NCBI RefSeq assembly: GCF_028710345.1
Contig: NZ_JAQTUH010000010.1
Span: forward strand, 1-57,044
DNA length: 57,044 nucleotides
DNA from: Sulfuricurvum sp.
Lineage (GTDB): Bacteria; Campylobacterota; Campylobacteria; Campylobacterales; Sulfurimonadaceae
Reading direction: 5' to 3'
How positions within the stretch are numbered: position 1 is the first letter of the stretch; every line of letters starts with the position of its first letter. The translations under genes were made by a program, and so were the position numbers. Under the pieces are notes generated by a model. The model saw only the letters and a list, made by a program, of their open reading frames with translations. It made no database searches and had not been told where the DNA came from. This document shows positions 1 to 57,044 of the stretch, piece by piece.

Positions 1-107
1 GAATCAATCCCCTCTTTATCAATCATTTCTGTAGCGGTCTGCAACAGCTCTTCTTTAAGATTACCGTGATGATAGGGGGATATTTTTTTTACGGGCTCAT
101 TATTCAT
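1..107 (-). CDS. TetR-family transcriptional regulator (N-terminal part only)
   Basis: Only the first 35 or so codons lie in the window; the gene runs off the left edge. The visible start is Met-Asn-Asn-Glu followed by a YHHGNLKEELL stretch and an ATEMIDKEG stretch, the usual opening of the TetR DNA-binding helix-turn-helix domain. TetR proteins are cytoplasmic dimeric repressors released by small-molecule ligands. The gene is divergent from a TolC/adaptor/RND efflux operon and faces a long palindrome, so by analogy with AcrR-like repressors it probably represses that pump and itself. The ligand-binding part is not visible. Confidence 0.75.
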   Translation of the reverse strand, partial: MNNEPVKKISPYHHGNLKEELLQTATEMIDKEGID

Positions 108-147
108 GGTAGTATTGTAACATGCTATTTATAAAATTGAACTCTAA

Positions 148-188
148 ATGTTGACATTGTTTACATTTAATGTTAACATTGTCAACAT
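148..188 (+). promoter_or_regulatory. Palindromic operator enclosing the efflux operon promoter
   Basis: Two 20-bp arms (148-167 and 169-188) around a single central base match as an inverted repeat at 18 of 20 positions, beginning ATGTTGAC and ending GTCAACAT. A sigma-70-like promoter sits inside it: TTGACA at 151-156, a 17-base spacer, and TAACAT at 174-179, giving a predicted start near 186, some 36 bases before the tolC-like gene. A repressor bound here would cover both promoter boxes. Binding by the divergent TetR protein is inferred from position. Confidence 0.65.
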
Positions 189-221
189 AAAACATCGACT
201 GACTAGAAAAAGGAAATCATC

Positions 222-1457
222 ATGAGGAATACGGCTCTATTGCTCCTCACCGCCCAAACACTAATGTGTGCAGATTTGGCAACTTTGTTACCGAGTGCTA
301 AAACCAATTTGCGTGTGGAGTCTACACGTTTGGAGATTCAAAAGTCTCAGTTGTTACTTGATGAAGCTAGGACTGCCTATTTCCCCACCGTCACGGCAAC
401 AGCCCTCTATAAGAAAAAAGATAAAACACCCGCCTTTGAACCCAATCAAATCCAAGGTGCTGAATTAGGGGCACAAATCACCGTTTTTGATGGATTTCGA
501 CGTGAAGCCCTTCTCGATGCTCTCCATTCTTCAATGGCATCGGCAACCCATTCTTTGGCACAAGAAGAGCAAAATGTCCTCATGGAGACCATCGCGGCGT
601 ATTACGATTATCTGGATACCCAAGATCGACTGAGTGTTATTAAAGAGAAAAAAAATGAGATTCTCTCCGAAGTACAACGGTATGAGATTTTGGTAAAAAA
701 CGACCTTGCTACCACCGATATCCTCAAATCGCTGATTGCATCGAAACTCGAAACCGAGTATGATGAACAAAATCTCAAAATGTTACTCGAAAAACATCGA
801 AAACACCTCGAACTTCTCAGCGCAACGTCTATCCATGAGCCAATCGTCTACCATGAACTTTCTCTCCCTTCATTGACGAAAGTAGAGCGTCATGATATAC
901 AAAGCGAACAAGCCAAAATCGATATTTTACGTAATACCGAAGATCGTTATACCTATCTCCCCTCGCTCACCCTCGAAGCAAAACACAAATATCTTGAGTA
1001 TAGCGGCTACGATACGATGGGGGGAACCAATCTTCAACCCCTCAACCAAAACGAGATAACTGCCTCCCTTTCTATGACACTGTTTGACATGGGACGTATT
1101 TCAAAAGAGCGTGAACAAGCACGTATCGATACCCTAAAAGCACAAAAATTTCTCGATTACAAAACACAAAGCCTGAACAATGATGCCGAAATAGCGCTCA
1201 TGTCGATTCAAACGTCTCAGCGTGCTTATGAAGCGGCAAAAGCGGAAGAGGAAGCACGGAGCGAAGTATTTGGTTATATCAAAAAACGTTTTGAATCGGG
1301 GCTAGTGAATACCACTACCTATCTGAGTGAACTGACCAATCTTACTCAATCACGTACAAAAGTTAAAAATGCTCTCAACACGCTCCAAGTGGCAAAAGCA
1401 AACGCTGCATATACCCATGGAATCGATTTAATGACACTATTAGAGGAGAAAAAATGA
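222..1457 (+). CDS. TolC-family outer-membrane efflux protein
   Basis: Outer-membrane channel of a tripartite pump, expected to form a trimeric beta-barrel with a long periplasmic alpha-helical tunnel. A signal peptide covers about residues 1-17 and ends in Cys-Ala. The rest is rich in long amphipathic, heptad-like helices and shows the duplicated layout of TolC proteins, with two similar halves each carrying a barrel-like segment (around residues 45-75 and 255-290). The length of 411 residues is normal for the family. An AAAAAGGAAA ribosome site precedes the ATG. Its stop overlaps the adaptor start by four bases (ATGA), and an RND permease follows, so the three genes form one operon. Confidence 0.88.
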   Translation: MRNTALLLLTAQTLMCADLATLLPSAKTNLRVESTRLEIQKSQLLLDEARTAYFPTVTATALYKKKDKTPAFEPNQIQGAELGAQITVFDGFRREALLDALHSSMASATHSLAQEEQNVLMETIAAYYDYLDTQDRLSVIKEKKNEILSEVQRYEILVKNDLATTDILKSLIASKLETEYDEQNLKMLLEKHRKHLELLSATSIHEPIVYHELSLPSLTKVERHDIQSEQAKIDILRNTEDRYTYLPSLTLEAKHKYLEYSGYDTMGGTNLQPLNQNEITASLSMTLFDMGRISKEREQARIDTLKAQKFLDYKTQSLNNDAEIALMSIQTSQRAYEAAKAEEEARSEVFGYIKKRFESGLVNTTTYLSELTNLTQSRTKVKNALNTLQVAKANAAYTHGIDLMTLLEEKK

Positions 1458-2191
1458 AAAAAATAGCCCTACTCTCAACCCTTTGCACCCTATCGTTATG
1501 GGCTGATGTCTATGCCACGTTTGAAACACAAGCATACCGTGAAGCCTCACTGGGGATGAATGCCTCAGGTATTGTCAAAACACTCAATGCACGTGAAGGT
1601 GATCGTGTCAAAAAAGGTTCACTACTCCTTTCATTGGAGAGTTCCGAAGAGGAAATTTCACTTAAAATGGCAAAAGCTGATCTCGAATCACTCGAAAAAG
1701 AGTGTACATTTTTGAGCGACCAATACGCCCGTTATGAAAAAAGTGCACAGGTTTTCGATAAAAATACCCTCCAAAAACTTAAAAGCGAACTCGACGCCAA
1801 ACTCTCTCAACGTGAACGTGCCCGCCTTGCCACAGCGTTTCAGACCCAAAAACTCTCTAAAATGTCCCTTTATGCCCCTTTTGCAGGGAGTATTGCTCAA
1901 AAAAACATTGAAGTAGGTGATTTTGTGACAACGATGGGAGGAGCACCGCTCTTTAAACTGATCAGCGACCAAAGCCGTCTACTCATCCGTTACGACTCCA
2001 AATATTCCCAAAATGTTAAACGGGGAGATAAATTTTGTCTCAGCATTGATGGTCAATCAACCGGAAAATGTGCCGTAATTACCAAAATTTACCCCACCGT
2101 CGATAGCAAAACACGTCAAATGACCGCTGAAGCTGACGGTTTTGGTCTCCGTCCCGGCACGTTCGGTGATGGCACGATTATGGCTAAATAG
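1454..2191 (+). CDS. RND efflux periplasmic adaptor (membrane fusion protein, HlyD type)
   Basis: Adaptor joining the inner-membrane RND permease to the TolC-like channel. A signal peptide ends near residue 17 (LSLWA). A split biotinyl-lipoyl domain is visible (GIVKTLNAREGDRVKKGSLL near residues 35-55 and the SLYAPFAGSIAQKNIEVGDF half near 138-158), separated by a charged coiled-coil hairpin. A beta-barrel segment follows. At 245 residues it is much shorter than AcrA-like adaptors (about 380), with a short hairpin and little membrane-proximal domain, and it has no lipobox. The GAGGAG ribosome site lies inside the tolC-like gene, which points to coupled translation. Confidence 0.85.
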   Translation: MKKIALLSTLCTLSLWADVYATFETQAYREASLGMNASGIVKTLNAREGDRVKKGSLLLSLESSEEEISLKMAKADLESLEKECTFLSDQYARYEKSAQVFDKNTLQKLKSELDAKLSQRERARLATAFQTQKLSKMSLYAPFAGSIAQKNIEVGDFVTTMGGAPLFKLISDQSRLLIRYDSKYSQNVKRGDKFCLSIDGQSTGKCAVITKIYPTVDSKTRQMTAEADGFGLRPGTFGDGTIMAK

Positions 2192-2199
2192 GAGTTATT

Positions 2200-5100
2200 A
2201 TGCACAAAATAGCCATTACTCGCCCTATCACGACCATAATGTTCGCCCTTGCTCTGATTTTTTTCGGGCTGGTTGAACGCGCCGGTATGCCATCGGCTCT
2301 CTATCCCAATGTTGATTTTCCTATCGTCATTGTCACAACCCTCTACAAAGGCTCTAATGCTGATATTGTCGAGAGTAAAGTAACGGATAAAATAGAAGAG
2401 GCACTCAGTGGTATTTCGGGACTCGAAACCCTCAGTTCAGACAGTTCCAAAGGGTACAGTGTTGTTGTTGCCCAGTTCAAACTCTCCAAAGACCTCGATG
2501 AAGCGGTCAATGATGTACGGGATAAAGTCTCCAGTATTCAGCTCCCTAACGAAGTGGATAAACCGATTGTAGACAAACACTCTGCCGATGCCGCTCCCGT
2601 TATGACCCTCTTTTTATCAGGGAGCGATACAATTGCGCTGATGAAACATGCCGATGAAGTGTTAAAATCACGTCTGCAACGTATCGAGGGGGTAGGAGGG
2701 GTAACTATCGCCGGATTGCGTAAAAAACAGATACTTATTACACCCGATCCTGCACTTCTCTCCAAATACAATCTTACCCTCAACGAATTCATCGGTCTCA
2801 TTCGCGCACAAAATATTCGGATGGATGGAGGACGTACCCTCTCAGCAACACATGAGTATCAACTTCTCATTGATAACGATGCAAAAACACCGCAAGCCCT
2901 CGCCAATTTACAGCTCAAAGAGGGGCTAAGTGTCGGTGATATCGCCAAAGTAGAAGTCTCTTTAGCCGAAGAGAAAAGCTACGCCGCGCTGGATGGCAAA
3001 TCGGGTGTCCTCTTAATGGTTAAAAAAATGACAGGTGCCAACGAGATTTCCATTGCCGATGCGATACGCTCTGAACTTCCTGCATTGCAAGCATTAGAAC
3101 CCTCTATGACCCTCACCCCGCTTCAAGATGCGACGGGATACATACGAGATACACTGAAAGGGGTGCAGTTTGACCTCCTTTTGGGCTCGTTTCTCGCTTC
3201 TTTGATTATTTTTCTCTTTTTACGTAATCTCACCCTCACCCTCATCGCCGCCGTTTCGTTACCGGTATCGATTTTAGGTGTTTTGGCGATTATGGGATGG
3301 ACAGGTCAGACGTTCAACCTACTCACCCTCACTGCACTCACTCTCGCTATCGGTATCATCATCGATGATGCTATCGTCGTTATCGAAAATATTTTTAAAC
3401 GGCTCGAAGCGGGACGTGATCGACAAAACGCTGCGATAGAGGGGGTAGGAGAGATCCTGTTTTCCATCGTTGCCATCTCTGCTATGCTCCTCGCCGTTTT
3501 CGTCCCCGTCGCTAAGATGAGCGGAATTGTCGGACGATTTTTTACCAGTTTTGGGGTAACCATTATCGCGGCTATCGGGGTCTCTTTTGTCATCGCCATA
3601 ACCTTGATTCCTATGATTGCATCTCAGATTGCCAAAGGTGAGCACAGCCGTTTTTATCATAGAACAGAGCATTTTTTCGTTGCGTTAGAAGAGCTTTATC
3701 GCCACGTCATCACAATCGCCATCCGATACAAAAAAACAACGCTCTTGAGCGCATTGGGAATCTTTATAGTCTCTATCATCCTCTCGGGGACACTGGGGAT
3801 GGTTTTTATGCCCAAAGAAGATAAGAGCCAATTTAACGTCACTCTAAAGACGGCGGCAGGGACAAGTATTCATGCAATGAAATCACTATCACTGGATGCT
3901 CAAAAACAGATAAAAGCATTGAGTGAAGTGGAATATTGTACCCTCTACGTCGGGCGTGGAACCGATCAAAAAGCAAACGAATCCTCCCTCTACGTCCATC
4001 TCAAACCGATTCATAAACGCACACGAAGTCAAAAAGAGGTGATGGATAATATCCGCGATATATTAGGTAAAATGAAAGTGTTTACGATGAGTAGTGTGAC
4101 CGAAGTAGACGACCTCGGCGGCTATGAGATTAATACACCGTTTCAAATCATTCTCAAAGCTCAAAATGCCGAAGATGCCGAAGCCTCTGCACAAAAGCTT
4201 ATGAGTCTTTTGCATACCCTAAAAGGGACAACCGACGTTCAAAGTAATATTCAACCCAAAGCACCTCAATTGACGATTACCGTCCTTAGCGAAAATGCAC
4301 GCCGATTAGGGGTTAATATCGATGATATTTCCCGCGTTATCGCCAGTTCCTATTCAGGTGAAAACACCATTACATTTATGCGCGAACGGGGCAAAGAGTA
4401 CGATGTCATGATGCGATTAGATGAAAACCGTCGTATCGATACCCACTCTCTTGACACCCTTAGCGTCCGTGCCAATAACGGTAGCATGGTACGTCTATCA
4501 TCCGTTATTCAGATTACCAATTCTCTCGCACCAACAACTATTAAACGGTTTGACCGTCTCAAAAAAGTGATTGTAGGAGCCGATTTGACCCGTGAGTTGC
4601 CACTCGACAAACTGGTTACAATTGTCCAAGAGCGTCAAAATGAATGGCTTACCAAAGGGGTCTCTTTTGAACTCGACGGCGATGCAAAATACATGAAACA
4701 AAGTAACGATGCCTTCGGTGTTGCCATCGGTGCCGCTATCGTGATGATTTATCTCATCCTCGCTGCACTGTACGAATCACCGCTACAACCGATTATCATT
4801 ATGAGTGCATTGCCACTGAGTTTTACGGGGGCATTTATCGGTCTGTGGGCGGCAGGGATGAATATGTCGCTCTTTAGTATGATGGGATTGATGCTTTTGA
4901 TGGGACTAGTGGGTAAAAACTCTACCCTCGTCGTCGATGCCGCCAACCGCCTTTTAGAATCTGGCAAACCGGTCGATGAAGCGATTATCGAAGCTGGAAT
5001 ATCACGCTTACGCCCGATTTTGATGACAACAACAGCGATGACATTCGGAATGCTCCCACTCGCCCTCTCAATAGGAGAAGGCTCAGGAGTCAAAGGACCA

Positions 5101-5247
5101 ATGGGGGTTGCCGTCATCTGCGGACTGATTCTCTCCACAATCACCAGTTTGATTGTCGTTCCTGCACTCTACAAAGCCCTCGCACCGCTGGATGCTAAAA
5201 TTCGTAAACTTTATACGATTAAAAAAGAGCCTATCGAGGTCGGATAA
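2200..5247 (+). CDS. RND multidrug efflux permease (AcrB/HAE1-like)
   Basis: Proton-driven inner-membrane pump, 1015 residues, the usual RND length. The N-terminal helix begins at residue 1 with the family-typical start MHKIAITRPITTIMF. Two sets of transmembrane segments (about residues 315-520 and 840-1000) alternate with large periplasmic loops. The proton-relay aspartates are present as Asp389-Asp390 in IGIIIDDAIVVIENIF, and the partner lysine is Lys906 in GLVGKNST, so the pump should be active. Substrate cannot be read from sequence. AGGAGTTATT precedes the ATG. The last 17 bases overlap the convergent radical SAM gene. Confidence 0.9.
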   Translation: MHKIAITRPITTIMFALALIFFGLVERAGMPSALYPNVDFPIVIVTTLYKGSNADIVESKVTDKIEEALSGISGLETLSSDSSKGYSVVVAQFKLSKDLDEAVNDVRDKVSSIQLPNEVDKPIVDKHSADAAPVMTLFLSGSDTIALMKHADEVLKSRLQRIEGVGGVTIAGLRKKQILITPDPALLSKYNLTLNEFIGLIRAQNIRMDGGRTLSATHEYQLLIDNDAKTPQALANLQLKEGLSVGDIAKVEVSLAEEKSYAALDGKSGVLLMVKKMTGANEISIADAIRSELPALQALEPSMTLTPLQDATGYIRDTLKGVQFDLLLGSFLASLIIFLFLRNLTLTLIAAVSLPVSILGVLAIMGWTGQTFNLLTLTALTLAIGIIIDDAIVVIENIFKRLEAGRDRQNAAIEGVGEILFSIVAISAMLLAVFVPVAKMSGIVGRFFTSFGVTIIAAIGVSFVIAITLIPMIASQIAKGEHSRFYHRTEHFFVALEELYRHVITIAIRYKKTTLLSALGIFIVSIILSGTLGMVFMPKEDKSQFNVTLKTAAGTSIHAMKSLSLDAQKQIKALSEVEYCTLYVGRGTDQKANESSLYVHLKPIHKRTRSQKEVMDNIRDILGKMKVFTMSSVTEVDDLGGYEINTPFQIILKAQNAEDAEASAQKLMSLLHTLKGTTDVQSNIQPKAPQLTITVLSENARRLGVNIDDISRVIASSYSGENTITFMRERGKEYDVMMRLDENRRIDTHSLDTLSVRANNGSMVRLSSVIQITNSLAPTTIKRFDRLKKVIVGADLTRELPLDKLVTIVQERQNEWLTKGVSFELDGDAKYMKQSNDAFGVAIGAAIVMIYLILAALYESPLQPIIIMSALPLSFTGAFIGLWAAGMNMSLFSMMGLMLLMGLVGKNSTLVVDAANRLLESGKPVDEAIIEAGISRLRPILMTTTAMTFGMLPLALSIGEGSGVKGPMGVAVICGLILSTITSLIVVPALYKALAPLDAKIRKLYTIKKEPIEVG

Positions 5248-6493
5248 TTCCGTCCTCATTTTTTAAATCCCGTCGCATCGTCTCTCGAACATAATCCATA
5301 CCGTTATAAAACTCCCGCATCATCACCGAAAACAGATACGTTCCTCGTGTACTCACTTTACCATCATGAACTCTTCCAAAAAGTTTCAAAAAAAGATTTT
5401 CTATCCACAAATGCTCACGATCAGCAGAACGTCCAAACAGCTCCACCATCATCCGATATTGACGTATTGCATGTGAAGGAAACGTGAGAGAATGGGTGAT
5501 AGGGAGCTGTTTATGGATTAACGCTTCCGCGTACTCTTGGAGTGAAAAGGTGTTGGCATAGAGGGTATCGCCGATAAAACTAAACGCACCGCTTCCAATC
5601 CCGACGTATTCACTCCGCTCAATCACATACTCATCGATAATCCCCTCACCCTCCAGCGACCATGCCCAAGATGAACGCTCTGTGTAAACGGCACTCATCC
5701 GCTCCAAAATGATGCGGTAGAGTTTTGCCTCTTGCGTATCGCTGAGAGAGCCCCACCGTTTGCTCAAAGACTCCCGAATCCCCGGTGCGTACATCAACGG
5801 ATAAAAGGTTACTTGAGGGGGACGAAGGGTGAGGATCGTATCGATCTCACGATGCAGTGCCTCTTCGCTCTGATGCGGATAGTTGTATATTATATCGATG
5901 TTGACAATCGGAAAAAGGGGGATTGCTTTTTTGACCTTGGCGTACTGCTCATCCGCAGAGCCAAACTTTTTGTACCGCCCAATCTGTTTGAGAGTGTCAT
6001 TATCAAAGCTCTGAATCCCGATGGAGAGACGGTCGATTTTTCCCCGCAAACACGCGTCCTCCAAATCACCTATATGCTGAGGATCGCTCTCGCATGAGAC
6101 TTCACGAATTTCAAACAACGATTTTGCCAAATCGATCGTCTTAGCGAGTTCACGGGGCAGTATCGTTGTCGTACCCCCTCCAAAATAGATCGAATCAAAC
6201 CGATACCCCAGCGCGTGAACCATCCGCATCTCCTGATGAAGCAGTTCAAAATAGCGCAATGCACTCGGCTCATCAAATCGGAACTTATGAAAAGAGCAAT
6301 ATGGACACAGCGTCAGACAAAAAGGGATATGGATGTACAAAAGACGTGGTGTTTGATCGGATGAAGGGGGTAACGAATTTTGGGTAGGTTGGAGGTGAAG
6401 ATACTTTTTCACTGCCCATTGCATCGTCACTGACGCGATTTTTTCAATAAAACCAAACTCGATTTTAGAGTGGTCACTGTAATAAAATATCAT
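5231..6493 (-). CDS. HemW-like radical SAM protein (coproporphyrinogen III oxidase family)
   Basis: A radical SAM enzyme with the CxxxCxxC cluster motif at Cys59, Cys63 and Cys66 (FCLTLCPYCSF), a glycine-rich FGGGTTT SAM motif, and RLSIGIQSF as in HemN/HemW proteins. It lacks the fourth cysteine of true HemN (CxxxCxxCxC), which points to HemW-like proteins, whose known role is heme handling rather than porphyrinogen oxidation; the annotation as coproporphyrinogen oxidase would be unsafe. It has an N-terminal extension of about 45 residues before the radical SAM core, and Met24 is a possible alternative start. A GGGGAT ribosome site supports the longer form. It ends inside the RND gene on the other strand. 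Confidence 0.75.
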   Translation of the reverse strand: MIFYYSDHSKIEFGFIEKIASVTMQWAVKKYLHLQPTQNSLPPSSDQTPRLLYIHIPFCLTLCPYCSFHKFRFDEPSALRYFELLHQEMRMVHALGYRFDSIYFGGGTTTILPRELAKTIDLAKSLFEIREVSCESDPQHIGDLEDACLRGKIDRLSIGIQSFDNDTLKQIGRYKKFGSADEQYAKVKKAIPLFPIVNIDIIYNYPHQSEEALHREIDTILTLRPPQVTFYPLMYAPGIRESLSKRWGSLSDTQEAKLYRIILERMSAVYTERSSWAWSLEGEGIIDEYVIERSEYVGIGSGAFSFIGDTLYANTFSLQEYAEALIHKQLPITHSLTFPSHAIRQYRMMVELFGRSADREHLWIENLFLKLFGRVHDGKVSTRGTYLFSVMMREFYNGMDYVRETMRRDLKNEDGIIRPR

Positions 6494-6549
6494 TTTATCC
6501 CCATCTTTAGAGGTATTATAGCATGATGAACTGCTGTCTTTAAAGAATT

Positions 6550-7650
6550 TTATTTAAGACTTTTTATCGTTTTGAGTTGTTGTTTAATTTTCTTAATATA
6601 GGCTATAGACGTAGTATTATTGGCATCAACTTCAAGTACTGATTGAAATACGACAAGAGCATTTTCCATATCTTGTTTTTTATAATATTTGAGACCTTGT
6701 GAAATCAACTCAGGAATATTTTGTTCACATTGCTTTTTTGAGGTTTCTAGTATATATTGTCCCTCTTTATTATTTGGTTCTGCTTCTAAAACTTTAGACG
6801 CATATTTCATTGCCATACGATAATCTTTTTGTTCAAAAGCAGTTCGAGCTAGTTTTACTTTTTTTTGCCCCTCCTGTGCAGAAGCAAGATGATCAAGCTT
6901 TATCCTTTTCTGCTCTTCTTGCTTAGAAGCAAACTGATCAAGATATTTTTGCGCTGTTGGTTCTTTCGGATAGATTTGTAATATATGTTCAAACTTATTC
7001 AAAGCTTCATCATACTTTTGATCTTCATAAAGCTCTGTTGCCTTCTCAAGATTTGTCTTGCGATAACCCTCTAATATCTCTCGTGCCTTTAGAACTAAAA
7101 AATTTGAATCATCATATTGGGCAAGCTCTTCAAGTGATTGATTCAGAGATTTGAGTGCAGGAGTAGATTGATTATTTTTTTGAAGTTTTGTATTGAGATC
7201 ATCTTCACGTGCAGAGAGTAAATTCACTATATCCTTATCATTTTTTAGCTTCTCATATTGATCTTTTCCATCTTTATATTTTGGATTACAACGCAGCATA
7301 CGGTTAAACTCGATAAGGGCTTGCTTTTTGTCACTCTCCCGCATTTTTATTCCGCGTTCATAATAATAGGCGCTTCTCTCTTCAGCTTTCTCCGCGATCC
7401 TCTTAATACGGTTAAGAGGGATAACCGCACGTCCCTCATAAAAATTCACCGCCTCGAAATCGTCAACCGCCGCTGCATAATATCCTTGAGCATAATGTGC
7501 TTCACCTTGTGCACTTCGATGAGCTATATCCTCTTGAACACTACTGTAGAGTATCCGTTTTTGTTCAGGGGTAAAGATAGGGATCATTAGTGAGCTGCAC
7601 CCACTCAAAATGAAAGCAACCAAGAGAAATGTCAGTTGAAAAAATTTCAT
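6550..7650 (-). CDS. TPR-repeat lipoprotein
   Basis: A lipoprotein by its signal sequence: a hydrophobic stretch followed by the lipobox LSGC with Cys18 (numbering from the chosen start). The mature part is highly charged and contains tetratricopeptide-like helix pairs, for example around the YEDQKYDEALNKFEHILQIYP and YYKKQDMENALVVFQSVLEV segments, which usually bind other proteins. I chose the ATG whose ATGA overlaps the stop of the upstream adenylate cyclase; another ATG lies two codons earlier. The tight overlap suggests co-translation, so the lipoprotein may work with the cyclase's periplasmic sensor, but that is inference. No specific function is recognised. Confidence 0.7.
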   Translation of the reverse strand: MKFFQLTFLLVAFILSGCSSLMIPIFTPEQKRILYSSVQEDIAHRSAQGEAHYAQGYYAAAVDDFEAVNFYEGRAVIPLNRIKRIAEKAEERSAYYYERGIKMRESDKKQALIEFNRMLRCNPKYKDGKDQYEKLKNDKDIVNLLSAREDDLNTKLQKNNQSTPALKSLNQSLEELAQYDDSNFLVLKAREILEGYRKTNLEKATELYEDQKYDEALNKFEHILQIYPKEPTAQKYLDQFASKQEEQKRIKLDHLASAQEGQKKVKLARTAFEQKDYRMAMKYASKVLEAEPNNKEGQYILETSKKQCEQNIPELISQGLKYYKKQDMENALVVFQSVLEVDANNTTSIAYIKKIKQQLKTIKSLK

Positions 7651-9068
7651 ACACATAACCCTTCCATAGTGATAGCCACAACTGAAACAGGTCTTTTGAG
7701 GCCTTTAACATTAATCTCATAAGCAGGTTTAAAAACGCATGGGAGAGTAGCTAAAATACACGTTTGTACTTCAATCAATATTTGTCCAGCCTCTGCAAGA
7801 GAACAAAGTCGGGCGGCAAGATTAACTTCGGAACCAATCGATGTAAAATCCATACGGTCATGTGAACCGATATTACCGACAATCACCTCACCATAATTTA
7901 TCCCAATACCAACATTACAAATGGTATGATTTTCTGCTTTACGTAGCTCATTTGCATCAGCAATGGCTGTTTGAATAGCGATAGCGCACTCTATGGCATG
8001 GTCAACACCATCGTCACCGCTAAAAGATGCCATAATTTCATCTCCTACAAACTTGTCAATATCGCCACCAAATCTCTTGATAATTTGTGACTGTAAGTCA
8101 AGATAATAATTGACGATTGTAACAACTTCATCCGGTTTTTTATCAATACTCATAGCGGTAAAACCTCGAATATCTGAAAAGAAAAAGGTCATATTTCTGT
8201 ATTCACCACCTAAAATACTATGCTTATCAGAATCTTCTTGAATCATACACATTGTAGAATCAGAAACAAATTTTTCCATTTTATCACGCTCTCGCAACCC
8301 TCTCACCATACGATTAAATCGTGTAGCAAGCTCTTCGATTTCATCATTTGTTTTGATTGAGAGTTTAACATTCAGATTACCATTCATAACATCGGTTGCA
8401 GCATCTGCAATACGCAAAATAGGCCTTGTAAAATGCATCCCGGCAAAATAGATTAGTAACACTGTAAAAACAATGATGATAATGGCAATATAGACCGATA
8501 AATGTATCACTTCTCGTAATACTTTATTGATCGTTTCCTTATCGTATTTTAAAACAGCTAAACCAAGTACAATCGGTTTCCCTTGAAAATTATAAATGAC
8601 TGGATGAATAAAACGGTAGAACTCAGATGTCTCATCAATAAAGATTTTATCGTTACTGTATTCTGAAAAATTTTGTATTAAATTTAGTTCAGTGAAATCT
8701 TTTTGCGGAATTTTTGAAAATCCCGCAAAATATTGATATATCGATCCATTAGCAGTTTTTTTACGAACATAAATCGATACGTCCATTAATCCTTCAATAT
8801 GAGAATTTTGAACATCTTTAACCATTTCTGCAAGATTAATCTCATTTTCTTTACTTCGTTCCAAAAGGGCATGAGTAGAGAAGTCGGCAATTTGTTTAAG
8901 AGATGTTGTGGCAACTTCGAAGGCTTTTTTTTCAATGGAGGATTGTGTGATTTGGATTATAAATGTACTTAAAATAGTAATTGTAAAAATGATTAGAAGT
9001 GATGTAAAACCGATAAGTTTGAGTTTTAATCCACCCTTTTTAATTACGTATCGTATACGTCTGTTCAT
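7647..9068 (-). CDS. Membrane adenylate cyclase (class III) with sensor and HAMP domains
   Basis: Predicted to make cAMP from ATP. Order of parts: transmembrane helix near residues 15-38, a periplasmic sensor of about 150 residues, a second helix near 188-210, a HAMP linker starting at THFTRPI-like sequence, and a class III cyclase domain from about 290 on. Both metal aspartates are present, Asp299 in FFFSDIRGFTAM and Asp343 in KFVGDEIM. The adenine-specifying lysine (Lys339) and the threonine in FTSIGSEVNLAARL match bacterial adenylate cyclases rather than guanylate cyclases. The gene overlaps the following TPR lipoprotein gene. A Crp/Fnr-type protein is encoded near the right end, but no link can be shown. 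Confidence 0.88.
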   Translation of the reverse strand: MNRRIRYVIKKGGLKLKLIGFTSLLIIFTITILSTFIIQITQSSIEKKAFEVATTSLKQIADFSTHALLERSKENEINLAEMVKDVQNSHIEGLMDVSIYVRKKTANGSIYQYFAGFSKIPQKDFTELNLIQNFSEYSNDKIFIDETSEFYRFIHPVIYNFQGKPIVLGLAVLKYDKETINKVLREVIHLSVYIAIIIIVFTVLLIYFAGMHFTRPILRIADAATDVMNGNLNVKLSIKTNDEIEELATRFNRMVRGLRERDKMEKFVSDSTMCMIQEDSDKHSILGGEYRNMTFFFSDIRGFTAMSIDKKPDEVVTIVNYYLDLQSQIIKRFGGDIDKFVGDEIMASFSGDDGVDHAIECAIAIQTAIADANELRKAENHTICNVGIGINYGEVIVGNIGSHDRMDFTSIGSEVNLAARLCSLAEAGQILIEVQTCILATLPCVFKPAYEINVKGLKRPVSVVAITMEGLCV

Positions 9069-9184
9069 AAATGCACCTCGAATATCTATGAAATTGTACC
9101 TTTTATTGCATTTGAGTCTACTAAATTTTATTTAATAATTTTCAAAATGGCTATACTTTCACTACTTATACAAAAGATGCAACC

Positions 9185-10105
9185 ATGACCTTAGACGATT
9201 TACACCGCCATCTTAAAAACGCTTCTGTATCGCTTACCCACGAATATACTCGTCTTTTTCACGGACGGGGTAATACCTATGGTAACTACCGGTTTCTCAC
9301 CGTAGACAGTGTCGATAAAGTCCTTTTTGCAGTCTTATTTGAGATGGACGATGAAGAAGAAAAAATTATCACTATGTTGCGTGAATTTTACATGAATGAC
9401 GACAAATGGGAAGCTTTGGTAATTCAGCACCGCTATCTTCCCTCAGCACCATCAACGGTGATTATGGGAGAGTTACCTAGCCAAACCTTTGCTATTGAAA
9501 ACAATCTCAAATACCGTATAAACTTTCTAAATGCCCAAAACATCGGATTTTTTCCCGATATGAAGCTCGGACGCTCATTTGTTCGTGAGCATGCAAAGGG
9601 TAAAAACGTCCTAAATCTTTTCTCGTACACCTGCTCATTCTCCGTTGTCGCGATGGATGCAGGAGCTTATAGTGTTGTCAATGTCGATATGAACAAAAAC
9701 GTCCTCACGATAGGGAGAGAAAATCACCGTCTCAACGCCATTGAGACCAAAAACGTGGAGTTCATGCCCTACAACATCCTCAAGTCATGGAGCCGTATCC
9801 GCAAAAGCGGCCCCTATGATCTCATCATCATCGATCCCCCCAGCTTTCAAAAAGGCTCATTTGCCGCAACGTCTGATTATGAGAAGATTATAAAGCGGCT
9901 CCATGAGTTTGCGGCGCAGGAGTGTATCGTCCTCTCAGCGCTCAATGCCCCCGAACTAGAGTGCGAATTTATCAAAACCCTATTTCGTGAAAATGCACCT
10001 GAATTTGAGTATGTCGAGAGATTGGAGAATTTGGAGAGCTTCCCCGAAATAGAGGAAGAGCGAAGTTTGAAAAATTTGATTTTTAAACGAGTAGTGGATG
10101 GTTAA
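9185..10105 (+). CDS. SAM-dependent methyltransferase, RlmI-like (COG1092 type)
   Basis: Likely a nucleic-acid base methyltransferase. The SAM pocket is visible in GKNVLNLFSYTCSFSVVA followed by an acidic VVNVDMNKN loop, and the catalytic-site motif is DPPSFQKG with Asp217, as in the RlmI/RlmK family of 23S rRNA cytosine or guanine methyltransferases. At 306 residues it lacks the N-terminal PUA domain of E. coli RlmI (about 396), so the target may differ. Its last 24 codons are duplicated 6.9 kb downstream, which suggests that the present 3' end arrived with, or was rebuilt by, an inserted block. The stop overlaps the stop of the convergent AraC gene. Confidence 0.8.
   Translation: MTLDDLHRHLKNASVSLTHEYTRLFHGRGNTYGNYRFLTVDSVDKVLFAVLFEMDDEEEKIITMLREFYMNDDKWEALVIQHRYLPSAPSTVIMGELPSQTFAIENNLKYRINFLNAQNIGFFPDMKLGRSFVREHAKGKNVLNLFSYTCSFSVVAMDAGAYSVVNVDMNKNVLTIGRENHRLNAIETKNVEFMPYNILKSWSRIRKSGPYDLIIIDPPSFQKGSFAATSDYEKIIKRLHEFAAQECIVLSALNAPELECEFIKTLFRENAPEFEYVERLENLESFPEIEEERSLKNLIFKRVVDG
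10021..10091 (+). repeat. Left copy of 71-bp direct repeat (3' end of methyltransferase gene)
   Basis: This segment encodes the last residues of the methyltransferase (LENLESFPEIEEERSLKN...). It recurs in the same orientation at 16947-17017 with about four mismatches over 71 bases. The two copies bracket the six-gene block 10102-16921. The repeat start is sharp: upstream of it the two loci share no extended similarity. Confidence 0.85.
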
Positions 10106-11118
10106 TTACGCCGAATATTTTTCAATGTTTGAGAGGGGAGTTCATCAAAAAGTTCTTTATAATATTTTGCAAAAAGTGAAAAATTCGTATATCCACACTC
10201 AATAGCTACTTGAGTAACTGACACACCCTGCCCTGTCTCAAACATCCTTTTGGCATTTAAAAAATTTTGTTTTCTCAACCATTGCGTTGGAGTTATACCT
10301 AGTTGTTTTTGAAAAGCAATTTGTAGTGATCGGGTAGATAACCCTGTAAAACGTTCTAAATCCCCAATAGTTCTGAATTGGTAATCTGTTTCATGAACAT
10401 AATCCATTAACGTTTGTACAATAGAGCGTCCATCATAATGGGTAATTGTTTGAGGTGTGAGATTAGTAAAAAACTTATGCGGGATTAACATCATGACGAT
10501 TAATCGATAAAACTGTTCGTCAATCCTAAGATTTTCAAGCATATCGGGAGTTGTTCTGACAAAATCAATATAATGACATAATTTACGAACCATTAAATCA
10601 AATGAAATATCTCCGTAAGTGAGTGGTATTAATCGTGGTTCATATAACCGTAAATCGTTCATAGTAACATTTTGAAAACCTAACATCGACACGGCAGTTT
10701 GAAAAATTATTTGTGGATTGAGATCGACAGTCAATAAAGAACGGGTTGACGATGTACCGGAACGAGCGATATTCGGCATCAAAATCGCGTACCCGTTTTG
10801 TTGCCAGTGATATACTTTAGCATCTAACAATGTATCATTGTCACCCACAAAAGGTATCATTAAATTAATCTCTTTAAAATCAGTTGTATCAACAAATACG
10901 GGAGTTGCCACACTAGCAATCAACCGAAGCTGATTAAGTTTTAAAAAGAATGTTTTGCTCTCAAAATTTTTAGGATTTCCAAGAGCACTAAACTGTTGTA
11001 AAGATGGGACAACTTTGGCAATTTGATGAGAATAAATTTTTGAATCACTATGATAAACCGCTTCATTATTCCCAAAAATAAGCGATGGGAGTGTACTTTT
11101 TAACCCCATATTTCTCAC
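10102..11118 (-). CDS. AraC-family transcriptional regulator
   Basis: A 338-residue regulator with the usual two-helix-turn-helix DNA-binding domain at the C-terminus (about residues 235-335: FRTIGDLERFTGLSTRSLQ, then GITPTQWLRKQ and VTQVAIECGYTNFSLFAKYYKELF). The first 200 or so residues form an effector or dimerisation region of the kind found in AraC regulators that act on catabolic or stress genes; the ligand is unknown. It starts with GTG; an in-frame ATG three codons later is equally plausible. It is divergent from the lipoprotein/dehydrogenase run, with a 173-base gap between, so it probably controls that run. Confidence 0.85.
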   Translation of the reverse strand: MRNMGLKSTLPSLIFGNNEAVYHSDSKIYSHQIAKVVPSLQQFSALGNPKNFESKTFFLKLNQLRLIASVATPVFVDTTDFKEINLMIPFVGDNDTLLDAKVYHWQQNGYAILMPNIARSGTSSTRSLLTVDLNPQIIFQTAVSMLGFQNVTMNDLRLYEPRLIPLTYGDISFDLMVRKLCHYIDFVRTTPDMLENLRIDEQFYRLIVMMLIPHKFFTNLTPQTITHYDGRSIVQTLMDYVHETDYQFRTIGDLERFTGLSTRSLQIAFQKQLGITPTQWLRKQNFLNAKRMFETGQGVSVTQVAIECGYTNFSLFAKYYKELFDELPSQTLKNIRRN

Positions 11119-11291
11119 TTTAATTTTTATAATTGTTTTATTATATAGTATTTTTCTATAAATAATTACCTATTTCTCACTCCCTAACTAAAGAATAAAT
11201 ACGTTTTTTTTGCATTGCTATTTCGTATTGATGGTAGCGAAAACTTTAGAATATTGGGATAATTATAGAGTTAATTAAAGGCAATATATAG

Positions 11292-13661
11292 ATGATTAAT
11301 TCAAATGAAATAGATGTATTACGACGTGAATTATGTAAATTAAGTGTTATCGGAGTCGGTATGTTAGTGACCGGTTGCGGTGGCAGCGGTGATAGCGGAA
11401 ATGCAGGTAGTGGCAGTAGCGCATCGACGGCACTGACCAACGACCAAATACGGGACAAAGCACTCGATATTATGCGTCAAACCGATCTCAGTCCCATGCT
11501 TTATGAATCAGGCAACTGGTCTAACGGTGCATACAACGACTGGGTATTCTATCTGACGAAACAAATAACGGAAACACAATACGTCACAGCTCGTTCTACC
11601 TCGCCGTATGCGAGCTATTATCCTACGCTTGAGAGCTATAAATTTAATCAATTGCCAGAAATTCCAGTTGATTATACCTTGGTATATACATCAGGTGCCA
11701 GGGGATATATGGATAATCGCAGTGATTATAATGTTCTAAGCCATCGGTATTATTACAATAATAGTAATCCGCTTTATTTAACGACTTGGATAAACATCAT
11801 GCATGACATGATAATGCGTGAGCGAAGTGTCATCGGGCAACACTATCTCGACATCAGTACAGGCAATGGCGGAAACTTATTAAATATGAGTTTTTTTCTC
11901 GCTACGTTAATTTATACTTTGGCTCTCTTTGCAAAATCAACTGGACGTCCTACAACAGGAACTGGAAGCGGATGGGGAACGAACGATATAGCCGCAAAAT
12001 CCCAGACAACTACACTCTCTGATACGCAAAAAGCACTTTTTCCTACTGATAAAATTCTTGATATCATAAAAGCTTTGGTTACAAACTATTCTGCTCCATT
12101 TATTACCTATGGTGTACAAAACAGACCTCCGAACCAAAAGTTGACTTATATCGCATGGATGGCGATGCTTACACACTTTTTTCCGGATGTGACAGAGGTC
12201 AAAAACTTCTCAGGAGAAGTCGATTCCCTTATGCATGCATTTTTAGCACAAGACACGTATCGTGATGGAGGTGTCATCGAACAATCCTTTAATTACTCGG
12301 ACGATGTGATCAATTGGCTAACTCGATTACAACGATTAACAAGTCGCTCCTGGTCTTCAACGACTTCATCAGCCATACAAGATTATTGGCGACAAGCCGC
12401 AGCTATCCTTAACCCGTTTGGCAGTCGCCCAACAATGGATATTACCAGCTGGAGCACTACCGCATCGACCAATATACCTGCCACGACCTTTGGCCAAACA
12501 TCGATTGCATTTCCATATAGCGGTTTTTACGTCCAACGCTCCGATTGGAGTAGTAATGGCGCGTATATGTTTCTCTTCTCCCGCAGAGCCGCAGCGGGAC
12601 ACTATATGCCGGCATCGAACTCTATTCAAGTAGCCGCGTATGGACGGACACTCTTAAATGTTGCAGCATATCACTCTTACACTGGCTACACTAATTCAAA
12701 TGCTTATTTGGCAGAGTCCTCTACATGGAAATCAACCACGATCATTGTCGATGGACATTCTCAATCAAGAGGCGGTTCAACAGCTGGAATACAATCTGAC
12801 TCTAATGGAAATTTTCAAACGGTTAATCCTGTACCGTCCCGTTGGGGAACATCGGATGTGTTTGATTTTATGGAGAGTACCCATGATGCTGATTACACGT
12901 ATGACCCTTATACTAGCACCACAAATACTTCGACGGGTGTTGTTCATAAACGTATGATTGTCTTTATCCGTGAACTTAAAGCATGGGTGATTGCCGACTA
13001 TCTCATTCCTACAGCTGGAGGAACCCATAACTACACACAAATTTGGCGCTATCCTTCTCCCACTAATGGAGGATTTAACCTTTCACAGGTCGTCTTACCA
13101 ACTACAGACGCTGTGAAACGACTTTACACAAACGATACGACTAGCGGAGCCGTGAATCTCTCAATCTATCAAAGTGCTCCTCAGACTCTCAACCACACCA
13201 GCTATTTTGGTTCTACCGATCCAAACACTCGCTATGGATTTGACAACACCCCTAACCCCTCTATTTCGGGAGCACCTAGTTTTTCGTGTGATGTTCATAC
13301 GACTTGGACTGGTAATAGTACCCAAGCAATACTCAGCGTCCTTATTCCATTCCAAGGTTCAGACGGTGTTACGGCAAGTTCAAATACCTCTGCAGGTTTA
13401 AACGCAGGATTGACTTTAGTTATTAATGGAAAAACAGTCGATGTAAGTGCCATTCCCGCAACAACAGCTGCTCAATGTGCCCTTAATCTTACTTATACGA
13501 ACTCTGGCGGTACACAAAACGTCGTTATCGGTGATTTAGCCATAACCTCTGCAAGCTATATTCAATTCAATAACGGTTCAAAACAACCACTAGTTGTTCC
13601 TTCCGGATTTTCATGGAGTACCGATTCATCGGGTACTTTAACAGCAAATTACACAGCATAG
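11292..13661 (+). CDS. Putative heparinase II/III-like exported lipoprotein
   Basis: A 789-residue exported protein. The N-terminus holds Arg11-Arg12 in LRRELCKLS, a hydrophobic stretch, and lipobox VTGC with Cys29, so a Tat-dependent lipoprotein is possible. A Gly/Ser linker follows. An alpha-helical middle part (about 60-370) precedes a beta-rich part with GFYVQRSDW near residue 410, GHYMPASNSIQVAAYGRTLLN near 435 and MIVFIRELKAWVIADYLIP near 560. This layout resembles heparinase II/III-type polysaccharide lyases, in which a helical toroid precedes a beta-sandwich with a conserved Arg-Ser-x-Trp strand and a Gly-His motif. The match is by eye and the substrate is unknown. It opens the run facing the AraC regulator. 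Confidence 0.5.
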   Translation: MINSNEIDVLRRELCKLSVIGVGMLVTGCGGSGDSGNAGSGSSASTALTNDQIRDKALDIMRQTDLSPMLYESGNWSNGAYNDWVFYLTKQITETQYVTARSTSPYASYYPTLESYKFNQLPEIPVDYTLVYTSGARGYMDNRSDYNVLSHRYYYNNSNPLYLTTWINIMHDMIMRERSVIGQHYLDISTGNGGNLLNMSFFLATLIYTLALFAKSTGRPTTGTGSGWGTNDIAAKSQTTTLSDTQKALFPTDKILDIIKALVTNYSAPFITYGVQNRPPNQKLTYIAWMAMLTHFFPDVTEVKNFSGEVDSLMHAFLAQDTYRDGGVIEQSFNYSDDVINWLTRLQRLTSRSWSSTTSSAIQDYWRQAAAILNPFGSRPTMDITSWSTTASTNIPATTFGQTSIAFPYSGFYVQRSDWSSNGAYMFLFSRRAAAGHYMPASNSIQVAAYGRTLLNVAAYHSYTGYTNSNAYLAESSTWKSTTIIVDGHSQSRGGSTAGIQSDSNGNFQTVNPVPSRWGTSDVFDFMESTHDADYTYDPYTSTTNTSTGVVHKRMIVFIRELKAWVIADYLIPTAGGTHNYTQIWRYPSPTNGGFNLSQVVLPTTDAVKRLYTNDTTSGAVNLSIYQSAPQTLNHTSYFGSTDPNTRYGFDNTPNPSISGAPSFSCDVHTTWTGNSTQAILSVLIPFQGSDGVTASSNTSAGLNAGLTLVINGKTVDVSAIPATTAAQCALNLTYTNSGGTQNVVIGDLAITSASYIQFNNGSKQPLVVPSGFSWSTDSSGTLTANYTA

Positions 13662-13673
13662 GAGAAAACAATC

Positions 13674-14237
13674 ATGAATCCATTCATAAAAATAGTTTCA
13701 GGGGGAATTTTACTCTCCCTTTTGGTATCTACATCACAACTTTCAGCGAACGAGTTACCCAACCTAGATGGTATATGGAGCAGTGAAGGGATCGAAAATT
13801 ACGGTACAGTTTATGCGACACGAACCTTTGTATTTAAAGATAAATCATGGAGTGTTGCATTTGATGCATATGCTGATTCACAAAAAAAGCTTCCTTTATT
13901 CTCTCTTGATGTAGGTGGCTTTTATGTTGTCGGGAATCCTTCTTCGATTGTAAATGGTGCGAGTGAGGGAATTTTTCCGGCAAACCATCGCAACGTCATC
14001 GCTCAAAGTAATGCTGGTGTACAAATGTTCGCCTCCATGGGATGCAATTTAGAAATAGGTAAATCAACCCCCTTGGTAAATCAAGGATGCGGTTTTATTC
14101 CCGGATTGATGCAGTCTATGGGTGAATATGATCTTTTATCCTACAAAAATGGGAAGCTCTATTTTGGAGATCGCTCAGGTGATCTGACCAAATCACGACC
14201 AAATACACTAACGACATACCCTGTCGTTAAAAAATAA
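13674..14237 (+). CDS. Secreted protein of unknown function
   Basis: Not recognised. It has a clear signal peptide (MNPFIKIVSGGILLSLLVST, likely cleaved after SANE-adjacent Ala near residue 25) and a mature part of about 160 residues with alternating hydrophobic and polar residues typical of a beta-sheet protein. Two cysteines lie close together (GCNLEIG and QGCGFIPG) and could form a disulfide. The segment LDGIWSSEGIENYGTVYATRTFVF resembles the first strands of small lipocalin-like barrels, a weak similarity only. It starts 12 bases after the lyase-like gene with an AGGAG ribosome site, so both are probably made together and exported. Confidence 0.6.
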   Translation: MNPFIKIVSGGILLSLLVSTSQLSANELPNLDGIWSSEGIENYGTVYATRTFVFKDKSWSVAFDAYADSQKKLPLFSLDVGGFYVVGNPSSIVNGASEGIFPANHRNVIAQSNAGVQMFASMGCNLEIGKSTPLVNQGCGFIPGLMQSMGEYDLLSYKNGKLYFGDRSGDLTKSRPNTLTTYPVVKK

Positions 14238-14256
14238 ATCAAAAAAAGAGGTTTAC

Positions 14257-15120
14257 ATGTCGAAAATTGTTCTTATTACTGGTACAAGTTCAGGTTTTGG
14301 AAGCTATGCCGCTCCACTATTGGCATCCCATGGGTATAAAGTATATGCAACTATGCGTGATATTAGTGGACGAAATAGAGAGCATTGCCTCGCCATGGAA
14401 GCTCAGCATCCCAATATTAAAGTTCTGGAACTCGAATTAACCGACAGTGCTAGTATTGAAAATTCTGTCAAATATATAATGACTACTGAAGGACGAATTG
14501 ATGTATTGATAAACAATGCTGGACGTTTTTATATGGGCATCGGAGAAAGTTTTACAGAAGAAGATTTACTTCACATTTATAATGTAGATGTCTTAGGACC
14601 ATGGCGTCTTATCCGTGCGGTTCTTCCATACATGCGAAATCAAAATAGCGGTTATATTATCACTGTAACAAGTAGCCTTGCACGTTTTTCTTGCCCATTT
14701 ATGACCTGCTATGCATCTGCCAAACATGCACTTGAGGGGTTGTTGCAAGGGATGAAGTACGAATTAAAATCCTCTAATATCGATTTTACGTTTATCGAAC
14801 CGGGAATCTATCCGACTAATGTGTTCAATAATTTCGGCAGAGGTTCGGATACATCACGCAACGCGGCATACGGTCCGATGGCACATATCGCCGACGGTAT
14901 CAAAGCCCAATTGGACGATCTTTTTGCAAGCCCTCACGCAAACGATCCGATGCTGGTTGCACGGGCAATGCTCAAGCTGATCGAATCCGACTCTGTGAAC
15001 CGCCCTATTCGATTGCCGGTAGACCCAAATGCGTCTGAATTTACCAATCGTCTTAATGAAGCTCATGATGAAGAATACCTTAAATTTTTAACAGCCTCAG
15101 GAATGGGGGAATTGCTATAA
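14257..15120 (+). CDS. Short-chain dehydrogenase/reductase (SDR)
   Basis: A classical SDR of 287 residues: NAD(P)-binding TGTSSGFG motif near residue 8, NNAG near residue 87, catalytic Ser around 139, and the YxxxK pair Tyr152/Lys156. These enzymes interconvert alcohols and ketones or aldehydes with NAD(P)(H). The substrate cannot be read. The C-terminal extension after residue 210 is longer than in minimal SDRs and resembles the retinol/steroid dehydrogenase-like group. It lies 19 bases after the secreted protein gene and abuts the chemoreceptor gene with no gap, so it belongs to the same transcription unit. Confidence 0.85.
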   Translation: MSKIVLITGTSSGFGSYAAPLLASHGYKVYATMRDISGRNREHCLAMEAQHPNIKVLELELTDSASIENSVKYIMTTEGRIDVLINNAGRFYMGIGESFTEEDLLHIYNVDVLGPWRLIRAVLPYMRNQNSGYIITVTSSLARFSCPFMTCYASAKHALEGLLQGMKYELKSSNIDFTFIEPGIYPTNVFNNFGRGSDTSRNAAYGPMAHIADGIKAQLDDLFASPHANDPMLVARAMLKLIESDSVNRPIRLPVDPNASEFTNRLNEAHDEEYLKFLTASGMGELL

Positions 15121-16248
15121 ATGTTTTTTGGAAATAAGCACGAGATTGAAGATGCGGTTAAACCTCTCCATTCAAAAATAGCAGAGTTAGAACAAGAAAT
15201 AAGCAATCTTAAGGGAGAGAATACTCAACTCCAAAAAGAAAACAGTCAATATAAAAATGATGCGGTTATGTTCGATCTGATACATCAGTTAACAGAGAAT
15301 TTAACGAGTGCTTGCCAAACAGACTTGTCACTTTTACAAAAAGATCTTGCAGATAATGTTGGTAATTTAGAAGAGATTGAAATTTTAAATAAAACCAACC
15401 GTACAAATGCGATTGAAATCAATGAAGAGATTAGTGAAATCCTCGCAATACAGCAACAATTAGTGAACAACATCACAGACAATTACGGCTCAGTCGGTCA
15501 ATTGAATGATGGAGTAGGATCAATCGGACAAGTCATTGATTTGATTAAAGATATTTCCGATCAAACAAACCTATTAGCACTTAATGCCGCTATCGAAGCA
15601 GCCCGTGCTGGTGAACATGGTCGTGGATTCGCTGTTGTTGCCGATGAAGTACGAAAACTGGCTGAACGTACTCAAAAAGCTACTCAAGAGGTAGCAATGA
15701 GCGTTCAAAGCCTCAAGCAAAATGCTATGGAAATACATGAACGTTCAAGCACAATGGAATCTATCTCATCAACCTCCAGTAATAAATTAGAAGAGTTCCG
15801 AACAACACTTTTAAATCTAGGAAATCGAACGCAAGAGATTGAAAATGATTCAACTAACGTACTTTATTCTGTTTTTATGGTTTTAGTAAAACTCGATCAC
15901 TTGCTTTTCAAATCCAAAGGATATAAAACAGTTTTGAGTTCGAAAATTGAAGATGAATTTGCTGATCATCACCATTGTCGTTTAGGTAGATGGGCAGACG
16001 GCGGTAAAGGTGCAGAAATTTTTGGAAATACACCAAGCTTTAGACAACTCGAAACTCCTCATAAAGAAGTACATGACAATATATTATTAGCTGTTAAATG
16101 TGTAAGTGAAGGTAAGTGTGCTCAAGAATCAAAAAATGTGATAACTTACTTTAGAAATGCAGAAAATGCAAGTCGTAAAGTTATTGAAACATTAAATGCA
16201 ATGTTAACTGAAGAACGTCAAAAAAGAGCAGTTAAAAAGAATACCTGA
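15121..16248 (+). CDS. Soluble methyl-accepting chemotaxis protein with CZB zinc-binding domain
   Basis: A cytoplasmic chemoreceptor of 375 residues with no membrane segments and no HAMP domain. An N-terminal coiled coil (about residues 10-45) leads to the MCP signalling hairpin with the conserved tip ([19 protein letters not shown]). The C-terminal chemoreceptor zinc-binding domain has all its ligands: His260, Cys286 in HCRLGRW, His314 and His318 in HKEVH. The layout matches Helicobacter pylori TlpD, a soluble receptor that responds to oxidants. The ATG follows the dehydrogenase stop directly, with GGGGGA upstream as ribosome site. Finding a chemoreceptor inside a metabolic operon suggests taxis linked to the compound or stress handled by its neighbours. 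Confidence 0.88.
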
Positions 16249-16288
16249 TAATATTATTGCAGTAGTTAAACATAAATAGGAGTCTGAT

Positions 16289-16921
16289 ATGAATATTACC
16301 ATTATAGGTGCTTCCGCTGGAGTAGGATTGTGTTGTGTAAAAAGAGCACTAGAGAGAGGTCATAAGATATCTACACTGTCTCGCTCAGACATTCCATTAC
16401 CATCTAACTCTAATCTGACGATGATAAAAGGTAGTGCACTCAATAAAGATGACCTTACACACGTTATCAAAGATGCAGATGCCGTCATTGTAGCTCTTGG
16501 AACAGGTAAAAGTATGAAAGCAACAACCATGTACAGCGATTTCGCCCATTTGCTTGTAGAGATTCAAAATGAAATAAATACTAAAATACCGTTTATTGTC
16601 TTAACAGGGTTTGGTGCAGGAGATAGCTGGAACTATAATAGCTTTTTTATGAAACTATTTTTCAATCTTTTCCTCAAGGATATTTATAATGATAAAACGA
16701 TCATGGAAAAAATCATCTCAACATCATCACTCCAATGGGAATGTATCCGTCCCGGATTATTGCTCGATAGACCATTAAGCGAAAATTACAGAATAGAGAG
16801 CGAATTATACAAAAAGATGGATATAGGGGGAATTTCTCGTAATGATGTTGCAGATTTTATGATCAAACAAGTAGAAAATCCTACCTATCTTTTTCAGTAT
16901 CCCGCATTGTCGAATCGATAA
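16289..16921 (+). CDS. NAD(P)-binding Rossmann-fold protein (NmrA/SDR_a5 type)
   Basis: A 210-residue protein with an N-terminal dinucleotide-binding motif (ITIIGASAGVG) and a GTGKSM loop after VIVAL, as in small atypical SDRs that bind NAD(P)H. It lacks the Tyr-x3-Lys catalytic pair of classical SDRs, so it could be a reductase such as the biliverdin/flavin reductase type or a redox-sensing protein. AGGAGTCTGAT is a good ribosome site. It is the last gene of the run that starts with the heparinase-like protein, and the duplicated methyltransferase tail starts 24 bases after its stop. Confidence 0.75.
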   Translation: MNITIIGASAGVGLCCVKRALERGHKISTLSRSDIPLPSNSNLTMIKGSALNKDDLTHVIKDADAVIVALGTGKSMKATTMYSDFAHLLVEIQNEINTKIPFIVLTGFGAGDSWNYNSFFMKLFFNLFLKDIYNDKTIMEKIISTSSLQWECIRPGLLLDRPLSENYRIESELYKKMDIGGISRNDVADFMIKQVENPTYLFQYPALSNR

Positions 16922-16944
16922 TATCGTACACAATTCTATACTAC

Positions 16945-17025
16945 AAATTGGAAAATTTGGAGAGCTTCCCCGAAATCGAGGAAGAGCGAAGTTTGAAAAA
17001 TTTGGTTTTTAGACGAGGTTCTTAA
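16945..17025 (+). pseudogene. Remnant: 3' end of an RlmI-like methyltransferase gene
   Basis: An in-frame fragment of 26 codons plus TAA stop that translates to KLENLESFPEIEEERS and then LKNLVFRRGS. It matches the C-terminus of the methyltransferase encoded at 9185-10105, differing at four bases in the shared 71 and then ending Gly-Ser instead of Val-Val-Asp-Gly. It has no start codon or upstream coding part. The simplest reading is that this is the original gene tail, displaced when the block between the two copies entered. Its stop overlaps the end of the convergent DUF2798 gene, as expected for an old gene junction. Confidence 0.8.
16947..17017 (+). repeat. Right copy of 71-bp direct repeat
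   Basis: Same-orientation copy of 10021-10091, offset 6926 bases, about 94 percent identical by eye. The copies diverge right after position 17017, where the remnant continues GTTCTTAA and the intact gene continues TAGTGGATGG. Confidence 0.85.
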
Positions 17026-17249
17026 GGTCTCGCCGCAATCTTCATCGCCAATTTTCTGGCAAACGGAAATACGAGCAAAATCGTAGGAAAGGCGATAGCA
17101 TACGCCACAAACCACGCATGTAGCCATATCCCGACAAATCCCTTGACTAACCCTAGATTAATAAGGGTAATCGCCCCCGACATAATAAAGCTCATAAAAC
17201 CCGAAAGCAAAGCCGCTTGCACCTGATGTAAGTATTTAACTGAAACCAT
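17022..17249 (-). CDS. DUF2798 small membrane protein
   Basis: A 75-residue inner-membrane protein with two hydrophobic helices (about residues 12-32 and 42-62) and the PxARKLAM-like basic tail typical of the DUF2798 family. The molecular function of the family is unknown. The ATG has an AAAAGGAAAAAT ribosome site and lies 12 bases after the HxlR regulator gene, so they are co-transcribed. Its stop overlaps the methyltransferase remnant on the other strand. Confidence 0.75.
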   Translation of the reverse strand: MVSVKYLHQVQAALLSGFMSFIMSGAITLINLGLVKGFVGIWLHAWFVAYAIAFPTILLVFPFARKLAMKIAARP

Positions 17250-17261
17250 ATTTTTCCTTTT

Positions 17262-17612
17262 CTAATGACTGCTGCACGCAATCGTAATATTGTTATCCCG
17301 TGCATACTCTGCACCCCAATCTATCATCTGATTGAGGATAGGTCGCAAAGCTTCACCATGCGAGGTAAGACTGTACTCTACTTTCGGCGGTACTTGCTCA
17401 TAGATAACACGACTTACAAGTCCGTTTTCTTCCATCTCCCGTAGCTGTTGCGTCAGCATTTTTTGAGTGATACGGGGCATAAGACGGAGCATTTCACCGT
17501 TACGGAGCACTTTTTTATCGAGTAGATGCCATAGTATCAACCCTTTCCACTTCCCGCCGATAACCTCCATAGTGAGTTCAAACGGGCAATTAAATCGTGA
17601 TTCTTCAATCAT
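17262..17612 (-). CDS. HxlR-family transcriptional regulator
   Basis: A 116-residue winged-helix regulator with the family-typical opening (CPFELTMEVIGGKWKGLILWHLL) and the ITQKMLTQQLREMEENGLV recognition region. Cys9 sits at the position that senses quinones or disulfide stress in HxlR proteins such as YodB and HypR. The regulator is divergent from a nitroreductase, a common pairing in which the regulator controls the reductase in response to electrophiles. Two short palindromes in the shared promoter region are candidate operators. DUF2798 follows in the same unit. Confidence 0.88.
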   Translation of the reverse strand: MIEESRFNCPFELTMEVIGGKWKGLILWHLLDKKVLRNGEMLRLMPRITQKMLTQQLREMEENGLVSRVIYEQVPPKVEYSLTSHGEALRPILNQMIDWGAEYARDNNITIACSSH

Positions 17613-17637
17613 TTATAGTTACCTTTTAGTATGTATA

Positions 17638-17684
17638 GTACTTTTTAGTACGTTCTTGACAGTAAATACTGTATACTATAAAAT
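17638..17684 (+). promoter_or_regulatory. Nitroreductase promoter with two short palindromes
   Basis: A promoter reads TTGACA at 17656-17661, a 17-base spacer and TAAAAT at 17679-17684. Two perfect inverted repeats overlap it: GTACT-TTTT-AGTAC at 17638-17651 and ACAGTA-AA-TACTGT at 17659-17672. The TACT/AGTA half-sites resemble those bound by HxlR-family YodB. Control by the divergent HxlR protein is an inference from sequence and position. Confidence 0.6.
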
Positions 17685-17716
17685 CTCACCTGATAAAACC
17701 CTAAAGGAGCCTTTAA

Positions 17717-18322
17717 ATGCGTAACGATTTTGAAAAAGCGATGCATTTCCGTCATGCGTGCAAACTGTTCGATAATACTAAAACAATGAGTAATGAAGAT
17801 TTGAGCTTTATCCTCGAAGCGGGACGTCTCAGCCCAAGTTCGTTCGGAATGGAGCAATGGCAATTTTTTGTGATTCGCGACAGTGCAATGCGCGAAGCAA
17901 TCCAAGCGGAAGCCTGGAATCAGCCACAAATCACCACCTCATCGGAACTGATCGCGATTGCCTATAAAAAGAATGTCCGCAGCAGTGATGCTTATATCCA
18001 AAACGAATTTGAAAAATTCCATTATCCTGATGGATTGCTGGGAATGTACGCAGGGTTTGTCGATCCTCGCAGTGATGAAGTACTAGAGTGTTGGTCATCT
18101 CGTCAAGTCTATATCGCAGCGGCCAATATGATGAGTGCCGCCGCTTCTATCGGGATTGATTCGTGTCCGATGGAGGGATTTGATCGGGATGCAGTGGAAA
18201 AAATCATGGGGATTGATACGGATACGTATGGAATAGTTCTCCTTGTCCCATTCGGATACCGCGTCAATGAGCAACCACCACTTCACCGCTCAGAGCTTTC
18301 TGAACTCGTTACTTATCTCTAA
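17717..18322 (+). CDS. Nitroreductase-family NAD(P)H-dependent flavin oxidoreductase
   Basis: A 201-residue FMN enzyme. The N-terminal FRHACKLFDNTK and LEAGRLSPSSFGMEQWQF stretches and the C-terminal IVLLVPFGYR are typical of NfsB/DrgA-like nitroreductases, which reduce nitro compounds, quinones or flavins with NAD(P)H in the cytoplasm. The ATG follows AAAGGAGCCTTTAA. It faces the HxlR regulator across a promoter with palindromes, so it is probably induced by electrophiles. Its last four bases overlap the convergent DUF779 gene. Confidence 0.88.
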   Translation: MRNDFEKAMHFRHACKLFDNTKTMSNEDLSFILEAGRLSPSSFGMEQWQFFVIRDSAMREAIQAEAWNQPQITTSSELIAIAYKKNVRSSDAYIQNEFEKFHYPDGLLGMYAGFVDPRSDEVLECWSSRQVYIAAANMMSAAASIGIDSCPMEGFDRDAVEKIMGIDTDTYGIVLLVPFGYRVNEQPPLHRSELSELVTYL

Positions 18323-18711
18323 ACAGCAACGCAGCGCGCTTCGCGCTCGTTTATATACGCATACTCTTCATCGCTAAAAATTCTTGACCTCGTGATAAAC
18401 TGAAAGCCAAGATCAATCTCTAACGAAAATGAGTTTCCAAACGCACCCTTTTCCTCTCTGACATCGATAATAATCTGAGAATGTCTAAAATATTCAAATT
18501 GCTCTTTATCGATAAAAAACTCGCATCCGCATATCTCGCCCAGTTTTACATTTCTACTGGGGACATAAAAATCACTTTTTTCATAACACATCGGAGCGGT
18601 TCCATCACAACACCCGCCGCTTTGGTTAAAGACTAGCTCACCGTTTAGTTTTTTTAATTTTTCGATGACTTCTGCGGCTTGCTGGGTGAGGGATAATCGT
18701 TCTATATTCAT
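18319..18711 (-). CDS. DUF779 protein, aldehyde dehydrogenase partner
   Basis: A 130-residue cytoplasmic protein of the DUF779 family, recognised by LVFNQSGGCCDGTAPMC and GCEFFIDKEQFEYF. The Cys-Cys pair with a third cysteine nearby could bind a metal or act in redox chemistry; this is not established. DUF779 genes are commonly found beside aldehyde dehydrogenase genes, as here, where it follows the dehydrogenase by 70 bases on the same strand, so a helper role is likely. An AGGAATGTAG ribosome site precedes the ATG. Confidence 0.8.
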   Translation of the reverse strand: MNIERLSLTQQAAEVIEKLKKLNGELVFNQSGGCCDGTAPMCYEKSDFYVPSRNVKLGEICGCEFFIDKEQFEYFRHSQIIIDVREEKGAFGNSFSLEIDLGFQFITRSRIFSDEEYAYINEREARCVAV

Positions 18712-18781
18712 ACTACATTCCTAAAATAGACTATATGCGGGATCAAAATAGTTTTGACCCACCCGAATTCTCAACTAACGA

Positions 18782-20278
18782 TTAAAAAAAGCCCATAGCA
18801 CTTTTGTCGAAAGAAGTTAAAATATTTTTTGTGTGACGGTAAGAGTTCAACATCATCATGTGCGTCTCTCTACCGAGACCTGATTTTTTGTATCCGCCAA
18901 ACGATGCATGTGATGGATACATATGGTAGCAGTTCACCCACACACGACCGGCTTCAATCCCACGACTGATTTTATGGATTTGATGGGCATCACGTGACCA
19001 TACTCCTGAACCCAATCCATAGATGGTATCGTTGGCGATTGCCAAGGCTTCGTCTTCATCTTTGAAAGTGGTAACGGCAAGAACCGGCCCAAAAATCTCT
19101 TCTTGGAAGATTCTCATTTTATTGTGACCTTTAAATACGGTCGGTTTGATATAAAACCCGTTCGGATAGATTTCAGATTCATAAACATCTCCACCGATGA
19201 GACACTCAGCACCCTCTTCTTGACCAATTTTGATGTATTCGAGAATTTTCTCTTTTTGGTTGAGTGAACATTGAGCACCCATCATGTTGGCTTCATCCAA
19301 CGGATTTCCTAATTTGATTGCATCCATTCGCTCTAAAACACGTTTCATAAACGGCTCATAAATCGATTCTTGGATTAATGCGCGTGATGGGCACGTACAT
19401 ACTTCACCGGAATTAAATGCAAACAAAATCAACCCCTCAATCGCTTTGTCAAAAAACTCATCATCGGCATCCATAATCGATTCAAAGAAAATATTTGGAG
19501 ATTTTCCACCCAATTCCAACGTCGTCGGGATGATATTCTCTGTCGCATATTGCATGATTAACTGACCCGTTGTCGTCTCACCGGTAAAGCCGACTTTTTT
19601 AACATCTGGATGCGTTGAAAGGTATTTACCGATTTTTCCACCCGCACCGTTGATGATATTAACGACCCCTTTTGGAAGAACATCTTGGATGGTCTCCATC
19701 AACAGAAGAATAGACATAGGGGTTGCGGATGCCGGTTTCATGACGATACAGTTACCTGCCGCCAACGCCGGTGCCAATTTCCATGCCGCCATCAATAACG
19801 GAAAATTCCAAGGGATAATTTGAGCAACAACACCGTAGGGCTCATTAATCTCTTGTGAGATGGTATTTTCATCGATATCCGCAACCGTTCCTGCTTCAGC
19901 TCTGATAACGGAAGCAAAGTATCGAAAGTGATCCACAACTAAAGGAATATCCGCATTCAATGTTTCTCGGATTGTTTTACCATTGTCTAGTGTCTCTGCA
20001 ATAGCAATAGCTTCCAAATTGGCTTCAATCGCATCGGCTACTTTATTGAGCATAATACTTCGCTCAACAACAGACGTATGTTTAAAAGATTGGAATGCTT
20101 TGTTTGCAGCTTGGATTGCCAGTTCAACATCGGCTTCATTTGATCTTGGAATTCTTGTTAAAACTTCACCATCTACAGGAGAGATATTCTCAAAATACTC
20201 ACCACTATTGGGAGCTACCCACTCTCCACCAATAAAATTCTCGTATTGAGCTTTGTAAGTCGGTTTTGCGTATGCCAT
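18782..20278 (-). CDS. NAD-dependent aldehyde dehydrogenase (AldB/ExaC-like)
   Basis: Oxidises an aliphatic aldehyde, probably acetaldehyde or similar, to the acid. At 498 residues it has full family length. The nucleophile is Cys294 in SGEVCTCPSRA, and the general base glutamate is in LELGGKSPNIFF. The opening YENFIGGEWVAPNSGEYFENISPVDGEV and the C-terminal SFGGYKKSGLGRE match the acetaldehyde dehydrogenase group that travels with DUF779. The ribosome site is AAAGGAAAAAA. The presence of ALDH plus DUF779 suggests that aldehydes are handled as alcohol breakdown products or toxic compounds. Confidence 0.92.
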   Translation of the reverse strand: MAYAKPTYKAQYENFIGGEWVAPNSGEYFENISPVDGEVLTRIPRSNEADVELAIQAANKAFQSFKHTSVVERSIMLNKVADAIEANLEAIAIAETLDNGKTIRETLNADIPLVVDHFRYFASVIRAEAGTVADIDENTISQEINEPYGVVAQIIPWNFPLLMAAWKLAPALAAGNCIVMKPASATPMSILLLMETIQDVLPKGVVNIINGAGGKIGKYLSTHPDVKKVGFTGETTTGQLIMQYATENIIPTTLELGGKSPNIFFESIMDADDEFFDKAIEGLILFAFNSGEVCTCPSRALIQESIYEPFMKRVLERMDAIKLGNPLDEANMMGAQCSLNQKEKILEYIKIGQEEGAECLIGGDVYESEIYPNGFYIKPTVFKGHNKMRIFQEEIFGPVLAVTTFKDEDEALAIANDTIYGLGSGVWSRDAHQIHKISRGIEAGRVWVNCYHMYPSHASFGGYKKSGLGRETHMMMLNSYRHTKNILTSFDKSAMGFF

Positions 20279-20311
20279 TTTTTTTCCTTTGATTCAAGTA
20301 TGTGAAGAAAG

Positions 20312-20341
20312 TTGACGGGATCGTTACCCGCCAATTTTTTT
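20312..20341. terminator. Hairpin with T-run between divergent genes
   Basis: TTGACGGG (20312-20319), a seven-base loop and CCCGCCAA (20327-20334) form an eight-pair stem with one mismatch, followed by seven T on the plus strand. It has the shape of an intrinsic terminator, but it lies in the leader of the aldehyde dehydrogenase gene, where no plus-strand gene ends. On the minus strand it would be a 5' leader hairpin. Confidence 0.3.
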
Positions 20342-20442
20342 CTCTGGCAACACTCTATAATAGGTTTATAGCTTGAATATAGCAAAAGTATTTCTAGTAG
20401 CTATAAAATAATATTTTGAATTTATCATGTTAGAATGACACC

Positions 20443-22332
20443 ATGAAAACGTATAACTTTGTTTACCAGAATAATCACTTTCACGATAGCATTGACTATT
20501 CGCTGTTTGAGGATAAAGAGAATATCCTCATTCAAGTGTTTTGCGGTCAAAATGAGAGTGCATTAGAATATATTACAACGACGTTGCTTGAAAACATCCC
20601 TCAGGCTATCTGTATCGGAACCACAACGGATGGAGAGATAAAAGATAAAAAGGTCTCTACCTTGAAAACCGTCATCTCCATCTCAGTTTTTGACAAAACG
20701 TTTATCAAATCATCGATTAAAACGGGGGCGGACTCTTTCAAAAATGGATACGACATTGCCCAAGAAATCGTTACCGACACGACGAAGCTTATCATCACGT
20801 TTACCGATGCCACAACAACCAACGGCGAAGAGTATCTAAACGGAATATCCTCGTATAACAACGAAATCATGGTGTGCGGCGGGATGGCGGGAGATAACGG
20901 GGTCTTTAAACAAACCTCCATATCCTGCGGGAAAGAGGTTGTTTCACACGGTGCGGTAGCGGTATCGCTGAACTCTGAGAGTTTACAGGTCACAAATGAT
21001 TATAAATACGATTGGTCTCCCATAGGGATAGAGCATACGATTGATAAAATCGAGGGGAACCGAATCTATGAAATCTCAGGGATGAGAGCTATCGATTTTT
21101 ATGAAAAATATTTAGGAGACAGCGATTCTCACACCGAGTTTCCCCTTATCGTTGAGCGAAACGGTATCTCGGTGGCACGGGCTGTTTTAACTCGTTATCC
21201 CGACGGTTCATTAGGGTGTGGCGGAAATTTATATACAGGTGATAAGGTAAGACTTGGATTTGCAAATGCTGAAATGATTATGAAAAAACCGTTTGAATAT
21301 TTGAAAAACATCAACAATTACCCTGCTGAAACATTTTTTATCTATTCGTGTATGGCACGGCGACGATATATGCAAAATCTCATCAAAGTCGAGATAGAAC
21401 CATTTGCGAATATCGCCCCAACATGCGGATTTTTTACCTACGCGGAATTTTTTCACACTAACAAAAGCAATCAGCTGATGAATCAGACAATTACACTAGT
21501 CGGTTTGAGCGAAAACCCTGATACCAAAAAAGAGTTACCGCGCGTGCATTCCCATCTTGTCAACCACAATGACACCTCCTATGCCAAGACGATTCAAGCA
21601 CTGACAAACCTCATTCAACAAAGTGCCCATGACCAAAATGAGCAATCAAAAGCACTGGAAGAGCAGATAGCGTATTCAGAAAATCTTCTCAAAAATCAAA
21701 AACTTTTTCTGCGCCACGCTGTTCATGAGACCAATACCCCCCTCTGCGTTATCATGAGCAACATCGATTTGCATGAAATGGAGCATGAAAAAAGCATTTA
21801 CATCGAAAATATCGAAGTAGCAATAAAAAACATCTTCTCCATTTATGACGATTTAAGTTATTTGGTCAAAAAAGATCAAGTGGAATACAAAGTTTATGCC
21901 ATCGATTTAATCGATTTTGTGAGAAATAGAATCTATTTTTTCAAAAATGTCGCCAACCAAATGGAATCCAAATTTCTATTTGACACCAACACTCAAGAGA
22001 TGTTTATCCACTTCAGTGAAACGAAACTTCAGCGAATCATCGATAATACCCTAACCAATGCGATTAAATACACCTTTGAGGGGGAACCGATAATAGTGAG
22101 ACTGAAAAAAACAGCCAAAGGGATAGCGTTCTCAGTATCAAGCCACTCCAAAAGAATCCAATATCCCGAAAAGATATTTGAAGAGTACTACCGAGAAGAA
22201 AAATCCAAAGACGGTTTTGGTCTGGGATTAAATCTAGTCAAGCGTATTTGTGAGGAAGAAGGGGTGGAGATAAAGCTTAAATCCGATTCCGACACAACCT
22301 GTTTCTCCTATTTATTTAAAGGATGCCCATGA
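20443..22332 (+). CDS. Soluble histidine kinase with FIST sensor domain
   Basis: A 629-residue cytoplasmic sensor kinase with no membrane segments. The N-terminal part (about residues 25-370) has FIST_N and FIST_C features, including CIGTTTDGEI, CGGMAGDNG and the YSCMARRRYM stretch; FIST domains are proposed to bind small ligands such as amino acids. A short coiled coil (about 385-420) leads to a HisKA-like domain with phospho-acceptor His428 in VHETNTPL, then a catalytic domain with the N box (NTLTNAIKYT) and G box (DGFGLGLNLVKRI). The start of the response regulator overlaps its stop by four bases, so they form a two-component pair. Confidence 0.87.
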   Translation: MKTYNFVYQNNHFHDSIDYSLFEDKENILIQVFCGQNESALEYITTTLLENIPQAICIGTTTDGEIKDKKVSTLKTVISISVFDKTFIKSSIKTGADSFKNGYDIAQEIVTDTTKLIITFTDATTTNGEEYLNGISSYNNEIMVCGGMAGDNGVFKQTSISCGKEVVSHGAVAVSLNSESLQVTNDYKYDWSPIGIEHTIDKIEGNRIYEISGMRAIDFYEKYLGDSDSHTEFPLIVERNGISVARAVLTRYPDGSLGCGGNLYTGDKVRLGFANAEMIMKKPFEYLKNINNYPAETFFIYSCMARRRYMQNLIKVEIEPFANIAPTCGFFTYAEFFHTNKSNQLMNQTITLVGLSENPDTKKELPRVHSHLVNHNDTSYAKTIQALTNLIQQSAHDQNEQSKALEEQIAYSENLLKNQKLFLRHAVHETNTPLCVIMSNIDLHEMEHEKSIYIENIEVAIKNIFSIYDDLSYLVKKDQVEYKVYAIDLIDFVRNRIYFFKNVANQMESKFLFDTNTQEMFIHFSETKLQRIIDNTLTNAIKYTFEGEPIIVRLKKTAKGIAFSVSSHSKRIQYPEKIFEEYYREEKSKDGFGLGLNLVKRICEEEGVEIKLKSDSDTTCFSYLFKGCP

Positions 22333-22988
22333 AAATATTACTTCTCGAAGATGATATTATGCTCAATCGAGCGATCAAACACTATTTAGAATCAACAGGG
22401 CATATAGTGGTCTCTACGATAGATGGAAACGGCTGTTTAGAGACCTTGTCGAAAGAGCAATTCGATCTCCTTGTTTTTGATATCAACGTACCTGATATTG
22501 ACGGACTGAGTATTTTAGAAAAACTGCATGAGCAAAAAAAGATGGTGCCGACTATCTTCATATCGGCACTGATCGACATCGAAGATATTACACGAGCCTT
22601 TGATATAGGGTGCCACGATTACTTGAAAAAACCGTTTCATCTAAAAGAGCTGACTCTTCGAATCAATAAAATCCTAAAAACCAGACTCGTGCCTCAAGTG
22701 CATAAAAGATTATCCGCCTCCTATAGCTATGACTCTGAAAATATGGTTTTGTATTTTGATAACGAACCCCAAATTTTACCAAAGAAGCATATTCAGATTA
22801 TCGATTTACTCTCCGCCAATAGAAGTCTGGTATGCCATTATGATATGTTTCGAGACTATGTTTGGAATGATGATGAGATTGATAATGCGACGATCCGAGC
22901 AGAAGTGAATCGCGTGAAAAAAGCTCTAAAAGAGGACTTTATAATCAACATTCGAGGGATCGGATACATGGTCAAAAGACCAAACTAA
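22329..22988 (+). CDS. OmpR-type response regulator
   Basis: Receiver plus winged-helix DNA-binding regulator, 219 residues with the chosen start. Phospho-acceptor Asp51 is in LLVFDINVPDIDGL, acidic Asp8-Asp9 follow strand one, and the conserved lysine is in YLKKPFH. The C-terminal domain (about 125-219) ends with VKKALKEDFIINIRGIGYMVKR, as in OmpR/PhoB proteins. I chose the second of two ATGs because AAAGGA lies five bases upstream and its ATGA overlaps the kinase stop. It should be phosphorylated by the FIST kinase; target genes are not evident. Confidence 0.87.
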   Translation: MKILLLEDDIMLNRAIKHYLESTGHIVVSTIDGNGCLETLSKEQFDLLVFDINVPDIDGLSILEKLHEQKKMVPTIFISALIDIEDITRAFDIGCHDYLKKPFHLKELTLRINKILKTRLVPQVHKRLSASYSYDSENMVLYFDNEPQILPKKHIQIIDLLSANRSLVCHYDMFRDYVWNDDEIDNATIRAEVNRVKKALKEDFIINIRGIGYMVKRPN

Positions 22989-22994
22989 TATATT

Positions 22995-23792
22995 TTACAT
23001 CTTGGAATGTATCGAATAACGTCCGTATCTCATCTCTATTTCGAGCGGTGTGTTAAAAGTATAGGATAGGTTGTCACTATTTAGCACCTCTTCTTTCTTT
23101 CCTTCAACAACAATCATCCCTTCTTTGATGAGTACCGCTTTTTGTATCTCTTCAAAAACCTCTTCAATATGATGAGTTACTAAAATAACCGTTGTACCGC
23201 TACGTGCAAGGGAACGCATCATCTCTATAAAATCGAGTTGTGCTTTAATATCTAGCCCTACTGTCGGTTCATCAAGCAATATCGCTCTAATAGGGTGAAC
23301 CAAAGCCCGTGCTACAATACATTTACGTAACTCACCTGTAGACATTTGATCCACACGCTTATCACGTAGATGTACAATACCCAACCGCTCCATAGCACTC
23401 TCAGCCGCACTCATCTGATCTTTTGAATTCTGTAAATGATCAAACAGCCCTATCGTTCCGTAAAATCCACTCAGCACCGTTTCAAAACCACTAAGATATC
23501 CACAATCAAATGCGAAACGGGTATGCAGATCGTTTGTCACAACCCCCAAATGTTTACGCAGTTCGGTGACCACCCATCGCTCATGACCCAATATCTCATG
23601 TCTACATTCTCCCCCTATAATCGATGGGTATAGCTCACAATTAATCAGCTTGATTAAACTCGATTTACCTGAACCATTTGCCCCAAGTATGACACAGTGT
23701 TCCCCTTGCTCAATCGACAAAGTGATATTTTTTAAAACGGGGGTAACATCGTATCGAAGTTCGATATTTTCAAAAAAAACTACTTGATTCAT
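22995..23792 (-). CDS. ABC transporter ATP-binding protein
   Basis: A single nucleotide-binding domain of 265 residues: Walker A GANGSGKSS near residue 37, signature MSTGELRK near 148 (a variant of LSGGQ), Walker B AILLDEPTVGLD near 168 and the switch histidine in LVTHHIEEV. The sequence is close to the YlmA/ModF-like group of solitary ATPases. No permease or binding-protein gene is adjacent, so either the partner is elsewhere or the protein is a non-transport ATPase. It converges on the response regulator with only six bases between stops. Confidence 0.8.
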   Translation of the reverse strand: MNQVVFFENIELRYDVTPVLKNITLSIEQGEHCVILGANGSGKSSLIKLINCELYPSIIGGECRHEILGHERWVVTELRKHLGVVTNDLHTRFAFDCGYLSGFETVLSGFYGTIGLFDHLQNSKDQMSAAESAMERLGIVHLRDKRVDQMSTGELRKCIVARALVHPIRAILLDEPTVGLDIKAQLDFIEMMRSLARSGTTVILVTHHIEEVFEEIQKAVLIKEGMIVVEGKKEEVLNSDNLSYTFNTPLEIEMRYGRYSIHSKM

Positions 23793-23840
23793 TCGGATTC
23801 ACTTTTATAGTTATAAGAAAATAGTGTATCATAACTACCT

Positions 23841-24311
23841 ATGAAATACTGTACTCACATTATCAATACACCGATCGGCACCATTATGGCTGAATGTGAT
23901 GGTGAAGCGATCACCAAACTCGACTTTACCGATGAACCCAACCAAATAAGTACATCTGTTCATCCTCTATTACTCCAACTCGAAAATGAGCTATTGGAAT
24001 ATTTTGATAGCAAAAGAACAGTATTCACCCTTCCCCTGAATCCAGAGGGGACACCGTTTCAAAAAGAGGTTTGGAAAATACTTCAAAAAATCCCGTATGG
24101 AACCACTATCTCCTATGCCCAAGAATCCAAATGGTTTGGAAATCCGAAAGCTACCCGTGCTGTTGCAAACGCGAATGGTAAAAATCCTATTGCAATCCTC
24201 ATCCCTTGCCACCGTGTTATCGCTAGCGGTGGTGGACTCGGTGGATACAGTGGAGGGATAGATAAAAAAGAGTTTTTATTAAAATTAGAAAATATCTATC
24301 CTAAATCTTAA
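23841..24311 (+). CDS. ogt: Methylated-DNA--protein-cysteine S-methyltransferase
   Basis: Suicide repair protein that takes the alkyl group from O6-alkylguanine onto a cysteine. Acceptor Cys123 is in the invariant IPCHRVI motif, followed by GGLGGYSGG. The helix-turn-helix part with PFQKEVWKILQKIPYGTTISY is also typical. At 156 residues it is the short Ogt type without an Ada regulatory domain. It starts 48 bases from the divergent ABC gene and overlaps the convergent unknown gene by four bases. A second alkylation repair gene (tag) lies just beyond. Confidence 0.93.
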   Translation: MKYCTHIINTPIGTIMAECDGEAITKLDFTDEPNQISTSVHPLLLQLENELLEYFDSKRTVFTLPLNPEGTPFQKEVWKILQKIPYGTTISYAQESKWFGNPKATRAVANANGKNPIAILIPCHRVIASGGGLGGYSGGIDKKEFLLKLENIYPKS

Positions 24312-24751
24312 TAGTCATTTCCATCTTTGATCGTAAAATTTGCAAATGCACCTTCGACACTCATCGTATTTTTATATTTTGTCGCCGTTAGTCTAACCGC
24401 TTTTGACTCCAAATTACAAATTGCAATACGGAAATTGGATCCCATAAATGGTTCTACAATACAGATAATATTCCCTTCTACTTCACGAGTAGCGTGTATT
24501 ATCCCTTGTAAATTGCGAAAAAAATACTTAGGATAGCTTAGCGGAGTTATTTCGACAACATCAGCATATCTTTTCTTATCCAGCGTACTAGCAATGGTCA
24601 TAGCATCATCAAAATTATCAAATTGTATACACCAATCATCAAATATTTTATTAAAATTGTTTAAATCTTCATCCAAAAAACCCCCTGCCGGAGATTGTAA
24701 AGCATAGATACTCACGACACACACCTTAAAAAGAAAAAATAGTAAAAACAA
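24308..24751 (-). CDS. Putative exported protein of unknown function
   Basis: Not recognised. With the TTG start used here the product has 147 residues and begins with a very hydrophobic stretch ending SIYA, like a signal peptide. No convincing ribosome site precedes that TTG. An in-frame GTG 12 codons later is preceded by AAGG and would give a protein with almost no signal sequence. The rest has two cysteines far apart (DDWCIQF, IICIVEP) and a beta-rich look. It follows tag by seven bases on the same strand, so it is likely co-transcribed with it. Confidence 0.5.
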   Translation of the reverse strand: MFLLFFLFKVCVVSIYALQSPAGGFLDEDLNNFNKIFDDWCIQFDNFDDAMTIASTLDKKRYADVVEITPLSYPKYFFRNLQGIIHATREVEGNIICIVEPFMGSNFRIAICNLESKAVRLTATKYKNTMSVEGAFANFTIKDGNDY

Positions 24752-24758
24752 AAGTTTA

Positions 24759-25322
24759 TCATTTCATTTTACTTTGACATCCATTTTCATGATCCTCCAC
24801 CATCCCACACGCCTGCATAAAAGCGTAGATCGTCGTGCTTCCGATAAATTTAAAACCCCGTTTTTTGAGCTCTTTGGTCATGGTATCAGAAATATCTGAC
24901 GTACATGCTGCACTACGATAATCACTGACATTATTGATAATCGGTTTGCCACTCACTTTTCCCCAAAAATATGCATCCAATGAACCGTACTCTTTTTTGA
25001 TTTCTACAAAACCACGTGCATTAGAGATAATCGCCTCAATCTTCGGACGGCTTTTTACAACCAGTCCACTCTCTAAAATCCGCACAATGTCATCTTCACT
25101 ATACAATGCAACACGTTCGAGATTAAACTCTTCGAATACTTCACGATACCCCTCACGCTTTTTGAGGATCGTTAGCCAACTCAATCCTGCCGATTGTGTC
25201 TCCAGTGAAAAGAGTTCAAACAAAGCACGGTCATCATGCAAAGCCTTCCCCCACTCTTCATCATGATAGGCGACATAAATCGGATCGTTAAGTTTAACCC
25301 ATCCACAACGTGACACTGACAT
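24759..25322 (-). CDS. tag: DNA-3-methyladenine glycosylase I
   Basis: Removes 3-methyladenine from alkylated DNA as the first step of base excision repair. The zinc-site residues of Tag are present: Cys in SRCGWV, His in VAYHDEEWG, and the C-terminal HxxxC in DHENGC. The catalytic-pocket region LSWLTILKKREGYREVF is also typical. Length is 187 residues. I chose the internal ATG (MSVSRCGW) because GGGAG lies six bases upstream and family members start there; the frame stays open for 12 more codons upstream. With ogt nearby it gives a small alkylation-repair cluster. Confidence 0.93.
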   Translation of the reverse strand: MSVSRCGWVKLNDPIYVAYHDEEWGKALHDDRALFELFSLETQSAGLSWLTILKKREGYREVFEEFNLERVALYSEDDIVRILESGLVVKSRPKIEAIISNARGFVEIKKEYGSLDAYFWGKVSGKPIINNVSDYRSAACTSDISDTMTKELKKRGFKFIGSTTIYAFMQACGMVEDHENGCQSKMK

Positions 25323-25364
25323 ATCGTTCTCCCCATTTAAATTACAAATATCATCCACACCCTC

Positions 25365-26495
25365 TTAGTTAATAAGTGCGTTTATTTTATCCCATAATGC
25401 AGTATCAAAACCCGATAAAGCAAAACTTGGATTAGCAGGGTCAGACGCATCACCCATTCTTATTATGACCATCTTTTTACTCGGAATAACATAAATTCTC
25501 TGATCTTCCGCACCCATCGCTGAATACATATCCGAAGGGGCATTGGGAACGAGTGGACCTTGAAAAACGGTTTGACCGCCAGGAACCATATAGCTTGTTT
25601 TTCCATTCAACCACCATAAATATCCGTAAGAGGGGTTGATACTTTGTGATGTAGTTATGCTTTCATTAAAATAGTTTTCATTGATAATTTGTTCATTACC
25701 CCATTTACCTTTATTAAGAGCCAATAATCCAAATCGTGCCATACTGCGAGTGTTACTATGGTATATTGTGAAAATAGCACCATAATTCCAAAAACCCTCC
25801 ATCCCAATTTTATTTTTCAATTTAGCATCAAAATAAGTTTCAAAACCTTGATTGGTTGAAGCGGCAACCACATCCATCAATATTTGAAATACATTACTGT
25901 ATGACCATCTTGTTCCGGCATCCGCAAGATAGGTCAAATTACGTTTGACTACCAAATCATTTTCGTCATTTATACCCGATGTCATCGTTAACAAATGCCT
26001 TAATGTAATCAAATTTTCTTTTTCAAGAGGTTCGCTAGTCCAACCGGTTCCCAGATAATCAGAAGCTTTATTGTTAATATTTAACAAGCCCTCTTGTTGA
26101 GCAATTCCACTCATCGATGATACGAGAGTTTTCCCCGCACTGTTCCATTGCCATGTATCAGAGTTTGTATGTCCGTTCATATACTCTTCCATCACAATTC
26201 GCCCATTAACAAGTATCATAAACGATTTAGTATGCTTCTCCGCCAAATAATCCTTTAGAGGTTGTACCGCACTAGCATTCCAATCCAAATTGGATATTGT
26301 TCTTGTTTCCCATACAGAACCATCAATCGGCGGAAAATACATACTTTCAGAATAGGGATCGGTAATATTTGCATCAGGGGGAGTCGTAACTGTATTGTCA
26401 CCATTATTACAACCCGATATGATAGTCATCATTAATACCAAGAACAATGACTTAACTAAAAATGAAAACAACGGCTTTACACTACAGTTACCCAT
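25365..26495 (-). CDS. Serine hydrolase, class C beta-lactamase-like lipoprotein
   Basis: A periplasmic lipoprotein by its signal sequence with Cys in IISGCNN. The catalytic fold is that of the beta-lactamase/EstB/6-aminohexanoate-dimer hydrolase group: SxxK in NSAGKTLVSSM, the YSN motif in RWSYSNVFQ, and a Gly-rich VPGGQ near the C-terminus in place of KTG. The absence of a true KTG argues against a genuine beta-lactamase and suits an esterase or amidase. At 376 residues it is full length. A pair of interlocked inverted repeats lies in its upstream region. Confidence 0.8.
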   Translation of the reverse strand: MGNCSVKPLFSFLVKSLFLVLMMTIISGCNNGDNTVTTPPDANITDPYSESMYFPPIDGSVWETRTISNLDWNASAVQPLKDYLAEKHTKSFMILVNGRIVMEEYMNGHTNSDTWQWNSAGKTLVSSMSGIAQQEGLLNINNKASDYLGTGWTSEPLEKENLITLRHLLTMTSGINDENDLVVKRNLTYLADAGTRWSYSNVFQILMDVVAASTNQGFETYFDAKLKNKIGMEGFWNYGAIFTIYHSNTRSMARFGLLALNKGKWGNEQIINENYFNESITTSQSINPSYGYLWWLNGKTSYMVPGGQTVFQGPLVPNAPSDMYSAMGAEDQRIYVIPSKKMVIIRMGDASDPANPSFALSGFDTALWDKINALIN

Positions 26496-26550
26496 CTCTT
26501 TTTGTCCTTAATTTTTTTTAATTAACTAAAAATATTATTTTTTAACTTAT

Positions 26551-26596
26551 ATGTAGTTTAAAATCTGACGAATGGGAATAACTACATCTCCCATTC
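26551..26596 (-). promoter_or_regulatory. Interlocked inverted repeats upstream of the serine hydrolase
   Basis: Two perfect 8-bp inverted repeats share the stretch in pseudoknot order. One pairs 26551-26558 (ATGTAGTT) with 26580-26587 (AACTACAT); the other pairs 26570-26577 (GAATGGGA) with 26589-26596 (TCCCATTC). The 5' arm of each lies inside the loop of the other, so an RNA could form only one hairpin at a time, unless it folds as a pseudoknot with very short connecting loops. They lie about 55-100 bases upstream of the hydrolase ATG. Function unknown. Confidence 0.45.
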
Positions 26597-26660
26597 TGGT
26601 TTAGCTATCTCAACTAACATTGTTTGTAAGAATGCTTAATAAAAAACTATTGATTTTACT

Positions 26661-27191
26661 CTATTGTCCCAAAGCAAATACATTGGAAAGGGTATTAATA
26701 TAGTTAAAATATCCCGTAATAGCAACGGCTTCAACGATTTGGACATCGGTGTATCCTAACGCTTTTAAAGCATCGATCTCTTCTTTGAGTATTTTATAGT
26801 TATCTTTTTTCGATGCTTTTATACAAAAGTTGAGGAGAGCTTTTTCTGCATCACTCGTTGTGATAGCATCAACACCCTCTAATACCTCTGTAATTCGCTG
26901 TTCAGAGAGGCCCAACATTTTTGCAATCCCTTTATGGACATCGACACACATTTTGCATCCATTCTCTTTTGAGATTAAAAGGGCAATCGATTCTTTAATT
27001 TCATACGATAAATGGGTTTGATTTAACAAATATCCCCGAACCATCCCATCGGTTGCAAAATAGATATTTTCATCCAATGCCAAAAGTTTGAAAATTTCAC
27101 CAAGTTGACCTGTTTTTTCTAAAATTGGGCGGGCTTTCTCTTGAATTGCTGAACTCATCTCTTCAAATTCGGGTAATGCTATATGTGCCAT
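26661..27191 (-). CDS. AhpD-like carboxymuconolactone decarboxylase-family protein
   Basis: A 176-residue all-helical cytoplasmic protein. The redox motif CxxCxxxH is visible in GCKMCVDVHKG, as in alkylhydroperoxidase AhpD, followed by a second copy-like region with SDAEKALLNF and YTDVQIVEAVAITGYFNYINTL, typical of the family. It probably acts as a thiol peroxidase or peroxidase-like reductant. The start has an AAAAGGAAAATA ribosome site. There is no peroxiredoxin gene beside it. It lies upstream of the serine hydrolase on the same strand but 165 bases away. Confidence 0.85.
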   Translation of the reverse strand: MAHIALPEFEEMSSAIQEKARPILEKTGQLGEIFKLLALDENIYFATDGMVRGYLLNQTHLSYEIKESIALLISKENGCKMCVDVHKGIAKMLGLSEQRITEVLEGVDAITTSDAEKALLNFCIKASKKDNYKILKEEIDALKALGYTDVQIVEAVAITGYFNYINTLSNVFALGQ

Positions 27192-27320
27192 TATTTTCCT
27201 TTTTCTTATACATTATAGTGTGCAATTATAAACTGTATACCTTAGTCGTTCTTTCAAATTAACTCCATATCCAATAAAATAGTTGTACAATTATGCATAA
27301 AATATAACATTGGAAATTTT

Positions 27321-28127
27321 ATGAGAAAAATTCTTTTGAGCATCGCATTAGTGACAACAGCATTTGCTACACAAATCGAAGTAGATGTAACCGGACACCC
27401 AGAAAGCGTTTTAGTCAATGGCAAAATTGCCTATGTTAGCAATGTAGGTAATGAGTTAAAACCTACAGAGAAAGACGGTGATGGCTATATTTCACTGATT
27501 AATCAAAAAGGGGAAGTTGTCGATAAAAACTTCCTCACAGGTCTCAATGCACCAAAAGGGATGGCACTAATAGGTGGGACTCTTTATGTAGCGGATGTGG
27601 ACACTGTACGAGGATATAATCTTAAAACTAAGAAAGAAATTTTTTCACTTGTCTTTGAGGGGGTCAACTTCCTCAATGACATAACGGTTCAAAATGAAAA
27701 TACACTTCTCATCAGTTCAACAGACAAAGGTAAAATTTTTGAAATCAATGTAAAAAATAAATCGTACAAAGCATTCAGAGCGCTTCCTGATGCGAATGGA
27801 CTACTGTATAGCAATGGGATAATCTACGGTGTGGGGCATAAACTTGTCACAATAAATCTCAAAAACCATAAAACGACAGAACTCTCTAAAAAAGAGGGGA
27901 TATTTGACGGTATCCAGAAATCAGGTGATACACTCTATTTTTCCGATTGGGTACGAATGGAAAAAGCCGGAGTAATACATACCTATAATCTCAAAACAAA
28001 AAAAGAACACGATCTTCCGCTAGAGACTATCGCAGGTCCGGCTGATTTTTGGATCGATTCAAAAACAAATACGATTTGGATTCCAAAAATGATGGAAGGA
28101 AAACTCCTTATTTCGTCATTGAAATAA
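27321..28127 (+). CDS. Secreted SMP-30/NHL-like beta-propeller protein
   Basis: An exported 268-residue protein with a signal peptide ending TAFA near residue 16. The mature part shows repeated four-stranded units with pattern GxxYVADVDxVRGYN, GKIFEIN and TLYFSDW, as in six-bladed propellers of the SMP-30/gluconolactonase group. It binds or hydrolyses an unknown ligand; I cannot confirm lactonase metal residues. No neighbour suggests a pathway: it is alone, 130 bases from the AhpD-like gene on the other strand and convergent with the GGDEF gene. Confidence 0.65.
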   Translation: MRKILLSIALVTTAFATQIEVDVTGHPESVLVNGKIAYVSNVGNELKPTEKDGDGYISLINQKGEVVDKNFLTGLNAPKGMALIGGTLYVADVDTVRGYNLKTKKEIFSLVFEGVNFLNDITVQNENTLLISSTDKGKIFEINVKNKSYKAFRALPDANGLLYSNGIIYGVGHKLVTINLKNHKTTELSKKEGIFDGIQKSGDTLYFSDWVRMEKAGVIHTYNLKTKKEHDLPLETIAGPADFWIDSKTNTIWIPKMMEGKLLISSLK

Positions 28128-28138
28128 TTATTTTTTGA

Positions 28139-30094
28139 TTACATACTCTGTTTTTTTGCTATACACACTCGATTGCGCCCGCTCTCTTTTGCTTTATACA
28201 GCGCTTTGTCAGCCTCATTCAACAATTCATCAATCTTAGTAGCACCATTACCTGCTGCTACGACACCAAACGATGCGGTAAACGTTGACTGCAATCCATT
28301 AACTATAACTTCAGCTTGGGAAATCACAACACGTAAGCGTTCAGCAACATGATGTGCTTCCTCAGCATCGGTCTGCGGAAGCAATATAGCAAATTCTTCA
28401 CCGCCAATACGCCCGATAATGTCGATTTCACGCAAAATAGTACGACAAACCTCAGCTATTTTTTGGAGTACCAAATCACCGATACTGTGTCCATAGGTAT
28501 CGTTGATTTTTTTGAAGTAATCAATGTCAAACATGATGAGAGAAATCTCTCCACCGTAACGATGACGACGAGAGAGTTCTTCCTCCGCTTGTTCGATGAA
28601 ATAACGCCGATTGCCCAATCCCGTCAAATAATCTGAGTAGGCTCGATGTTCTAATTCGCTGCGCGCATTTCTATTATCTATCGCTATCGCCGCTAAATTC
28701 GCCGCAAATTTAATCCGTTCAATGTCGCTCTCTTCAGGCTTAGTCGGCTTTCTATGATAAATGGCAAACGTCCCTAATACCTTCCCCTCAGACGAGATGA
28801 TCGGTTCCGACCAACATGATCCTAAGTCGGCTTGCGCAGCTAAAGATGCATACGGCTTCCAGTATTCATGACTCATGATGTCCTCGACAATAACACGCTT
28901 TCCGGTATAAGCTGCCGTCCCGCAAGACCCCACACCCATTCCGATCTCAACTCCGTTAATTGCTTCGTTGTAAAATTCAGGAAGACTCAGCGCTGCTCCG
29001 CTGTGTAAATGTTTTCCGTCCTCATCCAACAACAAAATACTGCACAGAGCATCGGTATCTTCAGATTCAATAGTATGGACTATCGTATGGAGTATTTCAG
29101 ACAACGGTGAACCTTTTGCCACCATTTCGAGCATCTCATCATGGGCACGGTTTCGCCGTTCACTTTGCCAGTGTGCGGTCATATCACTAAAACTTACCAG
29201 CCGTTTATCCCCAACCCACGAAACACGAACAACGATATGACGCTCGCTACCATCCTTGCAAGTAATATTTCCTTCCAGTTCAGGAGGAGTCGTACCGTTC
29301 TCATACGCCACTATGACCGACTTATACCACGGGATAAGAAGACTCTCTCTATAGTTTGCATCAGGATACGCTTTGTGATACCATGTATCGATATTAGGTA
29401 TATCTTCCAATACATAACCGAACAATTTTGTAAATTGATGGTTAATGTACTCAATCTTTCCATCAAGAGTTGACCAACCGATCCCGATAGGAGAAGAGTC
29501 CAAAAGATCTTCCAGTTGCACCCGTTTCTTGGTACTCTTCTTCAGGTTATGTTCCATGATACTCTCACGCAACCGCGCCAGACCGCTTGCGGCCAGCATC
29601 TCTGCCATTCCTACCATACAATCCATCAGAGCTTCCATCTGCTCTTTTGCGACGATGGGAACGGCACGGATCGCGTCTATGTACTCAGCTTCATCATAGC
29701 CGACCTCTGCGGCCCGTTGGCGAAAAAAGTCCATATCAGGCGCTTCACTCAACACCTGCCCTAAAAACAGCGTTGCCAAGCGGCGACCTTCAATGACCAC
29801 AGGCGTCGCATAGTCGATCAGACCATTTTTACACTTGGCACAGGCGACTTCACCCTCATGTAAAGTCTGCATAAGCTCGATATTGCTCTCTTGACACTGT
29901 TGATTGGTTTGCACATTTACGCGATGAAACAGTGCACAAGCGTTTGTCCACCCTACTTGGGATAGAAGCTCACCGTCTTCGGCAACAAGCCCGTTTGGGA
30001 TTCCCGTAGCCTTGTACAAACTCTCCATCAATCGTTCAAATGCAACAATATCAACAAGATCACTGAATTTGTGGTTGTGCCCAATCTCCGTCAC
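28139..30094 (-). CDS. Diguanylate cyclase with PocR, PAS and GAF sensors
   Basis: Predicted to make c-di-GMP. Order: PocR-type sensor (about residues 10-175) with cysteines in NACALFH and VACAKCKNG, PAS domain (about 190-300), GAF domain (about 325-475) and a GGDEF domain (about 485-645) with intact active-site motif GGEEF. No membrane segments, so it senses cytoplasmic signals. PocR domains bind small molecules such as 1,2-diols or hydrocarbon derivatives; the CxxC here could add a metal or redox role. It starts with GTG, four bases after a perfect AGGAGG ribosome site. Confidence 0.87.
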   Translation of the reverse strand: MTEIGHNHKFSDLVDIVAFERLMESLYKATGIPNGLVAEDGELLSQVGWTNACALFHRVNVQTNQQCQESNIELMQTLHEGEVACAKCKNGLIDYATPVVIEGRRLATLFLGQVLSEAPDMDFFRQRAAEVGYDEAEYIDAIRAVPIVAKEQMEALMDCMVGMAEMLAASGLARLRESIMEHNLKKSTKKRVQLEDLLDSSPIGIGWSTLDGKIEYINHQFTKLFGYVLEDIPNIDTWYHKAYPDANYRESLLIPWYKSVIVAYENGTTPPELEGNITCKDGSERHIVVRVSWVGDKRLVSFSDMTAHWQSERRNRAHDEMLEMVAKGSPLSEILHTIVHTIESEDTDALCSILLLDEDGKHLHSGAALSLPEFYNEAINGVEIGMGVGSCGTAAYTGKRVIVEDIMSHEYWKPYASLAAQADLGSCWSEPIISSEGKVLGTFAIYHRKPTKPEESDIERIKFAANLAAIAIDNRNARSELEHRAYSDYLTGLGNRRYFIEQAEEELSRRHRYGGEISLIMFDIDYFKKINDTYGHSIGDLVLQKIAEVCRTILREIDIIGRIGGEEFAILLPQTDAEEAHHVAERLRVVISQAEVIVNGLQSTFTASFGVVAAGNGATKIDELLNEADKALYKAKESGRNRVCIAKKQSM

Positions 30095-30293
30095 ATTCCC
30101 TCCTAATATATCAGTTTTATTATATTATATATTATTGATATCATCAAAACAATCTAATCTTTTTGTGCCCAAAGCATTAACTAACAAATATTGTACCAAA
30201 CAAAATTGATAAAGTATATTTTTTTTATAGCATTTGGTTATGTTATACTTTTAGTATGAACTATACTTTAGCGCCAAAATCTTTGAATCACAA

Positions 30294-30575
30294 ATGAAAA
30301 GTTTACTTTTTCTTCTTATCATTTTTAATCTTATAACATTTGCTATTTTTGGCTTTGATAAATTTCTCGCACGTACCAATCGGCAACGTATTAGTGAGAA
30401 GACATTCCTCATGTTAGCTATCATAGGTGGAAGTGTCGGTGCTGTATTTGCTCAAAAAATATTTCGTCATAAAACACGTAAATTTAAGTATCTTTTTTGG
30501 GTTATTTTATCTATCCAATTTATATCATTTGAATTATTATGGGCCTTCTCATCGGGTTATAAAGGGATCTTTTAA
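30294..30575 (+). CDS. DUF1294 small membrane protein
   Basis: A 93-residue inner-membrane protein with hydrophobic helices near residues 3-20, 38-55 and 66-85, and the DUF1294 pattern NLITFAIFGFDKFLAR and IIGGSVGAVFAQKIFRHKTRK. The function of the family is unknown. It is a single gene: the GGDEF gene is divergent and the MarR gene downstream has its own promoter. No strong ribosome site precedes the ATG. Confidence 0.78.
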   Translation: MKSLLFLLIIFNLITFAIFGFDKFLARTNRQRISEKTFLMLAIIGGSVGAVFAQKIFRHKTRKFKYLFWVILSIQFISFELLWAFSSGYKGIF

Positions 30576-30615
30576 AATATTTTTCCGTTAGTGTCAATAT
30601 ATCTTTGAAACCTAC

Positions 30616-30644
30616 TTGACATTATTACTAATTAGTAATATATT
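30616..30644 (+). promoter_or_regulatory. marR promoter with embedded palindromic operator; leaderless start
   Basis: TTGACA at 30616-30621, a 17-base spacer and TATATT at 30639-30644 make a good sigma-70 promoter. The spacer holds a perfect 16-bp palindrome at 30624-30639 (ATTACTAA-TTAGTAAT), the size of a MarR operator, so autorepression is likely. The predicted transcription start coincides with the ATG of the marR gene (30651), and no ribosome site is visible, so the mRNA may be leaderless. Confidence 0.65.
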
Positions 30645-30650
30645 GTCATT

Positions 30651-31115
30651 ATGAAGAAATTACCTGATTATGAACATACCATTACCACTGCCCTCTCAAC
30701 ATGGGTTGAGATGATGAAAGCATTTAATCGTATACGTTCTCTCGAACTGACCCTTATCGAAGAAAATGGGCTCACTATAGGACAATTTTCCTTATTGGAA
30801 CTCCTCTATCATCGAGGTGAACAAAGTATCGGAGCGGCAACGGTACTCGCTATGAGTACTCCTGGGAACATGACTGTCGTGGTCAAAAATCTTTCCAAAC
30901 GTGGGCTAATAATGTCTCATAAAAATCCAAATGACAAACGGAGTTCAATCCTTAAAATAACCGATGAGGGTAAACGCATTATGGAATCGCTTTTTCCGGA
31001 GCATTCCCGACGAATTCAAACCTTTATGTCGGGGCTTAGTACTGATGAGCAAAATGAGACACAAAAACTTTTGCGTAAACTCAACAAATCACTACGAGGA
31101 GTTCACCATGTCTAA
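30651..31115 (+). CDS. MarR-family transcriptional regulator
   Basis: A 154-residue winged-helix regulator with the DNA-binding core GLTIGQFSLLELLYHRGEQS, STPGNMTVVVKNLSKRGLI and the wing HKNPNDKRSSILKITDEG. MarR proteins usually repress detoxification operons and are released by phenolic or oxidising ligands. Here the target is evident: the gene overlaps the pirin gene by eight bases, and an extradiol dioxygenase follows. A palindrome lies between its promoter boxes. The ATG sits at the predicted transcription start. Confidence 0.88.
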   Translation: MKKLPDYEHTITTALSTWVEMMKAFNRIRSLELTLIEENGLTIGQFSLLELLYHRGEQSIGAATVLAMSTPGNMTVVVKNLSKRGLIMSHKNPNDKRSSILKITDEGKRIMESLFPEHSRRIQTFMSGLSTDEQNETQKLLRKLNKSLRGVHHV

Positions 31116-31818
31116 ACTAATCCATCTATCCAATGAACGGGGAGTTTCTGAACTAGGCTGGCTACATAGCCGCTTTAGTTTTTCATTTGCCGAATATCAT
31201 AACCATGATCGAATGGGCTTTGGTGCGCTACGTGTCATCAATGATGATATTATCAAAGCCGGCACTGGTTTTGGGATGCATCCCCATCGTGATATGGAGA
31301 TTATAACAATCGTCACCAAAGGCGCTCTCGAACATAAAGACTCAGAAGGAAACCATGGTATCATCCACGCAGGAGAGATACAATATATGTCGGCAGGTAC
31401 GGGTGTATACCATTCGGAGCATGCAACCCAAGAGAGTGATACCGAGTTGTTTCAGATATGGATTTATCCCAATCGCTTCGGCTATAAACCCTGCTATGAA
31501 CAGCGTGATTTTCGTTTTTTAGTTGATAAAAAGGGGTGGCATACACTGGTATCGGGTGATGGGATTGATCACTCTATCCGCATACGTCAAGATGCTACTA
31601 TACGGATTGCTCGATTACGTGAAGGAGAGGCACTTACCCTTCCCTCTCTGTGCCCAGGTTGCGGATTTTTACTTCTCGTCATGAGTGGAAAATTGAGTCT
31701 CAACGAAATCATTCTAAATCTTCGTGATGAGATACAGATAACCGATAATAGTGAAGATGTCGTGAATGCTATAGAAGATTCTGAGATACTTTTATTTGAA
31801 GTACCAAAATACCAATAA
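31108..31818 (+). CDS. Pirin-family protein (YhhW-like, possible quercetinase)
   Basis: A bicupin of 236 residues. The metal ligands of pirin are visible as His58 and His60 in GMHPHRDMEI, with a further His and Glu in VYHSEHATQE. Bacterial pirins such as E. coli YhhW cleave quercetin in vitro, and others act as redox-dependent regulators, so the substrate stays open. The start was chosen at MSKLIHLS, with GAGGA seven bases upstream; the frame is open for 48 more codons inside the marR gene. It is the middle gene of a MarR/pirin/dioxygenase operon. Confidence 0.88.
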   Translation: MSKLIHLSNERGVSELGWLHSRFSFSFAEYHNHDRMGFGALRVINDDIIKAGTGFGMHPHRDMEIITIVTKGALEHKDSEGNHGIIHAGEIQYMSAGTGVYHSEHATQESDTELFQIWIYPNRFGYKPCYEQRDFRFLVDKKGWHTLVSGDGIDHSIRIRQDATIRIARLREGEALTLPSLCPGCGFLLLVMSGKLSLNEIILNLRDEIQITDNSEDVVNAIEDSEILLFEVPKYQ

Positions 31819-31824
31819 GCACCA

Positions 31825-32679
31825 ATGACTCGGCAACACTTTATAAAATTAGTAGCATTAGCCCTAGGAGGTCTCCTCATGCCACTTGACGCAACAATGT
31901 ATCGACGTCGTGCACCCGCTTTTTTCGTCGGGCACGGTAGCCCGATGATCGGTATTGAAGAGAATGATTTAACCCGTTCATTAAAAGTTCTTGGTAAAAA
32001 TATCGATGAGCCAAAAGCGATTCTCGTTATTTCTGCCCACTGGATGCCCCCATTTTTCGGTGCTTCAGTCCACCATAGCCCTGCACTTTTGTACGATTTT
32101 TTTGGATTCCCAGAGCCTCTCTATCACGTCCAATACCCTGCCCCTAACGCTGAATTTCTCACTCCACAGATGAAAGAAATTTTTCCTAATCTTGTTATTA
32201 AAGAGCGCGGTTTAGATCACGGTTCATGGACGATACTCAAGCACCTCTATCCTTATGCCAATATCCCTGTAATGCAGTTAGGTATCCACCGTGATTTGAG
32301 TTTACGGGAACATTTTGAAATCGGAAAACGGATTCGTGAACTGCGAGAACATGGCGTTATGATTATCGGAAGCGGAAATATCACTCATAACCTCTCACGT
32401 GTTGACTCAAATCCCGACGCTCCACCACACGAATGGGCAATTGCATTCGATACTTTTATCAAAGAATCTATCGAAAAAATGGATATCGACTCACTCATAG
32501 GATTTCGCGACATAGCTCCATACGCTGAAATCGCTCACCCTACGTTGGAACATTATATTCCATTACTCTATATCGCCGGTACCATGTACGATGACGATGA
32601 TAAAAGCAGTTTTCCTTATGAAGGATTTTCACACGGCTCACTCAGCATGAGAAATTGGCTATTAAATAATGCTTTCTAA
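31825..32679 (+). CDS. LigB/DODA-type extradiol ring-cleavage dioxygenase (YgiD-like)
   Basis: Class III non-heme extradiol dioxygenase related to 4,5-DOPA dioxygenase, which opens catechol-type rings. Signature stretches are APAFFVGHGSPM, ILVISAHWMPP, FDFFGFPEPLYHVQYPAP-like sequence and GLDHGSWTILKHLYP. Length is 284 residues from the first ATG, which has no ribosome site. A second in-frame ATG at 31879 has a perfect AGGAGG seven bases upstream and would give 266 residues, close to E. coli YgiD. The extra N-terminus has a hydrophobic stretch after Arg-Gln-His-Phe. With pirin and MarR, the operon probably handles aromatic or quinone-like compounds. Confidence 0.85.
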   Translation: MTRQHFIKLVALALGGLLMPLDATMYRRRAPAFFVGHGSPMIGIEENDLTRSLKVLGKNIDEPKAILVISAHWMPPFFGASVHHSPALLYDFFGFPEPLYHVQYPAPNAEFLTPQMKEIFPNLVIKERGLDHGSWTILKHLYPYANIPVMQLGIHRDLSLREHFEIGKRIRELREHGVMIIGSGNITHNLSRVDSNPDAPPHEWAIAFDTFIKESIEKMDIDSLIGFRDIAPYAEIAHPTLEHYIPLLYIAGTMYDDDDKSSFPYEGFSHGSLSMRNWLLNNAF

Positions 32680-32682
32680 CAA

Positions 32683-33936
32683 TTAAATCAGTCCGACCAA
32701 CGCTACAAACAGCACCGGTGGCGTAATCACCAACCCTACTTTCATATATTCACCCCATCCGATATTAACCCCTTTTTGCGCCAAAACGTGAAGCCATAGC
32801 AGTGTTGCGAGTGAACCGATCGGGGTCATCTTAGGTCCAAGGTTACATCCGATGATGTTGGCATACGCCAATGCGCTGTTCCCCGCTTCACCAATCGCAA
32901 TGTCCATAATCATAACGGTCGGCATGTTGTTCATCACCGAGCTAAGGATGGCGGAGAGGAAACCCGTTCCGATCACGGCATAGACATTTCCCATCCCTTG
33001 CAACAGCACTATAACGTGTGCAAGATAGGTGGTAAGGCCGCCATTTTTCAGCCCGTAAACAACAACATAAAGACCGATACTAAACCACACCACCTGCCAC
33101 GGTGCCGCTTTGATCGTCATAATCGGTTTTGTCGCTTTAAAGTAGGTTGCGATGGCTAAAAATACGAGCGCACCGCCGAGGGCGAAGACCGAGATAGGGA
33201 GATGATACGCATCGCCGATAAAATACCCAACCATGAGCAATCCCAAGAACCACCAGCTGAGGTGGAACATCGTCATGTTTTTGATGGCACTCTCAGGAGT
33301 GGCGAGGTTCTCGACATCGATACGCTCCGGGATGTCTTTGCGGAAAAAGAGCCATAATACAACGATCGAGGCGATGATACTCAGGAGATTCGGGAGGAAC
33401 ATCGTCCGTGCGTATTCCCAAAAACCGATTTGAAAATATCCCGCCGTCACGATATTTGTGAGATTCGAGATCACGAGCGGATTAGAAGCACTGTCGCCGA
33501 TAAATCCCCCCGCCATCAAAAATGCGAACATCGCAATAGGGTTTAGTTTGAGGTACTTCATCTTTGCCAAAATGATCGGAGTGAGGATCAATGCCGCGCC
33601 GTCGTTGGCGAAAAAAGCCGAGACAAGCGCACCGAGAATCATCAAATAAACAAACATCAGATTCCCGTTTCCGCCTGATAATCGCGCCATCTTTAGTGCT
33701 GCCCACTCGAAAAATCCGATCTCATCGAGTACCATCGAGAGAAGTATGATTCCGATAAAAGCGAGTGTCGCATCCCATACGATAGTAGTCACCATCCACA
33801 CATCATCCAAGCTCACTACACCGAGTAACACCGCCAGTGCGGCACCGACGACCGCCGTGGTACCTATCTGCAATCCTCGCGGCTGCCAGATAATAAATAG
33901 TAAGGTCACTAAAAAGAGCGAAACGGCTAAAATCAT
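32683..33936 (-). CDS. arsB: Arsenite efflux permease ArsB
   Basis: Inner-membrane arsenite exporter of the ArsB/ion-transporter superfamily, about 417 residues and 11-12 hydrophobic helices. Typical stretches are LSMVLDEIGFFEWAALKMAR, AFFANDGAALILTPIILA and GCNLGPKMTPIGSLATLLWL. I chose the internal ATG (MILAVSLFL) with AAGGAAAAAGT upstream; the frame stays open 26 codons further, through a repeat element. It is divergent from arsR-arsC-arsP, so the locus has two exporters, ArsB for arsenite and ArsP for organoarsenicals. Campylobacter operons often have Acr3 in place of ArsB. Confidence 0.85.
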   Translation of the reverse strand: MILAVSLFLVTLLFIIWQPRGLQIGTTAVVGAALAVLLGVVSLDDVWMVTTIVWDATLAFIGIILLSMVLDEIGFFEWAALKMARLSGGNGNLMFVYLMILGALVSAFFANDGAALILTPIILAKMKYLKLNPIAMFAFLMAGGFIGDSASNPLVISNLTNIVTAGYFQIGFWEYARTMFLPNLLSIIASIVVLWLFFRKDIPERIDVENLATPESAIKNMTMFHLSWWFLGLLMVGYFIGDAYHLPISVFALGGALVFLAIATYFKATKPIMTIKAAPWQVVWFSIGLYVVVYGLKNGGLTTYLAHVIVLLQGMGNVYAVIGTGFLSAILSSVMNNMPTVMIMDIAIGEAGNSALAYANIIGCNLGPKMTPIGSLATLLWLHVLAQKGVNIGWGEYMKVGLVITPPVLFVALVGLI

Positions 33937-33952
33937 ACTTTTTCCTTTTTTT

Positions 33953-34027
33953 GTCATCCTCGGGCTTGACCCGGGGATCCATCCCCATCTTAGAAAAACT
34001 GGATTCCCGATCAAGTCGGGAATGACG
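33953..34027. repeat. REP-like inverted repeat element
   Basis: A 75-bp element whose ends read GTCATCC and GGAATGACG, with arms related as an imperfect inverted repeat (CGGGCTTGACCCGGGGATCCA against TGGATTCCCGATCAAGTCGGG read as its complement). Each arm can also fold alone (CCCGA-TCAAG-TCGGG). This is the pattern of small dispersed repeats of many proteobacterial genomes. It sits between the ArsR operator and the arsB start, in the likely arsB leader. Confidence 0.7.
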
Positions 34028-34047
34028 TAATATAAAATTGTATCACA

Positions 34048-34089
34048 ATATCAATATATCTTGATATATTATTTTTATTTTGTTACACT
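34048..34089 (+). promoter_or_regulatory. ArsR operator and arsRCP promoter
   Basis: ATATCAA (34048-34054), six bases, TTGATAT (34061-34067) form a perfect inverted repeat with the ATCAA-N6-TTGAT core known for ArsR sites. The right half-site supplies the -35 box TTGATA (34061-34066); a 17-base spacer leads to TACACT (34084-34089). ArsR bound here would block the promoter and could also affect the divergent arsB. Confidence 0.75.
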
Positions 34090-34110
34090 GTCACAAATCG
34101 GAGGTACTTT

Positions 34111-34434
34111 ATGGACGTTTTTTTGGAAACCGTTTCGGCATTGAATGATGAAACCCGTATCAAACTCCTCTCCTTTTTGGATACACACGGCGCTCTGTGC
34201 GTTTGTGATCTCCAAGAGAGCTTTGGGATGATCCAATCACGACTTTCGCGCCATTTGAAAATCCTCAAAGACGGTGGATTTTTGCGGGTTGATCGGTGCG
34301 GTACGTGGGCATATTACTCTATCCGTAGCCCTCTGGATCGTTTCCGTAGTGAAGCGTTGTCAGAAATCCGCTGTCTAAGTCTTGATTTACCTCCTCTTAA
34401 AAAATTATCCCAAAACGAAGGTTGTACCCTATGA
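34111..34434 (+). CDS. arsR: ArsR-family arsenic-responsive repressor
   Basis: A 107-residue winged-helix repressor. The DNA-binding part FLDTHGALCVCDLQESFGMIQSRLSRHLKILKDGG contains the metalloid-binding Cys-x-Cys (LCVCDL) of classic ArsR proteins, in the helix that moves on arsenite binding. GGAGGTACTTT is a strong ribosome site. The gene overlaps arsC by four bases and faces an ArsR-type operator, so autoregulation is expected. The C-terminal Cys near the stop (EGCTL) may add a third ligand. Confidence 0.9.
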   Translation: MDVFLETVSALNDETRIKLLSFLDTHGALCVCDLQESFGMIQSRLSRHLKILKDGGFLRVDRCGTWAYYSIRSPLDRFRSEALSEIRCLSLDLPPLKKLSQNEGCTL

Positions 34435-34835
34435 AAAATGTCCTTATTCTCTGCACAGGAAACAGCTGCCGATCCATCATGGGTGAAGCCCTAATCAATG
34501 CGAAAATGGGAGATTGTGTATTTGCACAAAGCTCAGGGGTGAAAGCCAGCGGAAAAGTAAACCCACATGCGCAAGCCCTTCTCGAAGAGAAAGGATACTG
34601 GAAAGATGTGTATCACTCCAAAGTGATCGATACCGTTATCGATACTCCGTTCGATCTTGTCGTAACTGTCTGCGATCATGCTCACGAGACCTGCCCGATG
34701 TTTCCAAAAGCGGTCAAAACGATCCATGTGGCATTTGAAGACCCAAGCGGTAAAGAAGTGGAAGAGTACGCTAAAACACTTGCTCTGATAGAAGCAACAC
34801 TTTTGCCGATCGTCCAATCCGAGTTGTGTGACTGA
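34431..34835 (+). CDS. arsC: Arsenate reductase, LMW-phosphatase (thioredoxin-dependent) type
   Basis: Reduces arsenate to arsenite. The P-loop CTGNSCRS with nucleophile Cys8 and the DxxCDxAxETCP-like stretch (VTVCDHAHETCPMFP) carrying the two resolving cysteines identify the Staphylococcus pI258-type ArsC, which uses thioredoxin. Length is 134 residues. I chose the ATG overlapping the arsR stop (ATGA). A thioredoxin-like gene three genes downstream could be its reductant. Product arsenite would be exported by the divergent ArsB. Confidence 0.92.
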   Translation: MKNVLILCTGNSCRSIMGEALINAKMGDCVFAQSSGVKASGKVNPHAQALLEEKGYWKDVYHSKVIDTVIDTPFDLVVTVCDHAHETCPMFPKAVKTIHVAFEDPSGKEVEEYAKTLALIEATLLPIVQSELCD

Positions 34836-35788
34836 TGATGTGGCAAGAGAGCGTCAACGTCCTCGTATATGAATGGCTTCAACTGCCTCATGGAGAGAAA
34901 CTCTCCGATGCTCTCAATTTTTTCATCTACGATACGGTTAAAATCCTTTTTCTCCTCACTGTAATCATTTTTGCGGTGACACTTCTGCGCTCATACTTCT
35001 CTACCGAAAAAGTACGGAAATATCTGAGTCGTAGACATGAATACACGGGAAATGTCCTCGCCGCGCTGTTCGGGATTATCACTCCGTTTTGCTCGTGTTC
35101 CGCGATTCCCCTCTTTTTGGGCTTTTTGCAAGCACGGATACCGCTGGGGGTGACGTTTAGCTATCTGATCTCCGCACCGCTCAACAACGAAATCGCCATT
35201 GCGATGCTTCTGTCGATGTTCGGATGGAAAGTGGCGGCATTGTATATCGGATTCGGTCTTCTCGTCGCTATTATCGGCGGAATCATCATCGGACGACTCG
35301 GACTGGAGAGCGAGATCCTCATTGAAGTCAAACCGATTGAGGGGGAGATTCGCGCCGAAAATCAGGTGATAGCGTTTAAAACACGTCTCAATGACGCGTG
35401 GAATTACACCCTCGATATTCTCCGTAAAATATGGCTCTATGTTTTGATCGGTGTCGGTGCAGGTGCCTTTATCCACGACTATGTCCCGACCGAGTTAATC
35501 ACCTCTATCGCGGGTGGAGACAATCTATTCGCAGTTCCTCTCGCGACACTGTTAGGAGTTCCGATGTACTCCAATGCCGCAGGGGTAATGCCGCTCATCG
35601 AAGTACTCACGTCAAAAGGGATGCTAATGGGGACGGCATTGTCGTTTATGATGGCAATCACCGCCCTCTCCCTCCCTGAAGCGATGATCCTCAAGCGGGT
35701 GATGAGTCTCAAGCTCATCGCCATCTTTTTCGGTACCGTGACGCTGGGGATTATGGGCGTCGGGTACTTATTTAATGCAATTTTATAG
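34835..35788 (+). CDS. arsP: ArsP-type permease (UPF0718/DUF318)
   Basis: Membrane permease of 317 residues with about eight helices. The signature TPFCSCSAIPLFLGF, with the Cys-Ser-Cys needed for trivalent organoarsenical transport in Campylobacter jejuni ArsP, is intact, and the second half repeats the pattern with GVPMYSNAAGVMPL. ArsP exports methylarsenite and aromatic arsenicals. Its position after arsR-arsC matches the Campylobacter ars operon by content, though there arsP comes first. It overlaps the arsC stop by one base. Other members of the family may handle other metals. Confidence 0.83.
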   Translation: MMWQESVNVLVYEWLQLPHGEKLSDALNFFIYDTVKILFLLTVIIFAVTLLRSYFSTEKVRKYLSRRHEYTGNVLAALFGIITPFCSCSAIPLFLGFLQARIPLGVTFSYLISAPLNNEIAIAMLLSMFGWKVAALYIGFGLLVAIIGGIIIGRLGLESEILIEVKPIEGEIRAENQVIAFKTRLNDAWNYTLDILRKIWLYVLIGVGAGAFIHDYVPTELITSIAGGDNLFAVPLATLLGVPMYSNAAGVMPLIEVLTSKGMLMGTALSFMMAITALSLPEAMILKRVMSLKLIAIFFGTVTLGIMGVGYLFNAIL

Positions 35789-35796
35789 GAGTTAAT

Positions 35797-36057
35797 ATGA
35801 AAATCGAAATAACCAATCAAACTAATGGAATCAAGGCATTTCTCGGCGGTTTTAGTACCGAAGAGTTAAGTGCTAAAATAGAGGCGTGTAAAACTGGAGA
35901 ATGTTCATGTAACTGTGATCCTGCTATGATGCAAAAAATCGAATCAATTGATCTAGAAAGTGTCGATGGTGGGTCAACAATCACTATTACCGGAGACGTG
36001 GATGCACAAACCCTCGCGCCGATGATGCAAGAATGCTTATTAGGAGATAAACTATGA
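35797..36057 (+). CDS. Small Cys-rich protein in the ars operon
   Basis: Not recognised. An 86-residue cytoplasmic protein with a cluster TGECSCNCDP in the middle (three cysteines in a Cys-x-Cys-x-Cys pattern), one Cys shortly before it (IEACKTG) and one near the end (QECLLG). The N-terminus begins MKIEITN, like the following thioredoxin-like protein (MKIEILG). The ribosome site is AGGAGTTAAT, and its stop overlaps the thioredoxin start by four bases, so the two are tightly co-expressed. A role in binding arsenite or passing it to ArsP is an inference from the cysteines and place. Confidence 0.72.
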   Translation: MKIEITNQTNGIKAFLGGFSTEELSAKIEACKTGECSCNCDPAMMQKIESIDLESVDGGSTITITGDVDAQTLAPMMQECLLGDKL

Positions 36058-36290
36058 AAATCGAAATTTTGGGTACGGGTTGTGCCAAATGCAAAGCCCT
36101 CGAAGAGGCGACGAAACAAGCGGTCGCAAAAAGTGGCAAGTTTGCTCAAATCGAAAAAGTCGAAGATATTATGAAAATCATGGAATACAATGTCATGAGC
36201 ACCCCCGGACTCGTGATTGATGGTAAGGTTGTCAGTACCGGAAAAGTTTTAAGTGTGGATGAGATCGTCAATTTGATCCATCAAAAATAA
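36054..36290 (+). CDS. Thioredoxin-like redox-active disulfide protein
   Basis: A 78-residue minimal thioredoxin fold with CxxC active site Cys10/Cys13 in GTGCAKCKALEEAT and the cis-proline region MSTPGLVIDGKVV. Such 'redox-active disulfide protein 2' genes commonly follow UPF0718/ArsP permeases. It could reduce ArsC, the permease cysteines or the Cys-rich protein that overlaps it. AGGAGATAAACT precedes the ATG. It is the last gene of the ars operon. Confidence 0.85.
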   Translation: MKIEILGTGCAKCKALEEATKQAVAKSGKFAQIEKVEDIMKIMEYNVMSTPGLVIDGKVVSTGKVLSVDEIVNLIHQK

Positions 36291-36302
36291 AAGAGGTGTT
36301 AA

Positions 36303-36330
36303 CTAAATCAAAAGTACTTAACTGATTTAG
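36303..36330. terminator. Inverted repeat between convergent genes
   Basis: CTAAATCA at 36303-36310 and TGATTTAG at 36323-36330 form a perfect 8-bp stem with a 12-base loop, just after the ars operon and before the stop of the convergent GGDEF/EAL gene. Position suits a two-way terminator, but there is no T-run and the stem is AT-rich. Confidence 0.35.
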
Positions 36331-36331
36331 C

Positions 36332-38698
36332 TCACACATGGCATTGTTGAATATCGCGGTCAAGTAATACCTCAAACGCATCTGCATTCATTGGTTTTGA
36401 ACACAAAAAACCTTGGAAATATTGACATTGATGCCGTTGTAAAAACTCAAACTGCTCAATCGTCTCAACCCCCTCGGCAATAACGTCAAAATTAAAAATA
36501 GAGGCCATAGAGAGGATAGTTTCAACCAATGCCGCATCATCTTTATCGGACATAATATCCCGTACAAAACTGCGATCAATTTTAAGTGTTGTAAACGGAA
36601 GTCTCTTTAGATAAGTAAGCGATGAATAACCCGTACCGAAGTCATCCATGGAAAGGCTAATACCCGCTCGGCGCAAACGGTTCATTTTTTCTATAACAGT
36701 ATCTATATTATCGATTACCATTGATTCGGTAAGCTCTAGTTCAAGCATCGAAGGGACAATCCCCGTTTCAGCGACAATGTGTATTACTCTATCAATGAAA
36801 TCACTTTGACGAAACTGCATTGCACTTACATTGACTGCAATCCGCTCTATATATGACTTAGTGACATGACTCGTTCTCCATTGGACGAACTGTGTACACG
36901 CTTCACGTAATACCCATTCACCTATCCCTACTATTTGCCCGCTTTCTTCAGCAATAGAGATAATCTCATCCGGCATAATCATACCCATTTGCGGATGATT
37001 CCATCGTAACAATGCTTCTGCACCGATAATTTTTTTAGTTCCTATCTCAATAACAGGCTGGTAATAAAGTTCTAATTCATTATTTTTAAGAGCACTTCGA
37101 AGTGCATTCTCTAAAGAGAGCCGTTTTTTAATCCATTGATCCATCTGCTCTTGATAAAATCGAGTTGTATTACGCCCCTCTTTCTTGGCTTGATACATTG
37201 CGGTATCGGCAAATTTTAACAAATCATCGGCACTTTGATCGCCACTGCTAACCAATGTGATACCTATACTTGAGGTAGTAACAATCGGTTCATTCAAACC
37301 GATATCAAACGGCATACTTAAAACATCATGTATTTTTTCAGCCACACTCTCTGCATTATTGGCAGCAATATGAGCTTCCATGCCAAGATCACTTAATAAA
37401 ATAACAAATTCATCACCGCCTAAGCGGGCAACCGTATCCCCCTCACGACAAACTCTACTTAAGCGCAAGGCAGTTTCAATCAATAATGCATCACCGACAT
37501 GGTGTCCCATCGAGTCATTAATACTTTTAAAATGGTCTAAATCTAAAAATAAAATACCCAATATATTACCATTTCGACGGTAATGGGCTAAAGCTTGCTT
37601 GATACGATCTTTTAACAATATTCGATTCGGAATATCGGTTAATGCATCGAAATAAGCTTGATGTTTCATCTGCTCTTCAGCTCGAATCCTCTCACTGATA
37701 TCAGCAACAATAGCTATACCACCGGTGAGAGCACCATATGTATCATACATGGGTGATGTTTTAAGGGTTATCCATAAATCGAGTTTATTGTACATCGTTT
37801 TATAGGGACCCTCGTAATATCCTTTTTCTCCTATTGTAGGCGCTAATAATGCTTCATTAAGTGAGGTATCGGGAAGTTTTGTAAGATCCAATCCAATCAT
37901 TCGCTCCGAATCAATACGGAGAATATTCATCATTTCGCTGTTAGAATCTACAATGATTAAATTAGTATTATAATAAAAGATACCTGCCGGAGCCTCTTTA
38001 AAAATTGTCTCAAAATATTGATCGGTTAAAACTAATGCATTGGTTGTATTTTCATGCAAGATTTTTGTTTTTAATACCTGAACCATATTTTGGTGAAAAC
38101 GGTGTGCAGTTACAATAAGAATAACCCAAAAAATAATGGTTATGAGGAGCATTGCTTGATAAATTGGATTATCTTGAAGCGAGAGGACGAAAAGCAATGG
38201 AATTAAAATTAATAATAAATAAGAATGAAATGCTTCTAATACATACGATAAACTAACAATAGAACCAGCACTCATCCCTGCTAATACAAAAATTAAAAAT
38301 ATTTGATATCCAATATCATCTGTAAGAATAAGTATCGCGGCAGCACTTCCCCACACAATAGCAGAGATTCCGGCACCAATCACAAACCATTTTTTACATT
38401 GAGGTGTGGTACGAGTGGTTGTGTTAGAGAATATTCGATACGTTGAATATCGACCTAAAACAACCAATATTTGAAGAGTAATCCATCCTATAATAATCTG
38501 ATGGATAATCACATTCCATTCTACAATGGCTAAAATAACTGTATTGACAATAACTGCCAACAAAGCTATGGGTGTTTGACGATACGCTGCTATCAGCAAT
38601 TCATCTTGGATTTTTAATTCGATTATCTCTTGTTCATCACGCTCTAAGTGAGTAATATCAAAATTATCACGAAAAAATCTTTTATTTTTAAATTTCAT
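36332..38698 (-). CDS. Membrane GGDEF/EAL protein with PAS domain
   Basis: A 788-residue c-di-GMP protein. An N-terminal membrane region (about residues 35-205) has five or six hydrophobic helices, followed by a PAS domain (about 220-345), a GGDEF domain with intact LGGDEF (about 350-510) and an EAL domain with GAEALLRW and later DDFGTGYSSL (about 525-775). Both catalytic signatures look intact, so it could make and break c-di-GMP, with one activity probably dominant. The gene is next to the flgA operon but divergent, which fits a possible role in motility control; that is inference. Confidence 0.87.
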   Translation of the reverse strand: MKFKNKRFFRDNFDITHLERDEQEIIELKIQDELLIAAYRQTPIALLAVIVNTVILAIVEWNVIIHQIIIGWITLQILVVLGRYSTYRIFSNTTTRTTPQCKKWFVIGAGISAIVWGSAAAILILTDDIGYQIFLIFVLAGMSAGSIVSLSYVLEAFHSYLLLILIPLLFVLSLQDNPIYQAMLLITIIFWVILIVTAHRFHQNMVQVLKTKILHENTTNALVLTDQYFETIFKEAPAGIFYYNTNLIIVDSNSEMMNILRIDSERMIGLDLTKLPDTSLNEALLAPTIGEKGYYEGPYKTMYNKLDLWITLKTSPMYDTYGALTGGIAIVADISERIRAEEQMKHQAYFDALTDIPNRILLKDRIKQALAHYRRNGNILGILFLDLDHFKSINDSMGHHVGDALLIETALRLSRVCREGDTVARLGGDEFVILLSDLGMEAHIAANNAESVAEKIHDVLSMPFDIGLNEPIVTTSSIGITLVSSGDQSADDLLKFADTAMYQAKKEGRNTTRFYQEQMDQWIKKRLSLENALRSALKNNELELYYQPVIEIGTKKIIGAEALLRWNHPQMGMIMPDEIISIAEESGQIVGIGEWVLREACTQFVQWRTSHVTKSYIERIAVNVSAMQFRQSDFIDRVIHIVAETGIVPSMLELELTESMVIDNIDTVIEKMNRLRRAGISLSMDDFGTGYSSLTYLKRLPFTTLKIDRSFVRDIMSDKDDAALVETILSMASIFNFDVIAEGVETIEQFEFLQRHQCQYFQGFLCSKPMNADAFEVLLDRDIQQCHV

Positions 38699-38763
38699 AA
38701 ATTATTCCAAAATGTTTTCAAGCTCGTAAATGGTACAATATTTTACACAATTTCTTAGCATTA

Positions 38764-39645
38764 ATGGCGGTTTTACATTTGGTTAAATACATTTTCTTTT
38801 TATTAATGAATATAAATGTCATAAATGCCGCTCTGTTGCAATCCAATTATTTTTTTGATTCCCCTACAATCATGTCGCATGCACTCGATCCAAAATGTCC
38901 AAAAAACTTTGAACTTTTACGTATTCCTGAGGGAGAGAGTGTTTTTCGTGTTAACGCACAAGTTATTTTAAAAAGTTTTGAGTTGGAGGGATGTGAAATC
39001 GAAAATAACACTATTCATACTGTCACCTTTACAAAACAGAGTTCCACCGACTTAAAAGAATTGGAAAAACAGGTAGAGAGATTTTTTAAAGCACAATATC
39101 CTACTATTCAAATTGAATCAATCCATATTTTTCCACATGGTTATATCGATTCTTTAAACAAAACGGCAAAAGCAATCTTTGAACCCAATGCGTCTATGAA
39201 AAGCAAAGGGGTCTTTTATGTTCAAGATAGTCATGGACTTCGACGCTATTTTGATTTTTCGATTGAAGCGACACTTTCAATACTTCATACAAGTAAAAAA
39301 GTCTCCCGTAAAGAGATACTCTCTCTGAATAACGTATTGATAAAAACAATCCCCTTCAAATCCTTTCAAGGAAAACCGATAATTTCTTTGAATAACGAAT
39401 CTCAGCGATTCCGTGCATCCCTTAAAGAAAATACACCTATCCTTGATCGTAATATCGAACCCCTTCCCCTAGTATTTAAAGATTCAAAAGTCAGTGTTGT
39501 AGTCAGAAATGAGACCGTCGAAGTAGAGTTTATCGCCACTGCAACACAAGAGGGGGCTCTGTATGATATTATTACGATTGAAAAAAGCGACGGTAAACGT
39601 GGACGTGCAAAAATAATCGGGGAAAATCAGGTGGAATTGCAATGA
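38764..39645 (+). CDS. flgA: Flagellar basal-body P-ring formation protein FlgA
   Basis: Periplasmic chaperone for assembly of the flagellar P ring. The signal peptide ends near residue 22 (INVINA). The C-terminal half holds the SAF-type domain with KVSRKEILSLNNVLIKTIPF and the terminal YDIITIEKSDGKRGRAKIIG, typical of FlgA. Length is 293 residues, with an N-terminal extension as in other Campylobacterota. No clear ribosome site precedes the ATG. It opens a tightly packed operon with ubiX, coaD, tmk, hisS, speA and cysE. Confidence 0.87.
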   Translation: MAVLHLVKYIFFLLMNINVINAALLQSNYFFDSPTIMSHALDPKCPKNFELLRIPEGESVFRVNAQVILKSFELEGCEIENNTIHTVTFTKQSSTDLKELEKQVERFFKAQYPTIQIESIHIFPHGYIDSLNKTAKAIFEPNASMKSKGVFYVQDSHGLRRYFDFSIEATLSILHTSKKVSRKEILSLNNVLIKTIPFKSFQGKPIISLNNESQRFRASLKENTPILDRNIEPLPLVFKDSKVSVVVRNETVEVEFIATATQEGALYDIITIEKSDGKRGRAKIIGENQVELQ

Positions 39646-40166
39646 AAATCATAGTGGGAATCAGCGGTGCGAGCGGTGCGGCACTTGGAATCAAATTTTT
39701 ACACGCCCTCCCCTCTGAGCATAAAAAGCACCTTATTATTTCCGAACATGCCCAAATCGTTTTGGAAAAAGAAGAAAATACTGTTTTGCATCAAAATAAC
39801 GAAATTTGGGCATCCGTGGCATCTGGTTCATACGGTGCCGATGCAATGATTATCACCCCATGCAGTATGAATACCCTCGCTAAAATTGCGTGTGGAATCG
39901 CTGATAACCTCATCACACGTGCTGCTAGTGTTATGATAAAAGAGCAGCGTAAACTTATCCTTATACCGCGTGAAATCCCATTTTCACCTATTGCGCTAGA
40001 GAATATGCTCAAACTCTCACGTCTAGGGGTTATTATCGCTCCTCCCGCATTGGCGTATTATGGTGAGCAAACAACACTTGAAGAGATGGAAAACTTTATG
40101 ATGGGAAAATGGATGGATTTAATGGGGATCGAAAACACTCTCTATAAACGTTGGGATGATAAATGA
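39642..40166 (+). CDS. ubiX: Flavin prenyltransferase UbiX
   Basis: Makes prenylated FMN, the cofactor of UbiD-type decarboxylases. FMN-binding GISGASGAALG at the N-terminus, the DAMIITPCSMNTLAKIACGIADNLITRAA stretch and REIPFSPIALENMLKLSRLG are family signatures. Length 174 residues is slightly shorter than E. coli UbiX. Its ATG overlaps the flgA stop (ATGA), and its own stop overlaps coaD in the same way. No ubiD gene is in the window. Confidence 0.93.
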   Translation: MKIIVGISGASGAALGIKFLHALPSEHKKHLIISEHAQIVLEKEENTVLHQNNEIWASVASGSYGADAMIITPCSMNTLAKIACGIADNLITRAASVMIKEQRKLILIPREIPFSPIALENMLKLSRLGVIIAPPALAYYGEQTTLEEMENFMMGKWMDLMGIENTLYKRWDDK

Positions 40167-40654
40167 AAAAAATAGCCCTTTATCCGGGAACCTTTGATCC
40201 AATTACAAACGGACACTTTGATATTATCGAACGAGGAGTTAAGCTTTTCGATGAAGTAATCATTGCTGTTGCTGATTCACGCGAAAAAAAACCGATGTTT
40301 TCACTAGAAGAGCGTATAGAGATGACTAAACTTGCTGTCCAAGATTTGGAACGGGTTCGGGTCGTCGGCTTTGATAATTTGACCGTTGAATTAGCGAACT
40401 CTTTAGGAGCTACCGTTCTTATACGTGGGCTTCGAGCAGTAAGCGATTTTGAGTTTGAGCTTCAGTTAGGTTACCTTAATCACTCACTCGATCCCGAGAT
40501 CGAAACGGTCTATCTTATGCCACGTCTTAAGCATGCTTTTATCAGCTCCTCTATCGTCCGTAATCTTCTAAAATTCAACGGTAAAACAGTCCATTTGCTT
40601 CCACCGTCAGTTCAAAGCGTTATAGGGGGGATGAACTCATGTACGTTGCAATAG
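40163..40654 (+). CDS. coaD: Phosphopantetheine adenylyltransferase
   Basis: Fourth step of coenzyme A synthesis: adenylates 4'-phosphopantetheine. The nucleotidyltransferase motifs YPGTFDPITNGHFDII (with the TxGH-type site) and ISSSIVRNLL are intact. Length 163 residues is normal. The start overlaps the ubiX stop by four bases, and the last 16 bases overlap tmk in another frame. Confidence 0.95.
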   Translation: MKKIALYPGTFDPITNGHFDIIERGVKLFDEVIIAVADSREKKPMFSLEERIEMTKLAVQDLERVRVVGFDNLTVELANSLGATVLIRGLRAVSDFEFELQLGYLNHSLDPEIETVYLMPRLKHAFISSSIVRNLLKFNGKTVHLLPPSVQSVIGGMNSCTLQ

Positions 40655-41220
40655 AGGGGATCGATACTGCCGGAAAAAGTACCCAAATAGAAGCTCTTAA
40701 ATCCCTGTTTCCTGATGCACTTATCACCAAAGAACCGGGGGGAACAGCTACGGGTGTAGAAATCCGAAACATGGTTTTATTTGGAAATCTCAAAAGCAAA
40801 ATGGCTGAGATTTTGCTCTTTTTAGCTGACCGTGCCGAGCATACCGAATCAGTTATCGTCCCTAATCTGAATAAACTCATTATCAGTGACCGCTCTGCCG
40901 TATCGGGTATGGCGTATGCGAGTGTCCAAAACCTCTGCGATGAGTCTACCCTCGTGATGCTTAACCGCCTCGCTACCAACGGAACTTTACCCGATACAGT
41001 ATTTATTTTAAAACTTACCTCCGAAGAACTAACCTATCGTTTGAGTCAAAAAGAGCACGATGTGATCGAATCACGAGGAGTCGATTATCTCCTCTCTATC
41101 CAAGAAGCCCTTATCGCATCTGCCTATGCACTTGGAATTACAACCCATGTAATCGATGCGACACAATCTATTGATACAATTACACATGAAATTACCACCC
41201 TTATCAAAGGAGCCTTATGA
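40639..41220 (+). CDS. tmk: Thymidylate kinase
   Basis: Phosphorylates dTMP to dTDP. P-loop EGIDTAGKSTQ at the N-terminus, the ISDRSAVSGMAY region (DR motif) and LKLTSEELTYRLSQ lid region are present. At 193 residues it is slightly short. The ATG lies within coaD, with a GGGGGG stretch as ribosome site eight bases upstream, and the stop overlaps hisS (ATGA), so its expression depends on translational coupling. Confidence 0.93.
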   Translation: MYVAIEGIDTAGKSTQIEALKSLFPDALITKEPGGTATGVEIRNMVLFGNLKSKMAEILLFLADRAEHTESVIVPNLNKLIISDRSAVSGMAYASVQNLCDESTLVMLNRLATNGTLPDTVFILKLTSEELTYRLSQKEHDVIESRGVDYLLSIQEALIASAYALGITTHVIDATQSIDTITHEITTLIKGAL

Positions 41221-42437
41221 TCCAATCTTTGCGCGGAATGAACGACATCTTATCCGATAATTATGAACGTTTTGAATACTTTATCAACACTGCTACGACT
41301 ATCACTAAACGGTACGGTTTTCACTACATCGAAACCCCCCTTCTCGAAGAGACAGCACTTTTTAAACGCTCTGTCGGGGAGTCCAGCGATATCGTCGGTA
41401 AAGAGATGTACCAGTTCACCGACAAAGGGGGAAATGACGTTTGTTTACGCCCCGAGGGTACAGCAGGGGTTGTACGGGCATTTGTCCAAAACAAACTCGA
41501 TAAAAAAGGGGGAATCCACCGCTTTTTTTACCACGGCTCGATGTTCCGCTATGAACGCCCCCAAAAAGGTCGGTTACGCCAATTTCACCAGTTTGGTGTA
41601 GAGAGTTTCGGGGTTGCCTCGGTCTATGAAGATGCATTGATGATCATGATGGTTTCCGATATTCTCAAAGCACTGGGGATTGGATACCGCCTCAAACTCA
41701 ATTCCCTCGGAGATCAACACTGTATGCCCGCCTACCGTGAAAAACTCGTCCGTTTTATCGAAAGTTGCGGTGATGCTATTTGCGGTGATTGCGAACGTCG
41801 TAAACTCACCAACCCTATCCGAGTACTTGATTGTAAAAACGAAGCGTGTCAAAGCCTCTATGCCAACGCCCCAAAACTGATTGATAACCTCTGTGGTGAA
41901 TGTGAAAGCGATTTCAATACTTTAAAAACGATCTTAGATCAGCACGCCATCAGCTACGAAGTGGATACCCATTTGGTTCGGGGATTGGATTACTATTCCA
42001 AAACCGCTTTTGAGTTTGTCAGCGATAACATCGGCTCTCAAAGTGCCATAGCAGGAGGGGGACGCTATGATCGACTCATCGAATTTTTGGATGGAAAACC
42101 AACCCCTGCGGTAGGATTTGCGCTGGGAATCGAGCGGTTAATGGAGCTTATCGTGATACCTGAACCTATCCGTGAGGGGTATTATTTGGGGGCTATGGAA
42201 GAGGAATCGTTACCGATGGTTCTCAAAGCAGCCGAAGTCTTGCGTAAACGTGATAAAGCAGTGGTTGAATATAAACCTCGAAAGCTTCAAGATCACCTCA
42301 AAGGTGCGGATAAAATCAATGCTCGTTATTGTGTCGTGGTGGGTGAAAATGAACGTCTTAACAATACACTTTGGGTGAAAGATTTGGATGAAAAAACCGA
42401 ATCACTGATTCCATTTGATGATTTTTACAAAGGATAA
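41217..42437 (+). CDS. hisS: Histidyl-tRNA synthetase
   Basis: Charges tRNA-His. Class II synthetase motifs are visible: motif 1 near YGFHYIETPLLEETALF, motif 2 FFYHGSMFRYERPQKGRLRQFHQ, the histidine-specific LVRGLDYYSKTAFEF and motif 3 PAVGFALGIERL. The C-terminal anticodon-binding domain follows (about residues 320-406). Length 406 residues. It overlaps tmk by four bases and precedes speA by three bases. Confidence 0.96.
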   Translation: MIQSLRGMNDILSDNYERFEYFINTATTITKRYGFHYIETPLLEETALFKRSVGESSDIVGKEMYQFTDKGGNDVCLRPEGTAGVVRAFVQNKLDKKGGIHRFFYHGSMFRYERPQKGRLRQFHQFGVESFGVASVYEDALMIMMVSDILKALGIGYRLKLNSLGDQHCMPAYREKLVRFIESCGDAICGDCERRKLTNPIRVLDCKNEACQSLYANAPKLIDNLCGECESDFNTLKTILDQHAISYEVDTHLVRGLDYYSKTAFEFVSDNIGSQSAIAGGGRYDRLIEFLDGKPTPAVGFALGIERLMELIVIPEPIREGYYLGAMEEESLPMVLKAAEVLRKRDKAVVEYKPRKLQDHLKGADKINARYCVVVGENERLNNTLWVKDLDEKTESLIPFDDFYKG

Positions 42438-42440
42438 AGT

Positions 42441-44270
42441 ATGCAAAATTATGGAATCGATATCTGGGGTGAAAACAATTTTATGATTGATCAGGGGATG
42501 GTCAAAGTGAACTATAAAAGCTCCCCTTCTCTCATCGAAATTACCCAAAAAATCCGTAAAACCAACCTTCGCGGTCCATTGATTTTGCGTTTCCCCCATC
42601 TCATCGGCAAACAAATCGATCTGCTCTATTCGAACTTTCAACGGGCAATTTTTGAAAACGACTACACCGGAAAATTTCGCGCCGTATTCCCACTAAAAGT
42701 AAACCAATTCCCCGAAGCAGTCGATGCCATCGTCGAACACGGTGAAAAATACGGTTATGGTTTGGAAGCGGGTTCAAAAGCCGAACTCGCTTTAGCAATG
42801 GCAAAAACCCCCATCGGCTCACCCATCACCGTCAACGGCTTTAAAGACGAAGAGATGGTCACATTGGGCTTTATGGCAGCACAAATGGGGCATGACATCA
42901 CCATCACCATCGAAGGTATCGGTGAGCTAGAGTGGATTATCGACGTTGCCCAACAATGTAACCTCAAAGTCCCCAACATCGGTATCCGTGTCCGCCTCCA
43001 ATCTGAAGGAAGTGGTATTTGGGCAAAAAGTAGCGGGTTAAGTGCCAAATTCGGTCTCACCTCCACCGAACTTATCGAAGCGATTATCATGCTCCAAGAG
43101 AACAATATGGTGGAATATTTTACAATGATTCATTTCCACGTCGGAAGCCAAATGCAAGATATCTCGACCCTTAAACGGGTATTGCGTGAATCGGGAAATA
43201 TCTATGCCGAACTCAAAAAAATGGGGGCAACCAACCTCGGTGCTATTAACATCGGTGGAGGTTTAGCGGTTGAATACTCTCAACACACCTCGAATCGTCT
43301 ACGAAACTATACCTTAGAAGAGTTCTCCAACAGTGTCGTCTTTTTGCTTCGTGAAATTATGAACGCCAAAGGGGTCGATCATCCCGATATTTACACCGAA
43401 TCGGGTCGTTTTATCGTTGCAGCACACTCGGTTCTAATCACTCCGGTATTAGAGCTATTCTCTCACGATTATCAAGAAAAATCACTCAAACTCAAAGAGA
43501 GCAATCCTCCCCTTATCGAAGAGTTACGTGAGCTCAATAGCCTCCTATCCCCTCGAACCTGTATTGAGTACATGCACGATGCGCTCGATCACATGGAATC
43601 ACTCTTAACTCTCTTTAATCTCGGTCATATCGATTTACAAGACCGCTCAAACGCAGAGATTTTGGTGCATCAAATCATCAAAAAATCACTCTACCTCTCC
43701 CAAGACAACCTTGTTCCTGAGATAGAGCGATTGCAAGTCAAACTCCAAGAGCGTTATCTTATTAACAGCTCTATTTTCCAAAGTATCCCCGATTATTGGG
43801 GGCTACAACAACAATTCCCTATCATGCCGCTGGATCGTTTAAATATCCCCGCTATTCGCGCCGCTTCGCTATGGGATATCACCTGTGATAGTGACGGAGA
43901 GATACGATTCAAACCTGAAACACCGTTGTATCTGCACGATATCGATTTGGATGAAGAGGAATATTTTCTTGCTTTCTTCAATGTCGGAGCCTACCAAGAA
44001 ACCTTGGGGATGAACCATAATCTCTTTACTCACCCCAACGAATGTACCATTATCATCCATGATAACGGTTATGAGATTGAAAACTTCACCGAATCAGATA
44101 ATGTGTTAAATATTTTAGAAGATATCGGTTACGATAGCTCTAAACTTCTTACTAACCTTAAAAATAAACTGGCACTGAGTGATTTTATGACAGAAGAAGA
44201 AAAAACAGATACACTTCAAAAACTCGAAATGTATCTGTATCAAAACGGATATCTACGAACAACACGATAA
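42441..44270 (+). CDS. speA: Biosynthetic arginine decarboxylase
   Basis: Converts arginine to agmatine, the entry to polyamine synthesis. A 609-residue fold-type III PLP enzyme: the PLP lysine is in FPLKVNQFPEAV, followed by GYGLEAGSKAEL, the HFHVGSQ and INIGGGLAVEY stretches and ESGRFIVAAHSVL. The length fits SpeA (about 630-660 in E. coli). No agmatinase or agmatine deiminase is in the window. It lies in the conserved flgA-cysE operon. Confidence 0.95.
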   Translation: MQNYGIDIWGENNFMIDQGMVKVNYKSSPSLIEITQKIRKTNLRGPLILRFPHLIGKQIDLLYSNFQRAIFENDYTGKFRAVFPLKVNQFPEAVDAIVEHGEKYGYGLEAGSKAELALAMAKTPIGSPITVNGFKDEEMVTLGFMAAQMGHDITITIEGIGELEWIIDVAQQCNLKVPNIGIRVRLQSEGSGIWAKSSGLSAKFGLTSTELIEAIIMLQENNMVEYFTMIHFHVGSQMQDISTLKRVLRESGNIYAELKKMGATNLGAINIGGGLAVEYSQHTSNRLRNYTLEEFSNSVVFLLREIMNAKGVDHPDIYTESGRFIVAAHSVLITPVLELFSHDYQEKSLKLKESNPPLIEELRELNSLLSPRTCIEYMHDALDHMESLLTLFNLGHIDLQDRSNAEILVHQIIKKSLYLSQDNLVPEIERLQVKLQERYLINSSIFQSIPDYWGLQQQFPIMPLDRLNIPAIRAASLWDITCDSDGEIRFKPETPLYLHDIDLDEEEYFLAFFNVGAYQETLGMNHNLFTHPNECTIIIHDNGYEIENFTESDNVLNILEDIGYDSSKLLTNLKNKLALSDFMTEEEKTDTLQKLEMYLYQNGYLRTTR

Positions 44271-44279
44271 GGATTTTTT

Positions 44280-44981
44280 TTGGGACTTTTATCTGAAATC
44301 GCTGAAGATTTTTCCAACGTTTATAAAAATGACCCCGCGATCAGCTCGCGTTTAGAGCTCCTTTTCAACTATCCGGGAGTTTGGGCAATTTTTTGGTACC
44401 GTATCGCTCACAGGCTTTATATCAACAACTTTAGAACCCTCGCCCGTTTTATCATGGGTATGAGCCAAATATTTACCCATATCGATATCCATCCGGGTGC
44501 CACCATAGGTAGACGCGTCTTTATCGATCATGGAACCGGTGTGGTAATCGGTCAAACGGCCGTTATCGAAGATGACGTTCTTATTTATCAAGGTGTTACA
44601 CTCGGTGGAGTGAGCTTAAGTGCCGGCAAACGGCATCCTACAATCAAGCGCGGCGTCGTTATCGGTGCAGGGGCAAAAATTCTTGGAAATATCACTATCG
44701 GAGAGAACTCAAAAGTTGGGGCAAATTCGGTAGTTGTCCGAAATGTTCCTGAAAACTCTACCGCCATCGGTATCCCCGCCCACGTTATCCAAAAAGGGCG
44801 TGATAAAGATCCTCTCGGTCACAACAAATTACCCGATATTAACAAAGAGATGTTTGAATATCTCCTCAAACGGGTCGCTATTTTGGAACATATTATGGTT
44901 CAAGACAATACGGATATCTTAGAGCAAGATTTACAACTGGAAAATATCTACGAATCGTTTATTAAAGCTATGAAAAATTAA
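44280..44981 (+). CDS. cysE: Serine O-acetyltransferase
   Basis: Makes O-acetylserine for cysteine synthesis. The C-terminal left-handed beta-helix of hexapeptide repeats is clear (HIDIHPGATIGRRVFIDHG, VIGQTAVIEDD, GVTLGGVSLSAGKRHPTI, VIGAGAKILGNITIGENSKV). Length 233 residues, shorter than E. coli CysE at the N-terminus, as in the short bacterial type. The start codon is TTG, after ATAAGGAT. The C-terminal tail is extended and acidic; in CysE the tail often binds cysteine synthase. Last gene of the flgA operon. Confidence 0.93.
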   Translation: MGLLSEIAEDFSNVYKNDPAISSRLELLFNYPGVWAIFWYRIAHRLYINNFRTLARFIMGMSQIFTHIDIHPGATIGRRVFIDHGTGVVIGQTAVIEDDVLIYQGVTLGGVSLSAGKRHPTIKRGVVIGAGAKILGNITIGENSKVGANSVVVRNVPENSTAIGIPAHVIQKGRDKDPLGHNKLPDINKEMFEYLLKRVAILEHIMVQDNTDILEQDLQLENIYESFIKAMKN

Positions 44982-45029
44982 TCATTTTTTTGTTATCATT
45001 TATTTATATAATAACAGCCGTAGTGAGAT

Positions 45030-46397
45030 ATGAACCACTTTCTTTTTAAAACACTTCTTTCATTTGCCTTACTTCACCCTTTTATGGTTGAAGCGACCTC
45101 ATTAAAACCAGCTGAACTCCGTTTAGGTCTTACTAATGAAGCCTTTAACTCTACCCTCTCAGCTCTTTCGTCGGACACATCAGATACTACTCAATTATGG
45201 TATTGGCTTGATTTAGCACGCTTACAACAAGCAAACGGAGATTATAAAGGATCAATCAAATCTTTTGAAAATGGATTTGCAATTTTAGATGAATATGAGA
45301 ATCGCGCTAAAGCCAGCATACGCAATATAGGCTCTTTTTTAGGATCCACTTTATTTTCAAAAGGGGCTGAAAGCTATTATGGCAAAGGATACGAGCGGAC
45401 CCTTATGCATACCATAAATGCCTTAAACTATACGATGCTAGGAGATTTTGAAGGTGCTGCAGTAGAAATGCGTCGAATGGATCAGCGACAAGAGTTTTGG
45501 CTACAAGAGAATTCAGAACGATTAAAAGAAGCAACTAAAGATATCCAAAAAGCTCAACAACAAGGGAATAATACGACCGCCATACCCAATGGATATTCGA
45601 TGGGGACATTACTCGAAAATCCAGAAGTTCGTTCACTAGCCAACAGCTACCAAGACCCATTCTCTTACACTTTGAGCAAAATTATTTTTGATCTATCCAG
45701 TCAAAGCGAAACGGGAGAGATCAGTCTCAAACGGGCACTTGCACTCAATCCGGACGTTGCAAAAGTTTTTGTTACCCCTACAATTTCTCATAATAATAAA
45801 AATCTAAAAAAAGAACCTCTCTCTTCTAAAAAAATAGAGGTAACACTGATCGTGTTATCCGGTCTCGCCCCCTCATTAACACTCGAAAAAATCCATTTTC
45901 CCCTTTTCAACGGAGCCAATTATTCAAGCATTGATCTCTCTTCGTACACACCTCCGCTGAATGATATCTCTTTCTTAACTATCTCCACACCAACACTTCG
46001 TATTCAGCCACCTAGACTGCTCAAAGCAGACATAATGGCATACAAAACCCTCAAAGATGAATTACCGGGTGAACTTTCAAAAGCGGTTGTCCGAGCAACA
46101 TCAAAAGCTATAGCAGCTCAACAAGCTTCTAATCAGTTTGGTCCTTTAGGAGGATTTGTTGCATCTTTAGCCATGGATATCGGTTCTTCTGTCTCAGATA
46201 CAAAATTTAGAAACTGGAATACCCTTCCAAACTCAGGATATCTATCAAAATTCACTGCAAACAGCGAAGATATTATCAACATTACACTAAACCAGGCTCA
46301 AGAGTCTTTAATGCTTCCATCAGATAAAATTGGTATCATCATATTAGTTTCCTATCTAGCACCAAATAATATAAGGATTTCACATGTTGACTACTAA
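45030..46397 (+). CDS. COG3014-like exported TPR protein
   Basis: An exported 455-residue protein with a signal peptide ending near residue 22 (MVEA). The N-terminal half has TPR-like helices (WYWLDLARLQQANGDYKGSIKSFENG; YTMLGDFEGAAVEMRRMDQ), and the C-terminal part is beta-rich with PPRLLKADIMAYKTLKDELPG. It resembles the uncharacterised COG3014 family, which is often encoded with LpoB. It overlaps the lpoB-like gene by 14 bases. A role in cell-wall synthase control is inferred from that pairing only. Confidence 0.65.
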   Translation: MNHFLFKTLLSFALLHPFMVEATSLKPAELRLGLTNEAFNSTLSALSSDTSDTTQLWYWLDLARLQQANGDYKGSIKSFENGFAILDEYENRAKASIRNIGSFLGSTLFSKGAESYYGKGYERTLMHTINALNYTMLGDFEGAAVEMRRMDQRQEFWLQENSERLKEATKDIQKAQQQGNNTTAIPNGYSMGTLLENPEVRSLANSYQDPFSYTLSKIIFDLSSQSETGEISLKRALALNPDVAKVFVTPTISHNNKNLKKEPLSSKKIEVTLIVLSGLAPSLTLEKIHFPLFNGANYSSIDLSSYTPPLNDISFLTISTPTLRIQPPRLLKADIMAYKTLKDELPGELSKAVVRATSKAIAAQQASNQFGPLGGFVASLAMDIGSSVSDTKFRNWNTLPNSGYLSKFTANSEDIINITLNQAQESLMLPSDKIGIIILVSYLAPNNIRISHVDY

Positions 46398-46977
46398 AGA
46401 GCTTATTATAACGTTAAGCGCTAGCACACTACTACTGGGTATATTGAGCGGCTGTTCCACTAATAATGTCAAATACGGTGATGCTAAAGCTGTAGAAACT
46501 GTTACCGCTGACTTTGGCTCCACCGATTTACAAACAACTGCTGAATCACTAACCCAATCGTTGTTAGAATCTCGTTATATCACCAAAGGACAAAATCAAC
46601 CAAAAGTTCGATTGCGTACGGTTAATAATCTCACCTACGAGCATATTGATACCAAAGCAATCACTGATAAAATACGTATTAAGCTTCTAAAATCAGGACA
46701 AGTACGCTTCTTAGCAGATAAGTCAAATCTTGGTGACGTTAAAGATGAACGTGATTTTACTGAAGCCGCTACAGCAAATAGAGTAAATCAACCTATGGAA
46801 GATGCTGAGTATATTATCACGGGAAATGTTCGCTCTATCAAAAAAGCAAATGATGATATTAAAGACGTTTACTACAATGTGTCTATGGAGCTTGTAAACC
46901 CTCAAAACGGGGAAATTTTATGGGCAGATGAAAAAGAGATACGCAAAGTAACATCAAAACCATCCTTAGGATGGTAA
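46384..46977 (+). CDS. lpoB: Penicillin-binding-protein activator LpoB-like lipoprotein
   Basis: Lipoprotein with lipobox LSGC (Cys24). The mature part matches the LpoB fold, with DLQTTAESLTQSLLES, the KVRLRTVNNLTYEHIDT strand and the EYIITGNVRSIKKAND and NPQNGEILWADEKEIRK stretches. In E. coli LpoB spans the periplasm and activates PBP1b; here the protein is 197 residues and has no long disordered linker. AAGGATTTCAC precedes the ATG. It is co-transcribed with the COG3014-like gene. Confidence 0.82.
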   Translation: MLTTKELIITLSASTLLLGILSGCSTNNVKYGDAKAVETVTADFGSTDLQTTAESLTQSLLESRYITKGQNQPKVRLRTVNNLTYEHIDTKAITDKIRIKLLKSGQVRFLADKSNLGDVKDERDFTEAATANRVNQPMEDAEYIITGNVRSIKKANDDIKDVYYNVSMELVNPQNGEILWADEKEIRKVTSKPSLGW

Positions 46978-46983
46978 TGATAC

Positions 46984-48021
46984 TCAATTCCCCTCGCTGG
47001 GATTTATCACCTCAATAACATCCAAACCGAATCCACTTAATCCAGAAAATTCTGCATTTTTAGAATCCGCCAATAATCGCATATGACGAACACCTAATGT
47101 CTTTAAGATTTGTGCACCGATTCCGTACTCTTTCATATTACCTTGTTGGTGATGAGGCTTGTCGATAAAGAGCAATACACCGCTGTTATGCTTGAGATAA
47201 TCGATAGAATCGATCAATTGAGTATATTTGCTTTGATTAATTAAAAGTTCACAATCAGAGATTACATTATGTACTCGAACATTGGCAGTCTCACCTGCTT
47301 TATAAAAGACGATAGCGGTATGTTTATCGCCTTGATGATCTTCAAAACAATATTTTTTGACATTGACACCAAAAAATTCAATTTCATCTTCGGACACTGC
47401 TTTGACTAAAATCTCATTAGCAAGACGATATTCAACAATATCTGAAATATAAACGGTTTTGAGGTTATGCATTTGACCGAAAATATCCAAATCATCACGA
47501 CGAGCCATCGTCCCGTCTTCTTTCATGATTTCACAAATAACCGCAGATTCTGCTAAACCTGAGAGACGACACAAATCGACAGATCCTTCCGTATGACCGA
47601 TACGAACCAACGTCCCACCCTCTTTTGCTATAAGAGGAAAAATATGTCCAGGCATAACCAGTTCACTTGAATGACTTACAGGGTTAGCCAAAATCTTAAT
47701 CGTCATATCTCGCTCTGCTGTTGAGATACCTGTTGTAGCTTCTGTAGCATCTACAGAGACCGTAAATGCCGTCTCATGCATCGATGAGTTTGTTTTGACC
47801 ATTGGTTCGAGATTTAAACGTTTCGCAATGCTAGGGTTGATTGCTACACATATAAGCCCTTTTGCATGAGTAGCCATAAAATTTACATGATCGGGAGTCG
47901 AAAAAACTGATGCATAAACAAGGTCACCCTCATTCTCACGATCCTCATCATCGACCATAATAACCATACGCCCTTTTCTAAACTCTTCGATAGCTTCTTT
48001 AACACGTTCTATTGCTGACAT
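46984..48021 (-). CDS. ribBA: 3,4-dihydroxy-2-butanone-4-phosphate synthase with degenerate GTP cyclohydrolase II domain
   Basis: Riboflavin synthesis. The N-terminal RibB domain (about residues 1-205) is intact, with MVDDEDRENEGDLVYAS and RIGHTEGSVDLCRLSGL. The C-terminal domain (about 205-345) has the RibA shape but lacks the zinc-binding cysteines of GTP cyclohydrolase II: where SLRCDCG should stand the sequence is a Cys-poor stretch after VRVHNVISDCELL. GTP cyclohydrolase must then come from another gene. I chose the internal ATG (MSAIERV) with AGAGAT upstream. Similar inactive RibA halves are known in Campylobacterota such as Helicobacter. Confidence 0.87.
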   Translation of the reverse strand: MSAIERVKEAIEEFRKGRMVIMVDDEDRENEGDLVYASVFSTPDHVNFMATHAKGLICVAINPSIAKRLNLEPMVKTNSSMHETAFTVSVDATEATTGISTAERDMTIKILANPVSHSSELVMPGHIFPLIAKEGGTLVRIGHTEGSVDLCRLSGLAESAVICEIMKEDGTMARRDDLDIFGQMHNLKTVYISDIVEYRLANEILVKAVSEDEIEFFGVNVKKYCFEDHQGDKHTAIVFYKAGETANVRVHNVISDCELLINQSKYTQLIDSIDYLKHNSGVLLFIDKPHHQQGNMKEYGIGAQILKTLGVRHMRLLADSKNAEFSGLSGFGLDVIEVINPSEGN

Positions 48022-48132
48022 ATTGATCTCTTTATTCTTTATTAAAATATTAGTATGAATTATAATCAAAAAGGGCTAAAAATCTATCATTTTATTTTGC
48101 AATCTGATTTGAATATTTTTTTAAAAAATGTC

Positions 48133-48161
48133 TTGACAAAGAATAAAAAAATGTCTATAAT
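48133..48161 (+). promoter_or_regulatory. Consensus sigma-70 promoter of tRNA-Gln
   Basis: TTGACA at 48133-48138, exactly 17 bases, then TATAAT at 48156-48161: a perfect match to consensus, with the tRNA starting 22 bases after the -10 box. Confidence 0.85.
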
Positions 48162-48183
48162 TTCGGCCTCACAACGTAAATGT

Positions 48184-48258
48184 TGGGGTATAGGCAAATG
48201 GTATGCCAACAGTTTTTGGTACTGTAGATTGAAGGTTCGAGTCCTTCTACCCCATCCA
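48184..48258 (+). tRNA. tRNA-Gln (anticodon TTG)
   Basis: A full cloverleaf: acceptor TGGGGTA pairs with TACCCCA, the anticodon stem ACAGT/ACTGT encloses loop TTTTGGT with anticodon TTG, and the T-arm reads GAAGG-TTCGAGT-CCTTC. CCA is encoded at 48256-48258. Confidence 0.93.
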
Positions 48259-48365
48259 CTCTTTTAATCCATTTATACCATCCATCAAAAATATCATAAA
48301 ATCACAATTACGTTTAGTTTCTAAACACTCTTATGGTCAACTTTAACAATTGATGATTAATATAC

Positions 48366-48394
48366 TTGACATTACTTAAATTTTTGACTATAAT
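48366..48394 (+). promoter_or_regulatory. Consensus sigma-70 promoter of tRNA-fMet
   Basis: TTGACA at 48366-48371, 17 bases, TATAAT at 48389-48394. Perfect consensus. It means that the two tRNAs are transcribed separately. Confidence 0.85.
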
Positions 48395-48445
48395 TGCGCT
48401 CTACAAACGATCTAGTGTTTGTTTCTTATTGTTGCACTTCTTTAC

Positions 48446-48522
<77 letters not shown>

Positions 48523-48640
48523 ATCTAAAAATCCCTAAACAAAATCATAACAAATTATCACTCCCATTCAAATAGTAAGTGTAACACACAGTTATTTCGT
48601 AATTGTATCCGCCCTTTTGGTCTATCAAGTTTATTATGTG

Positions 48641-49105
48641 TTAAATACGAAAATAGGGACGGCTCACCATCGATGAAAATTCCCATGGTATGGCTACGAT
48701 GATAAGAATAAATGCTATCGTATACCAAATAGCAATAGTTCGAAATTTTAATCTATCTATCTTTTGACGTTTTGCAATCATAGAGCCAAGAGTGATAACA
48801 AAAATAGCCAATAGCATGGTGACACTGTGTTCAAGTCCGAAGAAACGAATCTCACGGATATGTACAGTTTCACTAAAATGACTCAAAAAATATGAGATTA
48901 TCGGGCTAATACCATATAGGAGAAGCCCAAATAGAAGCTGGATATGGGCAATCGTCGCAACACTGTGTCGTAGAGAATTATCAAAATTTGTAAAAGATTT
49001 CTCTCTAAACCATCCTGTATATGCACGATAAAGTGAATAGAGTAAACTCACTACAACAATCCAACGAAGCCATGAGTGTACTAATAAAATGATTGTATAG
49101 CTCAT
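48641..49105 (-). CDS. Four-helix membrane protein of unknown function
   Basis: Not firmly recognised. A 154-residue inner-membrane protein with four hydrophobic helices (about residues 4-24, 50-72, 90-108 and 123-143) and histidines near the helix ends (LLVHSWLRW, SLRHSVATIAHIQLL, GLEHSVTMLL). The pattern resembles small heme b-type or CopD-like membrane proteins, so histidine heme ligation is possible but unproven. It starts on a TAATG overlap with the RND permease stop, so it is the last gene of the efflux operon and may assist it. Confidence 0.6.
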   Translation of the reverse strand: MSYTIILLVHSWLRWIVVVSLLYSLYRAYTGWFREKSFTNFDNSLRHSVATIAHIQLLFGLLLYGISPIISYFLSHFSETVHIREIRFFGLEHSVTMLLAIFVITLGSMIAKRQKIDRLKFRTIAIWYTIAFILIIVAIPWEFSSMVSRPYFRI

Positions 49106-52100
49106 TACTCTGATGACACCTTTCGTATTTTAAACCACGCCGCATATAACGCCGGAACAAATACCAACGTCAAAGCGGTAGCAACGATAAGCCCCCCCAT
49201 GATCGCAATCGCCATCGGTCCCCAAAATACACTACTCGTTAATGGAATCATAGCCAAAATTGCGGCGCCGGCAGTGAGTACCACAGGACGTGCACGACGT
49301 ACAGTGGCTTCGATAATCGCATTCCATGCATCTACTCCTTGTTCAATATCCTGCTCGATTTGATCAACCAAAATCAGTGAGTTGCGCATAATCATCCCCC
49401 CTAATGCGATAACACCGAGCAATGCTACAAATCCAAACGGGGCATTAAAGATAAGCAGTGCCGGAACAACACCGATAAGTCCCAATGGAGCGGTCATAAA
49501 TACCATGAACATCAGAGAAAATCGTTGTAACTGCACCATCAATATCAACAGCATTACGGCAAACATAGCCGGAAAAACAGCAAAAAGTGCAATATTCGAT
49601 TTATCACTCTCCTCTATCGCCCCTCCTGCTTCGATGCGATAACCGGTGGGAAGATTATCGATAATCGGTTGCAACGATGGCATTATTTTGGTGGTGGCGT
49701 ACGGTCCTTGTATCCCCTCTGCCAAATCACTGCGAACGCTAAGCGTCATATCCCGATCTCGTCTCCATAATACCGGCTCCTCAAATGTAGGTTCAATCTT
49801 CGCCACGTGTGAGAGTGGGATTATAGCTCCCGTGTGTGAGAAGAGCTGAATATCTCCGAGCCGTTCAAGCGATAAACGCTCATCAGAAGTAGCACGTACC
49901 ACCACATCGACAAGTTCTTCGTTGCGCCGAATCTGCGTTATTGCCACCCCGTTTGATGCGGTTTGAACAATATTTTGAATATCCACCGTACTTAAACCCA
50001 ATAAACGTGCTTTGTCTTGGTCAACATGGACTCTAAACGACCTTACCTGCTCATTCCAATCGAGCTGAGTATCTCGAACCAACGGGCTTTTACGGACAAC
50101 ATCTCTCACTTGATAGGCGATTTGACGTACAGTTTCTTTATCCGCTCCCATGATTCTAAACTGCACCGGAAACCCTACGGGAGGACCGAACTCCAGCCTC
50201 AGAACACGTGCTCTGCAATCGGGAAACGCTTTGTTTGTATCAAACAGCTCCATTAGACGGCTACGAACGCGCTCTCGTGCTTCGAGTGTGGGGGTTGTGA
50301 GTACGAACTGCGCATACGATGGACTGGGAAGTTCAGGAGAAATCGATAGGTAAAATCGAGGAGTCCCCTCCCCCGTATACGCGGTAAAGCCATCAATATC
50401 ACGGTCGGATTTGAGAATCTGTTCCAGTCTTTTTACCTGCTGTTGTGTCGATTCAAAAGAGGCTCCTTCGTGCAATCTCAACTCTATCAACAACTCTGTG
50501 CGTGACGCTGTTGGGAAAAACTGCTGTTGTACCAATAACATACCCGCACCTGAGAGTACAAAAAGAGCCAATGTCGCACCCAAAACCCTCCAACGTCGCA
50601 CGACGCTCCATTCGATAATACGACGCAATCTCGTATAGATAGGACGATGGTAAAGATCATGAGGGTGTGACGAGGTTTCGTAGGAGGGTAACAGTTTCGT
50701 CCCCAAATAAGGGGTAAAAATCACCGCAACAAACCATGAAGCGATCAATGCCGTACCAACCACCCAAAAGATACCGCCAGCATATTCACCCGAAATAGAT
50801 TGTGCAAAACCAACCGGCATAAAACCCGCCACCGTTACCAATGTCCCTGTTAGCATAGGAAACGCCGTAGATTTATAAGCAAATGTAGCGGCACTTAAGC
50901 GATCCCACCCCTCTTCGAGTTTGACTACCATCATCTCAACGGCGATAATCGCATCATCAACTAACAGTCCCAACGCGATGATGAGTGCTCCCAACGATAT
51001 TCGATCCAAACTCCATCCCAAAATATACATCACGGTAGCGACTATCCCCAATACCAACGGTACCGAAACGGCAACGACGATTCCACTCCGCCAACCCAAA
51101 AAGAGAAACGACACCGCCAATACGATGACCAATGCCTCCAAAAATGAGCGTTCAAACTCCCACACCGATTCCTCTACGATTTTCGGCTGATCGGAGTATT
51201 TCTCGATGCGTATCCCCAGAGGCAATTGTTTTTGGATATGCTTCATCCGCTCATCGAGTGCACTACCCAACTCTAAAATATTACCGTTGTGTTTCATCGT
51301 CACACCGATGGCTAAGACCGCCTCTGCGTTGTGACGGATAGTAAAGTGTTGCGGATCTTCATATCCTGTGCGTATCGTAGCGATATCAGATAGTTTCAAC
51401 ACTCTCCCGCCAACCTCGATACGGACATTTCCAACATCATTTGCATTATGGAGTTCACCATCCACACGAACGTATACACGGTCATTAGGAGTCTCGATAG
51501 CACCGGAGGGAATCACCATATTTTGACGTGCCAATGCCTCGAAGATAACATTAGGGGAAATACCCAGTGCGCCAAGGCGACGTGTCGAAACTTCGACATA
51601 GACACGTTCGCTTTGTTTACCGAGGATATTGACTTTATTGACCCCTTTTACACTTTGTAATTGACGTTTTATCATCTCCGCCGTATCATGACGCTCTGCC
51701 GTCGTCAACTCTGGGGCGCTAAGGGCATATAATACGCTGTAAACATCGGTGAATTCGTCGTTATACAACGGTCCTTGCACTCCGCTTGGCAACTCGTGAC
51801 GTATATCGGAAATCTTTTTTCGCGCCTGATACCACGATTCATCCAAATCTTTTTTACTGGTGCCACCCTTCATCCATAAAGTAATGGCACCATATCCCTG
51901 ACGCGAAAAAGAGCGAACATTATCGATATGTTCGAGTTCCTGCATCTTGCGCTCAATACGGTTGATTACTTGATCTTGAACCTCTTGGGCAGTTGCACCG
52001 GGCCACATCACGACCATCGTCATTGCAGGTACGTTGAAATTCGGGTCTTCCGAACGTCCGAGTTTGGTAAACGACACGACACCGACGATTAGTACGCTAA

Positions 52101-52164
52101 TGATTAAGAAAAGCACCAACTGAGTATGCGTTACCGCCCATTTGGAGAGGTTGAAATTTTTCAC
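49105..52164 (-). CDS. RND efflux permease, second system
   Basis: Inner-membrane proton-driven pump of 1019 residues. The N-terminus and two groups of helices follow the RND plan. Proton-relay Asp403-Asp404 are present (GLLVDDAIIAVEMM), but the lysine of AcrB-like pumps (GLVGKN in the other permease here) is replaced by Arg927 in GGMIMRNSLILVDQ. This substitution occurs in a branch of the family, so the pump need not be dead. It starts with GTG overlapping the adaptor stop. Gene order regulator-channel-adaptor-permease-membrane protein makes one operon. Confidence 0.9.
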   Translation of the reverse strand: MKNFNLSKWAVTHTQLVLFLIISVLIVGVVSFTKLGRSEDPNFNVPAMTMVVMWPGATAQEVQDQVINRIERKMQELEHIDNVRSFSRQGYGAITLWMKGGTSKKDLDESWYQARKKISDIRHELPSGVQGPLYNDEFTDVYSVLYALSAPELTTAERHDTAEMIKRQLQSVKGVNKVNILGKQSERVYVEVSTRRLGALGISPNVIFEALARQNMVIPSGAIETPNDRVYVRVDGELHNANDVGNVRIEVGGRVLKLSDIATIRTGYEDPQHFTIRHNAEAVLAIGVTMKHNGNILELGSALDERMKHIQKQLPLGIRIEKYSDQPKIVEESVWEFERSFLEALVIVLAVSFLFLGWRSGIVVAVSVPLVLGIVATVMYILGWSLDRISLGALIIALGLLVDDAIIAVEMMVVKLEEGWDRLSAATFAYKSTAFPMLTGTLVTVAGFMPVGFAQSISGEYAGGIFWVVGTALIASWFVAVIFTPYLGTKLLPSYETSSHPHDLYHRPIYTRLRRIIEWSVVRRWRVLGATLALFVLSGAGMLLVQQQFFPTASRTELLIELRLHEGASFESTQQQVKRLEQILKSDRDIDGFTAYTGEGTPRFYLSISPELPSPSYAQFVLTTPTLEARERVRSRLMELFDTNKAFPDCRARVLRLEFGPPVGFPVQFRIMGADKETVRQIAYQVRDVVRKSPLVRDTQLDWNEQVRSFRVHVDQDKARLLGLSTVDIQNIVQTASNGVAITQIRRNEELVDVVVRATSDERLSLERLGDIQLFSHTGAIIPLSHVAKIEPTFEEPVLWRRDRDMTLSVRSDLAEGIQGPYATTKIMPSLQPIIDNLPTGYRIEAGGAIEESDKSNIALFAVFPAMFAVMLLILMVQLQRFSLMFMVFMTAPLGLIGVVPALLIFNAPFGFVALLGVIALGGMIMRNSLILVDQIEQDIEQGVDAWNAIIEATVRRARPVVLTAGAAILAMIPLTSSVFWGPMAIAIMGGLIVATALTLVFVPALYAAWFKIRKVSSE

Positions 52165-53276
52165 ACTCGACCCCTCTTCTCATCCATAGTCTCAACACTA
52201 CGCTCAATCGGAGTGACGTTCATCGACCCATCTATCTTTTGCGCCCCGACCGTCACGATACGCATCTTTTCAGATAATCCGCTCACCCGAACCGTCGTTG
52301 CTCCATAGCTTAGAATCGTGACTTTTACAAACTCCACCCCTTTTCCATTGGGTTTGACCACCCATACCCCCGCTTCACCTGCTGTTTTAACGATGGCACT
52401 CAGTGGCAAAGTGATTCCCGCTTCGCTAGGGCGTGATAGTCGCAGTTGCAATGTTGAGCCCAGAGGAAATCGGCTCAATCCCTCTTGCTGTGCTACATAA
52501 CGTGCACGATAAGTACGACTTGGCAATACGGCTATCGGTGAGAGTTCACGCAAACGAAGCGGCACCGAGTTTTTCTTCTCATCCCACGGTTGAGCCTCGG
52601 CTTTAAACTCAGGGACATGCGTCATAATCTCTTCGGGTAAATCCACCACCACTTCACGTTCACCCTCTTTGGCTATGGATAGGAGGGGTTGTCCTTCTGC
52701 TACTACTTGTCCGATTTCCATAGTGATAGCTGTAATAACGCCATCATACGGTGCCCTAAGAATCGTATAGCTGTCCTTATTTTTTGCCAGTTCCAACGCG
52801 CTTCGTGCTTGCTCCATACCCGCTGTTGCAGCATCGGCACGGCTCTTTTGACGCTCATAATCTGCTAGACCCATCGAACCATCCGTAGAGAGACGTTGAA
52901 ATCTTTGTGCGTCCGATAGGGATTGTTTGGCATTCACACTCGCCGATTTAAACTGCTCCTCGGCGGCACTGAGGGCTAATTGATAATCACCGTTATCCAG
53001 CATTGCCAAAGGCTGACCTTTTGTGACGCAATCTCCGACATTGACAAGACGTTTGAGAATTTTTCCCCCTGCACGAAAAGCTATATCGGTTTCGACCCGC
53101 GCACGAATCGACCCACTCAGCCATCTCTCTTCCACCCCTTCGCTCTTGGCGATTGTCGTCACATAGACCGCTGTAGAATCAGGAGTTTTCACTGTTTCAT
53201 CCTTGCATCCTGTTATCAGTATCACAGAGACTAAGAGGACGATAGGCTGTAAATATTTTTTTAGTGATGAGTTCAT
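52161..53276 (-). CDS. RND efflux periplasmic adaptor lipoprotein
   Basis: Adaptor protein of 371 residues, anchored by lipobox ITGC (Cys24 from the chosen start). Lipoyl halves (GGKILKRLVNVGDCVTKGQPL and APYDGVITAITMEIGQVVAEG) flank a coiled-coil hairpin, followed by the beta-barrel and membrane-proximal parts, so it is a complete adaptor, unlike the short one of the first system. The start was chosen where ATGA overlaps the channel gene's stop; the frame is open 16 codons further upstream. Confidence 0.9.
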   Translation of the reverse strand: MNSSLKKYLQPIVLLVSVILITGCKDETVKTPDSTAVYVTTIAKSEGVEERWLSGSIRARVETDIAFRAGGKILKRLVNVGDCVTKGQPLAMLDNGDYQLALSAAEEQFKSASVNAKQSLSDAQRFQRLSTDGSMGLADYERQKSRADAATAGMEQARSALELAKNKDSYTILRAPYDGVITAITMEIGQVVAEGQPLLSIAKEGEREVVVDLPEEIMTHVPEFKAEAQPWDEKKNSVPLRLRELSPIAVLPSRTYRARYVAQQEGLSRFPLGSTLQLRLSRPSEAGITLPLSAIVKTAGEAGVWVVKPNGKGVEFVKVTILSYGATTVRVSGLSEKMRIVTVGAQKIDGSMNVTPIERSVETMDEKRGRV

Positions 53277-54715
53277 GGCTGTACCTTTGGTTGTTCTTTT
53301 GATGAGAGCTGAGATGCATTCCATCCACCGCCCAATGCTTTATAGAGCTGCACATCGGCTAAAAGACGTTGCGTCTCATGCTCTGTTACCTCTATGGCAC
53401 TAAGTGAGACCAAACGCTCAACATCGAGGAGGGAGAGTTTATCGATTTGACCTTCGCGGTATAACGATTGTATATGTCGAAGTGATTGTTGATGATTTGA
53501 AGCGACCGCTCTAAGCAATGCACCCCGCTTCATCTCGTTTGAGCGTAGACTTAGCGTATCTTCCACCTCTTTCACCGCGACAAAAACAGACTTTTGCCAA
53601 GAGAGTAACGCTTCGTGTTCACGCGCACTTTGGACATCAATGCTTGCTTGAATCCGTCCCGCGTTAAAAATCGGCATAGCAAACGCCATGGCAACATTCG
53701 AAAACGCCACCGTTGCCAAATCTATTCCGTTAATTCGAAAATCCTCAAACCCGAACAGTGCATTCACAAAGAGCTTCGGCCACGTTTGAGATTCCGCCTC
53801 TTTGGAACGCAATGACTCTGCACGATACTGTGCTTCCGCCGCCATCAAATCAGGACGACGACGAAGCAAATCGATAGGTTGAGCTGTACCGATACTCGGA
53901 GATTTGGACCAAACATATTCAGGATTATCATCTACCACTGAAGCAGAGGGGTTTGCACCTAGTAAAAGGGAAATATGGGTTTGCGATACGTCAACCAACG
54001 TTTGCAATGACGGTATCTGTCCATCCAATGCATTGGCTTGCGCTTCAGCCATATTGAGGTCATATCGGCTCGATTGCCCCTCCTTGAGGCGTCGAGAAAT
54101 CAGATTAACGTATTCATGTCGCGTTTGCGCCAACTCTTTGAGAATAGCCAGACGTTGTTGTGCACCACGCAAGATAAAGTACTGACGTGCTATTTCACTC
54201 GCAATGAGTAGCCGTACCCCCTCTGCACCAACTTCTGCCCTGATAGCATCCGATTGTGCGGCATTAACACTAGCACGCACCCCTCCGCTTATATCTAGCT
54301 CCCACGCCAAACCAATACCCGCACTATACGCTCTCACATCCGGCATCCCCTGCTTATACGGTGAGGGGAGTCCGCTATGGGTTGTTGAAGCCGATGTTTG
54401 TAAATCTACTGTCGGCAAAAGACGCGAGGCATGTGTATCCGCTCCTGCACGTGCAGCCTTTATACGGCTCATTGCAATCCCTACATCATGGTTGGAGATG
54501 AGAGCTTTTTCGATGAGAGTGCTCAATATAGGATCGTTAAACTTCCCCCACCACTCTCTATCCTCTGTGAGAGAACTATCGGCATGGTGAAAAGTTGCTG
54601 AGAGGTTGGAATCGAGTTTAGGAGGAGAAGCTTCAGGCGTCGCGCACCCAGATAGTAAAAGTATCGAAGCGATAGAGAGCCAAAACGTGTGATGCCGTAA
54701 AAATATTTTTTGCAT
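53273..54715 (-). CDS. NodT-family outer-membrane efflux lipoprotein
   Basis: Outer-membrane channel of 480 residues with lipobox LSGC (Cys24), so acylated, as in OprM/NodT proteins. Typical stretches are WWGKFNDPILSTLIEKALISNHDVGIA, SRLLPTVDLQTSAS, and RRRPDLMAAEAQYRAESLR. It has the duplicated helix-barrel layout of TolC channels. GGGGAATTTT precedes the ATG. It is the first structural gene after the Crp/Fnr-type regulator. Confidence 0.9.
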   Translation of the reverse strand: MQKIFLRHHTFWLSIASILLLSGCATPEASPPKLDSNLSATFHHADSSLTEDREWWGKFNDPILSTLIEKALISNHDVGIAMSRIKAARAGADTHASRLLPTVDLQTSASTTHSGLPSPYKQGMPDVRAYSAGIGLAWELDISGGVRASVNAAQSDAIRAEVGAEGVRLLIASEIARQYFILRGAQQRLAILKELAQTRHEYVNLISRRLKEGQSSRYDLNMAEAQANALDGQIPSLQTLVDVSQTHISLLLGANPSASVVDDNPEYVWSKSPSIGTAQPIDLLRRRPDLMAAEAQYRAESLRSKEAESQTWPKLFVNALFGFEDFRINGIDLATVAFSNVAMAFAMPIFNAGRIQASIDVQSAREHEALLSWQKSVFVAVKEVEDTLSLRSNEMKRGALLRAVASNHQQSLRHIQSLYREGQIDKLSLLDVERLVSLSAIEVTEHETQRLLADVQLYKALGGGWNASQLSSKEQPKVQP

Positions 54716-54766
54716 AAAATTCCCCTAACAAACATGGGGAAATTCTACTCTCACCTTAGAGGATTG

Positions 54767-55363
54767 TCATTCGCATTTGTTCATCTTTTTCAACCGACTC
54801 AGATGTTGCGGTGTGATTCCCAAATACGAAGCGATATGATATTGCGGTACTTTATCGAGCAGATACGGGGTTGTTTCTAAAAACTGCGCAAATCGTGATT
54901 CTGCATTCATCACTAACTGAGAGAAAAACTTTTGATGCACCAACGAATACGCCAAATCACTCGATCGTCTCATAAACTCCGACCATTTGAGATGATGAGT
55001 ACATAAATAATCTTTCTCCTCTTTTTTCATGATATGAAAGGAACAATCGGTGATGGCTTCAAAATGAAGCTTTGAGGGGGTTTGACATAAATAGCTATCA
55101 TAATCGAACACAACCAGATTGGTCAAATGGGAATTTTCATCGTTAAAATAGATATACCATGTCGTATCTTTCCCCTTTTCATCGATGTAATACCCCCGCG
55201 CAATACCCGATTCTAGAAAATAGATACTGTCGTGAATATGCTCTGCGTGGTGAATGGTCTCCCCTTTTTGAAAATGCTTTTGACGAAACATTTGCGTAAG
55301 CGATTGCAGTTCATCACCATCTAATACGATATTTTTGTTTAAAAATTCCAGCAATTTGCTCAC
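54767..55363 (-). CDS. Crp/Fnr-family transcriptional regulator
   Basis: A 198-residue regulator with a cyclic-nucleotide-binding-like beta-roll (about residues 20-120, with FQKGETIHHAEHIHDSIYFLESGIARGYY) and a C-terminal helix-turn-helix (IASYLGITPQHLSRLKK). The phosphate-binding residues of CRP (GE..RSA) are not visible, so binding cAMP is doubtful, and there is no Fnr cysteine set. It starts with GTG after AGAGAGAT. It precedes the efflux operon by 51 bases on the same strand, so it is probably its regulator. Confidence 0.83.
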   Translation of the reverse strand: MSKLLEFLNKNIVLDGDELQSLTQMFRQKHFQKGETIHHAEHIHDSIYFLESGIARGYYIDEKGKDTTWYIYFNDENSHLTNLVVFDYDSYLCQTPSKLHFEAITDCSFHIMKKEEKDYLCTHHLKWSEFMRRSSDLAYSLVHQKFFSQLVMNAESRFAQFLETTPYLLDKVPQYHIASYLGITPQHLSRLKKMNKCE

Positions 55364-55398
55364 TATTTATCTCTCTTATTTCAGATTATACATGACGC

Positions 55399-55424
55399 TA
55401 TTCTACTGTTTTATCCTCAACACA
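55399..55424 (-). promoter_or_regulatory. 26-bp element upstream of the Crp/Fnr gene (copy 1)
   Basis: Reads TATTCTACTGTTTTATCC and on to CTCAACACA on the plus strand. It matches 56775-56800 at 24 of 26 positions in the same orientation. Copy 1 lies 36-61 bases upstream of the regulator's GTG. It is not a palindrome and does not fit a -35/-10 pair. Confidence 0.5.
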
Positions 55425-55439
55425 CGATTCGTCATCTCA

Positions 55440-55640
55440 CTAGTTCTTTGCTCTATATTCATCGGTGAGGATTCCCCCAAATCCCCAGTTTTCTAACTCG
55501 ATTTCTTCTATGACAATATGTGTATGTTCAGGCTTCTTGCCCAGTACTCGTACAAGAGTATCAGTAATTTCCGCAACTATCTGAGCCTTTTGCTCTCTCG
55601 TTGTTCCATCTTTAGTTATTTTTACATTCACAAACGGCAT
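55440..55640 (-). CDS. 4-oxalocrotonate tautomerase-family protein
   Basis: A 66-residue small tautomerase. The catalytic N-terminal proline follows the initiator Met (MPFVNVKITKDG). The family stretch VAEITDTLVRVLGKKPEHTHIVIEEI with the DxxxV-like second half is clear. The start was moved to the ATG before Pro because the frame upstream lacks family similarity and an AAGGAAAGTTT ribosome site fits. Substrate unknown. Last gene of a three-gene unit with the 205-residue protein and the VOC protein. Confidence 0.83.
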   Translation of the reverse strand: MPFVNVKITKDGTTREQKAQIVAEITDTLVRVLGKKPEHTHIVIEEIELENWGFGGILTDEYRAKN

Positions 55641-55679
55641 AAACTTTCCTTGAAGAAAATATGTACTATTGTACAAAAA

Positions 55680-56297
55680 TTATTTCATCGCCATCATCAA
55701 AAAACCGGTAAATCCTGCATTATCTGCACCGATTAGTGGAGAAACCTGCGATTTCATCTCTTTTAATATCTGTGTATAACGCGCATAAAATTCATAGGTC
55801 GGTTTGGGTTTATATTCCAAACCGCTTATCTCGAAGAACTTGATAATATCTTTGGTGGTGGTCGGTTTGATAAAAAACTCCTTATCCCGTGCGTAATAAT
55901 AGGGGATGAGCGTCACGATAGACCATTTCGCGAGTTTATAGATACTGAGAATATCGACGAGGATTCTAAACCCTTTCTCATGATCGGCGTGCAGAAGTTC
56001 ATACAATCCGATGGCAAACATATCTTGCTGTTCCATACTCATCGCTTTTAACATATCACGGACTTTTGGTTTTTCAAAAAGCGAGATAAGAGAGGATTTG
56101 GAGACGATTTTGGCAAAGCTCTCACCTATCTCTTCGGTACGTGAAAATTTCTCAGGTGCAAACATCTCCTGTACACTTTCACTTATTTTTGCCGTATTGT
56201 GACGTTTAATGATGGGTAGCAGTGCTTCATCCTCGAACCCTTTGGGGTAAAAGGTGAGAAAACTTGCCTCGGCTTCTTTGAGCTTTTGCAGATTCAT
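55680..56297 (-). CDS. Conserved-looking protein of unknown function
   Basis: Not recognised. A 205-residue protein, mostly alpha-helical, soluble, no signal peptide. It contains KLAKWSIVTLIPYYYARDKEFFIKPTTTKDIIKFF, a moderately hydrophobic and aromatic core that resembles helical bundle proteins, and no cysteines. AAAGGATTAGCG is a good ribosome site. It lies 12 bases after the VOC gene and 39 before the tautomerase, so it shares their promoter. Confidence 0.65.
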   Translation of the reverse strand: MNLQKLKEAEASFLTFYPKGFEDEALLPIIKRHNTAKISESVQEMFAPEKFSRTEEIGESFAKIVSKSSLISLFEKPKVRDMLKAMSMEQQDMFAIGLYELLHADHEKGFRILVDILSIYKLAKWSIVTLIPYYYARDKEFFIKPTTTKDIIKFFEISGLEYKPKPTYEFYARYTQILKEMKSQVSPLIGADNAGFTGFLMMAMK

Positions 56298-56309
56298 CGC
56301 TAATCCTTT

Positions 56310-56699
56310 TTAACACGCCATCTTATATTGGATCATCGATATCACCGCCCCTTGCGGATCTTGGATGATAGCAAAATCACCGACTTTCGGTATCGGTGTT
56401 ATCTCAACGATAACGTTCGCCCCAAGCTCTTTAGCCTTCTCTAACGTGGCTTTAATGTCTGTAACGGTTATGTAATTACCCCAATGCGGCGGTATTTTTT
56501 CATCATCACAATGTTTTATATCCATGATACCTGCTATCTCTTGATTATTCAATGATACCACTTGATAGTCAAAATCGACATTGTCAGCTCTTTTAAACTC
56601 CCAACCGAAAACCTCACCGTAAAACTTTTTCGCCCCTTCGATATCGCCCGTTAAAAGCTCAAACCAACTAAATGCACCGTGCGTTGTAAATGGATTCAT
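56310..56699 (-). CDS. VOC-superfamily (glyoxalase-like) protein
   Basis: A 129-residue vicinal-oxygen-chelate protein with two beta-alpha-beta-beta-beta units: FELLTGDIEGAKKFYGEVFGWEF and YITVTDIKATLEKAKELGANV, ending IIQDPQGAVISMIQ. Members bind metals and act as isomerases or dioxygenases, or as antibiotic-binding proteins; the specific function is open. AAGGAATATAAC precedes the ATG. It starts the three-gene unit, and the 26-bp shared element lies 76-101 bases upstream. Confidence 0.83.
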   Translation of the reverse strand: MNPFTTHGAFSWFELLTGDIEGAKKFYGEVFGWEFKRADNVDFDYQVVSLNNQEIAGIMDIKHCDDEKIPPHWGNYITVTDIKATLEKAKELGANVIVEITPIPKVGDFAIIQDPQGAVISMIQYKMAC

Positions 56700-56774
56700 G
56701 TTATATTCCTTGTATTATATGTCGTATTATTTTACTCAAAAAAGTGCAATATATATCACTACACTCTCGTCTTA

Positions 56775-56800
56775 TATTCTACCGTTTTATCCTCAACATA
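56775..56800 (-). promoter_or_regulatory. 26-bp element upstream of the VOC operon (copy 2)
   Basis: TATTCTACCGTTTTATCC and on to CTCAACATA on the plus strand, 24 of 26 identical to 55399-55424. It lies upstream of a minus-strand operon, just as copy 1 does. Confidence 0.5.
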
Positions 56801-56823
56801 TACCCTCCATGCTTTTCCCCTCG

Positions 56824-56845
56824 TTCCCAATGTCCTCATTGGGAA
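56824..56845. repeat. Hairpin repeat-like element
   Basis: TTCCCAATG (56824-56832), four bases, CATTGGGAA (56837-56845): a perfect 9-bp stem. It resembles GC-containing 'CGTTCCCAAT' dispersed repeats of some proteobacteria. No T-run follows, so a terminator is less likely. Confidence 0.5.
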
Positions 56846-57044
56846 TGCAGACTAACATAATCCACTCCCAAATTATTTTAAGAAAAACGGTGTAAAATGT
56901 TTAAAAATATGTTGATATGTAAAATTTTCTTGGATGTTTCTAATTTCAGAATATTTTAAATGTCCGATTATCTAGTGAATTTTTGGGAAAATAGTATATT
57001 TTGGGTATGAATAAATAGTTAGCCCCAAAGTGGGTTCGTGTTTT

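What the first reader, a model, noticed from the sequence alone, without database searches (positions are those of the whole stretch)
10021..17025. Six-gene block bracketed by a duplicated methyltransferase gene tail
The last 71 bases of the RlmI-like methyltransferase gene (10021-10091) recur in direct orientation at 16947-17017 with about four mismatches, and the second copy keeps its reading frame and stop. Between them lie an AraC regulator, a heparinase-like lipoprotein, a secreted protein, an SDR, a CZB chemoreceptor and an NAD(P)-binding protein. Loss of the 6926 bases by recombination would restore a clean methyltransferase gene. This looks like insertion at a gene's 3' end that rebuilt the end of the gene, as integrating elements do, but no integrase is visible, so homologous recombination with foreign DNA is also possible.
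Basis: partly seen in the sequence, partly recalled or inferred. Interest (0 to 1): 0.72.

Follow-up and report, generated by a model that had tools for sequence, protein, structure and literature searches.

The report
Six-gene insert beside leftover gene tail
In a bacterium of the Sulfuricurvum group, a six-gene block lies between a complete methyltransferase gene and a second 71-base copy of that gene's tail; the block likely arrived on foreign DNA that recombined at the gene's end and left the older tail behind, an ordinary route of gene gain that is here unusually readable.

Summary
Bases 10021-10091 recur at 16947-17017 (67 of 71 identical); the genome search found no third copy. Both methyltransferase (MT) ends share a TTAA stop overlap with a convergent neighbour: AraC at copy 1, DUF2798 at copy 2. 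A relative (L033, Sulfuricurvum sp. PD_MW2) has MT directly against DUF2798, and copy 2 aligns with it without gaps across that junction. The second tail's 25 residues are the exact C-terminus of a full-length MT elsewhere (P0030). All four mismatches are bases common among genus alleles, so the copies look like two functional alleles rather than one decayed duplicate.

The block carries no integrase, and its repeat does not recur convincingly in relatives. AraC and the heparinase-like gene occur in 2 of 41 genus genomes, the window's included; the other, G009, holds a compact AraC-Hep-NADP cassette elsewhere in the same neighbourhood. MT's 3' neighbour varies widely across 25 loci, but so does its 5' neighbour. 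I favour integrase-free insertion: foreign DNA anchored by homology in MT, with a non-homologous right-hand join that left the recipient's tail. Circle integration, a lost integrase and in-lineage duplication remain possible. The donor is unseen. A clean example of a known kind.

The parts
9185..10105 (+). Complete SAM-dependent methyltransferase gene (MT, PF10672), ending VVDG-stop
   Evidence: 306 aa; stop TAA 10103-10105 shares TTAA with the AraC stop
10021..10091 (+). Repeat copy 1, inside the 3' end of MT
   Evidence: 67 of 71 identical to copy 2
10102..11118 (-). AraC-family regulator, convergent with MT and divergent from the operon
   Evidence: PF12833; in 2 of 41 genus genomes at E <= 1e-40, own included
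11292..13661 (+). Protein with predicted heparinase II/III-like polysaccharide-lyase fold (Hep)
13674..14237 (+).
   Evidence: PF14921, 35 bits against cut-off 27; secretion not tested
14257..15120 (+). Short-chain dehydrogenase/reductase (SDR)
   Evidence: PF00106; best match by E-value elsewhere in the genus 34%
15121..16248 (+). CZB-domain chemoreceptor
   Evidence: PF00015 and PF13682; relatives to 79% elsewhere in the genus
16289..16921 (+). NAD(P)H-binding protein (NADP)
   Evidence: PF13460; 81% relative in L045
16922..16946 (.). 25-base spacer before the second tail; adjoins or contains the right-hand junction; origin unknown
   Evidence: No other match with up to 3 mismatches in 41 genus genomes
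16947..17017 (+). Repeat copy 2: orphan 3' fragment of an MT allele; its frame runs on to a stop at 17023-17025
   Evidence: its 25-residue reading equals the C-terminus of P0030
17022..17249 (-). DUF2798 gene; its stop overlaps the orphan tail's stop (TTAA 17022-17025)
   Evidence: PF11391; complete MT meets DUF2798 the same way in L033, aligned without gaps over 108 bases at 80%
17262..17612 (-). HxlR-family regulator, downstream flank
   Evidence: PF01638
17717..18322 (+). Nitroreductase (NTR), downstream flank
   Evidence: PF00881

Best explanation
The block lies between a complete methyltransferase gene and a second 71-base fragment of that gene's 3' end, and it most likely arrived on foreign DNA that recombined by homology in the methyltransferase gene and was probably joined without homology on its right side, leaving the recipient's old gene tail beside DUF2798. 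Shown: the two tails, the empty arrangement in a relative, a full-length methyltransferase elsewhere ending exactly like the orphan tail, and no integrase family in the block. Inferred: a donor in which the methyltransferase lay convergent with AraC supplied the present gene end (VVDG) and the six genes, and the donor's right end was sealed inside the recipient's methyltransferase at the start of the repeat. The second tail would then be a fossil of the earlier MT|DUF2798 junction. The block would carry its own regulator and operon: AraC divergent from Hep-Sec-SDR-CZB-NADP, Hep having a predicted polysaccharide-lyase fold. It would not move by itself. Recombination between the two tails could delete it and give an intact gene ending RRGS.
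For: Repeat and uniqueness. Empty MT|DUF2798 junction sharing TTAA in L033; copy 2 plus the DUF2798 end aligns to it without gaps over 108 bases at 80%. The orphan tail LENLESFPEIEEERSLKNLVFRRGS is the exact C-terminus of full-length P0030, 1 of the 120 MT proteins listed of 148 found; P0024 ends in a near variant. Each of the four mismatch positions carries both states in at least 8 of 27 distinct genus tails. Random changes reach so high a summed allele frequency with P 0.0005 to 0.005, depending on direction and transition bias; the weaker statistic, all four merely seen in relatives, gives 0.02-0.06. The copies are closer to each other (3 differences in the first 65 bases) than to any relative (at least 7). 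AraC and Hep are in 2 of 41 genus genomes, own included; Hep in 1 of 397 phylum-sample genomes, the window's own. No mobility family in the block. MT's 3' neighbour differs widely across 25 loci, and in 7 of 25, window included, DUF2798 follows with nothing or differing genes between. ComEC-type and DprA families are in the genome (also in most control genomes). Precedents: PMC5361080, PMC5635113, PMC2884548 (passages).
Against: No genome with MT convergent to AraC and no second tail was found: the donor is unseen. Only one relative shows the empty junction; its MT DNA is 78% identical, and the window's flank genes are closer to relatives whose gap is filled (HxlR 91% and 87%, NTR 88% and 91% in L036 and L038) than to L033 (82%, 79%), so L033 may have lost genes independently. 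The right-hand join cannot be checked for microhomology because the spacer matches nothing. A mosaic boundary inside MT could not be shown. The tail is not the best-conserved stretch of MT: 290 of 837 windows are more conserved. MT's 5' side varies as much (14 neighbours in 23), and some other conserved genes have equally variable neighbours while others have fixed ones, so a hotspot at this exact place is not proven. One-sided illegitimate joining is described as rare (PMC5361080, passages). The P value rests on four differences.
Confidence: 0.5

Rival explanations
1. A circular DNA carrying the 71-base MT tail next to the block integrated by one homologous crossover inside the tail, giving two hybrid tails.
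For: Direct repeats at both ends with the complete gene on the left are what a single crossover gives. No integrase is needed.
Against: 71 bases at about 94% identity is short for efficient recombination (recalled). Hep has no match in 72,556 plasmid records. The block's only PHROGs matches are in AraC, SDR and the chemoreceptor. A circle bearing exactly this tail would itself need explaining.
Confidence: 0.15
2. One MT tail was duplicated in this lineage, for example by staggered-break repair or template switching when the block was inserted, and the copies then diverged.
For: The copies are each other's closest relatives. The block side could have supplied the VVDG-stop that closes MT.
Against: All four differences are common functional alleles (P 0.0005-0.005), and a full-length MT elsewhere ends exactly like copy 2. 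A dead copy would be expected to gain unusual changes.
Confidence: 0.17
3. The block is a genomic island that used the MT 3' end as attachment site and has lost its integrase or uses one encoded elsewhere.
For: Rebuilding a gene's 3' end with a direct repeat is a usual sign of such islands (recalled). The genome has nine PF00589 matches, eight over the cut-off, on other contigs.
Against: No integrase, phage-structural or conjugation family in the block; no PF00589 match on contig C10. 23 of 24 relatives with other genes at the spot show no MT repeat in the DNA available, and the other is at a contig end. In G009 the AraC-Hep-NADP part sits after NTR, not at MT. The spot's genes in relatives were not scanned for integrases.
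Confidence: 0.12
4. The second tail is an assembly artefact.
For: The genome is a draft of 46 contigs.
Against: The copies differ at four bases, and copy 2 continues into DUF2798 as MT does in L033.
Confidence: 0.03

Closest known systems
[quoted passage not shown] passages seen)
   Same: Different gene sets between shared flanks, no integrase family in the block, competence-type families present in the genome
   Different: That model uses two homologous crossovers and needs no duplicated tail; excess recombination in MT was not shown here
Homology-facilitated illegitimate recombination leaving orphan 3' parts (Vibrio cholerae T6SS immunity arrays, PMC5361080; abstract and passages seen)
   Same: A new module is inserted after a conserved upstream part and the old 3' part is pushed downstream and kept
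   Different: There the retained parts are mainly immunity genes; here a 71-base piece of a methyltransferase gene with no evident benefit
Integrative elements that rebuild a gene's 3' end (recalled)
   Same: Direct repeat, complete gene on one side, fragment on the other
   Different: No integrase family in the block, and no convincing recurrence of the repeat at this site in relatives

Membership tests
Integrase-borne genomic island at a gene 3' end | Integrase or other recombinase in the element | tested here: not met
   Pfam, NCBIfam and PHROGs scans of the six proteins: none; all nine PF00589 matches in the genome are off contig C10
Integrase-borne genomic island at a gene 3' end | Direct repeat of the gene end at both borders | tested here: met
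Integrase-borne genomic island at a gene 3' end | Same site used with the same repeat in other genomes | tested here: inconclusive
   23 of 24 relatives none in the DNA available; L049 has a 130-base repeat of internal MT sequence cut by its contig end
Integrase-borne genomic island at a gene 3' end | Excised circle | not testable with these tools
   needs reads or PCR
Integrase-free hotspot with recombination at flanking genes | Variable gene content between shared flanks | tested here: met
   In 7 of 25 loci (L033, L036, L038, L145, L050, L147, window) DUF2798 lies 3' of MT, with nothing or differing genes between
Integrase-free hotspot with recombination at flanking genes | More turnover here than at other gene borders | tested here: inconclusive
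   Pair sharing of neighbours 0.08 on both sides of MT; other families 0.05 to 1.00
Integrase-free hotspot with recombination at flanking genes | Flanking gene recombines more than other core genes | tested here: inconclusive
   Nearest relative changes along MT but no boundary is clear
Homology-facilitated illegitimate recombination | Recipient 3' fragment kept downstream of the insert | tested here: met
   Copy 2 joined to DUF2798 as MT is in L033; exact C-terminus of P0030. That it is the recipient's is inferred
Homology-facilitated illegitimate recombination | Short or no homology at the other junction | not testable with these tools
   Donor sequence beyond the 25-base spacer unknown
Heparinase II/III-like polysaccharide lyase (Hep) | Fold of the family | tested here: met
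Heparinase II/III-like polysaccharide lyase (Hep) | Match to the family's sequence profile | tested here: inconclusive
   Window protein has no Pfam hit at E <= 0.001; 13 of 19 listed homologues carry PF07940
RlmI 23S rRNA methyltransferase (MT) | Score over the NCBIfam RlmI cut-off | tested here: not met
   73 bits against 712

The most novel reading that the evidence does not exclude
The end of this methyltransferase gene works in Sulfuricurvum as an integrase-free docking point: incoming operons are repeatedly exchanged flush with its stop codon by recombination in the gene, and leftover tails such as this one record earlier occupants.
Probability: 0.15. Interest if true: 0.6.

Novelty: new member of a known kind. 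Interest (0 to 1): 0.33.

Why it matters
Gene gain without integrases is usually inferred from statistics over many genomes. Here one locus keeps what looks like the earlier gene tail, a relative shows the earlier arrangement, and a full-length gene elsewhere carries the same ending, so the place and likely direction of the insertion can be read from sequence. It also warns that a duplicated gene end beside a gene block is not proof of an integrase-driven island.

Tried and rejected
Mobile element: no mobility, defence or phage-structural family in the block; Hep has no match in 72,556 plasmid records and no confirmed relative in viral contigs.

Foreign base composition: block G+C 0.387 against flanks 0.419 and 0.414, inside the window's own range 0.375-0.460 for that length: uninformative.

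The tail as a specially conserved anchor: rejected, 290 of 837 windows of MT are more conserved.

Mosaic MT: no clear boundary.

Origin of the 25-base spacer: no other match in 41 genomes.

Linking the 96% Hep (P0001, 7,703-base contig) to an SDR: none of the 120 listed of 879 SDR homologues shows 7,703 as its longest contig. Undecided; the contig cannot be read here.

Neighbour count: one search gives 15 different 3' neighbours in 25 loci. Reading the sequences, two of them (L036, L055) are pieces of the old-yellow-enzyme-like gene and L049's is the f31 gene cut short, so I count 12. That 22 of 25 lie within -22 to +28 bases of the MT stop has no control.

Terminator scan: none at either tail. 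Profile search of solved structures with Hep: 0 matches; the fold search found relatives.

Papers: 'Sulfuricurvum' with 'genomic island' lists 12 (listing only). Searches gave the precedents cited. I make no claim that this locus is absent from print.

Full report
What was checked. The direct repeat is real: 10021-10091 and 16947-17017, 67 of 71 identical, start-to-start 6926, with no third match in the 3.01-Mb, 46-contig genome. Copy 1 lies inside the 3' end of a complete methyltransferase gene (MT, 9185-10105). Copy 2 keeps the same frame but starts in the middle of the gene, right after a 25-base spacer. The two ends differ after the repeat: VVDG-stop in copy 1, GS-stop in copy 2. Each stop shares a TTAA with a gene on the other strand, AraC (10102-11118) and DUF2798 (17022-17249).

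Relatives. In one search, 18 of 24 other genus genomes have a near full-length MT, at 73-83% protein identity; one search adds named Sulfuricurvum loci (70-83%). I laid out 32 of the loci held; after dropping five second copies and two without MT, 25 remain, the window included. Immediately 3' of MT one search counts 15 different neighbours. By reading sequences I merge these to 12, because L036 and L055 hold pieces of the old-yellow-enzyme-like gene and L049 a cut f31 gene. The old-yellow-enzyme-like gene (named from recall of its sequence) is the commonest, 6 loci, or 8 with the pieces. In 22 of 25 the next gene begins within -22 to +28 bases of the MT stop (no control). In L033 (Sulfuricurvum sp. 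PD_MW2, same contig coordinates as G014) complete MT meets DUF2798 directly, sharing TTAA, followed by HxlR and, after one more gene, NTR. The window's copy 2 and DUF2798 end align to this junction without gaps over 108 bases at 80%. This is the window's arrangement without the block, but L033's MT is only 78% identical in DNA, and the window's HxlR and NTR are closer to L036 and L038, where the gap is filled.

Second tails elsewhere. A DNA search with 16921-17056 in 41 genus genomes matched in 17; apart from the window's genome none had a second MT-tail match, and the extra matches in G011 and G056 cover only the DUF2798 end. A scan for MT's last 300 bases in the 3' DNA available (0.5-10 kb) found none in 23 of 24 relatives. 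The exception, L049, has 130 bases of internal MT sequence at its contig end and cannot be judged.

Where the block's genes come from. Hep and AraC occur in 2 of 41 genus genomes, own included; Hep in 1 of 397 of a phylum sample, which was the window's own genome. In G009 (L045) AraC-Hep-NADP stand together (73, 83 and 81%) after NTR, without Sec, SDR and CZB. The cassette therefore sits at different points of the same neighbourhood and has a shorter form. A 96% identical Hep, P0001, exists on an unread 7,703-base contig. SDR's best genus match by E-value is 34%; CZB belongs to a family spread through the genus.

Two alleles or one duplicate. Among 27 distinct genus tails both states are common (at least 8 of 27) at all four mismatch positions. 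Four random changes reach so high a summed frequency with P 0.0005-0.005; the chance that all four are merely seen in relatives is 0.02-0.06. The reading of copy 2, LENLESFPEIEEERSLKNLVFRRGS, is the exact C-terminus of P0030, a 304-residue MT, 1 of the 120 listed of 148 proteins. The present MT's own tail core is also found in P0046. So copy 2 looks like the end of a once complete gene. The two copies are closer to each other than to any other tail compared, which points to a closely related donor (inference).

Mechanism. The simplest reading is that the recipient had MT ending RRGS against DUF2798. Foreign DNA with MT against AraC paired in MT; its other end was joined inside the recipient's MT at the start of the repeat. 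The old tail stayed. Shown: both tails, the empty arrangement in a relative, the full-length twin of the tail, no integrase family in the block. Inferred: donor, crossover in MT, right-hand join. The genome has ComEC-type and DprA families, which also occur in 10 and 11 of the 14 control genomes, so this is weak support. Close precedents are orphan 3' parts in Vibrio cholerae (PMC5361080, passages), hotspots without mobility genes (PMC5635113, passages) and the discussion of illegitimate recombination in small variable segments (PMC2884548, passages).

Against it. The donor is unseen, the spacer matches nothing, no mosaic boundary shows in MT, the tail is not specially conserved, L033 is not the nearest relative over the flank genes, and MT's 5' side is as variable as its 3' side while some other genes have equally variable neighbours. 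Composition is uninformative. A circle, a lost integrase and an in-lineage duplication therefore keep real probability.

Verdict. A true, well-bounded insertion with a readable likely fossil; a new member of a known kind.

Noticed in passing
L036:945-1274: In another genome the slot 3' of MT holds a small fused gene: its first 68 residues match a neighbouring gene family (75%) and its last 49 match the C-terminus of the old-yellow-enzyme-like gene (69%); another kept 3' end after rearrangement.
   Followed up: partly
L049:7580-7709: A 130-base, 99% copy of internal MT sequence begins 379 bases after MT's end, inside the next gene, and runs to the contig end; assembly effect or tandem duplication.
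   Followed up: partly
L038 and L039: One genome (G011) shows the MT-DUF2798-HxlR-NTR region twice, on two contigs, with the same layout and scores.
   Followed up: no
17613-17716: The window lacks the NAD(P)H-oxidoreductase-like gene (f5; named from recall) that lies between HxlR and NTR in several relatives.
   Followed up: no
G000:C9:2180-3301: Another CZB chemoreceptor-like stretch of the same genome, 77% like the block's, is listed with one TAA inside.
   Followed up: no
9335-9484: MT residues 51-100 are far less like relatives (at best 74% among the 119 other listed proteins) than the rest of the protein.
   Followed up: no
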